Below are positions 1-64,000 of a DNA stretch of 64,000 bases, piece after piece; within the stretch, counting starts at the first letter, position 1, and each line of letters opens with the position of its first letter. The notes under the pieces were generated by a model, which saw nothing but the letters and a program-made list of their open reading frames with translations, was not told the DNA's origin and searched no databases. The stretch is from Candidatus Enterovibrio altilux. Lineage in GTDB: Bacteria > Pseudomonadota > Gammaproteobacteria > Enterobacterales > Vibrionaceae. The DNA lies in the NCBI RefSeq assembly GCF_002381345.1, contig NZ_CP020660.1, positions 1,240,001 to 1,304,000 of the forward strand. The letters are read 5' to 3'. The translations under genes and the position numbers were made by a program.

Positions 1-1215
1 TGGATTACCTCCTTGAGCTTTTGTAAGATGTCTAGCATCCATCATATGACCGAATCCGATGTTGTAGGATGCAAGAGCAAACCAAATGCGTTCATGTTCA
101 TGGATGCTGTCTGGTACACGATTCATCATTTTACGAAGGTATTGTGCACCACCGCGAATGCTATGCTCAGGGTTAAGCCGATTGGTCACACCCATAGATT
201 GGGCTGTGGGCAATGTTAGCATCATCATGCCGCGAACGCCAGTTGGAGAGACCGCCAGAGGATCCCAATGTGATTCTTGATAAGAGAGCGCAGCAAGTAA
301 ACGCCAATCAAATTCATCAGCATATTTTTTAAATAATGGTTCCCAATTAGGTAACTTACTATTGATAGCACGTAAAAATGCACGCGTATCAACAAAGTCA
401 AAACTATCGACATGCCCAAAATACTTTTCTGCCAGTGCTGCCAATTTACCGCTTTGGTTTTGTTCACCGAAAAACTCAATCATCAGCGCGTAAACACTAT
501 CATCCTGACTTTTTTTCATAAACCATGCTACGGGCTCATCTTCAGCGAGCTCAATAGCGACAGTAATGGTGGGGTGTGTGCGCTGGATAAGTGCGATTTC
601 GACAGAATCAGCAATGGTAAAATCTAGTTGACCATCAGCGACTTGCTTAAGTAGCTCATCGTCATCAGTATCTTTGATGCTGTCCCAGGTAAGATCTTGG
701 AATTCATGTTGAATATTTTCCAAAGTTATGGCGTGGCTTGAACCTTCAACGACGGCAATGCGTGCTCCATCTTTATTTAGTTCGGTAAGGTTACGAGGAC
801 GCCAATGACCATTTTTATACACCAGTTGTTGACTGACAAAGTAGTATGCAGGACCTGGACGAAAGTGCTCCATCCTATTTTCAGTAATGGTTAAACTCGC
901 TGCAATAATATCGACATCCCCTCGTTCAAGTGTAGGGAAAAGATCGGATAATGTATAAGCTGGCTGCATTTCAAGTTTTACACCGAGGCTATCGGCAAAC
1001 CGGGTAGCAAGTTCAAAGTCGAATCCGGTTGGGCCATCAAAACCGATGTAATAAGATAATTGATTGTTAAGCGTACCCACCCGTAAGACACCGCTATCGC
1101 GGATTTGCTCAAGCTTAGTTCTGTTGTCGTAATGCCACTCACAAGCGGTGAGTAATAACATTGATATCAGACCTGCAAGTAATTGAAGCTGTCGTTTAAT
1201 TTCATTTATATTCAA
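1..1215 (-). CDS. mltF: Membrane-bound lytic murein transglycosylase F (partial, 3' end outside window)
   Basis: The minus frame is open from about 1215 to the window edge. It encodes a periplasmic solute-binding-like module (VLRVGTLNNQLSYYIGF..., ADSVEIAL) followed by a lytic transglycosylase domain with the catalytic Glu in SYQESHWDP and the motifs GVRGMMMLT and ASYNIGFGHM. MltF cleaves peptidoglycan glycan strands to 1,6-anhydro products at the outer membrane. The N-terminus has a short hydrophobic stretch ending LLTAC, a plausible lipobox. No ATG lies upstream of it in frame, so I use the TTG at 1215, which follows an in-frame stop. The internal ATG four codons before the Cys would give too short a signal. 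IS debris begins 28 bp upstream, so the native promoter may be lost. Confidence 0.93.
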   Translation of the reverse strand, partial: MNINEIKRQLQLLAGLISMLLLTACEWHYDNRTKLEQIRDSGVLRVGTLNNQLSYYIGFDGPTGFDFELATRFADSLGVKLEMQPAYTLSDLFPTLERGDVDIIAASLTITENRMEHFRPGPAYYFVSQQLVYKNGHWRPRNLTELNKDGARIAVVEGSSHAITLENIQHEFQDLTWDSIKDTDDDELLKQVADGQLDFTIADSVEIALIQRTHPTITVAIELAEDEPVAWFMKKSQDDSVYALMIEFFGEQNQSGKLAALAEKYFGHVDSFDFVDTRAFLRAINSKLPNWEPLFKKYADEFDWRLLAALSYQESHWDPLAVSPTGVRGMMMLTLPTAQSMGVTNRLNPEHSIRGGAQYLRKMMNRVPDSIHEHERIWFALASYNIGFGHMMDARHLTKAQGGNP

Positions 1216-1242
1216 AAAATATGCTCACTTTTATTGAGAATG

Positions 1243-2287
1243 GGCTTTGTTTCCTCCTTCGAGTTTAGATAGCAAATCCCAATATGATACACTATTAGAT
1301 AATCGCGTGCGTTTTATGTATACTTAACTGACTATGTTATTTAACTCTTTTATTATGGCGTAGGTCTCGCTAATCTTGGCTTTATGAGCCCTCAGGTTCA
1401 ATGTCCTTTCGAGTAGTTTTTTACTTGAAAGATTGCCGTCTCTGATAGGGAACAGTTATGGTAACCATACTTCGTTTCTTTATGCTGACATGAACCGTAT
1501 AATTGCTGGTAACTGACCTCTGAATTACGCGTATGACCGCGTGCCCCAAAAGTTGCTCCTTTTTGGTGGGATGAGTGAAACCATTCGTTTAATAGAAACA
1601 GTTTTGTAACAGTGTTTAGTGTCGTAAATACTATAGCCTGATATTGCATTGATTCTTTGTCGGGTCTGTTTGAGTAAATTAGGTAACACTTCACTGCTAG
1701 TCACATTTGATGAACTCAATCCAAGAGCAATTATTGCATGTGTATCAATGTCTACCGCTAAATGTGACTTGCACCAGACTCAACGCTTATCGTCAGTACT
1801 GTGCTTTTTTTATTTGTTATTTTTCATCGTGATTTTTAGCCCCGTAGAATTAATGGCTAAGTACTGAGTTGTTCCTTTAGTCTTCGTTTCGAGTACAACG
1901 TTCGCTGTTTTGGTACGCTTGCTAATGCATGAATAGTGAGGGTATAATAATAGAAGTTGAGCAAGTTTCAAAATAAAATGAATGAATCCTTGCAAACTTC
2001 TTAATGGTATTGAAAATATGTGTTTGAGCATGAAAGCTATTGTAATGGCTAAGGTGCTAAATAAACGAGGTCCCCTATGACTACTCTGCTTAGTTTGTCT
2101 CCATAGCTGGATGCCTTCTCTATTAATCCAGAATGTTAGGGAGTCACGATTAATTAAAATTTGATTATACTGCTTCAAGTTGGTTACTTTGTAACGAAGT
2201 TTGTAAAGAGACTGAAATATTTAAGTGAACTTAACTATTTAGAGCGTAGATTAATACTTTAATTTTATTATTTAGGAAATGAAAGAC
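1243..2287 (-). mobile_element. IS5-family (IS903-like) element, near full length, dead
   Basis: Both terminal inverted repeats are recognisable (GGCTTTGTTTCCT at 1243; TTAGGAAATGAAAGAC ending 2287). The length, about 1045 bp, equals that of the other full copies. The transposase reads right to left from about 2178 (MKQYNQILINRDSLTFWI) but is split by frameshifts into fragments at 1810-2178, 1525-1719 and 1398-1694. I see no matching 9 bp direct repeats at the ends. Confidence 0.85.
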
Positions 2288-2957
2288 TAACTTGGGGATT
2301 ATAATACCTTAAACTCAATATTCCTCCAAGTAGTTTTTGACTCGAAAGGTTAGTGTCTCTGATAGAAAACGTTTATGGTAATTATATTTCGTTTCCCAAT
2401 GCTGATTTGAATTCTATAATCTTGTTTCCCCAAAAGCCGCGTATTTCTTTGGTGAGATGAGTGGAACTGTTTGTTAAAAATGATTGCATGCGTATTTATA
2501 CCTACTACTAAATGCAACTTATACTAAACTCTATTTTTACTGTCAGTACAATGTTTTTTTTGCTTGTTATTCTATCTTACTATAGGCTTCCAAATGAGTC
2601 GCATCAATAGCTAAGTGCAGGATGGTTCATTTAATTTACGTCTTGAACACGATGTTAATTTTTTGGTGCGTTTGCTAATACACGCATGATAACAGCCGTG
2701 GAGCAAACTTGAAAGCAAAATTCATGAATCTAGGCAGGCTTCTCAACAGCATTAAGAGCAGAAGTTTAACTATGGGAATCTTCGCAATGGAGAAGTTACT
2801 AAATAAATGAAATCTCCCCCCCTATTGCTCTGTTTGGTTTGCTGCCATAGTTCATTATGTTGAAATTTTTTATCTGAGTTCGCATTAGGAAACAAAGTTA
2901 AAACTTAGCTGTTTAGAGCATAGATTAATGATTGTTCTCTCATTTAGGAAACAAAGA
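2288..2957. mobile_element. Mosaic of three IS5-family fragments
   Basis: A minus-oriented interior lacking its outer end runs to about 2850. It is joined to a plus-oriented 3' terminus (TCTGAGTTCGCATTAGGAAA, about 2872-2891), then to a minus-oriented 5' terminus ending TTTAGGAAACAAAGA at 2957. The last piece lies inside the thiQ reading frame. The mixed orientation implies IS-IS recombination, not a single insertion. Confidence 0.8.
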
Positions 2958-3613
2958 TCGTCCAAGGCTGAAATGTCGGTCTGATAAGCTACTTTACCTT
3001 TATCAATAAACAGTACAGTGTCAGCAATGGCTTTTGCGTCTTCAGGGTGATGCGTCACCATTAAAATGGTGGTGCTGTATTGCTGAGTTAGTGCCTTCAC
3101 TTGCTTGAGCATATTGTGACGTAGTGCTGGATCTAGGGCGGAGAAAGGTTCATCCAAAAGTAAAAGTGGGCGATAACGCACAAAACAACGAGCAAGTGCG
3201 ACTTGTTGCTTTTGCCCACCAGACAATTGACCCGGGAGACGATTCAGATAGGTTTCAATACCTATATTTTTTGCAGTTTGTTGTACGGTTAATTCTTGGT
3301 GGTCTGTTAGAGATAGAGTCGGATCAATACCGAGTGCAATATTATTAAAAGCAGTTAAGTGACTGAATAAGTTATGCTCTTGGAATAATATTGAGAGAGG
3401 ACGTTCGTGTGCTGGCATTCTAGTAAATTCTTGATCGTCAAACAATACCTTACCATCACTTGGTGTGAGGAGTCCGCACAACAGCGCAAGCAAGGTACTT
3501 TTACCAGCGCCGCTTGGCCCTAAAATTGCGGTGACCGAGCCTGATGAAAGTGAGAAAGAAAATGATAATGTTTCTGCCTGATATTGGTATGATAATGCAC
3601 TGACGTTAAGCAT
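2885..3613 (-). CDS. thiQ: Thiamine/TPP ABC transporter ATP-binding protein ThiQ, C-terminus replaced by IS sequence
   Basis: ATPase of the ThiBPQ importer for thiamine and its phosphates. Walker A GPSGAGKST, Q-loop FQEHNLFSHL, signature LSGGQKQQVALARC, Walker B LLLLDEPFSALDP and switch His MVTHHPEDA are all present. The frame begins inside the end of thiP (8 bp overlap), a typical thiPQ arrangement. From about residue 219 (DDL) onward the residues CFLNERTIINLCSKQL are translation of an IS 5' end, and the stop is supplied by a second IS terminus (TTTCCTAA). The catalytic core is complete and only the last dozen or so residues are foreign, so activity may remain. Without ThiB, however, the importer lacks its binding protein. 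Confidence 0.93.
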   Translation of the reverse strand: MLNVSALSYQYQAETLSFSFSLSSGSVTAILGPSGAGKSTLLALLCGLLTPSDGKVLFDDQEFTRMPAHERPLSILFQEHNLFSHLTAFNNIALGIDPTLSLTDHQELTVQQTAKNIGIETYLNRLPGQLSGGQKQQVALARCFVRYRPLLLLDEPFSALDPALRHNMLKQVKALTQQYSTTILMVTHHPEDAKAIADTVLFIDKGKVAYQTDISALDDLCFLNERTIINLCSKQLSFNFVS

Positions 3614-5198
3614 ATGATTTCCATGTGGTAATTTTTTCTATGAGTGCATAACAGCCTAAGCTAACAGTGAATAAGATCAGAGAGACTGCTGCTGCTGCAT
3701 CCATTTGATAACTGCCCATCAGGCGAAATAGATATAAAGGTAGTGTTTCGAAGTCTTTACTGCCAACTAAAGCGATAGCACCAAGATCGCCGGTAGAAAG
3801 TACAAAGCTGATGGCAAGTGCCCGTGCAATGGGGGCTCTCAATGCTTGCCATTCGATAAGTCTTAATTGATTGAGGCCTTTAAGCCCTAAGCTACAACAG
3901 AGACCATGGTATTGCTGAGCAAGTTGATACGCAGGTTGGCTCAATATTTTAACTACATAGGGCAATGCCATCATGGTGTTAACGGTAAGTATTAACCAAA
4001 AAGCAGAATTGAACACATCAATATAGCTGCGTAGCATCAGGAAAAGTCCAGTACTAAGCACGCTGCCTGGTACAACCAGCACAAGGGATGCTATGATTTC
4101 TATGCCGTTGGCGCGTATTGATTTACCCAACAGCCGCCAAGATCTACTGGTAAGTATTATAGTTGTGCCAAGTGATAATGCGCTTATGGCTGAACATGTT
4201 GCTAACATCAGTGAAGTTATAGTGGCATTCCAAATTGCTGATTGTTTAAGTATCGACAGAGCACTTGAGTTTACGCCACTTATAATAATCATGGCCAATG
4301 GGGGAATAACCAACAACACAGCTGCGCCAATCCAAAAATAATTCCACATTTTTTCACCAAAGCTATCTAACCTCGGAGGTAAGATGATATTAATATCTTT
4401 GCCCTGTATTGCAATGGGTTTGGTGGCGCATTGTACGATAAGATGAAAAGTACCACAAAGCAGTAATTGCCAGAGTGCTAAAAGTGCACCCGTTTGTAAA
4501 TCGAAATCAAAACGAATAGCGTGATAGATTGCAAGCTCAATCGTGGTTGCACTTGGACCGCCACCTAAAGCCATTACTGTTGCAAAGCTGGTAAAGCATA
4601 GAATAAAAACTAAACCAGTAGCATGGAATAACTGTAAACGCAAATATGGCCATTCTATTAATCTAAATTGGTGCCAGCCTTGTAGACCAAGTTGATACGC
4701 CAGTCGGCGTTGATCACATGGAATCTGATTCAAAGCTTGTACTAATAGTTGGGTGGCAAAAGGTAAGTTAAAGAAAACATGTGCAAGTAAAATTCCAGAT
4801 AACCCATAAATATTAATATTCCATTTTAAGCCAAATATTAGAAGTATATCGGAAAGTAAGCCACTTTTTCCATAGATAGAAAGGATGCCAAATACACCTA
4901 CAAGAACAGGTAACACCAAAGTCATAGAGAACAGTTTAAGTAGTAGTTCCTTACCTGCAAAGCGACGTCGAGACAAAGCATGAGCAACCGGTATAGCTAA
5001 ACCGACCGAGAGCAATGTTGAAAAAAAAGCCTGTTTTAAGCTGAATGCGGTGACATACTGAAGATAAGGATCTTGCCATAAGGATGCGATATTCAAAGAT
5101 CGCGATTGTGCGAGCAAAAAAAACAGAGCGGCGTTAATTAGCACCGCTATCAACACCGCCGAAACTATACCTGGCCATATTTTAGATGAGTTTAGCAT
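3606..5198 (-). CDS. thiP: Thiamine/TPP ABC transporter permease ThiP
   Basis: A 530-residue inner-membrane permease made of two homologous halves, as in the ThiP family. Each half carries several membrane spans and an EAA-like cytoplasmic loop (QLGLQGWHQFRLIEWP in the first half, SLGLKGLNQLRLIEWQ in the second). Its length is close to that of E. coli ThiP and no frame damage is visible. It overlaps thiQ by 8 bp and lies 30 bp downstream of the thiB remnant, consistent with an original thiBPQ operon. The operon promoter would have been upstream of thiB and is gone, so expression now depends on whatever the IS junction provides. Confidence 0.93.
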   Translation of the reverse strand: MLNSSKIWPGIVSAVLIAVLINAALFFLLAQSRSLNIASLWQDPYLQYVTAFSLKQAFFSTLLSVGLAIPVAHALSRRRFAGKELLLKLFSMTLVLPVLVGVFGILSIYGKSGLLSDILLIFGLKWNINIYGLSGILLAHVFFNLPFATQLLVQALNQIPCDQRRLAYQLGLQGWHQFRLIEWPYLRLQLFHATGLVFILCFTSFATVMALGGGPSATTIELAIYHAIRFDFDLQTGALLALWQLLLCGTFHLIVQCATKPIAIQGKDINIILPPRLDSFGEKMWNYFWIGAAVLLVIPPLAMIIISGVNSSALSILKQSAIWNATITSLMLATCSAISALSLGTTIILTSRSWRLLGKSIRANGIEIIASLVLVVPGSVLSTGLFLMLRSYIDVFNSAFWLILTVNTMMALPYVVKILSQPAYQLAQQYHGLCCSLGLKGLNQLRLIEWQALRAPIARALAISFVLSTGDLGAIALVGSKDFETLPLYLFRLMGSYQMDAAAAVSLILFTVSLGCYALIEKITTWKSYA

Positions 5199-5228
5199 AA
5201 AATTTGTTCACTAGGGATAATTGCCATT

Positions 5229-5832
5229 CTAGGATCTAATGGCGACTCTTATCTGCCATATTTTTGGTGTCCCTAGCCAGCTATTGACTTGCATAGATAA
5301 AATATTAAAATTATCAAATAATTTAATATTAGTAACTGGATACATCCAGTCCCTAGTTGAGATTAGGTCCTGGAATTCATCACTCAAAATAAATCGCATG
5401 TATTCACCAGCTAAAGTTTGGTTTGTTGAGTCTTTTACTTTGGTTGCCACTTCGACTTGCATGTAGTAGCCTGCATTGAAATTTGCGGTAGTCAAACTAA
5501 AGTTGTTTCCTGTGCCCAGATGATACGCTGGAGATGTTGTGTATGTTAGCACTATGTCTGCTTTTTTCAAAAAAATGCTGTAGCTTTGGACTAATTTTGG
5601 TTGCCGTAGCTGTTTTTCTCGTCAGTGATTCCCATGCATTGAATACGTTGTCACCAGAGACTGATTTCATCTACAACATCAGGCTTTATTCTAGTGTTAA
5701 CGTTCTCAGATCTTGATAAAGCATGAAAATATTATTAGACCTTTTACTAGTCCTCTTAAATTTTTTGGAAAATTTTGAAATTTATTTTGTCATAAAGAAA
5801 CGTAAAGTCATCGTAATCGTAACCGTAATCGT
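5229..5832 (-). pseudogene. thiB: thiB remnant (thiamine-binding periplasmic protein), 5' part lost, frameshifted
   Basis: The left part encodes the ThiB C-terminus (ADIVLTYTTSPAYHLGTGNN, YYMQVEVA, DWMYPVTN). Further upstream, in shifted frames, are GDNVFNAWESL, LYQDLRTLTLE (family: YQDPRTSTPGL) and YDYGYDYDDFTFLYDK (family: YDYGYFAFVYDK). At least three frameshifts separate these pieces. The gene stops dead at an IS terminus at 5833, so the signal peptide and first lobe are missing. It sits immediately upstream of thiP in the expected operon position. Confidence 0.88.
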
Positions 5833-6906
5833 AGTTTTGTTTTTTAATTTGCGTCAGAGAGCAAATTTCAACATGATTAGCTAGTAGACGATCACTTTAG
5901 TTTGAGATATACTTAATCTTATTAGTTTATTTAACGCTTTTATCATGGCGTAAGTTTCTCTAATCTGAGCATTGTGATCCCTGAGGTTTAAAGTCTCTCC
6001 GAGTAGCTTTTTGACTCGAACTGCTGCCGTCTATGATAGGGAATATGTATGGTATTAATACCTCGTTTCCTAATGCCAATTTGAACAGCATAACTTCTGG
6101 CAAATAACTGCTAAACTATGCGGATAATCTCATTATCCAAAAGTTATTTTTTTCTGAGTGGGATGAGTGGGACCGCTCGTTTAATCCGAATGGCTTTGTG
6201 ACATTGTCTGGTACTGTAAACGCTATCGCCTGATATGCATTGATTTTGCAGCGGTCTGTTGGAGTAAGTTAGGTAGCACTGCACTGTCAGTCACGTTTGA
6301 TTAAGTTAACTCAACAGCAATAATTGCATGTGTATTTATATCTATCGTTAAATGGTTCCTTCAGTCTTCGTCTTGAACGTAATGTTAACCGTTTGCTAAT
6401 GCATGAACAGTCAGGGTATGGGTATGACAACGACAGTTGAGCAAATTTATAGATGGCATTAATGAGTCCTTATAGGCCAGGTAACGGGATTGAAAATATG
6501 CGCTTAACTATGGGACCGTCGTAATGGCTCAGTCGTTAAATACATGAAGCCTCCCAAAATAACTCTGCTTAGTTTAATTCCATAGCTGAATGGCTGTTTC
6601 GTCAATCCAAAATGTTAGTGAGTCATGATTAATTAAAGCTTGATTATACTATTTTCTGTTGATTGTTTGGTTGCGAAGCTTATCCAAAGACGTTTTTTAT
6701 TAAAGACGGCAATGTTTTGAGTTAAGAAACCACTGGGGGTATTGAATCTAGGTGCTGAGAATACTCAGATTAGTGAAGCCTACGCCATGATAAAAGCGCC
6801 AAATAAGCTGACTGAGCTAAGTATGCCTAACATGAAAGCGATTGTATGATCATAAATCATGCTAGAATAGAACATGTTGTCTGAACTTGAATTAAGAAAT
6901 TAAATT
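5833..6906. mobile_element. IS5-family composite remnant with two 3'-type ends
   Basis: A minus-oriented copy starts with AGTTTTGTTTTTTAA at 5833 and runs to about 6690, where its 5' terminus is deleted. It is followed by a plus-oriented 3' end (GACGGCAATGTTTTGAG to TTAAGAAATTAAATT, 6906). Both outer ends are therefore of the transposase-3' type. The left end truncates thiB and the right end truncates recA. Confidence 0.8.
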
Positions 6907-7065
6907 TCCTTAATGCTACATCCAGAAACGAAGAACCTATAGATACAGTTTTAATGTTCATGGTGTGATCATTGCCAAAACACATGATCGATCCTTGATG
7001 AGTGGTTTTTGATTTAACCTATAATCACCACGTGTATTCTTTGTTAATTTGGTTTTTTAACAGCA
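6907..7065 (-). pseudogene. recA: recA remnant, truncated by IS after about 57 codons
   Basis: Reading leftward from about 7000 the translation gives GSIMCFGNDHTMNIKTVSIG then SSFLDVALR. This lines up with the RecA N-terminal segment of the form KGSIM RLGDN..MDVETISTGSLSLDIALG. Upstream DNA still resembles the LGQIEKQF coding stretch but with indels. The frame ends at the IS terminus at 6906, before the Walker A motif (GPESSGKT). It lies directly downstream of pncC on the same strand, the normal position of recA in Vibrionaceae, which supports the assignment. Confidence 0.85.
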
Positions 7066-7107
7066 GTAATATGTATTTTAATAATGTTTTATCAATGGTA
7101 ACTAAGC

Positions 7108-7125
7108 CTGCTTTTATTTACACAG
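7108..7125 (-). promoter_or_regulatory. Possible degenerate LexA box of recA
   Basis: The minus strand reads ACTGTGTAAATAAAAGCAG about 45 bp upstream of the recA remnant, where an SOS box is expected. LexA sites have CTG and CAG separated by 10 bases. Here the gap is 12, so if this was the site it has been damaged. The call is tentative. Confidence 0.3.
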
Positions 7126-7170
7126 TATTTAGTTCTATTTAAAATTTTTATTTTTTGTGTAGTATGGTCC

Positions 7171-7680
7171 TTATTTTTGACTCGTAAGATAAGATTGCAG
7201 ATGACATAAACTATGAATAATCGTATTAAGGCGGATTATATGTCTATCTCCATTAAATAAACACGTTTCTGTTACAACCTCTACTTTTGTTGCCCAGCCA
7301 AAACAGACTATACCAATAGGTTTCTCGTCATTCTTTCCCGTAGGTCCCGCTAAACCACTAACGGCCAGCGAATAATCAGCATTAGCAACTGCTAAAGCGC
7401 CATTTGCCATCTCAGCTACAACTTCTTCACTTACCGCGCCATGCGCATCAAGAGTTGCTTGTTGTACGCCAACTAATGTTTGTTTAGAATCATCGCTATA
7501 TGTCACGAAGGCACGATCAAACCAAGCAGAACTTCCCGCAACTTCTGTCAGGAAATAAGATATGCCACCACCGGTACAAGATTCTGCCGTCGTGACTGTT
7601 CCACCCGCGTCTTGTAATAATTCCCCAATTTGAGCTGCAAGTTTGATTAATTCTTCTATCATTTTTTCTTTGGACTTCAT
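7171..7680 (-). CDS. pncC: Nicotinamide-nucleotide amidase (CinA C-terminal domain protein)
   Basis: A 169-residue stand-alone CinA C-terminal domain that deamidates nicotinamide mononucleotide to nicotinate mononucleotide in NAD recycling. The conserved TVTTAESCTGGG, GSSAWFDRAFVTYS, HGAVSEEVV, SLAVSGLAGPTG, KPIGIVCFGW and FNGDRHIIRL segments are all present, and length is normal. The start codon at 7680 lies three bases from an IS terminus at 7684. The native leader is therefore gone, and any Shine-Dalgarno signal must come from the IS end (AGGAAAC, 15 bases upstream of the ATG). The internal ATG at 7662 is an alternative start. Confidence 0.92.
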   Translation of the reverse strand: MKSKEKMIEELIKLAAQIGELLQDAGGTVTTAESCTGGGISYFLTEVAGSSAWFDRAFVTYSDDSKQTLVGVQQATLDAHGAVSEEVVAEMANGALAVANADYSLAVSGLAGPTGKNDEKPIGIVCFGWATKVEVVTETCLFNGDRHIIRLNTIIHSLCHLQSYLTSQK

Positions 7681-7683
7681 TTA

Positions 7684-8840
7684 GGCTTTGTTTCCTAATT
7701 CTGTTGGCTTATTTAACGCTTGTATCGTGGCGCAGGTTAGCCAACTTGGGCGTTGTCATCTCTTAGGCTTAATGTTTCTCCGAGGAGTCTTTTGACTCAA
7801 AACGGCTTTGTTTGCTAAATTATTAACCTACGCTCTCAACAGCTAAGCTCACTTAAATATTTAAGTTTATGAAAAAGGTTCGTTACAAAATAACCAACTG
7901 GAAACAGTATAATCAAGCTTTAATTCATTGTGACTCATTAATATTTTGGATTGATGAAACAGCCATTCAGCTATGGAACCAAATTAAGTCGTGTAATCTG
8001 TGGGAGACCTCGTTTATTTAACGACTTAGCCATTACGATGGCTCTCATGGTTAAATGCGTCTTTTCAATACCACTGAGAGGTTAGCAAGGATTAACTAAT
8101 TCTATTTTCAGACTTGATCAACTGCCAATGTCATACCCTCATTGTTCATGTATTAGCAAGCAAGCTAAAACGGTTAATGTCATGCTCTAGACGAAGAATA
8201 AAGGGAATATCCAGCACTTAGCCATTGATTCTACGGGATTGAAAATTTATGATGAAGGAGAATGGACAGTAAAAAAGCATAGTACTCATGAAAAACGACG
8301 AGTATGGCGTAAGTTATATTTAGAGGCAGATATCAATACGTATGAAATCATTTTGCTGAGTTAAGTGCATCAAATGTGATTGATAGTGAAGTGCTACCTA
8401 ACTTATTCCAACAGACTCGCTGAAAAATCAATGAAATATCAGTTATGGCGCTTACGACACCAGATAATATTACGAACCCGTTTGTATTAAACGAGCGGTT
8501 CCACCCATGCTACCACGAAAAGCAGCAAATTTTTAAAAATGAAATTATCTTCGCAATTTAGCAGTCAGTTACTAACAGTTATGCGGTTCTAATTAGCATT
8601 AGAAAGGGAGGTATAGCTACCGTAAACGTTACCTATCAAAGGAGGCAATGATTTTGAATCACAAAACTACTAGGAAGGACATTAAGCTTAAGAAATCATA
8701 ATGCTCGGATTAGCGGAATTCACGGCATGGTAAAAGTGTTGAATAATATGACAGAGCTAGGTATAGCTAAAATAAAAGCATTGTTTAAATGTTCATCATG
8801 TTGGGATTTGCTATCTGAACTTGAATGAGGAAACAAAGTT
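7684..8840 (+). mobile_element. IS5-family copy preceded by an inverted 3'-end fragment, dead
   Basis: 7684-7803 is an inverted 3'-end fragment with internal deletions. A full plus-oriented copy follows from 7804 (GGCTTTGTTTGCTAA) to 8840 (GAGGAAACAAAG). Transposase signatures are visible in pieces (ALMVKCVF, HCSCISKQAK, IDSTGLKIYDEGEWTVKKH, NDFESQNY-type tail), separated by stops and frameshifts, including a stop inside the first quarter. Confidence 0.83.
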
Positions 8841-8949
8841 ACCTGATGAGAAAAATATAACAGAAAGCACCTCAAAACAGGCATTAGATGTCATCATAAT
8901 GGTATTATAAAAAGAACCATTTACTTGGTAAAAAGGATATTGCTGCGAA

Positions 8950-9513
8950 ATGGAAATCAACAAGGCAACATGTTCCCGGTCTAAAGTTTTGGTGCTGTTT
9001 GCCCACCCTGACCCTCATGAGTCGGTAGCAAATAAGATTTTGATTGCATCTGCCCGTCAATGTAGTGATGTTACAGTACATGATCTCTATGCTGCATACC
9101 CGGATTTTATTATTGATGTTCACTATGAACGTGAACTGCTTCTCTCTCATGATGTAATTGTATTTCAACACCCATTACAAATGTATTCCTGCCCCTCTTT
9201 ATTAAAAGAATGGATTGATGTAGTGCTTGGTAAGGGTTTTGCTCACGGGGGTGGTAGTGCATTGGCAGGAAAAATTTGTCGATTTATTGTAACTACAGGT
9301 GGTGCAGCAAAGGCTTTCAGCCAAACGGGCTATAACAAATACAGTATGAAAGAGTTGCTTCAGCCTTTTGAATTAACTGTTTTATTGTGTCAAATGTGCT
9401 GGGTTGAGCCTCTGATACTCCACTGGGCACGTCGTGTAACGGATGATACTCGTTCTGTGCACGCTGCATATTACGCCGATTGGCTTTGTAATCCTGTTCT
9501 GGTGGTGGTGTGA
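8950..9513 (+). CDS. kefG: KefG ancillary flavoprotein-like subunit of the KefB K+ efflux system
   Basis: A 187-residue flavodoxin-like/NAD(P)H-oxidoreductase-fold protein (VLVLFAHPDPHESVANKIL, VHDLYAAYPDF, VIVFQHPLQMYSCPSLLKEW). KefG binds KefB and is required for full activation of glutathione-gated potassium efflux. The stop codon overlaps the ATG of kefB, so the two are translationally coupled. The ATG at 8950 gives a slightly longer N-terminus than E. coli KefG; there is no better start before KVLVLFAHP. An IS ends 109 bp upstream. Confidence 0.92.
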   Translation: MEINKATCSRSKVLVLFAHPDPHESVANKILIASARQCSDVTVHDLYAAYPDFIIDVHYERELLLSHDVIVFQHPLQMYSCPSLLKEWIDVVLGKGFAHGGGSALAGKICRFIVTTGGAAKAFSQTGYNKYSMKELLQPFELTVLLCQMCWVEPLILHWARRVTDDTRSVHAAYYADWLCNPVLVVV

Positions 9514-11309
9514 TGGGGCACAATTATCTGATGGATGCACTTATTTTTCTTGCTGCTGCTGTTATGGCTGTACCGTTGGCGCAGCATCTAGGTATTGGTT
9601 CTGTGCTGGGATATTTGATAGCAGGCATTATTATTGGACCGTGGGGCTTAGGTCTTATCAGCGATGTTGAAGCTATTTTACACTTTGCAGAGTTAGGTGT
9701 TGTTTTGCTTCTGTTTTTGATCGGTTTAGAACTGAATCCTAAAAAATTATTACAAATGCGCAGACCCATTTTGGGACTTGGTGGCAGTCAGGTATTTATC
9801 AGTTGTGTGGTGATTGGTAGTGTGGTGATGGCCTTTGGTATTGGCCGCATTGATGCTTTAGTCGTAGGTATGGGGTTTACACTTTCTTCAACAGCGATTG
9901 CAATGCGGATCATTGAAGAACAACGCCTTATGCGTAGTGAAGCCGGGCAATCGGCGTTTGCTATTCTATTATTTCAAGACATTGCCGTGATCCCAATGCT
10001 TGCTACCTTGCCTGCATTAGTTGGTGGAGCTGAAGGTAGTTGGATCGACGTGGGTATTATGCTTGGTGCTGTTGCCGCATTGCTTATCGGTGGTCACTAT
10101 TTATTGCGTCCTTTACTTCGTTGGGTCGTGACTAGTCGCGTCAAAGAAATGTTTACCGTCGCTGCTTTATTGTTGGTCATTGGCATTGCACTAGGCATGC
10201 AAGCGCTCGGGCTGTCTATGGCGCTAGGAACATTTCTTGCTGGTGTGCTGCTTGCTGAAAGCGAATATCGTCACGAGTTAGAAATTGCGATTGAGCCGTT
10301 CAAAGGACTATTGCTTGGATTGTTCTTTATTGCCGTGGGCATGGCAGTTAATATGGGTCTGTTGTTCAAATATTTTTTTGAAATTTTTGGTGCTGTCATG
10401 GCACTCATTGGCATAAAATTTATGATTATTTATGGCTTAATGAGGGCGTTTGGCGGTAGCGAAAGATCACGCAGTCAAGTGGCTATATTGCTTAGCCAAG
10501 GTGGTGAATTCGCGTTTGTTCTTTTTACCGCTGCGCGAGGAGAAGGATTACTTAATCCGTCACTAAATGCTTTTTTGCTGGTAATAGTGAGTTTGTCGAT
10601 GATGACCACACCTATTATTTTAACGCTGCAAAAAATTTGGTTTGTACGTACTTTTAATGCTGATATTGCAGAACCTGCAAATCAGATATTTGATCAAGAA
10701 TGTGGACGTGTTATTATAACAGGTTTTGGTCGTTTCGGACAAATGGTTGGACGCTTATTGTTTGCTAACAAAATTAAACTAACGATCCTGGAACGCGATC
10801 CTTCTCAAATTGCACTGCTTCGTAAGTTTGGCTACAAAGTGTATTATGGAGATGCTACTCAGCTTGATTTGTTGCGAGCGGCAGGAGCAGAAACGGCGGA
10901 AGTGATTGTTGTGTGTACTGATTCGCCTGAAGAAGTAATTGAAATTGTTGAGCTTTGCCAACAGTATTTTCCAAATTTACAGGTGTTTGCACGAGCCCGA
11001 AGTCGTGTTGAAGCTAATCAACTGCTAGGTCACAATGTGGATGGATTCGCGAGAGAAACTTTTTTAAGTGCACTGGACTTGGGTAAGCAGACATTAATTG
11101 CCTTGGGTATGCACCCATATAAAGCAAAACGTGCTGAGACCTTTTTTAAAAAATTGGATGAGACGCGATTGCATGAGATGCAACCCCATCACAGTGAGGA
11201 TGTATCAGCTTCGTCACGAACTAAAGAAGCCCGTTTGGAGCTTGAGGAATTGTTTGACCTTGAGATGAAAGGGGACACCGAACGTCACAAAAGTTGGAAT
11301 CGAGAATAA
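9513..11309 (+). CDS. kefB: Glutathione-regulated potassium/proton antiporter KefB
   Basis: A 598-residue CPA2 antiporter. The N-terminal ~370 residues form about a dozen membrane spans with family motifs (LGVVLLLFLIGLEL, LSSTAIAMRIIEEQ, LAGVLLAESEYRHE). A cytoplasmic RCK/TrkA-N domain begins around residue 395 (GRVIITGFGRFGQMVGRLL), with YGDATQLDLLRAAGA later in it. The protein extrudes K+ during electrophile stress and is held closed by glutathione. The ATG at 9513 overlaps the kefG TGA; a GTG immediately upstream at 9510 is an alternative. The short Lys/Glu-rich tail ends 41 bp before yheV. Confidence 0.94.
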   Translation: MGHNYLMDALIFLAAAVMAVPLAQHLGIGSVLGYLIAGIIIGPWGLGLISDVEAILHFAELGVVLLLFLIGLELNPKKLLQMRRPILGLGGSQVFISCVVIGSVVMAFGIGRIDALVVGMGFTLSSTAIAMRIIEEQRLMRSEAGQSAFAILLFQDIAVIPMLATLPALVGGAEGSWIDVGIMLGAVAALLIGGHYLLRPLLRWVVTSRVKEMFTVAALLLVIGIALGMQALGLSMALGTFLAGVLLAESEYRHELEIAIEPFKGLLLGLFFIAVGMAVNMGLLFKYFFEIFGAVMALIGIKFMIIYGLMRAFGGSERSRSQVAILLSQGGEFAFVLFTAARGEGLLNPSLNAFLLVIVSLSMMTTPIILTLQKIWFVRTFNADIAEPANQIFDQECGRVIITGFGRFGQMVGRLLFANKIKLTILERDPSQIALLRKFGYKVYYGDATQLDLLRAAGAETAEVIVVCTDSPEEVIEIVELCQQYFPNLQVFARARSRVEANQLLGHNVDGFARETFLSALDLGKQTLIALGMHPYKAKRAETFFKKLDETRLHEMQPHHSEDVSASSRTKEARLELEELFDLEMKGDTERHKSWNRE

Positions 11310-11350
11310 ACACCGTTTGGTGTGACTTAAGAGTTATAGGGGGGGAGAAC

Positions 11351-11560
11351 ATGAGCAAGAAATATTTTATTGCGGGTGCTATCTGCCCATTGTGTCAAGG
11401 AAGTGATACGCTGCGTTGGTGGAAAGACCCCCATGTGAAAGTCATCGATTGCATTAAATGCGGGTATTTGAACCGCAGATCACCGCTTACGGAAGAGAAA
11501 GTGGAGCATATTTCTGAAGATCCTGACACACGAGTGATTGGGGTATTCAAACCCCAGTGA
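11351..11560 (+). CDS. yheV: YheV family putative zinc-ribbon protein
   Basis: A 69-residue protein with two CxxC pairs (CPLCQG and CIKCGY) forming a probable zinc ribbon, matching the small YheV family found next to kefB in enterobacteria and vibrios. The function of the family is not established. The ATG at 11351 follows a strong ribosome binding site (GGGGGGAG). An in-frame start further upstream at 11294 would overlap the kefB end and lacks support. Its position after kefGB suggests it is the last gene of that operon. Confidence 0.88.
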   Translation: MSKKYFIAGAICPLCQGSDTLRWWKDPHVKVIDCIKCGYLNRRSPLTEEKVEHISEDPDTRVIGVFKPQ

Positions 11561-11581
11561 TAGTTGGTTGCATAATTTTTT

Positions 11582-12438
11582 GTATTTTAGGCATGCTTAG
11601 TTCTGTCAGCTTATTTAACGTTTTTACCATGGCGTAAATTTTGCTAATCTGAGCATTGTAATCTCTTAAGCTCAATGTTCCTCCGAATAGTTTTTTGACT
11701 CGCAACATTGCTGTCTCTGATAGGAAACGTTTATGGTAACCACACCTCGTTTTCTAATGTTGATTTGAACCATTCATTTAATACGAAGGTTGCGTAATAT
11801 TTTTTGGGGTCGTAGGCACCATAGCTTGATATTTTATGGGTTTTTCAGTAGGTTTATTGGAGCAAATTAGGTAGCATTTTACCGTCAGTTACACTTGATT
11901 CAGCAAAAGTGAGTTTATGCGTATCTATATCTGTTGCGAAATGTAATTTGAGTCAGACTAACCAGTTGCTGCTAATGCTATGCTTTTTACTTTTCACTCG
12001 TCTTCACCGTAACTTTTAGCTCAATAAAACCAATAGTTAAGTGTTGGATAGTTACTGGAATCTTCGTTTTGAACTCAACGTTAACTGTTTTTGTTTGCTA
12101 ACGTATAAATAGTGAGGGAATGATAATGGCAGCTGAACAAATTTAAAAAATAGAATTAATGAATTTTTGCAGACCTCTTAATGGCGTTGAAAATACGCGT
12201 TTAACCATGAAAGTCATCGTAATGGCTAAGTCATTAAATAAAAAAGTTTTTCACGATTATCCTGTTTGATCCAATTCCATAGCTAATTGGCTTTTTCAAC
12301 AATTCAGAATGTCAGTGAACTACAATTGATTATACTACTTCCAGTTAGTTATTTTGTATTCAAGTTTACACAGAGACCTAAGTATGCAAATGCACTTGAC
12401 TCTTCAGATTGTATCATTGATGATTGGAGACATAAAGT
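11582..12438 (-). mobile_element. IS5-family remnant lacking its 3' terminus
   Basis: The leftmost ~70 bp of the element are missing, so similarity starts at TTTAGGCATGCTTAGTTCTG. The interior has many small deletions. The 5' terminus is recognisable only as GATTGGAGACATAAAG ending near 12438. No transposase frame survives. It fills the gap between yheV and the 3' end of uppP. Confidence 0.75.
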
Positions 12439-12447
12439 TCTCTTTAG

Positions 12448-13251
12448 TTATCGTATCATCAAAAATACCGCTAAGCTAACGCCTAGCAAAATACGGTAAA
12501 TAATGAACGGCTTCATACCCATCGTCATCACGATCTGCAAGAACCAGTGAATGCAAATATACGCACACACGAATGAAACAAGGACGCCCACAAAGATTGG
12601 CTCCCACATCACAGGAACATCACTATTTGCTAAGCCAAGGCCGAGGTAACAACCTGCAATGGTGATAAGAGGAATCGATATCAGGAATGAGAAACGTGCA
12701 GCTGCTTCACGAGTATACCCTAGATACAAAGCCATGGTTATGGTTGCTCCAGAGCGAGACGTACCAGGAATCATCGCTAGAGCTTGCCACAAACCAATTA
12801 ATAATGCCGACTTTGGTGTGGTTTTGTATTCGTCAATGTTGCATTTCGCGTTGCTGTCCACCCACCATAGTAATAAACCAAAAATAACACAGGTCACTGT
12901 AATTACCCACACAGAGCGTAAATAGACTTCGATTATATCTTTCATAAATAAACCGAAGATACAGGTCGGAATGGTAGCCAGCACAATCATCCATGCCAAA
13001 GTAGCATCAGCGGAGCGTTCATCTTTAAAAATTGAACGAAAAAAAGCCCCCAATAGCTGTGTAACTTCCTTACGAAGGTAGCTAACAACCGCAAAGAGTG
13101 TACCCATGTGCACAGCTACATCGAATGCAATGCCTTGATCTTGCCACCCTAAAATTATTGAAGGGAGAATAAGGTGTGCGGAGCTAGAAACAGGAAGGAA
13201 TTCTGTTAGCCCCTGAATTAAAGCCAGCATAGAGGCTTCAAATATGCTCAT
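12448..13251 (-). CDS. uppP: Undecaprenyl-diphosphatase UppP (BacA)
   Basis: A 267-residue polytopic membrane enzyme that dephosphorylates undecaprenyl pyrophosphate to recycle the peptidoglycan lipid carrier. Both catalytic signatures are intact: [15 protein letters not shown] near the N-terminus and [17 protein letters not shown] in the second half. Full length for the family, although IS debris ends only 10 bp after the stop. The neighbouring folK remnant and folB upstream on the same strand reproduce the Vibrio folB-folK-uppP order. Confidence 0.94.
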
Positions 13252-13278
13252 AAATAATCACTTATAGCGTTAAAAAAA

Positions 13279-13684
13279 TCACGACATGGAGAAATTAGTA
13301 ACCGGCCATAACGGCTGATCGCCTGTGAAAGCAAATTTATACATATCTTTTCACGGAAACTTTGAACCTTATGAGCGCATTGCATCACCATACGTCAGCA
13401 GATCAATATCTAACGTACGATCACGACACCTTACTCTTTTAGGTTCACTTCCACATTGCGGCTTTATTTTGCGCAGTATAACTTTACTTCCTTCAAACGT
13501 CAGTTTGGTATGATGCTCAATGACAAGGTTATAAAAATTAGGGCCACCAAAAATCAGCAGTACAGCTTCAAAAATCTGAGAACAATGACAATGCGGATTA
13601 AGCATGCTCAGTGCGGCAAGCCCTGTAAAAAATATAGTATTTGTGGTCAACATTGTATCCTACGATTACCAATACCTGCGTCTC
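13279..13684 (-). pseudogene. folK: folK remnant (HPPK, folate pathway), frameshifted with internal deletion
   Basis: Pieces of a 6-hydroxymethyl-7,8-dihydropterin pyrophosphokinase are in different frames: VLVIVGYNVD (family: VYIGIGSNVD), then TGLAALSM and GGPNFYNLVIE, then CRDRTLDIDLLTYGD (the conserved SPRTLDLDLLLYGD region), and finally DQPLWPVTNF, the family C-terminus. The section between YGD and QPLWPV is mostly deleted. It lies between folB and uppP. Vibrios usually carry a second folK elsewhere, so folate synthesis need not be lost. Confidence 0.85.
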
Positions 13685-13695
13685 TATTCCTAGTG

Positions 13696-14049
13696 CTATC
13701 TTGTACCTCGTTCAATTGTCACACCTACGGTGCGAGCTTGTGGTACTGCACCCGGTTTGCTGACCCTTACACGGATCCAAGGCACTGAAAATTGCGTTTG
13801 AATCAAAAATGCAACTTCTTCTGCAACACGTTCAACTAACAAGAAATGTCCCTGCTCAATATGCTGAATCACTGCCTCACTAACAGCAGCATAGTTTAGC
13901 GTAAAACCTACATTATCACTTGCTGCAGCAGGCTTATTGTCATGGGCTAGTTCGATATCAAACATAAGTTTTTGTTTGATGTGCTGCTCCCAGCTATAAG
14001 CACCTATAGTGGTAATAACTTCAAGTTGTTCAATAAATACTAAATCCAT
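13696..14049 (-). CDS. folB: Dihydroneopterin aldolase FolB
   Basis: A 117-residue tunnelling-fold enzyme that cleaves 7,8-dihydroneopterin to 6-hydroxymethyl-dihydropterin and glycolaldehyde in folate synthesis. Typical features are IEQLEVITTIGAYSWEQ (active-site Glu region), LNYAAVSEAV, FLLVERVAEEVA and VRVSKPGAVPQA. Length is normal and there is no damage. It is the intact upstream gene of a former folB-folK-uppP cluster whose middle gene has decayed. An IS-derived palindrome starts 49 bp upstream. Confidence 0.93.
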   Translation of the reverse strand: MDLVFIEQLEVITTIGAYSWEQHIKQKLMFDIELAHDNKPAAASDNVGFTLNYAAVSEAVIQHIEQGHFLLVERVAEEVAFLIQTQFSVPWIRVRVSKPGAVPQARTVGVTIERGTR

Positions 14050-14097
14050 GTTCAGTTAAATTTTTTTATAAATTGGATATTCATTATGCACAAAAGT

Positions 14098-14267
14098 GAC
14101 TTTGTTTCCTAATGCAAGTTAAAATAATAAATTTTAACATAATTCATCATTAAACAATTGTATTGACTGTAGGCATACTTAGTCCGGTCAGCCTAAAACA
14201 AAAGCGATTGCTTAATCGTTCATGGTGTTGGGATTTGCTATTTGAACTCGAATTAGGCAATAGAGCC
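14098..14267. mobile_element. 170 bp palindromic miniature element made of two inverted IS 3' ends
   Basis: The left arm begins GACTTTGTTTCCTAA and reads as an inverted IS 3' end. At about 14195 it switches to the same 3' end in plus orientation, finishing TTAGGCAATAGAGCC. No transposase sequence is left. The arms can pair over most of their length, so transcripts or single strands should form a long hairpin. Confidence 0.78.
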
Positions 14268-14955
14268 ACAAGGATTCATTACTTCCATTTTCAAACTTGC
14301 TCAACTGCCGTTGTCATGCCATCATTATTTGTGCGCTAGTAAACGAATTAAAACGATTCTTCTTGCATTTAAGACGAAGACTAAAAGAACCATTCAACAC
14401 TGAGCTATTGATTCTACGGGTTTAGAAGTCTACGGTGCCGGAGAACGAAAAGTAAAAAAGCTTGGCACTGATGGGGAACGAAAAATTTCACACAAGTTAT
14501 ATTTAGCGGTAAATATAAATATATATGAAATTATTGCTGCTGAGTTTAGTGCATCCAATGTGACTGACGATGAAGTGCTATTTAATGGACTCGGATAAAT
14601 CCGCTGAGTAATCCATAATATATCAGGTCGTGGTATGTGCGACATTAAACCATGTTACGAAACTGTTTGTGTTAAATGAGCAGTTCCATTTGATTTGTCA
14701 AGAAAAGGAGTAACTTTGGGGGGAGCTAAGTATGGTAACCATAAACGTTCCCTATCAGAGACGGCAATGTTCCGAGTCAAAAAACTGCTTGGAGGACATA
14801 GAGCCGAAGAGGTTATAATATTTAGATTCGTGATACTGAAGCCATGATAAAAGCGTTAAAGACGTTAAGAGTGCTCAGTATGCTTGAAATGAAAGCTCTC
14901 ATCTAATAGTTAACTATGACTTGTTGCGTTGAATACGGATTAAAAAATAAAACCA
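14268..14955 (+). mobile_element. 5'-truncated IS5-family copy, dead
   Basis: It begins abruptly inside the transposase region (GGATTCATTACTTCCATTTTC) next to the palindrome. It retains IDSTGLEVYGAGERKVKKLG- and EIIAAEFSASNVTDDEVL-type coding, and decays into an unrecognisable 3' terminus near 14955. Stops interrupt the frame after the second of these segments. Confidence 0.78.
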
Positions 14956-15180
14956 CTCATTAGCGTCCGAATACATCAGATGTTTCAGGTGTTTAATCCT
15001 ACATGTTCAAATTAGTTTAGTTGGGATGAAATAAACTATGTGAAAGGTAAGTCTGCACAAGTTTGTCTACAAAATTAGCGAATAAACATGCGTGTGATTT
15101 CATACGTAATGTTTATTTACCACTGTTCGTATAGTGTGATTAAATAACTATTAATAGATATTTATATTTGAGGTTGTCCA

Positions 15181-15663
15181 GTGATAGATGGCGATGGCTA
15201 CCGGCCTAATGTAGGGATTATTATCTGTAATATCTACGGTCAGGTCCTCTGGGCTCGTCGATGCGGACAACACTTTTGGCAGTTTCCTCAAGGTGGTATT
15301 GATGACGGAGAAACTTCTGAACAAGCCATGTTTCGTGAGCTATATGAAGAAGTTGGACTGTCTGAAAAAGATGTGCGAATTATGGCGATAAGCCGTTATT
15401 GGTTACATTATAAGTTACCAAAACGTTTAGTTCGGTGGAATGCAAAATCAGTGTGTATTGGACAAAAACAAAAATGGTTTTTGTTGAAATTGGAATGTGT
15501 CGAGTCTAAAGTGAATGTGCAGCGTGGAAGTATACCTGAATTCGATGGTTGGCGCTGGGTGAGTTATTGGTATCCTGTAAGGCAAGTGGTGTCATTTAAG
15601 CGCAATGTTTATAGATGTGCAATGAAAGAATTTGTGACAATTGCAATGCCTTTTTATGGGTGA
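15181..15663 (+). CDS. rppH: RNA pyrophosphohydrolase RppH
   Basis: A 160-residue Nudix hydrolase that removes pyrophosphate from 5'-triphosphorylated mRNA and so triggers RNase E decay. The Nudix box [20 protein letters not shown] is intact, as are [29 protein letters not shown] and [18 protein letters not shown]-like segments. The start is GTG at 15181, matching the conserved M-I-D-x-D-G-Y N-terminus. The protein stops right after [12 protein letters not shown], about 16 residues short of E. coli RppH, losing the basic tail. The ptsP remnant follows, as in other gammaproteobacteria. Confidence 0.93.
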
Positions 15664-15717
15664 AACATACAATGCAAAGTTCAGAGAGGTTCCACACAAA
15701 ACTAGAAGGCTAAAACG

Positions 15718-16212
15718 ATGGTATTAATGTCAACTAAATTGCAGAATATAGGATATAATTTTATTTATTCAAGTGATGTGAAGCAGTTGTTTAAAACTTT
15801 GGTTGGTGACACGCGTGAAGCGATGACCATAAAATATTGCTATGCTTATACGATTTCCCATGACTGATAGTCGATGAGTTAATGCTACGAAAAGATTAAA
15901 TGCCTATGCTAGCTGTATTTTCTTATTTTTTGATGCAAGTTTGGTTTGGTTGATTGAACGCGAAGCTGAGCTTATTAATATTGCTTATGCTAGTGTCCAT
16001 GCTGAATTTGAATGCTTCTCTAACCTTGGTAAAGACCCCTTTAATCCTTTTCTTAGTCTTAGCCTCATTTGCCAATATAAAGTACTCGATGTATTAATTA
16101 TCTAACTACATAATCCTCATTCAGTCAATGAAAGTGAAGAGTGGTTTTTTATCTTGTTGTTATCTCCGTTTATTACTAGTTTTAATGACTTTAGCCTAAC
16201 AGTAATAATAGT
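15718..16212 (+). pseudogene. ptsP: ptsP remnant (PTS-Ntr enzyme I), only GAF-domain pieces left
   Basis: Starting at the ATG at 15718, pieces in alternating frames match the N-terminal GAF domain of PtsP: QLFKTLVGDTREAMTIKYCY, LNAYASCIFLFFDASLVWLI, REAELINIAYASVHAEFECF then SNLGKDPFNPFL, and VNESEEWFFILLL (family: DESEESFLVTLA). Stops and frameshifts separate them. The remaining ~600 codons, including the phosphoryl-transfer domains, are missing and replaced by IS debris. The position after rppH supports the call. Confidence 0.87.
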
Positions 16213-16711
16213 TTAGCTTTATTTTTTAATGTGAGTTCAGATAAAAAATGTCATAGGCTTGAATATTTAAATGAACCTAGCTATTTAAAGCATAGATTAA
16301 TAGTCAAGCTTTTTGATTTAGGAAATAAAATTCATCCAAGATGAAGACGAAAGGGTCCATCTAAAATTTAGTCATTGATCTCACCAAAAGAAGGAATAAT
16401 TTTTTAGGAACGAGATCACCCGTTTAATTTAGCGGTTAGTTATCAAAAATTATACAGTTTCAATCAGCATTGAAAAATAATGAGGTATGGTTACCATAAA
16501 CGTTCTCTATCAGAGACGGTAATGTTTTGAGTGAAAAACGATTTGGAGAGATATTGGGCTTCAGGGATCACAATGCCCAGATTAGTGAAATCTACGCAAT
16601 GATAAAAACGTTAAATAAGCTAACAGAGTTAGGCATGCCTAAAATGAAAGCGCTTGTTTAATCGTGCATTATGTGGAATTTGCTACTTGAGCTTTAATGA
16701 AAAACAAAGCT
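16213..16711. mobile_element. Mosaic of three IS5-family fragments
   Basis: A 35 bp minus 3' end (AGCTTTATTTTTTAATGTGA) is fused to a minus 5' end (about 16250-16330). A plus-oriented 3' third follows, starting in the transposase (GAACGAGATCACCCGTTTAA) and ending GAAAAACAAAGC near 16711. None of it can encode a transposase. Confidence 0.75.
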
Positions 16712-17010
16712 TGTAATGAGAAAAATACTTAATATATTTTTCAATGAATTATCCAGATTCAAAATGACGTTATGGTGTATAGAGAGTTTTAATGTATATA
16801 ATATTTCTCCCTGAGAACAAAGATATTGTTGGTAAGCTCTATACGTAATGCATTAAGAGGGAGAACTTGATCCTTCACATTTATTTGAAATGATACCATA
16901 AACAAACGATCAGATATTAAAAGTCAACGGAAGCGTATGACAAAATCATTGGTAAATTCATTGAATATGAGTCTGACTTTTAAATCATAATGAACTTATT
17001 GAATACATAA
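16712..17010 (+). pseudogene. IS1-family remnant (InsB C-terminus)
   Basis: Translation with a few stops gives KDIVGKLYT, CIKREN, and finally AYDKIIGKFIEYESDF, which follows the IS1 InsB tail (HIVGKLFTQRIERNN ... HDKVIGTFIE). The DNA is similar to the InsB part at 37490-37786, including the shared AACTTATTGAATACATAA that follows the gene in both and may be the element terminus. The remaining 155 bp up to arcB hold no recognisable gene and presumably contain the arcB promoter. Confidence 0.7.
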
Positions 17011-17165
17011 TCTAGCAAAGCATGCATGGCCAAATGGTATTACTTCTACAGAATCATAATCTAATCAGTGAATAAATTGATACATCTGCAGTATTTGAAT
17101 GCCTTTTTTGATTATTCATGTCGCTCGCTGTGATGTTGCTTCTACACTGTTGATTAGGAAGTTCA

Positions 17166-19511
17166 ATGAAGCAAATTAAACTTTTGGCACAATACTACGT
17201 TAATCTTTTGGTTAAACTTGGCATTGTTCGATTTAGTATGTTATTGGCCCTAGCGCTTATAGCGCTTGCTGTTGTAGTGCAAGTCACTATTACATTAGTA
17301 CTTAATGGTAGTGTTCATGATAACGATATTCTTCGTTTTGTCATTTTCGGTCTTCTTATCACACCTTGGGCTGTCTATTTTCTGTCTGTCGTTGTTGATC
17401 AGCTTGAAAAATCACGACAGCACCTTACTACATTTATTGAAAAGCTCGAAGAGATGCGCTTTCGTGATATGGAGTTAAATCGTCAGCTGACGTATAATGT
17501 TGAGCAGCTCAATCAAGAAATTGAGGAGCGTAAACGAGCAGAAGTAGCGCGCAAAGCAGCGATACTTTCTTTAAAAAAGGAAGTACATCGGCGTGAAAAA
17601 GCACAATTAGAATTAGCTGAGCAAACAGCATTGCTTCGATCGTTTATTGATGCGTCACCTGACTTGATTTATTACCGTAATGAAAAAGGTAAATTTTCAG
17701 GGTGCAATAAAGCAATGGAAGACTTAACGGGTAAAAGAGAGAGTGAGCTCGTTGGTTTGACGCCTTGGGATATTTATAGCAAAGACATTGCCAGTAAAGT
17801 GGTTGAAACAGATCAACAAGTGTTTGATAATAATGTGTCACTTACATATGAGCAATGGCTCATATACAGTGACGGGCAGAAGGCCTATTTTGAACTACGA
17901 AAGCTACCGTTTTACTCTCAAGATGGTTTCCGATTGGGGTTGGTTGGATTTGGTCGGGAAATAACGGAACGTAAGCGTTATCAAGATGAGCTAGAAAAAG
18001 TGAATCAGGATAAAATAGCATTTATTTCCACGATTAGCCACGAATTGCGAACGCCACTAAATGGCATTGTTGGTTTGAGTCGTATGTTGCTGGATACTCG
18101 TTTATCCTGTGAGCAGTCAGATTATTTACGTACCATACATGTTAGTGCTATTACATTAGGTAATATATTTAATGATATCATTGATTTAGATAAGTATGAT
18201 CGTAGTAAGTTAGAGTTGGTTTCCCAACCAATAGATTTACTTGATTTTATGACAGAAATTGAAAATATTAGCGGATTAATGGCTGAGCAGCAAGGTCTTC
18301 GCTTTTCGCTAGACAAAATCACATTATTTCCTCCATCGGTAATGCTTGATGCCACGCGCCTTCGTCAAATATTGTGGAATTTAGTGGGTAACGCCGTGAA
18401 GTTCACTAAGCAAGGAATCGTGAACGTTGTGGCGAGGTGTAATGTTAAGGATAATATCGCACACTTACAATTTGATGTGGGAGACAGTGGCATTGGCATT
18501 CCACTTGAAGAACAGAATAAGATCTTCGCGATGTACTATCAAGTGCAGCAAGAAGAAAATAACCTGCATGCAGTAGGGACGGGAATTGGATTGGCAGTAT
18601 CGAGAAAGCTTGCTCGTTTGATGGGAGGCGATATTGTTGTAGATAGCAAAGTTGGTGAAGGGAGTACGTTTACCGTTACCTTGGGTGTGCCTTTGTCTGA
18701 ACCTTCTAAAGATATAGGAATAATTATTGTCGAGCAAATACCACTGAAAATCTTACTTGTTGAGGATATCGAACTTAACATTACAGTGACGGTAGATCTG
18801 CTGGAAGGCCTTGGTCATACGGTGATTGTTGCGCGATGTGGAAAAAAAGCACTGGAAATTCTCCCAACTACGTATTTTGATCTTTTATTATTAGACATTC
18901 AGCTTCCTGATATGACAGGGTTTGATATCGTGAAGGTATTGCGTGATGGTAATGTATCATTACCTCCTCTGGTGGCTCTTACCGCTAATGTTATTAAAGA
19001 TAAAACAGAATATATTGCTAGAGGCATGGACGATGCCATCAGTAAACCTATTAGTGTAAGCGCAGTGGTTGACGTTATTGAACGTTTAGTTATGCAATGT
19101 CATTTTAGTAAAGAGCAGACGGTAGTCCTTGGGCAAAAGCGACTGAACAATAATTTGTATGCAACATTATTGGATCTTGAAATGTTGAGTTCTTATGTCG
19201 ATATAGTAGGTCCTGTACCTGTATATAAGAGCATTATTATGTTTGAAAAGTTGATGCCTGAATACTTGCAAATTCTTGGTAGCAATGTGATAGCTAAAGA
19301 TCAGAGAAGTATTGCTAGTAAGGCACACCAGATAAAAAGTGCTGCATGTTCTATTGGTTTGAAACACATTCAGAAAGTGGCTCAAAAGGCTCAATCTCCG
19401 GATCTTCCTGCATGGTGGGAAAACATTACGGATTGGGTCGATGAGATTCAAGCAAGTTATAGCCATGATCTCGGTGTGCTTAAGCAATGGTTGAATGAAT
19501 ACAAAAAATAA
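17166..19511 (+). CDS. arcB: Aerobic respiration control sensor histidine kinase ArcB
   Basis: A 781-residue tripartite hybrid kinase. Two membrane spans (about residues 20-47 and 56-77) are followed by a leucine-zipper-like coiled coil and a PAS domain (ASPDLIYYRNEKGKFSGCN). The kinase core has His292 in ISHELRTPLNG and N/G boxes (NLVGNAVKFTK, DSGIGIP, GTGIGLAVS). A receiver domain has Asp577 in LLLLDIQLPD, and an HPt domain has His721 in KAHQIKSA. All phosphorelay residues are present. ArcB senses the quinone redox state and phosphorylates ArcA. Its retention indicates that the cells still face changing oxygen. Confidence 0.95.
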   Translation: MKQIKLLAQYYVNLLVKLGIVRFSMLLALALIALAVVVQVTITLVLNGSVHDNDILRFVIFGLLITPWAVYFLSVVVDQLEKSRQHLTTFIEKLEEMRFRDMELNRQLTYNVEQLNQEIEERKRAEVARKAAILSLKKEVHRREKAQLELAEQTALLRSFIDASPDLIYYRNEKGKFSGCNKAMEDLTGKRESELVGLTPWDIYSKDIASKVVETDQQVFDNNVSLTYEQWLIYSDGQKAYFELRKLPFYSQDGFRLGLVGFGREITERKRYQDELEKVNQDKIAFISTISHELRTPLNGIVGLSRMLLDTRLSCEQSDYLRTIHVSAITLGNIFNDIIDLDKYDRSKLELVSQPIDLLDFMTEIENISGLMAEQQGLRFSLDKITLFPPSVMLDATRLRQILWNLVGNAVKFTKQGIVNVVARCNVKDNIAHLQFDVGDSGIGIPLEEQNKIFAMYYQVQQEENNLHAVGTGIGLAVSRKLARLMGGDIVVDSKVGEGSTFTVTLGVPLSEPSKDIGIIIVEQIPLKILLVEDIELNITVTVDLLEGLGHTVIVARCGKKALEILPTTYFDLLLLDIQLPDMTGFDIVKVLRDGNVSLPPLVALTANVIKDKTEYIARGMDDAISKPISVSAVVDVIERLVMQCHFSKEQTVVLGQKRLNNNLYATLLDLEMLSSYVDIVGPVPVYKSIIMFEKLMPEYLQILGSNVIAKDQRSIASKAHQIKSAACSIGLKHIQKVAQKAQSPDLPAWWENITDWVDEIQASYSHDLGVLKQWLNEYKK

Positions 19512-19665
19512 ATGAGTTTTTAAAAATGATGAATGTATTGTGAGTATAGCACGTGTTTATTAAAAGCTCACAGCTTAAGCCAGTACCATCAGATAACCCA
19601 GAGTCTTACAATGTATAATACTATGAACTTAAGAACTGGTGACTTTTTTATTCCTTGTTCCCGTC

Positions 19666-20137
19666 GGCTTTGTTTCCTAATTCAAGTCTAAATGACAAAT
19701 TCAAGCATGATTCACTAGAGACAATCGCTTTCGTGTTAAGTGCACCTAGTTTTATTAGCTTATTTAACGCGTTGATCATTGCGTAGGTTTCGCTAACTTA
19801 AGTTGTGTGATCGCTTCGATTAATTGTCCTGCCGAGTAGTTTTTTGACTCAAACTGTGCTGCCTCTGCTAGGAACCGTTTATGATAATCAGTTTTATTTT
19901 CTAAATTATGAAATTAAATTTTCAATCAACACTCTAAACAGCTAGGCTTCCTTCAATACTCAGGTCTATGAATAAGCTTCATAGTTTTGTTTCCTAACTC
20001 AAATTTAGATAGCAAATTCCAATATAATGAACTATTAGATGACTAGTCTTGTTTTAGGTATACTTAGCTTATCAGTTTATTTACTACTTTTATTATTGCA
20101 TAAGTTAGCCAATTTAGTCATTGTAATCCCTGAGGGG
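19666..20137. mobile_element. IS5-family composite remnant (inverted 3' end + 5' end + second 3' end)
   Basis: 19666-19889 is an inverted 3' end broken at TTTATGATAATC. It is fused directly to a plus 5' terminus (AGTTTTATTTTCTAA, 19890-about 19985). A second inverted 3' end (TTTTGTTTCCTAACTC) then runs to about 20137. The break is the same one seen at 21497, 38703 and 45425. The 150 bp between arcB and 19666 carry no recognisable gene. Confidence 0.77.
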
Positions 20138-20163
20138 CTTTATTACTTTATTGAAGCCTTCCT

Positions 20164-20934
20164 TTATACTTCAATGTTCATAAGTTGATAATGTTGCCAA
20201 GCATTGTCATACAGTGCTCGAGATTGCTGACGAAGATGCTCAATTCTAGCAAATTCATGTTCACTTAATATTCGGTCTTGAAGAGCAGCATTGCGTTCAA
20301 TGATTTGTATTTCGCGATAAATATTATGTTCTTGACCGTTCTTAATCTCAAAGATGCCTTTTAAATGAAGTTGAACCTCGACAATGAATTGAGATTCTGG
20401 TAGCATCAGCAGTACTTTTAAGTCACGGTAACCTGACGGTTTTGGTAATTGAAATCGATTTATAACTTCTTGAGTGCGCGCCGCAGCTGTAAGTTCGGTG
20501 TACACTCTTATTAGTCCTTCAACGGAATCGACTTCCACTGTTATACGGGCAATATCCGTTAATTTAGACGCGTCTCCAGCAAGTTCTCCAACTATTTTTT
20601 CTTCTGCGCGCGTTTTCTCTTTCAAACCGGAGGAATGAACTGTACCGTTAACGTGATGAGCGATTTGATGGGTGAGATTTTCAAGTTCTTGCTGTGCCTG
20701 AGGGGCAATATTATAAAGTTTTGCAAGCGTTTGATAAGGTTGACTAACGTTGATTGCACGGAATGAAGGAATGGACAATAGTTCAAATATAGGGCTGTTA
20801 TTATTTATTATAGTCTGTTGATATGAGACGTATTGGCTAAATTTGAACTTTTGAACATCAAGCCCATCCGCATGCGCAGAAACGCGAATGACAAGGATTG
20901 GCACAATCACCCAAGCATGAAATATTCTTCCCAT
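20164..20934 (-). CDS. relV: RelA/SpoT-domain small alarmone synthetase, RelV-like
   Basis: A 256-residue protein with a single (p)ppGpp synthetase domain and no hydrolase, TGS or ACT domains, the architecture of Vibrio RelV. Synthetase landmarks are present: Lys105/Lys107 in SSGLKEKTRAEEK, Asp127 and Arg130 in DIARITVEVD, Tyr169 in SGYRDLKVLL and Glu186 in FIVEVQLHLKG. The C-terminus is helical. The first 22 residues look like a Sec signal peptide (hydrophobic WVIVPILVI, then SAHA before D), which is odd for an enzyme that needs cytoplasmic ATP and GTP. The symbol is by family similarity. IS debris lies on both sides. Confidence 0.75.
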   Translation of the reverse strand: MGRIFHAWVIVPILVIRVSAHADGLDVQKFKFSQYVSYQQTIINNNSPIFELLSIPSFRAINVSQPYQTLAKLYNIAPQAQQELENLTHQIAHHVNGTVHSSGLKEKTRAEEKIVGELAGDASKLTDIARITVEVDSVEGLIRVYTELTAAARTQEVINRFQLPKPSGYRDLKVLLMLPESQFIVEVQLHLKGIFEIKNGQEHNIYREIQIIERNAALQDRILSEHEFARIEHLRQQSRALYDNAWQHYQLMNIEV

Positions 20935-21410
20935 CTAAGTACCTAATATTTGGTTCAGGATGTGCGCACAGCACAATCATAACATTGTAAGTGGAATGTT
21001 AGCTGAGCGATCACTCTATGAAATAGCGCCCAGTCTCAAACTGAATATAGGGTGTTTGGCGTAGGTCAAAATAATTAAAATAGTTCACTACTAAATATGG
21101 TTTTATATTCATTAAAGCGAACTTAGCATCACATACTTACTGTTTTATTGTGATGATTATGACTATAATTTAAGTATGTATTATTTTTATTAGTAAACAA
21201 TATTAACTCTAGCAGTAACGTTACTTATGGATTGTTCACTTACAATCTATCACCTGTCATAGTTACTTTGTTAGGTTGAAAATTGGGTTATAAGAAGAAA
21301 AGTAATGAATCAATATTTAGAGTAAATACTGTATTTTTAACGAAATTACTTCAATGATATTCTGCTACATCGATATCCATATGGAGCTGATCAATTGAAA
21401 TTATTTTTTA
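20935..21410. other. AT-rich intergenic stretch upstream of the RelV-like gene
   Basis: I see no coding similarity or RNA gene in these 476 bp. The segment next to the gene presumably holds its promoter. A TTGGCGTAGGTCAA motif near 21058 superficially resembles an FNR site but deviates in both half-sites. Confidence 0.4.
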
Positions 21411-22484
21411 GACTGATGTCCCTACCAGTAGTTTTGCAACTCAAACCATTGCTGTCTCTGCTAGGAGGCATTTGTTTATGGTAACCGATTTTATTTCCTA
21501 AATCAGGGAACGAAATTTTTAATCAGCATTTTAAACAGTGAGACTAACTGAAATATTCAGGTTTATAAACAATTTTCGCTACAAAACAACTAACTGAAAA
21601 TAGTATAATTAAATTTTAACCAATTATGACTCACTCACATTTTGGATTAATGAAGCAGCTATTCAGCTATGAAATTAAACTAAGCAGAGGAATCATGGGA
21701 GACTTCGTTTATTTAGTGACTTAGCCGTTATAATGGTCTGCATGGTTAAATGCGTATTTTAATGCCATTGAGAAGTCTGCAAAATTAATTAATTTTTTTA
21801 AATTTGCTCAATTGCCATTATCATGCTTTCACTATTTATTCATGAACAAACGCGTCAAAACGGTTAACGTCACGCTCAAGACGAAGACTAACGGAAGCAT
21901 ACACCACTTAGCCATTGGTTTTGCAAGGCTCAAAGTCTACGGTGCAGAAAAACGAAAAGTAAGAAGCATTGTACTAATGGAAACGGCGAGTCTGACAAGT
22001 TACATTTAGTGATAGATATAAATATGCATGAAATCATTGCTGTTGAGTGAAGTGCATCAAATGCAACTGACGGTGAAGCGTAACCTAGCTTACTTAAACA
22101 TACTCGCTGAATAATCAATGAAATATTAGCCTATGGTGTTTACGACAGCAGGTAATATTACGAAACCGTTCGTATTAAACGCGCTGTTTCATTTATGCTA
22201 CCCAAAAAAGGAACAACTTTTTGGGACGAGGTCATCCGCGTAATTTAACAATCAGTTACCAGAAGGTATGCGGTTCAAAAAACATTAAAAAAACGAGGCA
22301 TGGTTATCATAAACGCTCCCTATTAAAGACGGCAGTGTTTCAAGTTAAAAAATTACTAGGAGGGGACATTGAGCTTGAAAGATCATAATGTTCAGATAGC
22401 TAAATTTACGGCATGATAAAAGTGTTAAATAAGTTGACCAAGTTAAGTATGTTTATAATAAAAGCAATTATTTAATAATAAATG
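21411..22484 (+). mobile_element. IS5-family composite copy (partial inverted 3' end + near-full copy), dead
   Basis: 21411-21497 is the inner part of an inverted 3' end, broken at TTTATGGTAACC. A plus-oriented copy follows from GATTTTATTTCCTAA. Coding pieces such as HYLFMNKRVKTVNVTLKTKT and HHLAIGFARLKVYGAEKRKV survive with stops between them. The 3' terminus beyond about 22484 is unrecognisable. Confidence 0.78.
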
Positions 22485-22529
22485 ATTAAATAAATAAGTA
22501 CTTTCAATGCTTACACATATGTAGATTGA

Positions 22530-23159
22530 GTTTTTTAAATAGTTCGGTTCACTTAAAGATTTATGCTGATGGACAAGCTTTACCACAAAAATAACCACTA
22601 GAAGCAATATAATCAAACTGTAGTCAATCGTGGCCCACTAACATTTTGAAGTGATGAAGAAGTTATTCCGCTATAGGATCAACCCAAGCAAGATAATCCT
22701 AGGAAACTTCATGTATTTAGTGCCTGAACCATTACGATAGTCTCTTGGTTAAATGCCTATTTTAACGCTGCTGTCATGCTCTCATTATTCATGCATTAGC
22801 AAACAAGTCAAAACGGTGAACATCACAGTTAAGACTAAGATTGCAGGAACCAGCTAGCATTTTGTCATTGATTCTACAGGGCTGAAAGTCTACGATACCG
22901 GCGAATATCAAGTAAAAAAACATGGCAATAACGAGAACTGTTGCGTCTGGTGCAAGTTACATTTAACGGTAGATATGAATATGCGTAAAATCATTGCTGC
23001 TGAGTTTAGTTCATTAAATGCGACTAATTGTGAAGTGCTGCTTGACCTGCACAAACAGAGCTGTCGAAGAATCGATGAGATATCTGGTGATGGTGCTTGC
23101 GACACCGATAATGTTACGAATACCATTCGTATTAGACGAACGGTTTCACTCATCCTACC
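22530..23159 (+). mobile_element. IS5-family fragment, 5' end to mid-transposase, dead
   Basis: The outermost 5' repeat is missing. Similarity starts at GTTCGGTTCACTTAAAG and covers the transposase up to a TVSLILP-type segment, including FVIDSTGLKVYDTGEYQVKK. The second DDE region survives as GDGACDTDNV, where the family has GDGAYDT. The fragment is cut at 23159 by the miniature element. Confidence 0.75.
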
Positions 23160-23295
23160 GGTTTTGCTGCCTAAATAAGGGAACTAAACTCTTAATCTAC
23201 GCTCTAAATAGGTATAGGTCTGCCTATTATGAAAACAAAAGTCGAATAGTTAACCATGTTAGGACTTGTTATCTGAACTCGTAGGTAACAAAGCC
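23160..23295 (+). mobile_element. 136 bp MITE-like internal-deletion derivative of the IS
   Basis: A 5' end of about 63 bp (GGTTTTGCTGCCTAAATAAG at 23160) is joined to a 3' end of about 72 bp finishing GTAGGTAACAAAGCC at 23295. Both terminal repeats are retained and all coding sequence is gone. It lies 20 bp beyond the pepA stop codon. Confidence 0.75.
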
Positions 23296-23315
23296 CTTTT
23301 GTGTTAGTGGTATTT

Positions 23316-24824
23316 TTACGCTACTGTCTCTAAACCAGAACGGTTCAAAAGGAACTGAACTAGCATTGGAACAGGACGGCCAGTAGCCTCTTTGTTTGTG
23401 CCGTCGCGGAAAGCAGTACCTGCGATATCAAGGTGAGCCCAGTTGTATTTCTTCGTAAAGCGAGACAAAAAACAACCAGCGATGATAGCACCACCGCCGG
23501 GGCTACCAATGTTAGCCATATCAGCAAACGTACTCTTGAGTTGTTCTTGGTATTCTTCAGTCATTGGCAGGCGCCACGCTCGGTCACCTGCTTGTTCTGA
23601 TGCATTAATAAGTTCGTGTGCAAGGGAGTTATGGTTAGAGATTAAGCCACTAATATGATGGCTTAGAGCAATGATACATGCACCGGTAAGGGTGGCAACA
23701 TCAATGACACATTCTGGCTTGAAACGTTCAACGTAAGTCAAGACATCACACAATACCAAGCGACCTTCAGCATCCGTATTCAATACTTCTACTGTTTGAC
23801 CAGACATCGTCGTCACAATATCACCTGGTCGGTATGCATTGCTACCTGGCATATTTTCACAACCCGCAAGAACACCAATAACGTTGATTGACAACTTAAG
23901 CTTAGCTAACGACTTCATGGTACCAAAGACCGATGCAGCACCGCACATGTCGTATTTCATCGCAGCCATATTTTCTGCCGGCTTTAATGAAATACCACCG
24001 GTATCAAATGTTAAGCCTTTGCCAACCAATACAATTGGCTTTGCATCTGGATTTGGGTGACCTTTATATTCAATGATCGACATCATGGATTCGTTTTTTG
24101 AACCTTGGCCTACAGCGAGGTATGATGTCATACTTAACTCTTTCATTTCTTGTTCGCCGATGATTTTAGTGCTTACTTTATCAAAGTCATTTGCTAATTG
24201 ACGGGCTTGTGATGCAAGGTAAGCTGGGTTAGCAATGTTTGGTGGCATGTTGCCAAGATCTTTACAGACATTAACACCAGAAGAGACCGCTAATCCGTGT
24301 GCGATGGCAGATTCCCCAAGATTAAGCTCACGACGTGTTGATACGTTGAATACTAGTTTGCGTAGTGAACGACGTGTTTCTAGTTTAATACTTTTAAATT
24401 GATCGAAAGTGTATAAACTGTCTTGGGTGCTTTCAACTGCATGGCGCACTTTCCAATAAATATCACTTCCTCTGACGTGCAGTTCTGTTAGGAAGCAAAC
24501 GGCTTCCATTGATCCGGTTTCATTTAACGTACTGATGGTTTTTTTTATTATTTCTTTATATTGGTGCTCTCCGAGCTCACGTTCTTTTCCACAACCTACC
24601 AGTAGAACACGCTCAGACAAAACATTAGGAACATGATGAAGGAGTAGTATTTGCCCTGATTTACCTTCGAGATTACCACGACGTAGTAAACTACTGATGT
24701 AACCGTCGCTGATTTTATCGAGTTGTTCTGCGACAGGCGACAGGCGACGTGGTTCAAATACACCGACTACGATACAAGCACTACGCTGTTTTTCTGGACT
24801 GCCGTTTTTTACACTGAACTCCAT
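23316..24824 (-). CDS. pepA: Leucyl aminopeptidase PepA
   Basis: A 502-residue M17 family metalloaminopeptidase; family members also act as DNA-binding architectural factors (XerC/D at cer). The metal and active-site segments are intact: [31 protein letters not shown], and the signature [12 protein letters not shown]. Full length, with the start at 24824. It is divergent from lptF across a 191 bp shared promoter region, as in Vibrio and E. coli. In those genomes holC and valS follow pepA. Here an IS-derived miniature element follows instead, and valS is 30 kb away. Confidence 0.95.
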
Positions 24825-25015
24825 GCGAACTCCTACATCCTCAAGACAAGTGGGGCTAAATGTTGAATAATACTCACTTTATTTACACTCGAATTTATAT
24901 GTGAGATAAATTGAAATAAGCAGGCCAACACTTGGCCGGAAAGTTAAAAATAATCAATTGATCAAAAGCTATAGCGATTCGAGTTAAAAAACAAGTTTTC
25001 TAAAGGTAAAATTTT

Positions 25016-26116
25016 GTGATTATTGTTCGGTATTTGATCCGAGAGACAGTGAAAACGCAACTAGCGGTACTATTTATACTATTTTTAGTTTTTTTTAGTC
25101 AGAAATTCATTCGTGTGTTAGCTAATGCTACAGCTGGTTCAATTCCAGGTAATGAAGTGTTAATGTTGGTTGGTTTTTATATGCCATCGATGGCTATGTT
25201 GATATTGCCGTTAAGTCTTTATATCGGAATATTAATCACTTTTGGACGTCTTTATGCCGGAAGTGAGATTATCGTTATGAATGCAACAGGGATTGGCAAT
25301 AAGTTTTTGATCCGTGCGGCATTGTATCTTGCACTTCTTACGGGTACGGTTGCTGCATTTAATGCGCTTTGGTTGGCGCCTTGGGCTAATAATAAAGAAA
25401 TCAATGTGATGGCAAGCCTAGAAGTGGAAAATGGTCTTGCATTATTAGTTAAAGGCCAGATCCAGTCTTCATCAGATGGCGAAGCTGTTGTCTATGTGGG
25501 TGATATTACTGGGAACGGTAAAGATCTCCATAATGTATTTATTGCGCGGCATGTCCTACGAGGAACAATACGCCCAAATGTCGTGGTTGCAGAGAAAGGT
25601 TATGTCTCGGAATTGCCGGACGGCAGACAAGTACTCGATCTGAGTACTGGAAGCCGCTATGAAGGAGCTCCAACGAGTTTGGATTATACCATAACGAATT
25701 ACGAAAATTATCAGGTCTTGATCGGACAGCGTAAAGTTAGGCTGAAGTACCGTGATTGGAATACTGTGCCAACGCAACAATTATTCAACGAAAAATCAGC
25801 GCAAGCGCAAGCTGAACTTCAATGGCGAATTTCGATGGTACTATGTATTCCATTGATGACTATGATTGTTGTGCCATTATCGTCAGTGAATCAACGCCAG
25901 GGTAGTTTTGCAAAACTATTTCCTGCAGTACTTATCTATCTAGCTTATTTTTTAGCAATAAGTGCTGCAAAATCAGCAATCGAAGAAGGGAAACTGATAC
26001 CTGATATTGGGCTTTGGGGTATCAATATGGCGGCAGTGTTCGTAGCTATAATGCTTATTAGCTGGGACAGCTTGCTATTGCGAAAATTTAAGTGTCGGTT
26101 TAGAAGGCCATCCTAA
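25016..26116 (+). CDS. lptF: LPS export ABC transporter permease LptF
   Basis: A 366-residue YjgP/YjgQ-family inner-membrane protein of the LptB2FG complex that extracts LPS from the inner membrane and feeds it to the LptC-LptA bridge. The N-terminal IVRYLIRETVKTQLAVL, three N-terminal membrane spans, a periplasmic beta-jellyroll domain (about residues 130-260) and three C-terminal spans are present. The start is GTG at 25016, giving VIIVRYL. The stop TAA overlaps the first base of the lptG start position, so the two genes are coupled. Confidence 0.94.
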   Translation: MIIVRYLIRETVKTQLAVLFILFLVFFSQKFIRVLANATAGSIPGNEVLMLVGFYMPSMAMLILPLSLYIGILITFGRLYAGSEIIVMNATGIGNKFLIRAALYLALLTGTVAAFNALWLAPWANNKEINVMASLEVENGLALLVKGQIQSSSDGEAVVYVGDITGNGKDLHNVFIARHVLRGTIRPNVVVAEKGYVSELPDGRQVLDLSTGSRYEGAPTSLDYTITNYENYQVLIGQRKVRLKYRDWNTVPTQQLFNEKSAQAQAELQWRISMVLCIPLMTMIVVPLSSVNQRQGSFAKLFPAVLIYLAYFLAISAAKSAIEEGKLIPDIGLWGINMAAVFVAIMLISWDSLLLRKFKCRFRRPS

Positions 26117-27189
26117 TATTTAAAATTTTAGATCTTTACATTGGGCGAACCATTATTGCGACGACATCATTGTGTTTATCAACGCTGGTGGGGTTGTCCG
26201 CAATTATTAAGTTTGTCGAACAACTACGCTCTGTCGGTGATGGTATTTTTACCATGACAACGGCAGTTCAATATGTTCTTTTAAGTATGCCACGTGACAT
26301 CGAAATGTTTTTCCCTATGGCAGTATTATTAGGGGCTTTGATTGGGCTTGGTACCTTAGCATCAAGTTCTGAGCTTATTGTTATGCAAGCATCAGGCTTT
26401 TCGAAACTAAATATTGGTCTGTCCGTGTTAAAAACGGCAATGCCACTTATGTTAATGGTATTAGTATTAGGGCAATGGGGCGCACCAGAAGCACAACAAT
26501 CTGCGCGTGAATTACGCACATTTGCTAAATCTGGTGGCACTATTATGCTAGATCGCAATGGCGTCTGGGCGAAAGATGGATATGATTTCATTTATATTGC
26601 GCGCACCAACCACAAGGAATCATTGATAGGAGTTAATATTTGGAAATTCGATGAAAAGCAGCAATTAAAAGAACTAGTTTTTGCTAAAAGTGGTGCTTTT
26701 TTAAGTAAAAACAGTTGGATGTTAGATCAGGTAACTATTACGCATTTTAGTGATCCTATAAACTTGAATAAAATCAAACAGGATAAATTGGTATGGTATA
26801 CAACATTGACGCCAGAAAAATTGTCTATTGTAACAGTAAAATCAGAAGAACTTTCACTTGCCGGTGTGTATAGCTATGTGAAGTATTTGAAAGCATCAAA
26901 GCAAGATGCTTCTCGTTATGAATTAGCACTTTGGCGTAAAGTTTTTCAGCCACTGTCTATTGGTATTATGATGTTACTAGCGTTAAGTTTTGTGTTCGGA
27001 CCACTTCGTTCTGTAACTATGGGGGAGAGGGTACTGTCGGGTGTAATTTTTGGCTTTGGTTTCTATATTTCCAATGAAGTATTTGGACCATTAACTTTAG
27101 TGTACCATTTACCACCTTTCTTTGGTGCTATTGCACCGAGTTTGGTATTGATTGGTGTGACTCTTTATTTGCTGAATCGAAAGCTCTAG
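26116..27189 (+). CDS. lptG: LPS export ABC transporter permease LptG, start codon mutated to ATA
   Basis: Partner of LptF in LptB2FG. The codons from 26116 read IFKILDLYIGRTIIATTSLC, which is the conserved LptG N-terminus, but the initiator is ATA at exactly the place where the usual TAATG overlap with lptF would put ATG. Without it the first common start is TTG at 26170, which removes 18 residues of the cytoplasmic and first membrane segment. The rest is intact: SAIIKFVEQLRSVGDG, MPRDIEMFFPMAVLLGALIGLGTL, a jellyroll domain and three C-terminal spans, ending normally. Since LptG is essential in LPS-bearing bacteria, translation probably still begins at ATA, or at the ATT at 26125. Confidence 0.88.
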   Translation: MFKILDLYIGRTIIATTSLCLSTLVGLSAIIKFVEQLRSVGDGIFTMTTAVQYVLLSMPRDIEMFFPMAVLLGALIGLGTLASSSELIVMQASGFSKLNIGLSVLKTAMPLMLMVLVLGQWGAPEAQQSARELRTFAKSGGTIMLDRNGVWAKDGYDFIYIARTNHKESLIGVNIWKFDEKQQLKELVFAKSGAFLSKNSWMLDQVTITHFSDPINLNKIKQDKLVWYTTLTPEKLSIVTVKSEELSLAGVYSYVKYLKASKQDASRYELALWRKVFQPLSIGIMMLLALSFVFGPLRSVTMGERVLSGVIFGFGFYISNEVFGPLTLVYHLPPFFGAIAPSLVLIGVTLYLLNRKL

Positions 27190-27240
27190 ATGCAGGCTAT
27201 GTATCTATTAGAGTAGGCCTAAAAAATATACTTTACCTCC

Positions 27241-27284
27241 AAGTGATTATTGTGGCTACCATTGATGTTAAGTGCTATTTTATA
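27241..27284 (+). pseudogene. IS1-family InsA N-terminal fragment
   Basis: The frame VIIVATIDVKCYFIV starts with a GTG and matches the InsA start seen in the remnant at 37787-37915 (VIIIATVDVKS). It is cut off by the IS5-family mosaic that follows. The call is short, and it rests on the match to the other remnants. Confidence 0.5.
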
Positions 27285-27663
27285 GTGAAATTCATTCATA
27301 GGCTTGAATATTGAAGTGAACCTAGCTGCTTACAGTGCAGAGTGATAATTTAGTTTTCTGATTTAAGGAACAAAGTCATTTTAGCTTGTTTGTTAATGCA
27401 TAAATAGTGAGGGAATGATAATTGTAGGTGAGCAAGCTTAAAAATACTAGTTTAACTGTGAAAGCTGTTGTAATGAGGTTTTGCTGCTAATTAAAGTCCA
27501 GTTAATAAATTTCAACACAATGAACTATTAGACAATTGTTTTAGGCATACTTAATTCTACCAACTTTTTACATGATGTTATCATTGCGTAAATTTAGCTG
27601 ATCTGAACATGGTAATACCTTAGGATCACTGTCCTTTCAGTAGTTTCTTAACTCAAACTATTA
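27285..27663 (-). mobile_element. Mosaic of IS5-family end fragments
   Basis: A minus 5' end (GGCTTGAATATTGAAGTGAA to TTTAAGGAACAAAGTC, about 27300-27376), a scrap of interior (ATGCATAAATAGTGAGGGAA) and an inverted 3' end (about 27478-27663, CAACACAATGAACTATTAGA) lie in succession. No coding sequence remains. Confidence 0.72.
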
Positions 27664-27664
27664 C

Positions 27665-27914
27665 TTCTGAACAAGAAGGTAGAGAGCCTAAAAAATTAGT
27701 TTCCGGTCAAACGAATCTTAGAATGGGAATTGATAGGCATCTTGAAATATCTCGATTTGCAGAAGCAAGTGGCAAGAGTATGAACGAGGTTATCCTTAAA
27801 GCCATTGATGAAGTTATTAAAAAAGTAAGTTGGCTTTACTGGAGGAATATAAAAATAAATTCCACCAAAGACAATTCTTTTGGCAGAATAGCTCATCAAG
27901 TATCAGTTTTTTAG
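27665..27914 (+). pseudogene. HicB/CopG-like ribbon-helix-helix fragment
   Basis: Open frame without its own 5' end. It encodes EPKKLVSGQTNLRMGIDRHL followed by EISRFAEASGKSMNEVILKA, a typical ribbon-helix-helix core (beta strand NLRMGID, then two helices with GKSMNE) like the C-terminal DNA-binding part of HicB antitoxins. The upstream domain is replaced by IS sequence ending about 27663, and no toxin gene is adjacent. The first internal ATG is at 27723. The 255 bp after it hold only short unassigned frames. Confidence 0.55.
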
Positions 27915-28169
27915 AGGTGCTCTAAGCCTGAGCTACGTGCTTTATGATGTTATGATTCGGAGAAAGGGTGGTTAGTCAGAAACACTTAGGCGCGGAAATT
28001 CCTTCAACCAGGTTTCATTTATGTCTAGAGTCCTGATATCGATTTATTCCAATTAATCGTATCGAGATATTCATTAATATCTATAATCCCAATAATATTC
28101 TCGTGCAGTTGAGTTACTTAGATATAATATTGTTGATGGTGTAGAAGTCTTTTATGGTTTCGTAATTGT

Positions 28170-30985
28170 TCATTTACATTCTTTTTTTGAACAACTATAG
28201 AATTCTTCATATTTCCCTGTTCGTTTTCTTGTAGGTGACCCACATTTCTGACACTTATATGTTGAGGCAAAGAATTTTTTATAATTGCATCTTAATCTAC
28301 CATCTGATTTTTGTTTTAGAACCTTGTTACAAAAAAGACAAGTGTACTGGTATGGGTTTACGCAATCCTTGTTGATGCATTGTTTGTATCTTTTTGGCAA
28401 ACATTACATGTATTTGTTCCATTAGCTTTGCTATAATCGCATTCCTCGTTAATACAGTCATGAAAACTATTCTTTTTTACCCATAAGCATCCACATGAAA
28501 TACAACCATTATAAAGTTCGCCACAATATTGGCTTCTCGAGCATGCGTAAAAAATATTACCAGTTTTCTTGTTAGTTCTCTTGTTTAAATCACCCCCCCA
28601 GATTTAGAGCAGGATTGAGTGGCATAGAAAAGAGATTGAGCAATATAGCTCTTATCGACATATTATTTGTCGGTTAAGAGCTCATTAATGAAAGTAGAAG
28701 GGGAGTCATACTCAGTTAAGAAAAAGCATCTTTTTTTAGCCCTTGTAATAACTACATAAAACAACCTTCTTTTTTCTGCATGAGGATAATCATCATCGCT
28801 TAATGAAAATGCTTTCTCTATTCTAGTGCTGGGTATTAGTGATGGAATACCTGGGGAACTGTTTATTACTTCGGGTATTATTACATAATAAGCCTCAAGA
28901 CCTTTTGAGTTGTGTATGCTCATTTTACTCACAGCGTGGTTCGAAGAGAGTTCTTTGATTTCTCTCATTGATAAATAAAACCCTAACTTGTTTCTTTCAA
29001 GGATTAATACACTTGCCACTGGGGGGATCTTTGTTAATAGCTTTTTAATAGTATTCTTGTAATTCTCTTTATTAACACAAACTATTTCGACCGATGCCTC
29101 ATTTGTTACCTTGAGAGTTGAAATGTTTTTTTATACTGTAATGGGTTTTGTGTAATGAACTTTGAAGCGAGATCACAAAGGTTGTTATCAAATCTAAAAG
29201 TCTTATCAAGGGTAATTATGCTACAAGATCTAATAAGTGAATCAAAGTGAACAGTATAGGCTAAATCTGATCCCGCAAAATGGTTAATTGCCTGCCAGTC
29301 ATCGCCAACACAAAACAAACTTGACTCATGTGCTTGATCTCTTAGGTTTTGAATAAGTTCAGCTCTTTTAGGAGATATATCTTGAAACTTATCAACTAGA
29401 ATATACTTCCAAGAAGGAGAGAATTTTAAGTCAGAGACATACTTTAAACCCTTAATAATCATATCATCAAAGGTATATAGATCTCTTTCTCTGAGTGCGG
29501 TTTTGTATACTTCAAGGATTGTCCAGATGGTTTTGGTTATACTGAGGGCTTCATGTTCACGATATTCTCTCTGAAGTAATTCCAATACTTTTTCTCTGGC
29601 AACGTCATTGGATCTAATCTTGGAAATTGCATTTACAAACTCTTTACCAAGAGCGGTTCTTTTCTCTAGAAGATTGATATTATCAAAGATTTTGCTTTTA
29701 TCAATATCTTCAAATACTACTTCATTTTCGATTAGCTTTTGTTCTAAGTTACTTGTTAAATTACCTTTTTGATCTTCATAGTGAAAATTTTTAATTAACA
29801 CTGAACCTTGGGTCTCGTGAATATTTCTCTTTTGTTGAATGTTATGATTATATGCTTCTTTATTAACACCGGGGTGAGTGTTTTGGTTTCTATTGATACC
29901 AAAGTGTTCGAGAAAAATATGTTTGCTCTTAATATAGAAGTCGGGAGTATATTTAAATTCAATGTTAGCGCCTGTTATTTTTGAGTAGTCTGGTTCGTAT
30001 TCATAATCAACTCCTTTCAGGTAAAGAAAGTTTGCTATGGTTAGTTCTCCATAGCTTTTAATGAGATAACCTTTTAATGTACGTAGATTTTGTTTCTCTA
30101 TATATCTTTTATACTCATCACTAGACCTTATTTCATTGATTTCAGGCTCCGGATAATAGGTAGAGTTATAAGCATGTAGAAATGGAGTTTGAAAAGTAGG
30201 GTCTTTTAGAAGTAAGTCATTAATTATATCATCAATGATTTTAATATATAGTTTTTCATCTCCACAGTGTTTCGAGATGGAGTGTGGTCTATCATGAACC
30301 TTGTTGTAAATAAAATTCTCGATAGAGTGAAAGGTGCTAATATGACAAGCCTCAATATTAAGTATATCTCCCAGCTTTTCAATAAGCCTCTCTTTTAGCT
30401 CTCTAGCTGCATCGGCATTAAAAGCAAGCGTCCATTACTTCTTGTGGCTTTGCAAGGCCAGATTTCAGAAGATATCCCAAACGAGCAATCATTACTGATG
30501 TTTTGCCCAATCCAGCCCCTGCTAGCACTAATGTGTTTGCTTCATCACTAACATACGCTTCTCTTTGTTCTTGAGTCAAGGGATTGCTTTTAACTTTATC
30601 AAAGTAATTTTTGAACGTTAGAATCTGATTTGATTGGACTTTAAGGTTAAACTCTATCCGCTCACTTTCAAGAATATTATCAATAAGAGATTGATCTACT
30701 TGGGATCGAATGTGATGAAAAATTGTTGGAAATTTGATCTTTTCATTGTTTCTAATAAAACTGGCAGGGTTTTGATGAAAGTGCGTTCTTTTTAGAGCTT
30801 CTTTAATTTCATTCTTTAAATTGAGAGTATCAACGAGCTTTTCTATGCAGCTATTTAGTGATGCTTTTCGAAAGAATATTTTTTTTCGTGAAATAAACTC
30901 GTTTTTACTTCAACCTCTTTAAAAAACAGAAGTTTACGATTTATTGAGAATATGTCTTCACTTAATGATATTATAGATTATGATA
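28170..30985 (-). pseudogene. HelD-like UvrD-family helicase with inserted PD-(D/E)XK-like domain and C-terminal zinc ribbons, multiply broken
   Basis: Pieces read right to left: an N-terminal region (NRKLLFFKEVEVKTSLF, then SCIEKLVDTLNLKNEIK). Walker A follows in TLVLAGAGLGKTSVM (30.5 kb). An insertion, SYGELTIANFLYLKGVDYEY ... YTPDFYI ... IFLEHFGI, resembles a restriction-type nuclease. Next comes Walker B ILVDKFQDISPKRAEL (Glu to Lys), then VGDDWQAINHFAG, TFRFDNNLCDLASKFI and MSIHNSKGLEAYYVII, with RRLFYVVITRAKKR at motif VI. Last is a Cys-rich tail (CSRSQYC, CISCGC, CLFCNK, YKCQKCGSPT). Frameshifts lie near 30885, 30430, 29125, 28600 (in a G run) and 28390, with a nonsense codon near 28662. 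No start codon remains. Confidence 0.82.
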
Positions 30986-31255
30986 ACTTAAATGTTAATA
31001 TATAAATAAGGTAGTCTTTTGCGCAGAACGCTAAAATAATTAGCTCTAAAGTAGAAGAAAGTAGAAAAACAGCTCAAGACAATCAAACAAACATTGTTTG
31101 GAGAGTTTTAAGAGATTCAAAAATTTAACCCAATATTTACGTTTAATGTCCTGTAATTTACTGTAATGTTGAGCGAAAAGAATTAGCTAAGTATTGGAAA
31201 CTCGAGTGTTACTAATTATAAATGTTTAGACATAAAAAAGCCAGTCGTAAGATCG

Positions 31256-31765
31256 GTTTTGTTTTAAATAGCTGGGAATATTTATAATAACTGGCTTTAT
31301 TGCCTAAATTAAGGAACTAAATTTTCAATTGACACTCTAAACAGATAGGTTAACTGAAATATTCAGGTCTATGAATAAGCTTCGCTACAAAATAATTAGC
31401 TGGGAGCAGTATAATTAAGCTTTCATCAATCGTGGCTTACTAACGTTATGTATTAATGAAGAAGTCATTTAGTTCTGGAATTAAACTAAGCAAGATAAGC
31501 ATTGGAGACTTCGTTTATTTAGCGGCTTAGCCATAGGATGGTCCTCATGGTTAAGCGCGGAGTTTTAATGCTTTTGAGAGGTCGGCAAAAATTAATTAAT
31601 TCTGTGTGTTACGCTTGCTTAGCCGGCATTATCATGCCCCCACTATTAATGCATCAGCAAGCGAATCAAAATGATTAATATCACGTTCAAAATGAAGAAT
31701 AAAGGAATGATCCAATACTTAGCCATTAATTTTATGGGACTCATAGTCTACGGTGCAGATGAATG
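31256..31765 (+). mobile_element. IS5-family 5' half with trace of inverted 3' arm
   Basis: A short inverted arm (GGTTTTGTTTTAAA...GGGAATATTTATAATAACT) precedes the 5' terminus GGCTTTATTGCCTAA at 31293. Transposase coding follows only to the first catalytic region (LAINFMGLIVYGADEW). At 31766 another copy begins in opposite orientation, apparently inserted here. The 270 bp between the helicase remnant and 31256 hold no recognisable gene. Confidence 0.75.
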
Positions 31766-32847
31766 GACTTTGTTCTCTAATTGGAGCATTGTGTTATCTT
31801 AAGCTTAATGTCCCTCTCAGTAGTTTTTTGACTTGAAACATTACCGTCTTTGATAGGGAATGTTTATGGCAATTATACATCATTTTTAAAAATTGCTTTT
31901 TTCTTGGTGATATGAGTGGAACAGCTCGTTTAATACGAACAGTTTCGTGACATTGTTTGGTGTCGTAAGCACATTGGCTGATGTTTCGTTGATTTTCAGC
32001 GGGTCTGTTTGAGTAAGTAAGTAGCACTTCGCCATCAGTCAGATTTGATGCCTTAACTCAGCAGTAATAATTTTATGCCTATTTATATCTACCGCTAAAT
32101 ATAACTTACGCCAGACTCGCCGTTTTCATCAGTACCATGCTTTTTACTTTCCATTCTCCTTCATCGCAGACTTTGAGCCGTAGAATAAATGGCTAAGTGC
32201 GGGGTGGTTCTTTTATTCTTCTTCTTGAACGTGACGTTAACCGTTTTGGTTAACTTGCTAATGCATGAATAGTAAGGGTATGACAATGGCAGTTGAGCAA
32301 ATTTGAAACAGAATTAAGGAGTTCTTGCAGACCTTACATTGGCATTGAAAATACGCATTTAACCATGAGGGCCGTCGTAATGGCTAAGTCGCTAAATAAA
32401 TGAAGTCTCCCATGATTACCCTGCTTAGTTTGATTCCAGAACTGAATGACTTCTTCATCAATACATAATTTTAGTTAGCCACGGTTGATTAAAGCTTGAT
32501 TATACTGTTCCCAGTTAGTTATTTTGTAGCGAAGATTATTTATAGACCTGAATATTTAAGTAAGCTTAACTGTTTAGAGTGTTGATTAAAGATTTAGTTC
32601 CCTTATTTAGGAAATACAGCCAGTAATCATAAACGTTTGCTAGTAGAGACAGCAATGGCTCGAGTTAAAAAACTACTGAGAGGCACATTGAGTCTAAGGA
32701 GTAAGACAACTCAAATTAGTAAAATCTACGCCATGATAAAAACGTTACATAAGCTGACAGGACTAGGTATGCCTAAAACAAAAGCGATTTTTTAATAGTG
32801 AATCATGAGGGCATTTACTATCTGAGCTTGAATTAGGAAATAAAGCT
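31766..32847 (-). mobile_element. IS5-family composite in reverse orientation (minus copy + plus 3' end)
   Basis: A minus copy starts GACTTTGTTCTCTAA and ends at the 5' terminus TTAGGAAATACAGCC (32621). This is followed at once by AGTAATCATAAACG and the plus-oriented 3' end to TTAGGAAATAAAGCT (32847). This is the mirror image of the junction at 45425 and 38704. The transposase is interrupted, with a piece readable at 31794-32027. Confidence 0.8.
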
Positions 32848-32906
32848 TTGTGGTTAGCAGCTTTTTTAATGAAAAAAGTCTTTAAAAGAATACGTGTGTG
32901 GAAAGG

Positions 32907-33878
32907 TTATTTCTTGCGTTTGACTGTAATATAGGCAAGTCCTTTGAGTGCTTCTTTATAGTCTGATTCGGGAATTGGTGCTAGTGCTAGTATTGCTTTC
33001 TTTGCTTCTTCTTCTGCACGCTGTTGCGTGTATTCGAGTGATCCTAATTGTTTCATGCAGTCGAGCATCTGATCAAGTTTATCTAGTCCGTTTGCTTGTT
33101 TGATTACTTCACGAATCATGGAAACTTGATCGTCATTACCATGTCTCATTGCGTGGAGAAGTGGTAATGTTGGTTTGCCTTCAGCAAGGTCATCACCCGG
33201 GTTTTTACCCATCTCATCGCCTTGAGATGTATAATCCATAATATCATCGATTAACTGGAAGGCTGTACCTAAATAACGGCCATAATCTTGCATTGCTCTT
33301 TCAATGTTATTGGGTGAATTAGTTAGGATAGCGCCAATTTGTGTTGCAGCTTCGAACAGACGCGCCGTTTTAGAATAGATAATCTGCATGTAACTAGCTT
33401 CAGTAGTATCTGGGTCATTACAGTTAATTAACTGCAACACTTCACCTTCTACAATGACATTGGTTGCTAGACTCATAAGATCAAGGATCTTTAAGCATCT
33501 AAGTTCTGTCATCATCTGAAAAGAGCGTGTGTATATATAGTCACCGACTAGTACACTGGCAGCATTACCAAACATAACATTTGCAGTAGCTTTACCACGG
33601 CGAAACTCTGATTTATCGATAACATCATCATGAAGTAAGGTCGCGGTATGAATGAATTCAATAAAAGCTGCTGCTGTACAGTGGCCTTCACCTTGATAAT
33701 CGAGTGCTCTTGCAGAAAGTACCGCCAATGTTGGACGTAGACGTTTGCCGCGACCACTGACGATATAAAAACCAAGTTGGTTGATCAGTGCTACTTCAGA
33801 GCTCAGTTGAGCAAGTATTTTTTTATCCACTTTTGCCATGTCGTCGGCAGTAAGTACTTGGATGGTATGAAAATCCAT
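32907..33878 (-). CDS. ispB: Octaprenyl diphosphate synthase IspB
   Basis: A 323-residue trans-polyprenyl synthase that builds the octaprenyl side chain of ubiquinone and menaquinone from FPP and IPP. The first Asp-rich motif LLHDDVIDKSEFRRG, the second LIDDIMDYTS, the GRGKRLRP substrate site and the basic C-terminal end VKRKK are present. Length matches E. coli IspB. It is divergent from rplU, as in enterobacteria and vibrios. IS debris ends 60 bp past its stop, with no frame damage. Confidence 0.95.
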   Translation of the reverse strand: MDFHTIQVLTADDMAKVDKKILAQLSSEVALINQLGFYIVSGRGKRLRPTLAVLSARALDYQGEGHCTAAAFIEFIHTATLLHDDVIDKSEFRRGKATANVMFGNAASVLVGDYIYTRSFQMMTELRCLKILDLMSLATNVIVEGEVLQLINCNDPDTTEASYMQIIYSKTARLFEAATQIGAILTNSPNNIERAMQDYGRYLGTAFQLIDDIMDYTSQGDEMGKNPGDDLAEGKPTLPLLHAMRHGNDDQVSMIREVIKQANGLDKLDQMLDCMKQLGSLEYTQQRAEEEAKKAILALAPIPESDYKEALKGLAYITVKRKK

Positions 33879-34143
33879 TAATGCGTCCGTTCCAAGAATT
33901 GAATGCAGTATCCTGCTGTTATTTTTGCGATGATATTACACTAAATAGTATTTCTCTATACAGAGTCTATTATGAAAAAAATATAGGAAGATTAGCTGAA
34001 TAAATTTTCACGATTGTCTTTGAATACCCTCTTGTTAGTTGATTAGTTTTGCCGTAAAATTTACAAAATATTGTTAAATTAAATGCATTCTTAACTGTAC
34101 GATTTATATACGTAATAAGCTGTGCAGGAATGCGGAGAATATC

Positions 34144-34455
34144 ATGTACACAGTTTTCCAAAGCGGTGGTAAACAACACCGTGTTATTGAAGGTCAAACT
34201 ATACGCTTGGAAAAGCTAGACACTGAGGCTGGCTCAACTGTTGAATTTGATGCAATTCTGTTGGTAGCTAATAGTGAAAACGTTGCTACGGGTGCACCAT
34301 TCGTAGTCGGAGGTAAAGTCACTGCAGAAGTGGTTACCCATGGACGTGGTGACAAAATGAAGATTATTAAGTTCCGTCGTCGTAAGCATTCTCGTAAGCA
34401 AATGGGCCACCGTCAATGGTTCACTGAAGTTAAAATCACTGGTATCACTGCTTAA
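34144..34455 (+). CDS. rplU: 50S ribosomal protein L21
   Basis: A 103-residue L21 with the family start [14 protein letters not shown] and the basic [17 protein letters not shown] segment near the C-terminus that contacts 23S rRNA. It is the first gene of the rplU-rpmA operon, 17 bp ahead of rpmA. The 265 bp divergent region with ispB should carry its promoter. Confidence 0.97.
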
Positions 34456-34472
34456 TATAGGAGAAAAAATAA

Positions 34473-34730
34473 ATGGCACATAAAAAAGCTGGTGGTTCTA
34501 CACGTAACGGGCGTGATTCAGAGAGTAAACGCCTTGGTATTAAGCGTTTCGGTGGTGAATATGTATCTGCAGGAAATATTATTGTTCGTCAACGTGGCAC
34601 TAAGTTCCACGCTGGAATTAACGTTGGTTGTGGCAAAGACCACACTCTTTTTGCTCTGTCTGATGGTAAAGTGAAATTTGGAGTGAAAGGTCCTAAAAAT
34701 TGTAAATTCGTTAGTATCAATATTGAATAA
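34473..34730 (+). CDS. rpmA: 50S ribosomal protein L27
   Basis: An 85-residue L27 beginning [20 protein letters not shown], whose N-terminal tail reaches the peptidyl transferase centre, and containing the family [20 protein letters not shown] core. It is preceded by a clear ribosome binding site (TAGGAGAAA) and followed within 20 bp by a terminator hairpin, so it ends the operon. obgE, which normally follows directly, has been pushed away by an IS. Confidence 0.97.
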
Positions 34731-34749
34731 TAACTCTCTGTTCTAATGT

Positions 34750-34780
34750 AAAAGTCCTGCTTCACGGCTGGACTTTTTCG
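34750..34780 (+). terminator. Rho-independent terminator after rpmA
   Basis: AAAAGTCC pairs with GGACTTTT across a 12-base loop (TGCTTCACGGCT) and the stem runs into a T tract, 20 bp after the rpmA stop. Confidence 0.85.
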
Positions 34781-34883
34781 TTGTGCACATAAGTAACTTT
34801 AACACTGAATGTTTAGCTTAAAATCATTTATAAATATTGGCCTTAGAGATAAATCAGGAGCTATTTGTGGACTTCTATAAATA

Positions 34884-35922
34884 TGTAATGTTTCCTAAAT
34901 CAGGGCACTTAAAGATTAATCTACACTTTAAACAGCTAAGTTTACTGAAGTATTCAGGTTTATGAATAAGCTTAGCTAATAAATAACTAAGTGGAAGCAG
35001 TATCATTAAGCTTTAAAGAATCATAGTTCACTAATACTTTGGATTGATGAAGAAACCATTCAGTTATGAAATTAAACTAAATAAGGTAATCGTGGGAAAC
35101 TCTAGTTTATTTAGCGACTTATCCATTGTGATAACTTTCATGATTAAACGCGTATTTTCAATGCATTGAAAAACTTTTAAGAATTCATTCTGTGTGTAAA
35201 CTTGCTCAACTGCCATTGTCACACCCTCACAATTCATGCACGATAAGCGAGCTAAAGTAGTTCAAATTGCATTCAAGACGAAGATTAAAGGAACCATTCC
35301 GCACTTCGCCATTGATTCTACGGGGCTCAAAGTCTACGGTGAAAGAGAATAAAAAGTAAAAAACCTAGCACTGACGGTAAACGTCAAGTTTAGTGTGCGT
35401 TATATTTAGAGGTAGATATAAATGCGCATGAAATCATTACTAATGAGTTAAGTTCATCAAATGTGACTAACGGTGAAGTGCTACCTAATATACTCAAACA
35501 GACCCGCCGAAGAGTCAAGGAAATATTAGGCGATGGAGCTTACGACACAAGACTATGTTATGAACTTGTTTGTATTAAACGTGCCATTCCATGCACCCCA
35601 TCAAAAAAAACAACTTTTAGAAACGAAATTATCTGCGTAATTTAGTGGTGAGTTACCAGGAGTTCAACGGTTTGAATCAGCATTGTAAAACGAGGTGTGA
35701 TTACCAGAAATGTTCCCTCTAAGAGGCGGCAACGTTGTGAGTTAAAAGCTGCTCGGTTGTGCATTAAGCCTAAGGAATTATAATACCCAGATCAGCTAAA
35801 CTTATGTCATGATAAAAAAGTTTAATAAGCTAACAGGACTAGGTATGCCTACAACTAAGAGAACGTTTAATAATTTAACATATTGGGAGTGTCTATTTGC
35901 ATTCAAATTAGGAAACAAAACC
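34884..35922 (+). mobile_element. IS5-family element, full length, dead
   Basis: Plus-oriented copy of about 1039 bp between rpmA and obgE, with degraded 5' repeat (GTAATGTTTCCTAAATC) and good 3' repeat (TTAGGAAACAAAACC). Recognisable coding includes IDSTGLKVYGERE and NGEVLPNILKQTRRRVKEIL with GDGAYDTRLCYE, interrupted by stops. Its 3' end lies 33 bp before the obgE start. Confidence 0.84.
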
Positions 35923-35940
35923 TATATTTTGGTGAAGTAG

Positions 35941-37068
<1,128 letters not shown>

Positions 37069-37139
37069 CTTAAGTGATAAAATTGCCAGTTATGTACTTC
37101 ATAGATTGAACTTAGTGTAATGTATCTATTTTTTGCAAA

Positions 37140-37786
37140 GTAATTATTGTGACTGTCATTTATTTTTCGTGCTGTTTTTGCTAGTAAATAAATGTGTCCA
37201 AAAAATATAATAGATTAGAGTAGACAGAAATGCAACTATAGCAAGTAATATTGTTGAATCTTTTAGCTTAAATATACCTATAAAGCTAATCAGCCAGATA
37301 TCAAAGAGCATATTGTTAAATTTACAATGAATAATATGGGGATTCGTGATTAGACTCAAGTGTTACACATCAATATTAATAAAGTTATTTGTGTTTTAAA
37401 AACTTGAAAATTACTGTGTAGCCACGCTGCTGCTGTACGTGCATGAATATCTAGATTAAAAAAAGTTATTGCTGACGTATTTAATGACTGTTAAAAATAA
37501 TATTTATATATTTTTCAATTATTTACCAAGATCCTAAGTTACGTTATAATGTGCAGATAATGTATAATGGATACGACACTCTTTCCGAGAATAATCACAT
37601 TGTTGACAATCCCCATATGCAAAACATTGAGAAGAATAATGTAACCCTTCGCACTCGCTTTAAACGACTCAATAAAAAACGAATAGCTGCTCAAAATCAA
37701 CGTACATGCATGATAAAGTCATTGGACATTAAATTAACACGAGTATTACCTGTGAAGCATAAGCAACTTATTGAATACATAACTAT
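37140..37786 (+). pseudogene. IS1-family element remnant (InsA + InsB), plus strand
   Basis: InsA is seen as VTVIYFSCCFC near the start, then IYKANQPDIKEHIVKFTMNN and GIRD-TQVLHININKVICVL (family: GIRDTARVLHININTVIRVLK). InsB is seen as DTLSENNHIVDNPHMQNIEK and NNVTLRTRFKRLNKKRIA. Stops and frameshifts are scattered throughout. It ends at AACTTATTGAATACATAA, also present after the remnant at 16712-17010. Confidence 0.75.
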
Positions 37787-37915
37787 AGCGTTGGTGTCTA
37801 CCATGACCTATTGCATATTTTTGAACTGTATTTGTTTGCTAACAAGAAAAGGACTTCACATCAACGGTAGCTATAATAATTACTCCGTAAAAAGTGGATA
37901 CATCATGCTCAGCAT
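37787..37915 (-). pseudogene. IS1-family InsA N-terminal fragment, minus strand
   Basis: Reading leftward: VIIIATVDVKSFSC, a stop, then QTNTVQKYAIGHGRHQRYS. This is the InsA zinc-finger region (VKCPSCxxTxxVxKxGxGxxGxQRYxC) with the first Cys lost and one nonsense codon. It abuts the plus-oriented IS1 remnant, so two copies or an inversion met here, just upstream of the rpoE remnant. Confidence 0.7.
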
Positions 37916-37976
37916 AATCTATTGAATACAGAACCGGAATTATTATTGATATCAATAATAAGGAAAAGACGTTCAA

Positions 37977-38494
37977 ATGAACGAGCTCTTTACTTATTAC
38001 GCGCTGGTTGAACGCATATAAAATAGTAATAAGTAGGAGTTTAAATTTTTGGTAATCAAATATCCAAATAAAGTGTGCAGTCTAATTTTACGCTATGTTC
38101 ATAAATAGAGGTGATGTCCCGGATGTGGTTCAAGAAGTCTGCATCAAAGTGTATTGTGTGTTGTCGGATTTTCGCTAAAAAATTTTCACTAAGAAAGTAT
38201 TTTTTATTCATGATTGTATCGTATGGAGGTAAATAAAACTAAATATTATTTAGTTGCGCAGGAAAGATGTCTTCAACCCAGTAATATTGATGCGGAAGCA
38301 GCTATACACTATGAAAATATGGGTGCATGAAAAAATTTCACTTTTGAAAATCTTATGTTATCAGAGCAATTAAAATCAATCGTTTTTAGTATAATGCAAA
38401 AATTATGGATTGCTTAGTAGGTGTGGTATATTAGCGTATTTTTCGTGTCAAAAAAGCGGTGGATGAGCGTTTTCGTAGATTGATGAGCCACTAG
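37977..38494 (+). pseudogene. rpoE: rpoE remnant (sigma-E, envelope stress sigma factor)
   Basis: From the ATG at 37977 the pieces MNEL..YYALVERI, FLVIKYPNKVCSLILRYVH, RGDVPDVVQEVCIKVYCVLS then DFR, VAQERCLQPSNIDAEAA-like text, ENLMLSEQLKSIVFSIMQKL and IMDCLVG-VY-RIFRVKKAVD follow sigma-E in order through region 4. They are split by stops and frameshifts, and a stretch of about 25 codons between SIVFSI and IMDC is deleted. The gene cannot make a functional sigma factor. Downstream order (rseB trace, rseC, lepA) confirms identity. Confidence 0.88.
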
Positions 38495-38530
38495 CTAATA
38501 GCCTGTTTAACAGCAGTGAAATAGATGAAA

Positions 38531-39748
38531 TGATTGCAAACGCTTTAATGTTCAGCATACTTAGTTTGTCAGCTGATTTAACGCTTTGCTCATACGTAGG
38601 TTCAGCTAATATAAGTTGTGTGATTCCTTAGGCTTAATGACTCTCCTAGTAATTTTTTAACTCGTCTCATTGCTGTTTCTGCTAGAAAATGTTTATGGTA
38701 ATCGGCTTTATTTTTTTAAATCATGGAACTAAATTTTTAGGCAACACTCTAAATAATTAGGCTCACTTCAATATTAAGGCATATAAATAATTTTCGTTAT
38801 AAAACAACTAGCTGGAAGCAGTAAATACAGCTTTAATCAATCGTGGCTTACTAATATTCTGGATTAATGAAGAAGCTATTCAGCTATGGAAGCAGACTAA
38901 GCAGAGTAATCATGAGAGACCTCATTTCGTTAGTGACTTAGCCATTGCGACGGTTCTCATGGTTAAATGTGTATTTTCAATGCCATTGATAGGTTTGCAA
39001 GGATTCATTAATTCTATTTTTAAACTTGTTTAACTGCCATTATTATGCTTTCACTATTCATGCCTGAGCAAGCGAGCTAAAACGGTTAATGTCACGTTCA
39101 GGATGAAGAATAAAGGAAGCACTCAGCACTTAGCCATTGATTTTACAGGGTTGAAAGCCTACGGTGTAGGATAATGGAAGTAAAAAAGCATGGTACTGAT
39201 GAAAAACGGTGAGTCTGATGTAAGTTACATCTAGCGGTAGATATAAACACGCATGAAATCATTGCTGCTGAGTTAAGTACATCAAATGTGCCTGACGGTG
39301 AAGTTCTACCTAGTTTACTTAAAGAGACCACTGAAAAATTAATGAAATATCAATTGATGGTGCTTACGACACCAAGCAATATGGCGAAACCGTTCGTATT
39401 AAACGATCAGTTTTACTCATACCACCAAGAAAAGGAACAATTTTTTTGGAACGAGGTCATCTTTGTAATTTAGCGGGTCAGTTATTAGAAGTGATACGAT
39501 TTCCATCAGCATTGAAAACGAGATATGGTTATCATAAACATTCTCTATCAAAACGGTAATGATTTTGAATCAAAAACTACTTAGAGAGACATGTGCCTAA
39601 AGGATTATAATGTTCAGATTGGTTCAACCTACGCTATGATAGAGTGTCAAATAAGCTGATAGGGCTATATATGCCTAAAATGAAAGTGAGCGTTTAATCG
39701 TTCATCATACTGAAGCCGCTATTTAAACTTGGATTAGGAAACAAAATC
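38531..39748 (+). mobile_element. IS5-family composite element (inverted 3' end + full copy), dead
   Basis: 38531-38703 is an inverted 3' end, minus its outermost repeat, broken at TTTATGGTAATC. The full plus copy starts GGCTTTATTTTTTTAA at 38704 and ends TTAGGAAACAAAATC at 39748. Transposase pieces include WINEEAIQLWKQTKQS, YSCLSKRAKTVNVTFRMKNK-like text and SNVPDGEVLPSLLKETTEK, with stops between. It replaces rseA and the front of rseB. Confidence 0.82.
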
Positions 39749-39849
39749 TTAAAGTACATGAATGTGAGCATTTTTATTAGTTATTACACAGATCCATATT
39801 ATCTACCTTGCAACCATAATGCAATTTCATTGCATGAGAGCAAATACGT

Positions 39850-40108
39850 GAAGCAAGTTTGCCGTTCGATTTGATGAAAGTATTTTAAAAAATGGCGCAT
39901 ATTATGCTTATATACTATGGATTGACTCAAATATTAATTTGTGTGTGCGTACCGATTTGTTAAATTATTAGCGGAAGAGAACACACTGTTCGTGTGTGAA
40001 CAACTAGTATATAAAGGTAATATTACCCTTCACCACCGTGTGCCGGATAATAATGAAACTATGACTGTTGGTAATGTCTCTCCGGCAACTGCAAAAAAAG
40101 TGGCATAG
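39850..40108 (+). pseudogene. rseB: rseB remnant (sigma-E regulator), C-terminal pieces
   Basis: KNGAYYAYILWIDSNINLCV then RTDLLNY resembles the RseB segment GYRYGYVLWID..LPLRVDLL. Further on, NNETMTVGNVSPATAKKVA matches the conserved RseB C-terminus (..VVGKIPPATAKKIADSV). A frameshift lies between them and the N-terminal domain is gone. It sits directly upstream of rseC, as in rpoE-rseABC. Confidence 0.8.
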
Positions 40109-40192
40109 TCTGTACGTCCGATTCTCGTAGCAGACGCTGTAGTAATTAAAGAGGCCAGAACATAAATCATACTATATTGAGGAGCAAGAATA

Positions 40193-40687
40193 ATGATTAC
40201 AGTGTTAGCTGAAACCATTGGTGGAGGTGATGGCTACCTTATCGTTCGTTGTCAGCAGAAAACCAGTTGTGGAAGTTGTGCATCGAAAAATTTTTGTGGA
40301 ACAGGTGTTGTTAGCAATACTTTTTCAGAAAAAATTCTTAATATTAGAGTACCTTTTGCTTTATTTGTTTCTGAGGGAACCATGGTGGAAATTGGTTTTG
40401 AAGAGCAAACCATTCTGAAATTTGCCGCTATTGTTTATATATTTCCTTTATTTTTTATGATTGTGGGTGCATGTATTGGTCAACTTTTTGCAATATTAAT
40501 GGCAAGTAGTGAAGGCATTGTAATTTTATCTTTCATATCTGCTGGTGGAATAGGTGTTATTATAGCACACTATTTTTCACATAAATTGGAACGAGATACA
40601 AGAACGATAGCTAAGCTTATTCATGTCTTCGAGGCATCTGTTATGGAGACTGTGACAATAAATGCCACAACTGAGGATAGCGACTAG
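40193..40687 (+). CDS. rseC: SoxR-reducing/sigma-E locus protein RseC
   Basis: A 164-residue inner-membrane protein of the RseC/MucC family. The N-terminal cysteine cluster (CQQKTSCGSCASKNFCGTG) is intact, followed by a short beta domain, two membrane spans (about residues 75-97 and 101-123) and a C-terminal cytoplasmic tail. RseC family members are linked to SoxR reduction and Rnf-type electron transfer as well as sigma-E control. It is the only undamaged gene of the former rpoE-rseABC cluster. It lies 66 bp ahead of lepA, so it may be kept as part of the lepA transcription unit or for its redox role. Confidence 0.92.
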   Translation: MITVLAETIGGGDGYLIVRCQQKTSCGSCASKNFCGTGVVSNTFSEKILNIRVPFALFVSEGTMVEIGFEEQTILKFAAIVYIFPLFFMIVGACIGQLFAILMASSEGIVILSFISAGGIGVIIAHYFSHKLERDTRTIAKLIHVFEASVMETVTINATTEDSD

Positions 40688-40753
40688 TCATTAATTTCGG
40701 TAGAATCACGTCACTTGATCTATTTAGTTACAAACGAACTAGTCACACTATTT

Positions 40754-42553
40754 ATGAAGCACATTCGAAATTTTTCAATTATTGCTCACATTGATCACGG
40801 TAAGTCAACATTATCAGACCGTCTCATTCAGCTTTGTGGTGGTCTTTCAGACCGTGAAATGGCAGCACAAGTTTTGGATTCTATGGATTTGGAACGCGAA
40901 CGCGGTATCACTATTAAAGCACAGAGTGTGACGCTGAATTACACAGCAAATGATGGGGAAACCTATCAGTTAAACTTCATTGACACTCCAGGACATGTAG
41001 ATTTTTCATATGAAGTATCACGTTCCTTGGCGGCCTGTGAAGGTGCTTTGCTGGTAGTGGACGCAAGTCAGGGTGTAGAAGCTCAAACATTGGCTAATTA
41101 TTACACGGCCATTGAAATGGACCTTGAAGTGATTCCTATTCTGAATAAAGTTGATTTATCTGCTGCTGATCCAGATCGAGTTGCGGCAGAAATCGAAAAC
41201 ATTCTTGGCATTAATGCTGCGGAAGCTGTTCGTTGTTCAGCGAAAACAGGTTGGGGCATTAATCTCGTTCTTGAAGATATAGTGAAAAATATTCCTGCTC
41301 CGGAAGGTGACCCAGAAGAACCTTTACAAGCCTTGATCATTGATTCATGGTTTGATAACTACCTAGGTGTTGTCGCCTTGGTTCGTATTAAACATGGTAG
41401 ACTTAAGAAAGGAGATAAGATAAAGGCTATGGCAATGAGTCAGGTTTGGAGGGTTGATCGCATTGGTATCTTCACGCCCAAACAAAAAGATACCCCAAGT
41501 TTATGTACTGGCGAAGTTGGTTGGGTTGTTTGTGGTATCAAAGATATTTTAGGTGCACCTGTTGGTGATACACTGACTCATGCAAAAAATGGTGCACAAA
41601 CTGCATTACCTGGGTTTAAGAAGGTGAAGCCTCAAGTTTATGCCGGTTTATTCCCAATCTCTTCAGATGATTACGAAAATTTTTGTGTGGCGCTGAGTAA
41701 ATTAAGTTTAAACGATGCATCATTGTTCTATGAACCAGAAAGTTCTGCTGCACTAGGTTTTGGTTTTCGTTGTGGCTTCCTTGGCATGTTACACATGGAA
41801 ATAATTCAAGAACGTTTAGAGCGTGAATACAATTTAGCATTGATCACTACAGCACCAACTGTAGTATATCAAGTCCAGAAAACGAATGGTAATATTTTAT
41901 ATATAGATAATCCTTCTAAATTACCAGCGATTAATGATATTGCGACCATAGGTGAACCTATTGCACGCTGTTATATTTTGGTTCCTTCAAAATTTATTGG
42001 CAGCATTATTATGCTGTGTATTGAAAAGCGTGGTACACAGATAGACATGGTTTACCACGAAAAGCAAGTTGCTTTGACCTATGATATTCCGCTGGGAGAA
42101 GTTGTATTGGACTTCTTTGATTGTCTTAAGTCGACATCACGCGGTTATGCATCACTGGATTACAACTTCCAACGTTATGAAACCTCGAATATGGTGCGTA
42201 TAGATGTATTGTTACATGGCAATATAGTGGATGCGTTGGCGATCATCACGCACAAAGAACACGCACAAAATCGTGGACGTGATTTGGTTGAGAAGATGAA
42301 AGAGTATATTCCTCGTCAACAGTTCGATATTGCAATTCAAGCTGCAATCGGTACACATATTATTGCGCGTTCTACTGTTAAAAAATTGCGAAAGAACGTT
42401 ATTGCTAAGTGTTATGGTGGCGATATCAGCCGTAAAAAAAAATTACTACAGAAGCAAAAAGATGGTAAGAAACGCATGAAGCGGATAGGTAACATAGAAC
42501 TTTCTTCAGAAGCATTCCTTGCGATCTTGCATGTAGGCAAGGATAAATACTAA
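40754..42553 (+). CDS. lepA: Translation elongation factor 4 (LepA)
   Basis: A 599-residue ribosome-dependent GTPase of the EF-G family. G1 AHIDHGKS, switch [12 protein letters not shown]3 DTPGHVDF and G4 NKVD are intact, followed by domains II, III and V and the LepA-specific C-terminal domain ([34 protein letters not shown]). The start ATG at 40754 gives [18 protein letters not shown] as in the family; an in-frame ATG at 40715 would add 13 unconserved residues. It is followed after 15 bp by lepB. Confidence 0.96.
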
Positions 42554-42568
42554 AAGTTAGGGAGCATT

Positions 42569-43459
42569 ATGGCAAATATTTTTTCTCTGGTTTTGGTGCT
42601 GGTCACCTTATTGACTGGGGTCATCTGGGCACTGGATAGATTCAGATGGGCTCAGCAACGCATTAAAAAAGCTACACAAACGCTGAACTCGGAGAGGAGT
42701 GAGTTAAGTGCCGCACAAGTTGCATCGCAGCCTATTTGGATTGAAATGGCCGTTTCAGTGTTCCCTGTTATTGGTTTTGTTTTGGTTCTGCGTTCATTTA
42801 TTTACGAGCCATTCCAAATTCCTTCTGGCTCTATGATGCCTACATTGCTTGCGGGTGACTTCATTTGGGTGGAAAAATTTGCTTATGGCATAAAAGATCC
42901 TATTTTTCGTCATAAATTAATTGAGACTGGTAAACCCAAGCGTGGAGATGTGGTAGTGTTTAAGTACCCGCCACAGCCAAGCTTGGACTTCATTAAACGT
43001 GTGGTTGGCCTTCCAGATGACATAGTTCGTTATAGTGAAAATAAGCGCCTTTGTATTCAAAGTAAAGGTGAAGCAACCTGTGAGTTGGTGAAAATGGGTG
43101 ACGTTCACGAAAACTCATTTACTCAGCACGGTGTTAGTTTAATTCAAGCACAAGAGCTGTTTGATGAAGTACCACACCAAATTTTAGTTAACCCCTATGC
43201 TCCAAATCAATCTGCGCAGTATTACCCGCAACCGGGCTTGAATGAGTGGATCGTTCCCGAAGGTCAGTACTTTGTTATGGGTGATAACCGTGACAACAGT
43301 AGGGACAGCCGTTTCTGGGGATTTGTTCCTGAGGCGAATTTAGTTGGCAAGGCAGTAGGTATATGGACCAGTTTTGAATTTAATGATCAGGGCTATGGTT
43401 TCTTACCTTCATGGGTACCTGTTAGTGTGCGTTTTCATCGTATCGGCGGCATTGATTAA
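42569..43459 (+). CDS. lepB: Signal peptidase I (LepB)
   Basis: A 296-residue inner-membrane serine protease that removes Sec and Tat signal peptides. Two N-terminal membrane segments (about residues 3-22 and 58-76) precede the catalytic domain with Ser88 in [11 protein letters not shown] and Lys143 in FIKRVVGLP. Box [18 protein letters not shown] is also intact. The usual Gly in VGLPGD is Asp here (VGLPDD), probably tolerated. It lies between lepA and rnc in the conserved lepA-lepB-rnc-era operon. Confidence 0.95.
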
Positions 43460-43470
43460 CTTGGAATAAC

Positions 43471-44145
43471 ATGACAATACCAACACATAAATTACAGCGT
43501 CGCATAGCTTATGAATTTCGTAATATTATGCTACTAAGTCTTGCTTTAACTCATCGAAGTGCAAGTGGTCACCATAATGAACGTTTAGAGTTTTTGGGGG
43601 ACTCTATTTTGAGCTTCGTTGTGGCTGATAATCTTTACCATCGTTTCCCGAACGTTGATGAAGGTGACATGAGTCGTATGCGTGCAACCTTAGTTCGTGG
43701 TAATACTTTAGCTGAGCTAGGTCGAGAATTTAAGCTAGGTAATGTTCTGAAATTAGGGCAAGGTGAATTAAAAAGCGGGGGCTCTAGTCGTAATTCTATT
43801 CTTGCTGATGCAGTTGAAGCGATCATTGGCGCTATCTATCTTGACAGTGATCTGGAAACAGTCCGTGAAACTATCCTGGGTTGGTACAAAGAACGTCTAG
43901 AGACCATTATGCCGGGTACTAATCAGAAAGATCCAAAAACACTATTGCAGGAATGCCTTCAAGGGCGGCATAAGCCATTACCCGTCTATGATATAACTCA
44001 AGTGGATGGAGAAGCGCACAACCAGCGATTTACTGTTGAATGTAGAATCGCAGGTCTGGAACGCCCTGTCGTAGGTAAAGGCAGCAATCGTCGTAAAGCA
44101 GAACAAGAGGCTGCAGAACGAGCATTAGAGAGGCTGGACTCATGA
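43471..44145 (+). CDS. rnc: Ribonuclease III
   Basis: A 224-residue double-strand RNA endonuclease for rRNA processing and antisense-mediated decay. The signature [18 protein letters not shown] and the second acidic site ([15 protein letters not shown]) are intact. The C-terminal dsRNA-binding domain ([12 protein letters not shown] ... [18 protein letters not shown]) is also intact. The stop codon overlaps the era start (ATGA), giving translational coupling. Full length for the family. Confidence 0.96.
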
Positions 44146-45056
44146 CAGACTCGTATCAAATTCACCACAGTGGTTTCATTTCTATAGTTGGTCGCCCTAA
44201 CGTGGGTAAGTCAACGCTCCTTAACCGTTTGGTTGGGCAGAAACTATCTATTACCTCGCGTAAACCTCAAACCACTCGCCACCGCATTATGGGTGTTGAT
44301 ACTCATGATAGTTATCAGGCGATGTACGTAGACACTCCAGGACTTCACATTGAAAAAAAACGCACGATTAATCGCTTAATGAACCGTACTGCGACAAGTG
44401 CATTGACAGGCGTTGAGCTGGTACTGTTCTTAGTGGACGGAACTCAGTGGACCGAAGATGATCAAATGGTGCTTAATAAGTTGAAGAAGTCAGGCCTTCC
44501 AACGGTTCTGTTAGTCAACAAAGTTGACAACATTCGTGAAAAAGGGAAGTTATTTCCACATTTACAGGCGTTGAGTGAGAAAATGGATTTCATCGATATT
44601 GTGCCTGTTTCAGCAAAAAAAGGCACCAATGTCGACGTAATTAAAAAGTTGGTACGTGATTCGCTACCAGAAGGTGAGTGGTATTTCCCGAAGGAGTATG
44701 TTACTGACCGTTCACAGCGTTTTATGGCGTCTGAAATTATTCGTGAAAAATTAATGCGTTTTTTGGGTGATGAATTGCCATATGCTGTAACCGTAGAAAT
44801 TGAGCGTTTTGATTACAATTCAGATACTAATGGCTTTAAAATTAATGGATTGATTTTGGTTGAACGCAATGGACAAAAACGTATGATTATTGGCAAAGGT
44901 GGCGATAAAATTAAAATTATTGGTCGTGAAGCTCGCTTAGACATGGAAACAATGTTTGAACGTAAAGTTTATCTTGAATTGTGGATTAAAGTGAAATCTG
45001 GTTGGGCAGATGACGTATGTGCCTTGCGCGGTCTTGGCTATATTGATGATCTTTGA
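44142..45056 (+). CDS. era: GTPase Era
   Basis: A 304-residue GTPase that binds the 3' end of 16S rRNA during 30S assembly. G1 [10 protein letters not shown]2 region [14 protein letters not shown]3 DTPGLH, G4 NKVD and G5 SAKKGTNV are present. The C-terminal KH domain includes [20 protein letters not shown]. It overlaps rnc by 4 bp. It is complete, unlike recO, which normally follows it and is here only a stub. Confidence 0.96.
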
Positions 45057-45087
45057 TCGAAGATATGCGAAATAAGACAGAAGCAAC

Positions 45088-45200
45088 ATGGAAGATATGC
45101 AAAGTTATTGTGTTTTGTACTCGTATTTTTACAGTAAAATCAACTTTATTGTGGGTGCTCTTAGTGAAAATCATGGATAAGTTAGCTTGATGACCGAAGG
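45088..45200 (+). pseudogene. recO: recO remnant, first ~32 codons then IS
   Basis: From the ATG at 45088 the translation is MEDMQSYCVLYSYFYSKINF then IVGALSENHG, a stop, and VS. It aligns with the RecO start (ME.[31 protein letters not shown] pattern). An IS terminus follows at 45201. RecO loads RecA on SSB-coated DNA in the RecFOR pathway. The location 31 bp after era is the standard recO position. Confidence 0.82.
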
Positions 45201-46442
45201 AATTTTGTTTCCTAATTTGCATTCAGATAGTAAATCCCCACATAATTCACTATTAGACAACCGCTGTCGTATTAGATTTACCTAGTCTTGTCAGCTTATT
45301 TAACGCTTTATCATGGTGTCGGTTTAACTAATTTGAGTTGTACGACTCCTTAGGCTCAAGGTCCCTCCAAGTGATTTTTTGAATCGTACCATTGCTGTCT
45401 CTGCTCGAGAGCGTTTATGGTGACTGGCTTTATTTCCTAAATAAAGGAATAAAAATTTCACTCAACACTCTAAACAGTTAGGTTTACTTAAATGTTCAGG
45501 TCTATGAATAATTTTCACGGCAAAACAACTAACTGGAAGCAGCATAATCAAGCTTTAATCAATAGTGGCTTACTAACATTCTGGATTGATGAAGAAGCTA
45601 TTCCGCTATGGAATCAAACTAAGTAGGGTAATGATGGGAGATTTTGTTTATTTAGCGATTTAGCCATTACGATGGCTCTTATGTTAAATGCGTATTTTAA
45701 TGCCATTGAGCAGTTTGCCAAAATTTATTAATTTTGTTTTCAAACTTGCTCAACTGCCGTTGTCATGCCCTCACTATTCATGCATGAGCAAGCGAATTAA
45801 AATGGTTGACGTCCCGTTCAAAATGAAAAAAAAAGGAAGCATCCAGTATTTATCTATTGATTTTACGGGTTAAAAGTCTACGGTGAAGGAGAATAGAAAG
45901 TAAAAAAGCATGGTACGAATGGGAAACGGCGAGTCTAACGTAAGTTACATTTAGCGGTAGATATAAATATGCATCAAATGTGATTGGCTATAAGGTGCTA
46001 CCTAACTTACTAAAACAGACCCGTCGAAAAATCAATAAAATATTAGCCAATAGTGCTTATAACATTAGACAATGTTACGAAATAATTTGTATTAAACGAG
46101 CGGCATCACTTATACCATCAAGAAAAAAATAATTTTTTGGAAACGATGTCATCCGCATTATTTAGCGGTTTATTACCAAAAATTATATGGTTCAAATGAG
46201 CATAGAAAAACGAGGTATGGTTACCATCAATGTCTCCTATCAGAGACGGTAATGTCTCGAGTCAAAAACTACTAAGAGGGACATTGAGTTTAAGAGATCA
46301 TAATGCTCAGGTTAGCGAAACTCACGCCGTGATAAAAGCGTTAAATAAGTTGACTGGACTAGGTATGCCCAAAACAAAAGCGATTGTTTAATAGTGAATC
46401 ATTTTGGGATTTATTATCTGAACTCATATTTGGAATAAAGCT
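45201..46442 (+). mobile_element. IS5-family composite element (inverted 3' end + full copy), best-preserved example
   Basis: The inverted 3' end starts AATTTTGTTTCCTAA at 45201 and extends 225 bp to TTTATGGTGACT. It is fused to a full plus copy starting GGCTTTATTTCCTAA (45426) and ending TTTGGAATAAAGC (46442). Transposase pieces are readable (YSCMSKRIKMVDVPFKMKKK, IDFTG) but interrupted. Both outer ends are the same 3'-type terminus in inverted orientation. Confidence 0.83.
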
Positions 46443-46528
46443 TATAAAACGATGAACATGGACATTTTTGTGTTAAACGTGTATGAATGATAGTCCATAT
46501 GTATAAACCTAAAACTGAACAATTAAGT

Positions 46529-47332
46529 ATGTCTACTGTTATATTACCTGCTTCAAAAAGTTATCAGCAACGTTTTGATGGTACACGTCGTTTATATGGC
46601 ATGTCTAAACTGGAAATTTTAAGGCAATCTCATGTATGTGTGATTGGTATCGGTGGTGTTGGATCTTGGGCCGTAGAAGCATTGGCTAGAAGCGGTGTGG
46701 GCGCACTAACTTTGATTGATATGGATGATATATGTGTGACGAATATTAATCGTCAAATCCATGCAATGTCTGGCACCATTGGTCAAAGCAAAATCGCAGT
46801 AATGTCAGATCGTGTTCGTTTGATTAACCCTGATTGTAGTGTGCAGTTGATTGATGATTTTATTTCTGAAGAAAATATTTCTGAGTATATTACTAAAGAA
46901 TTTGATTATGTTTTAGATGCCATTGATAGCCTCAAACCTAAAACCGCACTGATTGCATACTGTAAGCGAAATAAGATTAAGATTATTACTGTCGGAGGTA
47001 CTGGAGGTCAGCTTGATCCGACCCAAATTCAAGTAGCAGATCTTACTAAAACAATTCAGGATCCTTTGGCGGCTAAGTTACGTAATAAGTTGCGTCGGTT
47101 CCATAATTTTACAAAAATTCCAGGCCGTACATTTGGTGTCGATTGTGTGTTTTCTACAGAGCGGCTAAAATACCTGCAACCTGATGGTAGCGTGTGTGAA
47201 ATTAAAGTTCCTGTGGAAGGATATAAGCGAATGAATTGCAACAGTGGATTTGGTACGGCAGCCATGGTAACGGCCACATTTGGTTTTATTGCGGTATCTC
47301 GCATTATGATAAAGTTGATAATGCAGAAATAA
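46529..47332 (+). CDS. tcdA: tRNA threonylcarbamoyladenosine dehydratase TcdA (CsdL)
   Basis: An E1-like ATP-dependent enzyme that dehydrates t6A37 to cyclic ct6A in tRNAs. The Rossmann ATP site CVIGIGGVGSWAVEALARSG is intact, along with IDMDDICVTNINRQIHA and the family segment TGGQLDPTQIQVADLTKTIQ. DCVFSTE and SGFGTAAMVTATFGF follow. I start at the ATG at 46529 (MSTVILPASKSYQQRF), matching homologues. The frame is open back to an ATG at 46487, adding 14 unconserved residues. No strong ribosome binding site is seen at either. The upstream IS ends 86 bp before. Confidence 0.93.
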   Translation: MSTVILPASKSYQQRFDGTRRLYGMSKLEILRQSHVCVIGIGGVGSWAVEALARSGVGALTLIDMDDICVTNINRQIHAMSGTIGQSKIAVMSDRVRLINPDCSVQLIDDFISEENISEYITKEFDYVLDAIDSLKPKTALIAYCKRNKIKIITVGGTGGQLDPTQIQVADLTKTIQDPLAAKLRNKLRRFHNFTKIPGRTFGVDCVFSTERLKYLQPDGSVCEIKVPVEGYKRMNCNSGFGTAAMVTATFGFIAVSRIMIKLIMQK

Positions 47333-47365
47333 GTGTATTAGACGCAGAGCAAAATAACATAACTG

Positions 47366-47394
47366 AAAAAAAGCCACTCAGTTAAGTGGCCTCT
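47366..47394. terminator. Bidirectional terminator between tcdA and phaC
   Basis: GCCACT (47373) pairs with AGTGGC (47390) around a CAGTTA loop. On the minus strand the stem is followed by seven T residues, a good terminator for the pha operon. On the plus strand the tail CTCTTATTTT is weaker but could stop tcdA. Confidence 0.85.
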
Positions 47395-47423
47395 TATTTT
47401 GCATTATTGAAATGATGCTTATA

Positions 47424-49232
47424 TTAAACGTTTGTTTTAGTTTGGGCTACTTTGGTTTCTTTCATTTCAAATGGAAGCCTCTGCTTTACGTATTTGCCTG
47501 GTGCAATAAAAAGAACAGGAAAGTTTTCAGAACCCTGTGAACATGGCTCAATTTGTTCTTTTGGACAGTAGGTTTTTAACCATTTATTCCAGTGTGGCCA
47601 CCATGAGCCTGTGTTGTGCTTTGCAGCATTCAACCATTGTTCGGCTGATTCACATAACTCTGGATTTATCCAAAAGCCATATTTATTTTTACTTGGGTGA
47701 TTCACGATACCTCCAATGTGTCCTGATTCACCTAACACAAAGGTCTTACTGCCATTTAAATTTAGTGCGCCACAGTAAGTCCCTTGCCATAGCGCAATAT
47801 GGTCTTCTTTAGTTGAGATAAAATAGGTAGGGATTTTGATTTTATTTAAATCGATCCATACACCACCTATTTTTACGCCTTTCTCTTTGACTAAACGATT
47901 ATTTAGGTAAAGTTCACGTAACATGAAATTATGAGTAGCAGCTGTAATATTGATGCTATCACTGTTCCAGTAAAGGAGATCAAAATTGACAGGACTATTC
48001 CCTTTGAGATAGTTGTCGATGTAGTAATTCCAATATAGGTTATTTTCACGCAGTAGGTTAAATGTTACGTTTAATGAGCGCCCATCCATGTAACCACGCT
48101 CGTTATTTTGTGTTTCTATAGCGCTAATAATATTTTCATTAATATATATTCCCACTTCGCCAGGTTGTGCAAAGTCAAGGATCGTCGTGAGGAACGTGGC
48201 TGATTTAATACGTGTTTTCATGCGTTTTGCCGCATAGTAAGCGACAGTGCTAGCCAATAGAGTGCCGCCTATACAGTAACCTGCAGCATTGATTTGTGAT
48301 TGTCCTGTGATGTCTTCAATAGCAGATACTGCTTTAACGACACCTTCAGTAACATAATCACTAAATTCTACATTTTTTTGTTCAATACCAGGATTGCGCC
48401 ACGACATTATGAATACAGTGTGGCCTTGCTCGACTAACCAACGCATCATTGAGTTATTTTCACGAAGATCCAGAATATAGTACTTGTTGACGAAAGGTGG
48501 CACTATGAGTAATGGTATTGCGTTTACTTTTTTTGTCATTGGACGATATTGGATTAGTTCAAATAGCTCATTTTGATACACTACATCACCTGGAGTGCTC
48601 GCAATGTCCTCGCCAATACGAAATGCATCGTTGTTTGTCATTCTGATTTTGAGGATGTCTGAACTTGACTCAAGATCTTCTTGAAATTGTTTGAGACCTT
48701 GAATTAAGTTTTTACCATTTTTTTCAAGCGTTAAGCGAAATAACTCCGGGTTTGTTCCAATGAAATTACTTGGAGACATAGCATTAATGACTTGACGCGA
48801 AAAAAAGGTTAAGCGTTCTTTGGCTTTTTTATCTAGGCCGTCAACTGCGTCGATGGTTTCAAGTAATGTACGGCTAAACAAAAGGTAGGATTGTTTTATA
48901 AAGTTGTAAAGAACTTCATCTTGCCAACCTTTGTCTTGGAAGCGTTTATCGTCTTTTTCTGGGGCAACGATTTCTTCACTATTTGTAGCGAGAGTAATAT
49001 TTTGCCAAATTTGTAGCTGCTTTTCCCACCACTGTATTTGAATGTGTAACATTGTAGCAGGTTGATTTGCGGCATTTTCAAGAAACTGAGTTGTATCATC
49101 GATACTTATTTTTTTCATTGCGTGGTTCAGGGGGGTGTTTACGGCTGCCTTGCCTTGCTCAAAATCCTGCCACCATTGCTGGTTACTTTCTTGGAGTTTT
49201 ACAAGGTAGTCCGAGAAGAAGCTCTGAAACAT
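47424..49232 (-). CDS. phaC: Class I poly(3-hydroxyalkanoate) synthase
   Basis: A 602-residue PHA synthase that polymerises (R)-3-hydroxybutyryl-CoA into storage granules. The alpha/beta-hydrolase core carries the lipase-like box with the nucleophilic Cys in NAAGYCIGGTLL. Also present are the PPFVNKYYILDLRENNSMMR segment, the catalytic Asp region (ISTKEDHIALW) and the His in GESGHIGGIVN. The length suits class I enzymes. It is the last gene of phaB-phaA-phaP-phaC, separated from phaP by 60 bp containing a hairpin. No damage is visible. Confidence 0.95.
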   Translation of the reverse strand: MFQSFFSDYLVKLQESNQQWWQDFEQGKAAVNTPLNHAMKKISIDDTTQFLENAANQPATMLHIQIQWWEKQLQIWQNITLATNSEEIVAPEKDDKRFQDKGWQDEVLYNFIKQSYLLFSRTLLETIDAVDGLDKKAKERLTFFSRQVINAMSPSNFIGTNPELFRLTLEKNGKNLIQGLKQFQEDLESSSDILKIRMTNNDAFRIGEDIASTPGDVVYQNELFELIQYRPMTKKVNAIPLLIVPPFVNKYYILDLRENNSMMRWLVEQGHTVFIMSWRNPGIEQKNVEFSDYVTEGVVKAVSAIEDITGQSQINAAGYCIGGTLLASTVAYYAAKRMKTRIKSATFLTTILDFAQPGEVGIYINENIISAIETQNNERGYMDGRSLNVTFNLLRENNLYWNYYIDNYLKGNSPVNFDLLYWNSDSINITAATHNFMLRELYLNNRLVKEKGVKIGGVWIDLNKIKIPTYFISTKEDHIALWQGTYCGALNLNGSKTFVLGESGHIGGIVNHPSKNKYGFWINPELCESAEQWLNAAKHNTGSWWPHWNKWLKTYCPKEQIEPCSQGSENFPVLFIAPGKYVKQRLPFEMKETKVAQTKTNV

Positions 49233-49257
49233 GTGTAAACCCTCTTTATCGGAAACG

Positions 49258-49284
49258 ATACCGCCCTCTTTAAAAGAGGGCGTT
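49258..49284 (-). promoter_or_regulatory. Intercistronic hairpin between phaP and phaC
   Basis: GCCCTCTTT and AAAGAGGGC form a near-perfect stem with almost no loop, with no T tract after it on the minus strand. It may be an mRNA-stability or partial-termination element setting the phasin to synthase ratio. This is inference. Confidence 0.6.
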
Positions 49285-49292
49285 AACCTTGG

Positions 49293-49640
49293 TTAAGCTG
49301 GAGTAGCAGCTTTGAGATTTTCAGTTGCTAGTTGCTCAAGATCGTCTTTGAATTCTTTAGCTACTGCTTGCAATTTGGCACTGTCATCCATCATATACTG
49401 AGATAGCTTCGTCATTGCTGTAAGTTGTTGGCTGGCGTATGAAGTTAGAGAAGTTACGTCTGTAACGCTGCTTGCTGCTTTAACTTGTGCTAAGCCCATT
49501 TCACTGTAGGTGCGAACTGCATTTAGTTGCAGTTCAGTAAGCATTTCAACGGTTTTTGCTACCATTTTATTGAATTTTACATAAGGTGCCAGAGTTTTTT
49601 CAGCTTGCTCTGAAAATGTTTTAAACACATCTGTATACAT
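49293..49640 (-). CDS. phaP: Phasin family protein PhaP
   Basis: A 115-residue all-helical protein of the phasin type found with vibrio PHA genes (MYTDVFKTFSEQAEKTLAPY, then KFNKMVAKTVEMLTELQLNA). Heptad-like amphipathic helices run throughout. Phasins coat PHA granules and control their number and size. It lies 10 bp downstream of phaA and upstream of phaC. The C-terminus ends in a short Ala-rich stretch (ENLKAATPA). Confidence 0.92.
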   Translation of the reverse strand: MYTDVFKTFSEQAEKTLAPYVKFNKMVAKTVEMLTELQLNAVRTYSEMGLAQVKAASSVTDVTSLTSYASQQLTAMTKLSQYMMDDSAKLQAVAKEFKDDLEQLATENLKAATPA

Positions 49641-49650
49641 GGTGTATCTC

Positions 49651-50901
49651 CTAAGTGTAAGTAATTAGATTCAACGGGGTATTACATTCGTTAGTGCTAG
49701 CACGTTTGATTATCATCGCTATACCCATGCCACCACCGATACATAATGAAGCCACACCATACGTGCCTTCACGTTTTTCCAACTCGTGGATCAGAGAAAC
49801 TAAAATACGGTTACCTGATGCACCTAAAGGGTGGCCCAACGCAATTGCACCACCATTTACATTTGCTTTTTCTATGATGGTGTCTGGGCTGACATTGTGT
49901 GCGTCAGCCAACTGGTGGATAACCCCTAATGCTTGTGCTGCAAAGGCCTCATTGAGTTCAAACAGATCCACGTCGGCAATAAAAATTTTAGCTTTTTTCA
50001 AAGCTTCCGTTACTGCACCTACAGGACCTAAACCCATTATTTTTGGGTCGAGTCCAACCTGTGCATAGCTACAAATCTCAGCTAGTGGCTTTAATCCGAG
50101 ACGCTGAACCGCAGATTCAGATGCTACGATTATCGCACTTGCACCATCATTCAAACCCGAAGAATTACCTGCGGTCACTGTGCCTTCAAGGTTAAATGCA
50201 GGGCTGAGTTTGTTTAGGTTTTCTTGTGTAGTGTCTGATTTAGGGTACTCATCGGTATCAAAAAAAATAGTTTGGTGTCGTTGTTTTATTTCCACTGGTA
50301 CGATTTCGTCTTTGAATCGACCGTTTTCAACGGCAGCAACGGCCTTTTGTTGACTTTGTGTTGCATAGGAGTCTTGTTGTGCTCGGCTGAGACCAACCAG
50401 TTCTGCAACATTTTCTGCAGTCATGCCCATGTGATATTGATTATACACATCGGTCAAGCCATCGCTCACCAGAAGATCTTTAAGGCGGATTTCACCCATC
50501 TTTTGACCGCTGCGCAATGAACCTGACGTAGCAAATGGAATTTGAGACATGTTTTCGGCACCCGCAGCAACCACAATGTTAGCATCATCACAACGAATGT
50601 GAGCGACTGCATCCATGACAGCTTTCATTCCGCTGCCGCAAACCATGTTAATAGCATAGGCAGGAACTGTTAAAGGAATGCCTGCAAAAATAGCTGCTTG
50701 GCGGCCAATGCCCATGCCTTGACCGGCACTAATAACGTTGCCAAGAATGACTTCATTAATGGCATCAGGAGAGACATTACTCGCTTCCAGTGCACCTTTA
50801 ATAGCAATAGCTGCAAGTTGACCTACTGATGTGTCTTTTAATGAACCTATGAATGCGCCAATCGGAGTGCGTTTGGCCGCAACGATATACACTTTTTTCA
50901 T
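49651..50901 (-). CDS. phaA: Acetyl-CoA C-acetyltransferase (beta-ketothiolase)
   Basis: A 416-residue biosynthetic thiolase condensing two acetyl-CoA to acetoacetyl-CoA. Catalytic residues are present: Cys88 in NMVCGSGMKA, the His of GGAIALGHPLGASG and the C-terminal Cys in SLCIGGGMG. The C-terminus is about 20 residues longer than usual after AMIIKRA, an unconserved extension. It stands 15 bp after phaB and 10 bp before phaP, so the four genes form a tight operon providing and polymerising hydroxybutyryl-CoA. Confidence 0.95.
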   Translation of the reverse strand: MKKVYIVAAKRTPIGAFIGSLKDTSVGQLAAIAIKGALEASNVSPDAINEVILGNVISAGQGMGIGRQAAIFAGIPLTVPAYAINMVCGSGMKAVMDAVAHIRCDDANIVVAAGAENMSQIPFATSGSLRSGQKMGEIRLKDLLVSDGLTDVYNQYHMGMTAENVAELVGLSRAQQDSYATQSQQKAVAAVENGRFKDEIVPVEIKQRHQTIFFDTDEYPKSDTTQENLNKLSPAFNLEGTVTAGNSSGLNDGASAIIVASESAVQRLGLKPLAEICSYAQVGLDPKIMGLGPVGAVTEALKKAKIFIADVDLFELNEAFAAQALGVIHQLADAHNVSPDTIIEKANVNGGAIALGHPLGASGNRILVSLIHELEKREGTYGVASLCIGGGMGIAMIIKRASTNECNTPLNLITYT

Positions 50902-50916
50902 GTGTTTTGTGCCTTG

Positions 50917-51657
50917 TTAATGCATGTATAGGCCGCCATTGATCGACAGTGTTTCACCGGTAATATAAGCAGCTGCATCACTAGCAAGATAAGCAACAGC
51001 CTCTGCAATTTCTTCCGGGCGAGCCAGACGTCTCAGCGGAATCTCATTTTTAATTGAATCAAGCACTGCATCGCTCATGGTTTCTATCATTGGGGTTGCT
51101 GTATAGCCAGGGGCTACAACATTTGCTGTAACGCCAAATTTTGCACCTTCAAAAGCTAGTGCTTTGGTGAAACCAATCATTCCTGCTTTTGCAGCAGCAT
51201 AGTTAGTTTGACCAAACTGACCTTTCAAGCCGCTTACCGACGAAATATTGATAACACGACAGTTGCCTTTTTCACACATGGCAGCAAATAGGGGTTGGGT
51301 TACATTGAATAAGCTATTGAGATTGGTATCAATCACTGCATACCAGTTGTCGGCAACCATTTTTTTGAACTGTCCATCGCGAATGATACCCGCATTATTG
51401 ACAACTACATCGATTGTTCCTTCTTCCTCCAACAGTGCTGGCAAACGTATAGTACATTCTTGTGTGTTAGTAACATCTAACTCAAATAGGCGTACTTGAC
51501 TCGCATTGAATCCCTTTTCTTGGAACCAGTGCTCAGCACATTGCATGTTTCCGGTTAAGTAAGTAGCAATAACACGATAATTTTGGCTGACTAGCTTTTC
51601 CGTGATCGCTGAGCCGATGCCACCTTTTGCACCGGTGATGAATACGAGCTTTTTCAT
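50917..51657 (-). CDS. phaB: Acetoacetyl-CoA reductase
   Basis: A 246-residue short-chain dehydrogenase that reduces acetoacetyl-CoA with NADPH to (R)-3-hydroxybutyryl-CoA. The cofactor motif TGAKGGIGSAI, the NNAGI motif, the catalytic Ser (INISSVSGLKGQFGQ) and YxxxK (NYAAAKAGMIGF) are intact, as is the C-terminal SINGGLYMH. The start is the ATG at 51657 behind a GGAG site; the open frame extends to 51681 without conserved residues. First gene of the pha operon. Confidence 0.95.
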   Translation of the reverse strand: MKKLVFITGAKGGIGSAITEKLVSQNYRVIATYLTGNMQCAEHWFQEKGFNASQVRLFELDVTNTQECTIRLPALLEEEGTIDVVVNNAGIIRDGQFKKMVADNWYAVIDTNLNSLFNVTQPLFAAMCEKGNCRVINISSVSGLKGQFGQTNYAAAKAGMIGFTKALAFEGAKFGVTANVVAPGYTATPMIETMSDAVLDSIKNEIPLRRLARPEEIAEAVAYLASDAAAYITGETLSINGGLYMH

Positions 51658-52125
51658 TGATGACTCCATTCTTAACAACAAGTAAGAAAAACAAGCCTTA
51701 TTACTGCAATTGGTTACCCAAAAATATAAAAACTGATAGTATGAGATAGTTTTTAATTAATTTAAATTACAACTATAATTAGTTTATAACTACTATCAAC
51801 TAAGATATACAATTTATTGTATAAGGCAAAATTTAAGGGAGGATATTTATGAAAATAAGATCTAGCTCGAAAATAAATAAGTTAAAGTTAACAAGGTGTT
51901 AAGTCATGGTTATTTAATATGATATACTTTATGTATATTTTATAAAAATACGATTTTTCAGTTATGTAAAAAAACGGGCTTATCTAAAAATAAATCAGTA
52001 CGTTCACATGAATCAATAGATAATCGTATAAATTAAATATTATAATTATTAATTGAAGTTGAAGCTTTAATTTTAAGCTAATATAGTTAAATAAATTTAA
52101 ATTTTAAATATTGAAATCAGTAAGT
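51658..52125. other. AT-rich region upstream of phaB
   Basis: Very AT-rich non-coding sequence holding the presumed pha promoter on the minus strand. Apart from the 18-codon frame at 51849 nothing gene-like is seen. Similarity to the IS 5' end begins near 52126. Confidence 0.5.
51849..51902 (+). CDS. Tiny ORF with a strong ribosome binding site, unidentified
   Basis: ATG at 51849 opens MKIRSSSKINKLKLTRC and a stop. The sequence AAGGGAGG ends six bases before the ATG, the best Shine-Dalgarno match in this part of the window. It could be a small basic peptide, a leader, or the stub of a gene whose body was deleted. I cannot assign it. Confidence 0.3.
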   Translation: MKIRSSSKINKLKLTRC

Positions 52126-52811
52126 TATAATCTAAACAACTAAGATCATTTAAATACTTATGCTCATAAGCATTTTTCGCAATAAGGCTTTCATTTCCTA
52201 ACTAAAAGTCAGATAGCAAATCTCAACATGATTCATCATTAGGTAATCGTTTCTATTTTAAACATGCTGACCTTTGTCAGCTTATTTAATGCTTTTATTG
52301 TGGCGTAGGTTTCGCCAATTTAAATATTATAGTCTATAGAATTAATGGCTTCCCGTGTGCTTTGTTTGTTAAATCAGGGAACTAAATGATTAATCTACGC
52401 TCTAAACAACTAAGCTCACTTAAATATTCAGGCTTATGAACAAACGTCACCATAAAATAACTAACTGGAAGCAGTATAACTAAGTTTTGATTAATTGTGG
52501 CTCACTAATATTCTGGACTGATGAAGAAGTTATGCAATTATGGAATCAAATAAAGAAGGGTAATCATGGGAGACTTCGTTTATTTAGTAACTGAGCTATT
52601 ACGATGATTCTAATAGTTAAATAAATATTTTTAATGCTGTTAATAAGTCTGCAAGACTTAGTAACACTACTTTCAAACCTGTTCAACTGCTGTTGCCATT
52701 CTTTTCACTATTGATTCATTAACAAACGAGCCAAAGCAGTTTAACGTCACGTTCAAAATTAAAATTAGAGGAACTATCCAGCACTTAGTTATTGATTCTA
52801 CGTAGCGGAAG
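52126..52811. mobile_element. Mosaic IS5-family fragments incl. plus-oriented 5' half
   Basis: A scrap of plus 5' end (TCTAAACAACTAAGATCATT, 52126-52185) comes first. An inverted 3' end follows (GGCTTTCATTTCCTAAC, 52186-about 52330), then a short interior scrap. Last is a plus-oriented 5' half beginning TGCTTTGTTTGTTAAATC at 52358 and running to the first transposase catalytic region near 52805. Confidence 0.72.
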
Positions 52812-53821
52812 AGTCTTATTTTTTACTTTGAGTATAGATAAAAAAGTTTTAATACGATTCACGAAAAATAAATTTTTTGTTTTAGGTATACCTGGTTATA
52901 TCAGCTTATTTGACCTTTTTATGATGGCATTAGTTTTACTAATCTTAACATTACAAATTTTAAGTTCAATGTTCTCCCGAGGAATTTTTGGGCTTGAAAC
53001 GTTGTTGTCTTTGCTAGGGAATGTTTATGGTAACTATACCTTGTTTTTTAATGCTGATTTGAACTGTGTAACTTCTGGTAACTGACTGTTAAATCACGCG
53101 GATAATTTTTTTCAAAAAAGTTGCTTCTTTTCTTGGTGAAATGAATGGAGAAGCTCATTTAATGCGAACGGTTTCGTAATGCTGTTTGGTGTCGTAAGCA
53201 CCATCGGCTGATATTTCATTAATTTTTCAGCGGGTCTGTTTGAGCAAGTTAGGTAACATTTCGTCGTCAGTCACATTTGATGCACTTAGTTAAGCAGCAA
53301 TAGTCTCATGCATATTTATATCTACCGTCAAATGTAACTTGCGACATACTCGACATTGCCTATTAGTACCATGTTTTTTTATTTTTCATTCGCCTTCATC
53401 GTATACTTTGAGCCTCCGTAGAAGTCATGGAAAGTGCTGAATGGTTCCTTGATTCTTCGTTTTAAGCGTGGCATTAATTGTTTTGGATTGCTTACTAATG
53501 CATGAATAGTGAGACTATGACAACAGCAGTTGAGTAAATTTGAAAACAGAATTAATGAATCTTTTCAGATCTCTTAATGGCATTGAGAATACGCACTTAA
53601 CCATGAGGGCTATTGTAATGGCCAAGTTACTAAATAAATGAGATCTTCCATGATTACCCTGCTTAGTTTGATTTTATAGCTAAATGGCGTCTGTACCAAT
53701 CCAGAGCGTTAGTGAGTTATGATTGATTAAAGCTTTATTATACTGCTTTTAGTTAGTTGTTTTGTAGTGAAGCCTGTTCATAGCTATCATCATTTAGTTC
53801 CCTGATTTAGCAAACCGAGTC
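52812..53821 (-). mobile_element. IS5-family element, near full length, dead
   Basis: Minus copy of about 1010 bp with a worn 3' terminus (CTTATTTTTTACTTTGAG) and a 5' terminus TTAGCAAACCGAGTC ending 53821. It appears inserted into the plus-oriented copy on its left. No transposase frame of useful length survives. Confidence 0.78.
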
Positions 53822-53970
53822 GTTCACAATGGCAGTATGAGTGTCCACCATACCTAACCCCGTACTTTTGCACTGCACTTGTTTGTGGAGGGAACGGCAC
53901 TTAACATCAAGGGTGATCATAATCATCATTCCGCAAAAAGGGTATTACGTTAGATTCAATTTGATGAATC
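53822..53970 (-). pseudogene. IS1-family InsA N-terminal fragment
   Basis: Reading leftward: MMIMITLDVKCRSLHKQVQ, a frameshift, then KYGVRYGGHSYCHCERL. This matches the InsA zinc-finger pattern (VKCxxC...V.KxG.G..GH.RYxC) and is about 60% alike in DNA to the fragment at 37787-37915. It lies between a dead IS5-family copy and the 3' end of valS. Confidence 0.65.
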
Positions 53971-54049
53971 CATCATTGAACCAGCGTAATGGCTGTTAAG
54001 CAGAAAACTGCTTCAACAAATTAGACTGTTATTTTAGTGTTAAAAAGAA

Positions 54050-56923
54050 TTATAGAGTAGTCATAATTGTTTTATGCTCTTCCAGTTTTACTAGTGTCTC
54101 GTTGCAACTATTTAGTTTCGTTCGCTCTGATATAATAATTGTTTCAGGTGCTTTTATAATAAAAATTTGGTTATTTAATTTGCTTGCAATGCGACTGATT
54201 TCATTTTTTGTTTTTGTTATTTCTTTGTTTAGACGTGCAAGTTCTTTGTCTTTATCAATCAGACCTGCCATTGAGATCATTAGGGTTGATTTACCTACCA
54301 CCGCGGTTGCGCACGCTGGTGTTTCATCGCCTGCCGCCAGAACACGAATGGTTGCTAACTTTGCTAAAGACATCAATATCTGCTTATTTGCTTCTAAACG
54401 CTCAATGTCACTTTCGTCAGCTGTTTTTAGCATCACATTAAGCGCTTTACTTAGTGCGATGTTATATTCTGCACGTAGGTTACGGATAGAAGTGATAAAT
54501 GTTTTTACCCATACGATATCTTCTAGTGCATTTTTATCGAATTGTACTGCATCATATTGAGGCAGCGCTTGCAGCATGATACTTGTTTTTTCAAAAACAG
54601 TACTCTCAACATTATTGATTAGATACCACACGCTCTGCCAGATATATTCTGTAATGTACGGCAATATTGGGTGAGCAAGCCGTAGTGTCTTTTCAAGTAC
54701 CGTTACTAGCGTATAACGTGTACCACGTTGTTGTACTTCAGTGCCTTTCCATAGAATAGGCTTAGTTAGTTCCAAGTACCAGTCACAGAATTGATTCCAA
54801 ATGAATTCGTACAGAGTGTTTGCTGCCATATCGAGCCGGAAGTTATCGATATGCGTGTTGAAATCTTTCGCTGCCAGTTGGAATTGAGACTCAATCCATT
54901 TATCTGCCAGTACAAATTCCATTTTGCCACCTTGTGCGCCACAGTCTTTTTTTGCAGCATTCAGTAACACATAACGGCTTGCATTCCACAATTTATTACA
55001 GAAGTTACGGTAACCAGCAAGACGCTTCATATCCCAGTTGATGTCACGACCAGTGGAGGCCATTACAGCAAGAGTGAAACGTAGTGCATCAGTACCGTAA
55101 GGCTCGATTCCATTTTCGAAAGTCTTGCGAGTGTTTTTTTCGATCTTAGCTGCTAATTGAGGCTGCATCATGTTGCCACAATGCTTCTTTACTAAAAGTT
55201 CCAGATCAATACCATCGATAATATCAATAGGATCAAGGATGTTACCTTTAGATTTGGACATCTTATTGCCGTTTTGATCACGGATGAGTCCCGTAATATA
55301 AACGGTTTTAAACGGTACTTGTGATTTACCATTCTCGTCTTTACAGAAGTGCATGGTCATCATGATCATGCGAGCAACCCAGAAAAAGATGATATCAAAA
55401 CCAGTCACTAGTACATCAGAAGGATGGAAAGTTTTTAGATCAGAAGTTTGTTTAGGCCAGCCTTGTGTACCGAACGTCCACAGCGCAGATGAGAACCAAG
55501 TATCCAATACGTCGTCGTCTTGTCGAAGTAGAAGAACTGGTGCTAGATTGTTGTTTTCGCGCACTTCTTTTTCGCTACGGCCAACATAGATGTGGCCGTC
55601 CTTGTCGTACCATGCAGGGATACGATGTCCCCACCAAAGTTGTCGGGAAATACACCAGTCTTGAATACCACGCATCCAAGAAAAGTACATATTTTCGTAT
55701 TGTTTAGGTATAAATTGAATGTTGCCGTTCTCAACCGCTTCAATTGCTGGAACTGCTAGTTTTGCTGCACGCACGTACCATTGGTCAGTTAACATTGGTT
55801 CTATCACTACGCCACCACGGTCGCCGTAAGGTATGGTCAGATCATGATCTTTAACGTCTTTTAGCAAGCCTAGGTTGTCGAATTCAGCAACGATGGCTTT
55901 ACGTGCAGCGAAACGTTCCATGCCACGATAAGTTTCTGGTAGGTTAGTACTGTAAACGTCACTCTTTTCACCGTGAGTGTTCAATACTTCAGCGCTGTCA
56001 CGGATGTTAGCATTGAAAGTCAAAATGTTGATCATTGGAAGCTTGTGTCGTTTGCCGACTTCATAGTCATTGAAGTCGTGGGCTGGGGTGATTTTTACAC
56101 AACCTGTGCCTTTGTTCATGTCTGCATTCTGATCACCCACGATAGGAATACGACGATTAACAATTGGCAGTATGATTTCTTTACCAATTAGATCCATGTA
56201 GCGTGGATCTTCAGGGTTTACCGCAACGCCAGTGTCGCCCAACATTGTTTCTGGACGGGTAGTCGCAACAGTAATGTAGTTTTTGCCATCAGCGGTCTTT
56301 ATGTCGTCAGCCAGTGGATAGTGGAGATACCATATGTGACCTTTTACTTCTTTGTTTTCTACTTCGAGGTCAGAAATTGCGGTGTGTAATTTTGGGTCCC
56401 AGTTCACTAAGCGCTTACCACGGTAAATCAAATCTTCTTGAAAAAGACGAATGAACACTTCTTGAACGGCGTTAGACAGGCCATTATCCATGGTAAATCG
56501 CTCGCGATCCCAGTCGACAGATGCGCCTAAACGGCGTAGCTGTTTAGTGATGGTACCACCAGACTCCGCTTTCCATTCCCAAATTTTATTGACGAAAGCA
56601 TCACGTCCATAATCGTGTTTAATTTTACCCTCTTCTGAGGCAATTTTACGTTCAACAATCATTTGTGTCGCGATGCCCGCATGATCGGTACCTACTTGCC
56701 ATAAGGTATTTTTACCTTTCATGCGTTCGCAACGGATCAAGATATCCATGATGGTATATTGAAATGCATGGCCCATATGAAGACTGCCAGTAATGTTCGG
56801 TGGTGGAATCATGATGCTGTAAGCATCTTTTGATGTATCACCATGAGGCTTAAAGTAACCAGCTTCTTCCCAGCGTTGGTACAGCGCTTTTTCAATTGAT
56901 GTTGGATTGTATGTCTTTTCCAT
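54050..56923 (-). CDS. valS: Valyl-tRNA synthetase
   Basis: A 957-residue class Ia synthetase. The HIGH motif lies in [15 protein letters not shown] and KMSKS in [10 protein letters not shown]. The CP1 editing domain is seen as [19 protein letters not shown], the anticodon-binding domain lies in the last third, and a C-terminal coiled coil ([19 protein letters not shown]-like) ends the protein. Complete and in frame throughout. In relatives it follows pepA and holC. Here its upstream 298 bp show no holC or other gene, so it has been relocated and carries its own promoter or an IS-derived one. Confidence 0.96.
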
Positions 56924-57221
56924 AGCACTCTTGATCGTTTAGTGTGATGAACCTGTTGTACTGAACGTTGTAATACTATTAACTGCTTACTCCCACAAGC
57001 CTATTGCACCGTTGTGTGAGCAAACTGGTTTAGTTGTGGGTGCGTTGGCACGTGAATGACTTTAGGTGTTTGATATCGCATGTGTAGTGGAAGTGTACAT
57101 TTTGCACCCTACTATTCTACATACTTTGTAGCGCTCTCGTGTCTATTGCATCAAAATTTCTTCGCAAGGCATGCAGTATACCACTGATATAAAGTAAGGC
57201 ACAAAAAAGGTTTTTGCTTCA

Positions 57222-58235
57222 GGCTTTATTTTCTAATGTGAGTGCAGATAGCAAATCTCAATATGATTCATTATTAGGTAATCGCTTGAGTTTTAGGCAT
57301 ATCAACTTATTTAACGACTTTATTATGGCGTAGACTTCACTAACCTAAGCATTGTGCTCCCTTAAGCTAAATTTCTCTCTGTAGTTTTTTGACTTGAAAC
57401 ATTACCGATTTTGATAAAAACGTGTGTGGTAACCATACTTCCTTTTTCAATGTTTATTTAAACCGTATAACTTCTGGTAGCTAACCGCTAATTCTACGGA
57501 TGACTTCGTTCCCCAAAAATTACTCCGTTTCTTGGTGAGACGATTGAAACTGCTCTGTTATCGTAACATTGTCTGATATCGTAGACTTTATCGTCTGACA
57601 CTGCATTGATTATTCGGTGGGTTTGTCTGAGTAAGCTAGGTAGCACTTTACTCTCAGTCACATTTAATTTATTTAACTCACAACAATGATTTCATGAATA
57701 TTGATATCTACCACTAAATGTAACTTGCGTCAGGCTCGCTGTTTCTCATTAATATCACGCTTTTTTACTTTTGATTAGTCGTCACCGTAAAATTTTAATC
57801 CTGTAAAATCAATGATTAAGTGCTAAATAATTTCTTTAATCTTCGTTTTAAACGAGACGTTAACTGTATTGGTTCGCTTGTTAATGCATGAATAGTGAAA
57901 GAATGACAATGGCAGTTGAGTAAGTTTAAAAAATAGAATGAATGCATTTTTACAGATATCTCAAGGGCATAGAAAATATGCTTTTAATCATGAGAACCAT
58001 TGTCATAGTTAAGCTGCTAAATAAAAGAGGTCTCCCATGATTACCTTGATTAGTTTAATTTCATAGCTGAATGGCTTTTTCATTACTCCAAAATGTTAGT
58101 GAGCCACTATTGATTATACTGTTTTCCATTAATTATTTTATAGTGAAGCTTGTTTACAGACTTGAATATTTAAGTGAGTTTAGCTGTTGAGAATATAGAT
58201 TGATAATGTAGTTCTTGGATTTAGGAAGCAAAGCC
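57222..58235 (-). mobile_element. IS5-family element, full length, dead
   Basis: Minus copy of about 1014 bp from GGCTTTATTTTCTAATGTG (57222) to TTAGGAAGCAAAGCC (58235), both ends well kept. The transposase is riddled with stops. It is followed directly by two further minus fragments. The 298 bp between the valS start and 57222 hold no recognisable gene. Confidence 0.82.
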
Positions 58236-58817
58236 ACGTTTATGGTAACGATGCTTTATTTTTTAATGCTAATTTGAATCATATCATTGCTGGTCACTGA
58301 CCGTTAATTTACACGGATAACCTTGTTCTCAAAAAATTGCTCTTGTTCTTGGTGGGATGAGTAGAACAGCTCGTGTATTACAAACGATTTTATCACATGG
58401 CCTAGTGTTGTAAGCCCTATTGTCTGATATTCCATGATTTTTCAACGGATCTGTTTGCGCAAGTTAAGCAAAAATTAACCGCCAGTTACATTTAAAAAAC
58501 TGAACTCAGCGACAATGATTTTACGTGTATTTACATCTATTACTAAATGTAACTTGCGCTAAATGAGACGTTTATTACTCATATTATACTTTATTACTTG
58601 CTATTAGCTATCATCGCAAACTTTTAACCCAGTAGAACTAATGACCATGTGTTGAACAGTTCCTTTGATCTTTGTCATGAACACGAGCTTCACCATCTCG
58701 GATTACTTGCTAATGAATGAATCGTGAATACATGATAATGACAGTTGAGTAAGTTGGGAAGCAGAATGAGTGAATTTCTGCAGACCCTCCATGGCATAGA
58801 AAATACGCGTTTAATTA
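58236..58817 (-). mobile_element. IS5-family interior fragment, no ends
   Basis: Minus-oriented interior starting ACGTTTATGGTAACGATGC and covering roughly the middle 60% of the element, to AATACGCGTTTAAT. It has neither terminal repeat and cannot move by itself. Confidence 0.75.
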
Positions 58818-59486
58818 GGCCTTGTTTCCTAATGTGAGTTCAAATAGTAAATCTTAACACGATTCACTATTTGGCAATCGCTTTAGTTTTAGGTATACTC
58901 AACTCGGCCAGATTATTTTACGCTTATTTGAACTGTATAATTTTTGATAATTGACTGCTAAATGTAATTTATGCCAAACTTTTCATTGCCCATCAGTGCT
59001 ATGTTTTTTTACTTTTCATTCGCTGTTACTGTCGATTTTTAGTTCTGTAGAATCAATGGTTAAGTACAGGATGATTTTTTTAGTCTTCGTTTTGAACGTG
59101 ATGTTTACTATTTTAGCTCTCTTGCTGATGCATGAATAGTGAGGGCATGAAAAGGACAGTCTAGCAAGGTTGCAAATAGAATTAATGAATCCTTGCAGAG
59201 CTTTCAATGGCATTGAAAAAATGCATTTAACCATGAGGACCATCATAATGGCTAAGTTATTAGATAAACAAAATTTTTCATAATTACCCAGCTTAGTTTA
59301 ATTTCATAGCTAAATGGCTTTTCCATTAATCCACATGTAAATAAATCACTATTGATTAAAATTTGGTCACACTACTTCCAGTTTAATTTTTTTAGCTAGC
59401 ATATTCATCAACCTGAATATGTAAGTAAATTTAGGTATTTAGAGCGTAGATCAATAATTAAGTTCCTTGACTTAGGAGACACAGCT
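58818..59486 (-). mobile_element. IS5-family copy with internal deletions
   Basis: Minus copy with both termini (GGCCTTGTTTCCTAA at 58818; TTAGGAGACACAGC near 59485) but only about 670 bp long, having lost parts of the transposase. The third minus element in a row in the 2.3 kb between valS and mreB. Confidence 0.77.
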
Positions 59487-59511
59487 AGTTAAAGGTGAAA
59501 AAAATATTACT

Positions 59512-59541
59512 TTGACAGGGTAATGAAAAAAGACTTATGTC
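59512..59541 (+). promoter_or_regulatory. Candidate sigma-70 promoter of mreB
   Basis: TTGACA (59512-59517) is separated by 18 bases from TATGTC (59536-59541), about 100 bp upstream of the mreB ATG. It lies just outside the IS terminus, so the mre operon appears to have kept its own promoter. Confidence 0.5.
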
Positions 59542-59631
59542 ATACAGGCTTGGAAATCATCACCTTGTCGTGAATCGTTAGCGTTGGTACATTTAATGGA
59601 ATTTAAAAAATTTTAACGCTCGTAGGATTAA

Positions 59632-60684
<1,053 letters not shown>

Positions 60685-60717
60685 GCGTCTTCCTTCTCTA
60701 AAGCAGGTTGTAACTGA

Positions 60718-61608
60718 ATGAAACCAATATTTGGCCGTGGACCATCTTTACAATTACGCCTATTCTTCGCTTTACTAATATCAGTCAGTCTTATACTGGC
60801 TGATAGTCGTCTTAACGCCTTTGCTAATCTCCGCCATTTACTCAATTCTGTTGTTGCACCACTGCAATATATGTCAAATTTTCCGCGGAATATTCTGGAT
60901 AATTTGTCCAGCCAGTTGACCTCTCATCAACAGCTTCTGTTAAATAATTTGAAGTTGAAAGAAGAAGTTTTGATGCTTAAAAGCGAACAGCTATTATTAA
61001 CACACATTAAACAGGAAAACCAACGCCTTAGAAGGTTATTAGGTTCTTCGTTTGTGCGTGGTGAACGTAAAGTAGTTGCGAAAGTGATGTCAGTTGATTC
61101 TGACCCTTATAAACAGCAGGTTATGATAGATAAAGGACGAACACATGGTGTGTATGAAGGACAGCCCGTAATTAATGAACATGGTATCGTAGGACAGATT
61201 TCTTATGTTGGCTCGCATAATAGTCGTGTATTATTAATCACCGATCCGACACATGGCATTCCTGTTAAGGTCGTGCGTAATGATGTTCGAGTTATCGCAG
61301 GAGGTCGTGGTCAAAATGATAATATTCAGCTCGAAAATATTCCTAGTAGTGCTGATATCGAACCGGGTGACATGTTGGTCACATCTGGTTTAGGTGGCGT
61401 TTTTCCTGAAGGTTATCCGGTGGCTCAAGTCTCAGCATTTTCATTTGATAACCGTCGACCTTTTGCGCAAGTGGATGCAAAACCAGAAGTACAGTTTGAT
61501 CGTTTGCGTTACTTACTCTTGGTGTGGTCTACCAACGTAGACAGAGCGAGAGCAGTTGTTGATGTCGATTTAAATGCAGCTGGTGATGTGCAAGGAACGC
61601 CAAAGTAG
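60718..61608 (+). CDS. mreC: Rod shape-determining protein MreC
   Basis: A 296-residue bitopic protein: one N-terminal membrane span (about residues 14-28), a coiled coil (residues ~65-110, LLLNNLKLKEEVLMLKSEQL) and a periplasmic double beta-barrel domain (VMIDKGRTHGVYEGQPVINE, then GIVGQISYVG and TSGLGGVFPEGYPVA). It links MreB filaments to PBP2 and RodA. Intact, in the standard order between mreB and mreD. Confidence 0.95.
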   Translation: MKPIFGRGPSLQLRLFFALLISVSLILADSRLNAFANLRHLLNSVVAPLQYMSNFPRNILDNLSSQLTSHQQLLLNNLKLKEEVLMLKSEQLLLTHIKQENQRLRRLLGSSFVRGERKVVAKVMSVDSDPYKQQVMIDKGRTHGVYEGQPVINEHGIVGQISYVGSHNSRVLLITDPTHGIPVKVVRNDVRVIAGGRGQNDNIQLENIPSSADIEPGDMLVTSGLGGVFPEGYPVAQVSAFSFDNRRPFAQVDAKPEVQFDRLRYLLLVWSTNVDRARAVVDVDLNAAGDVQGTPK

Positions 61609-61663
61609 CAGCTATAACTTGATGAATATTTTAATGTCACACAAGAACAATAAAAGATAACTA

Positions 61664-62152
61664 ATGACTAATTTTACATTACGAAATCATGTGCTTATTT
61701 GGTTGTCATTTATTGTTGCGCTTATGTTACAAGCAGCACCATGGCCGGGTGAGCTAGCGTCATTTCGTCCCTCTTGGGTGTTGCTAGTCGCTTTTTATTG
61801 GGTGTTGGCGGTACCACACCGTATCAATATAGGTACTGCTATTGTTTTAGGCTTATTATGGGACTTGATGATTGGCTCTACGTTAGGTGTCCGAGGGTTA
61901 ATGATGTCCGTACTGATTTATATTGTTGCATTGAACTGCCAATTGCTAATAAATATGTCCTTATGGCAGCAGGCGGCTTTGTTATCTCTGTTAATGCTTG
62001 TAGGAAAAGTGCTAGAGTTTTGGGCGGAGTACTTGGTGTCTGATGTAAAATTTGATCCAAATTTATTGTGGTCTGGTGTGCTTAATTTTTTATTGTGGCC
62101 TTGGCTATTCTTTTTGCTACGTCGTGTTCGTCGTAAGTTTTCAATTAAGTAA
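61664..62152 (+). CDS. mreD: Rod shape-determining protein MreD
   Basis: A 162-residue membrane protein with about five hydrophobic spans and the family features WPGELASFRPSWVLLVAFYW, LGLLWDLMIGSTLGVRGLMM and a basic C-terminus (LRRVRRKFSIK). It completes the mreBCD elongasome module. The gene is intact, but maf, which should follow, is broken 20 codons after its start. Confidence 0.93.
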   Translation: MTNFTLRNHVLIWLSFIVALMLQAAPWPGELASFRPSWVLLVAFYWVLAVPHRINIGTAIVLGLLWDLMIGSTLGVRGLMMSVLIYIVALNCQLLINMSLWQQAALLSLLMLVGKVLEFWAEYLVSDVKFDPNLLWSGVLNFLLWPWLFFLLRRVRRKFSIK

Positions 62153-62164
62153 TTTGGAGAGGTT

Positions 62165-62224
62165 ATGGTGATGCTTCAATTATATCTTGCGTCTGTTTCA
62201 CTCCGAAGAAAAGAGCTTCTTTAA
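62165..62224 (+). pseudogene. maf: maf (YhdE-type nucleotide pyrophosphatase) remnant, 5' end only
   Basis: The frame from 62165 reads MVMLQLYLASVSLRRKELL then a stop. It matches the Maf N-terminus (LYLASxSPRRKELL) that normally follows mreD, with the first Pro of the SPRR motif changed to Leu. About 30 bp later the IS starts. No convincing Maf sequence appears between the IS and rng. Confidence 0.8.
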
Positions 62225-62255
62225 TAATTTTTAATGTTATTTTGCGTGTTGATAT

Positions 62256-63290
62256 GGTTTTATTTTTCTAAATGAAGGAACTAAATTATCAATTTACATG
62301 ATAAACAGTTAAGGTCACTTAACTATTTAAGTCCATGATGAATTTCGCTACAAAACAACTAATTGAAAGCAGTATAATCAAGTTTTAATCAGTCGTGGCT
62401 TACTAAAACTATGTATTGATCAAGGCGTCATTTAGCTATGGAATCAAATTAAGTAAGGTTATCAGGGAAAACCTCGTTTATTTAACGGTTTAACCATGAC
62501 GACGGCCCTCATGGTTCAATGCGTACTTTCAATGCCATTGAGAGGTCTGCAAGGATTATTTAAACGTGCTCAACTGCCGTTGTCATATCCTCACTATTTA
62601 TGCATTAGCAAGCGAGTCCAAACGGTTAACGTCACGTTTAAAACAAAACCATCCCCAGCACTTAGCCAATGATACTACGGGGCTCAAAGCCTACGGTGAA
62701 GGCGAATGGAAAGTATAAAATGTATAATACTGGTGGACGATTGTGAGACTGGCGCAAGTTATATTTAATGGTAGATATACATGCGTATGAAATCATTGCT
62801 GCTGAGTTAAGTGCAACCAATATGGCTGACGGTGGAGTGCTATCTAACTTGCTCAAACAGAGTCACCGCAAAGCTAATGGAATATTAGCTGATGGTGTTT
62901 ATGACAGCAGACAATGTTACGAAACCGTTCGTATTAGGTGAGTGGTTCCACTTATTTCACTAAGAAAAAAGAGCAATTTTTTAGAAACGAGAGCACTCGT
63001 GCAATTTAGCGATCAATTATCAAAAATTATACGGTTCAAATAAGCATTGGGGAACAAAGTATAGTTACTATAAATGTGCCTTGCCAGAGAAGGTTATGTT
63101 TTTAGTCAAAAAAATGACTTAGGAGGGATATTGAGTCTAAAGAATCATAATACTCAGATTAGGTAAACCTACACAATAATAAAAGTGTTAGATAAATTGA
63201 CAAAGTCAGGTATGCCTAAAATAAAAGAAATCGTTTAATAGTCAAGCATATTAGAATTAGCTATTCAAACTTGTATTAAGAAACAAAGCC
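62256..63290 (+). mobile_element. IS5-family element, full length, dead
   Basis: Plus copy of about 1035 bp from GGTTTTATTTTTCTAAATG (62256) to TTAAGAAACAAAGCC (63290). Transposase segments are visible in pieces (YLCISKRVQTVNVTFKTK-like, TTGLKAYGEGEWKV, ADGGVLSNLLKQSHRKANGI, GVYDSRQCYETV) but stops and frameshifts separate them. It splits the mreD-maf-rng cluster. Confidence 0.84.
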
Positions 63291-63475
63291 GTTTTTAAAC
63301 CATTGAACGATGAAAAATTAACGCTTACTGGGGTAGTAGTGAATCCGTCGATAACGTGGGCAGCTATAGTATTCAAAGGCGAAGAAGTTGGCTTGTAACA
63401 CGCATTGACTGTTGCTTGTCTGCTATTATTTAAGACAGTTGCTATGTTGACTGAATTCCAACGTGGTGAAAATTT

Positions 63476-64000
63476 ATGAATGCAGAATTATTGATTAACG
63501 TAACACCAACAGAAATACGCATTGCCATGGTTGAAGGTGGAAATCTTCAGGAAGTTCATATTGAGCGTGATGCAAAGCCAGGTATTGTCGGAAATATATA
63601 TAAAGGTAAAGTTAGTCGAGTGCTTCCTGGTATGCAGGCAGCGTTTGTTGATATTGGTTTAGACAAAGCTGCTTTTTTGCATGCGACAGACATTGTGTCG
63701 AACACTGAATGTGTTTCTGGAAACGAAAAACAGCAGTTTCAGGCTAGAGGTATCTCTGAGCTTGTCCGTCAAGGTCAAAATATTGTTGTTCAAGTGGTTA
63801 AAGACCCTCTTGGCACGAAGGGGGCACGTTTAACAACAGATATTACCTTGCCGTCCCGCTATTTGGTGTTTATGCCTGGAGCCTCACATGTGGGTGTCTC
63901 ACAGCGTATTGAATGTGATGCTGAACGTGAGCGTTTGAAGCGTATTGTAGCGGATTACTGCGATGATCTGGGTGGATTTATTGTTCGTACTGCTGCAGAA
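63476..64000 (+). CDS. rng: Ribonuclease G (partial, runs off window end)
   Basis: The frame opens at the ATG at 63476 with MNAELLINVTPTEIRIAMVE and continues NLQEVHIERDAKPGIVGNIY then KGKVSRVLPGMQAAFVDIGL, the start of RNase G with its S1-like domain. It remains open to the end of the window (175 codons). RNase G processes the 16S rRNA 5' end and some mRNAs. It closes the mreBCD-maf-rng cluster. A GTGG sequence (63463-63466) is the only weak ribosome binding site; the 185 bp leader after the IS has no other gene. Confidence 0.94.
   Translation, partial: MNAELLINVTPTEIRIAMVEGGNLQEVHIERDAKPGIVGNIYKGKVSRVLPGMQAAFVDIGLDKAAFLHATDIVSNTECVSGNEKQQFQARGISELVRQGQNIVVQVVKDPLGTKGARLTTDITLPSRYLVFMPGASHVGVSQRIECDAERERLKRIVADYCDDLGGFIVRTAAE

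What the first reader, a model, noticed from the sequence alone, without database searches (positions are those of the whole stretch)
6907..7125. recA reduced to a 5' stub by an IS boundary
Downstream of pncC, where vibrios carry recA, only about 57 degraded codons remain (GSIM...NIKTVSIG..LDVAL). They end at an IS terminus before Walker A, with a damaged LexA-like box upstream. Together with the recO stub at 45 kb this suggests loss of homologous recombination and the SOS response in a repeat-rich genome. That would also freeze the IS-IS rearrangements already present.
Basis: partly seen in the sequence, partly recalled or inferred. Interest (0 to 1): 0.75.

Follow-up and report, generated by a model that had tools for sequence, protein, structure and literature searches.

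The report
IS-truncated recA remnant in anglerfish symbiont
The glowing bacterium of a deep-sea anglerfish has lost its main DNA-recombination gene, recA, of which only a broken front piece is left beside a dead transposon, yet it still carries the whole RecBCD enzyme that normally works with RecA.

Summary
Confirmed, with corrections. Window 6907-7048 (-) is the 5' end of recA (to about codon 50), start codon lost and frame broken. The recA leader with a damaged LexA box (about 7108-7125) and pncC follow. Homology ends at a decayed IS5-family terminus (about 6906), before Walker A. Alignment score 124.8; the best of 500 shuffles is 35.

Size and N50 match Ca. Enterovibrio luxaltus CC26. No RecA-family match exists in this genome or in 2.6-Mb congener G012; 58 of 61 genomes were over the cut-off. 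LexA, RuvB and RecO are broken or not found in both, and no RecF-, RecN- or RecG-like match was found. Loss of RecA-dependent recombination and SOS is well supported.

RecB, RecC and RecD are full-length in both, tested catalytic residues kept, as in RecA-less Buchnera. RecBCD is probably kept for RecA-independent fork or end processing (inference).

The "freeze" is not shown: 13 IS copies of the window share no exact run of 30 bp. Bulk repair-gene loss in this genome was published in 2018: a new member of a known kind.

The parts
6907..7048 (-). remnant of recA codons 1 to about 50, start codon lost, several frame breaks, ends before Walker A
7049..7170 (-). remnant of the pncC-recA intergenic leader
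   Evidence: continuous alignment to L007
7108..7125 (-). damaged LexA (SOS) box; intact CTGT-N8-ACAG in 17 of 17 relatives examined, none here
7171..7680 (-). pncC (169-aa ORF), an IS remnant starting at 7694 on its 5' side
6684..6906 (+). 3' part of a decayed IS5-family element (consensus positions 805 to about 1022) that abuts the recA remnant
   Evidence: end placed by reading the sequence
5836..6691 (-). decayed IS5-family element, inverted to the previous piece, internal deletion
7815..8838 (+). near full-length decayed IS5-family element upstream of pncC, where mutS lies in relatives
44142..45056 (+). era, intact neighbour of recO
45071..45200 (+). recO 5' stub (about 42 codons) ending where an IS remnant starts (45204)

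Best explanation
The feature is a dead recA. In Ca. Enterovibrio luxaltus the recA-recX part of the ancestral mutS<- ->pncC->recA->recX->alaS locus has been removed between IS5-family elements. It leaves pncC, the recA leader and about 50 ruined codons. The remnant makes no RecA and no other copy was found in the assembly, so RecA-driven strand exchange and LexA cleavage should be impossible. LexA, RecO and RuvB are broken, and no RecF, RecN or RecG was found. RecBCD is kept and most likely works as a RecA-independent helicase-nuclease that clears broken ends and reversed forks. Shown: the remnant, its IS border, the absences in the assembly, and the open RecBCD genes. Inferred: loss of function in the cell, the role of RecBCD, and that an IS event caused the loss rather than followed it.
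For: Alignment well above chance and single tblastn hit. PF00154 absent in G000 and G012 but over cut-off in 58 of 61 genomes. pncC and alaS still present; no recA or recX match between them beyond the stub. Decay without protein selection: 10 of 49 first- and second-position sites that are invariant in 17 relatives are changed, against 0-1 in leave-one-out controls. IS border. SOS box intact in 17 of 17 relatives examined and gone here. lexA in two frames with a stop, ruvB in four pieces, recO stub. No RecF-, RecN- or RecG-like match. RecB, RecC and RecD stop-to-stop frames of 1195, 1176 and 692 codons.
Against: The recA remnant is short, so its decay estimate has a wide interval (10-34%). 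G053 also lacks a RecA match over cut-off, but it is a 450-contig, 91%-complete draft. The LexA model still scores over its cut-off in G000, on a frame with a stop, and RuvA is a full-length match, so parts of the system are only recently or not yet lost. The 2018 paper counts 2 repair and recombination genes in CC26, whereas I find at least RecB, RecC, RecD, MutS and UvrD open; its category or criteria may differ. RuvC, RecR, RecJ, RecQ, RadA, UvrABC and Redbeta/Erf annealases were not searched. There are no expression or phenotype data here.
Confidence: 0.92

Rival explanations
1. The genome still recombines through an undetected recombinase: RecA on unassembled DNA, or a phage-type annealase.
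For: The assembly has 4 contigs and some DNA may be missing; only RecT was tested among annealases.
Against: Completeness 99.96%; RecA also missing in the separate assembly G012; RecT matched in 0 of 4 genomes, while the control rang in 6 of 14.
Confidence: 0.05
2. RecA was lost once in a common ancestor of the two anglerfish symbionts, and the two loci then eroded differently.
For: Both lack RecA, and in both LexA and RuvB are broken or not found and RecF, RecN and RecG not found; the 2018 paper reports the two as sisters with high support (passage); the G012 gap reaches beyond the G000 breakpoint, as nested erosion would give.
Against: The borders differ: in G012 the similarity stops 8 bp after pncC. 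recO is IS-truncated in G000 but full-length with stops in G012. The 2018 paper infers separate IS expansions. My 618-residue tree cannot decide sisterhood (AU 0.54 against 0.46).
Confidence: 0.45
3. recA was first killed by small lesions and the IS junction is a later, passive event.
For: The remnant has lost its ATG and carries frame breaks besides the truncation. Its decay, 20% at first and second positions (CI 10-34%), is no lower than the mean 18% divergence of IS pieces from their consensus.
Against: Those lesions could equally have accumulated after truncation; the estimates overlap.
Confidence: 0.35

Closest known systems
recA loss in vesicomyid clam symbionts (Ca. Vesicomyosocius okutanii, Ca. 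Ruthia magnifica; PMC3202245, abstract and part 1 of the Discussion read)
   Same: recA present only as a remnant or mostly deleted in a reduced deep-sea symbiont genome; the authors infer independent losses in different lineages.
   Different: Those are intracellular symbionts with 1.02 and 1.16 Mb genomes whose repeats over 200 bp are described as depleted. Here a 2.1-Mb extracellular symbiont is still full of 1-kb, though decayed, IS repeats.
Buchnera (lacks RecA, keeps RecBCD; PMC5698493 and PMC1193525, passages read)
   Same: RecBCD kept without RecA. RuvAB is absent from the RecA-less genomes of PMC1193525; here RuvB is broken (G000) or not found (G012).
   Different: Buchnera is an intracellular, vertically inherited insect symbiont (recalled). 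The anglerfish symbiont is extracellular and, according to PMC6773444 (title, start of abstract and passages), acquired from the environment.
Ca. Enterovibrio luxaltus and escacola genome report (PMC6020299, passages read)
   Same: Same genome: 2,143,356 bp, N50 1,604,691. It reports DNA repair and recombination genes falling from 12 to 2 and 3, 672 IS5 transposases and no complete transposase gene in CC26.
   Different: recA, lexA and SOS have no occurrence in its main text; its supplements were not readable here.

Membership tests
recA gene (PF00154), as a pseudogene | homology to recA in the conserved place downstream of pncC | tested here: met
recA gene (PF00154), as a working gene | open frame with Walker A and the core ATPase domain | tested here: not met
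   ends at about codon 50, frame broken; PF00154 silent in the genome
SOS regulon | intact LexA repressor | tested here: not met
   G000 lexA scores over cut-off but has a TAG and a frame break; G012 no match over cut-off
SOS regulon | LexA box before recA | tested here: not met
RecBCD pathway of homologous recombination | RecB, RecC and RecD full length with motor and nuclease residues | tested here: met
   residue numbers recalled
RecBCD pathway of homologous recombination | RecA to load on the Chi-processed strand | tested here: not met
RecBCD pathway of homologous recombination | Chi-contact residues of RecC | tested here: inconclusive
   11 positions looked at; of 9 identical in E. coli and G004, 7 kept in each symbiont; R186 changed in both. 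R142 of the published list was not looked at, and E. coli position 137 reads Q where the paper prints D137
RecFOR pathway | RecF and RecO present | tested here: not met
   RecR not tested
Holliday-junction branch migration (RuvAB, RecG) | RuvB or RecG intact | tested here: not met
   RuvA itself is a full-length match in G000; RuvC not tested

The most novel reading that the evidence does not exclude
In both anglerfish symbionts RecBCD has become a stand-alone, RecA-uncoupled enzyme, kept by selection for rescuing stalled forks in the cold deep sea. Its Chi response is drifting: RecC R186, a Chi-recognition residue kept in E. coli and in the free-living relative G004, is His in one symbiont and Ser in the other. 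This would be a natural separation of the end-processing and recombination roles of RecBCD in an extracellular, environmentally acquired bacterium.
Probability: 0.3. Interest if true: 0.6.

Novelty: new member of a known kind. Interest (0 to 1): 0.42.

Why it matters
RecA loss is usually told as a trait of intracellular, vertically inherited symbionts. One paper contrasts intact repair genes in an extracellular symbiont with the losses seen in vertically transmitted ones (PMC7807488, passage). Here RecA and SOS are gone in an extracellular symbiont reported to be acquired from the environment, which suggests that neither intracellular life nor vertical inheritance is needed for the loss. The kept RecBCD gives a natural case for asking what RecBCD does without RecA.

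Tried and rejected
Rejected: the stub as chance similarity; RecA hidden elsewhere in the assembly; recA or recX fragments in the G012 gap or in the 16 kb of G000 just before the window (for the gap, local scores 25.5 and 24.4 against a maximum of 31.1 in 30 shuffles; tblastn only E 0.17-0.91); RecT as a substitute.

Led nowhere: a tree from mutS, pncC and alaS ends to decide one loss or two (19 genomes, some lacking one gene; one search was a first run without mutS because of my slicing error). dN/dS of RecBCD was saturated at synonymous sites (pS 0.75-0.84, pN 0.15-0.22), so the selection claim rests on open frames and conserved residues. The RecC Chi-contact comparison is not distinguishable from background (7 of 9 kept, against 84-86% of 506 conserved RecC sites). 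The PF13737 search scored 150 of 747 candidates, so the rest were not examined. One paper gave nothing on the terms sought. Two of the three papers listed for anglerfish, Enterovibrio and recA were not opened.

Full report
What the window is. The window is G000:C1:1240001-1304000 of a genome of 2,143,356 bases in 4 contigs. Contig 1 is 1,604,691 bases long. Both numbers equal the size and N50 printed for Ca. Enterovibrio luxaltus CC26, the light-organ symbiont of Cryptopsaras couesii (PMC6020299, passages read). The NCBI name is probably Ca. Enterovibrio altilux (the link between the two names is my inference). G012, 2.6 Mb and 40 contigs (rounded values), fits the second symbiont of that paper, MJ02 (2,645,619 bp, 39 contigs); that identity too is inferred.

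The observation. In free-living relatives the order is mutS<- ->pncC->recA->recX->alaS (read from ORFs). In the window pncC (7171-7680, -) is followed by DNA that aligns end to end to the G004 leader and recA 5' end as far as window 6912. The part beyond pncC scores 124.8. The best of 500 shuffles is 35. Of 796 window stretches, both strands counted, the top three overlap this locus and the next is 30.6. recA codon 1 corresponds to window 7048 and the similarity stops at about codon 50, before Walker A. The ATG is lost and several gaps break the frame. blastn of window 6800-7300, which includes the pncC end, against the 30 loci gave hits at E up to 1 in 15 of 30, and at E up to 1e-5 in 13 of 30, best 1e-34. 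A LexA box CTGT-N8-ACAG lies 59-87 bp before recA in 17 of 17 relatives examined (same genus or family; 12 loci of other families and one near twin left out) and nowhere in window 6900-7200.

The border. The stretch below 6907 belongs to decayed copies of one IS. The consensus from the window and six other loci of this genome is 1022 bp; it maps 79 pieces, 43 of them in the window. The piece next to recA, 6684-6899, matches consensus 805-1017, so by reading the element ends near 6906. One window transposase fragment matches PF13737, DDE_Tnp_1_5, which fits the IS5 label of the paper. Among the 150 copies scored of 747 candidates genome-wide, no open frame exceeds 200 aa, in line with the paper's 'complete transposase genes: 0'. 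pncC is hemmed in on its other side too: an IS remnant begins at 7694, and mutS, its divergent neighbour in relatives, now lies 0.32 Mb away as an intact frame.

Absence of recA. PF00154 finds nothing in G000 and nothing in G012; of 61 genomes, G000 included, 59 have a match and 58 are over the cut-off. The third genome under the cut-off, G053, is a 450-contig, 91%-complete draft with one weak match. tblastn with the G004 RecA finds in G000 only the stub, and in G012 nothing at E up to 10. In G012 the similarity stops 8 bp after the pncC stop and no recA or recX remnant is visible in the 4.6 kb up to alaS.

The rest of recombination and SOS, tested in G000, G012, free-living G004 and same-family G018. 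LexA: in G000 the model scores over its cut-off, but with a TAG and a frame break; G012 has nothing over cut-off; G004 and G018 have open frames. RecF and RecN: strong matches with frames of RecF and RecN size only in G004 and G018; the SMC_N hits in G000 and G012, some over the cut-off when neighbours in the frame are added, look like ABC ATPases, a reading from score and frame length. RuvB: four pieces in different frames in G000, with RuvA still a full-length match. In G012 the best RuvB_N match is over the cut-off (48.8 bits) but sits in a 448-aa frame that mirrors a second, non-RuvB protein of G004 (449 aa, 53.9 bits); the true RuvB of G004 and G018 scores 278 and 277 bits. RecG: over cut-off in G004 and G018 only; the best hits in the symbionts are in 1157- and 1167-aa frames, probably Mfd. 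RecO: TIGR00613 has no match in G000, where the stub (45071-45200) was found with the G004 protein; in G012 the gene is full-length but with stops. RecT: 0 of 4. RecR, RecJ, RecQ, RuvC, RadA, UvrABC, MutL and DinB were not tested.

What is kept. RecC (1176-codon stop-to-stop frame), RecB (1195) and RecD (692) are full-length in G000 at 72-74% identity to G004, and RecBCD is likewise open in G012 at 70-74%. In G000 recD now lies about 83 kb from recBC. Walker A of RecB and RecD and the RecB nuclease residues looked at (numbers recalled) are kept in both. UvrD- and Rep-like frames are present in G000; in G012 a UvrD-like frame but no Rep-like match. MutS is open in both. Over some 3,000 codons RecBCD has no stop, while 133 of the 150 IS copies scored carry at least one stop within at most 112 positions (my count). 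This is best explained by selection; dN/dS itself was saturated.

Age. In the ungapped recA block, 10 of 49 first- and second-position sites invariant in 17 relatives have changed (20%, CI 10-34%), against 0-1 in leave-one-out controls. 47 IS pieces of 200 bp or more average 82% identity to their consensus. So recA has been dead for about as long as the typical IS copy has been decaying. This is a rough comparison: different sites, small numbers, and a consensus that only approximates the founder.

On freezing. 13 of the longer IS stretches of the window, chosen by me, give 78 pairs; their longest shared exact run has median 17 and maximum 28 bp, none of 30 or more. Copies outside the window were not compared. 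E. coli needs an identical run of roughly 25 bp or more for efficient RecA-dependent exchange (recalled). So divergence alone would nearly stop IS-IS exchange now. Earlier rearrangements (mutS, alaS and recD moved) may date from when copies were alike; their order relative to recA loss is open.

Mechanism proposed. Without RecA, RecBCD cannot start strand exchange. It can still unwind and degrade broken ends and reversed forks. In Antarctic Pseudomonas syringae Lz4W, RecBCD is essential at low temperature and the authors propose fork rescue 'in a recA-independent manner' (PMC5959072, passages). They also report that there the motor, not the nuclease, is needed. A cold deep-sea symbiont may keep RecBCD for this; this is inference. 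RecC R186, in that paper's list of Chi-recognition residues, is His in G000 and Ser in G012. Over all positions looked at, Chi contacts are kept about as often as the background (7 of 9 in each, against 84-86%), so this is a lead only.

One loss or two. Different borders at recA and different fates of recO favour separate events; nested erosion after one ancestral loss is not excluded. My tree does not resolve whether the two are sisters (AU 0.54 and 0.46). The 2018 paper says they are sisters and suggests separate IS expansions.

What is in print. [quoted passage not shown] I find at least five such genes open in CC26 (RecB, RecC, RecD, MutS, UvrD), so its category or criteria must differ from mine. 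RecA, LexA and SOS do not occur in its main text. The one 'reca' hit in the eLife 2019 paper is the word 'Recalcitrant' in a reference. Of the 5 papers found for the symbiont names, I looked for recA in these two only. Supplements were not readable, so recA may be listed there. RecA loss as such is well known in Buchnera, Blochmannia and clam symbionts.

Verdict. The finding is real, and the genome-wide check it asked for supports loss of RecA and SOS. It fits a known pattern of symbiont genome decay. Its special points are the extracellular, environmentally acquired host association (PMC6773444) and the intact RecBCD.

Noticed in passing
window 28663-30579 (-): A UvrD-like helicase gene in pieces with a stop; in free-living G004 a match of the same family sits in a 724-aa frame. 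A further decayed helicase.
   Followed up: partly
G000:C1 recBC about 1416952-1424197 (-), recD about 1507019-1509094 (+): recD has been moved about 83 kb from recBC while all three stay open; in G004 and G012 they lie together.
   Followed up: partly
RecC in L079 and L081, E. coli position 186: A Chi-recognition arginine, the same in E. coli and G004, is replaced by His in G000 and by Ser in G012.
   Followed up: partly
window 2885-5570 (-): ABC transporter pair resembling thiamine ThiQ and ThiP next to a 113-aa piece resembling the C-terminal end of the binding protein ThiB, which looks truncated (names from memory, ORFs).
   Followed up: no
G053: A draft genome of the same order (4.0 Mb, 450 contigs, 91% complete) with no RecA match over cut-off; probably incompleteness, not checked.
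   Followed up: no
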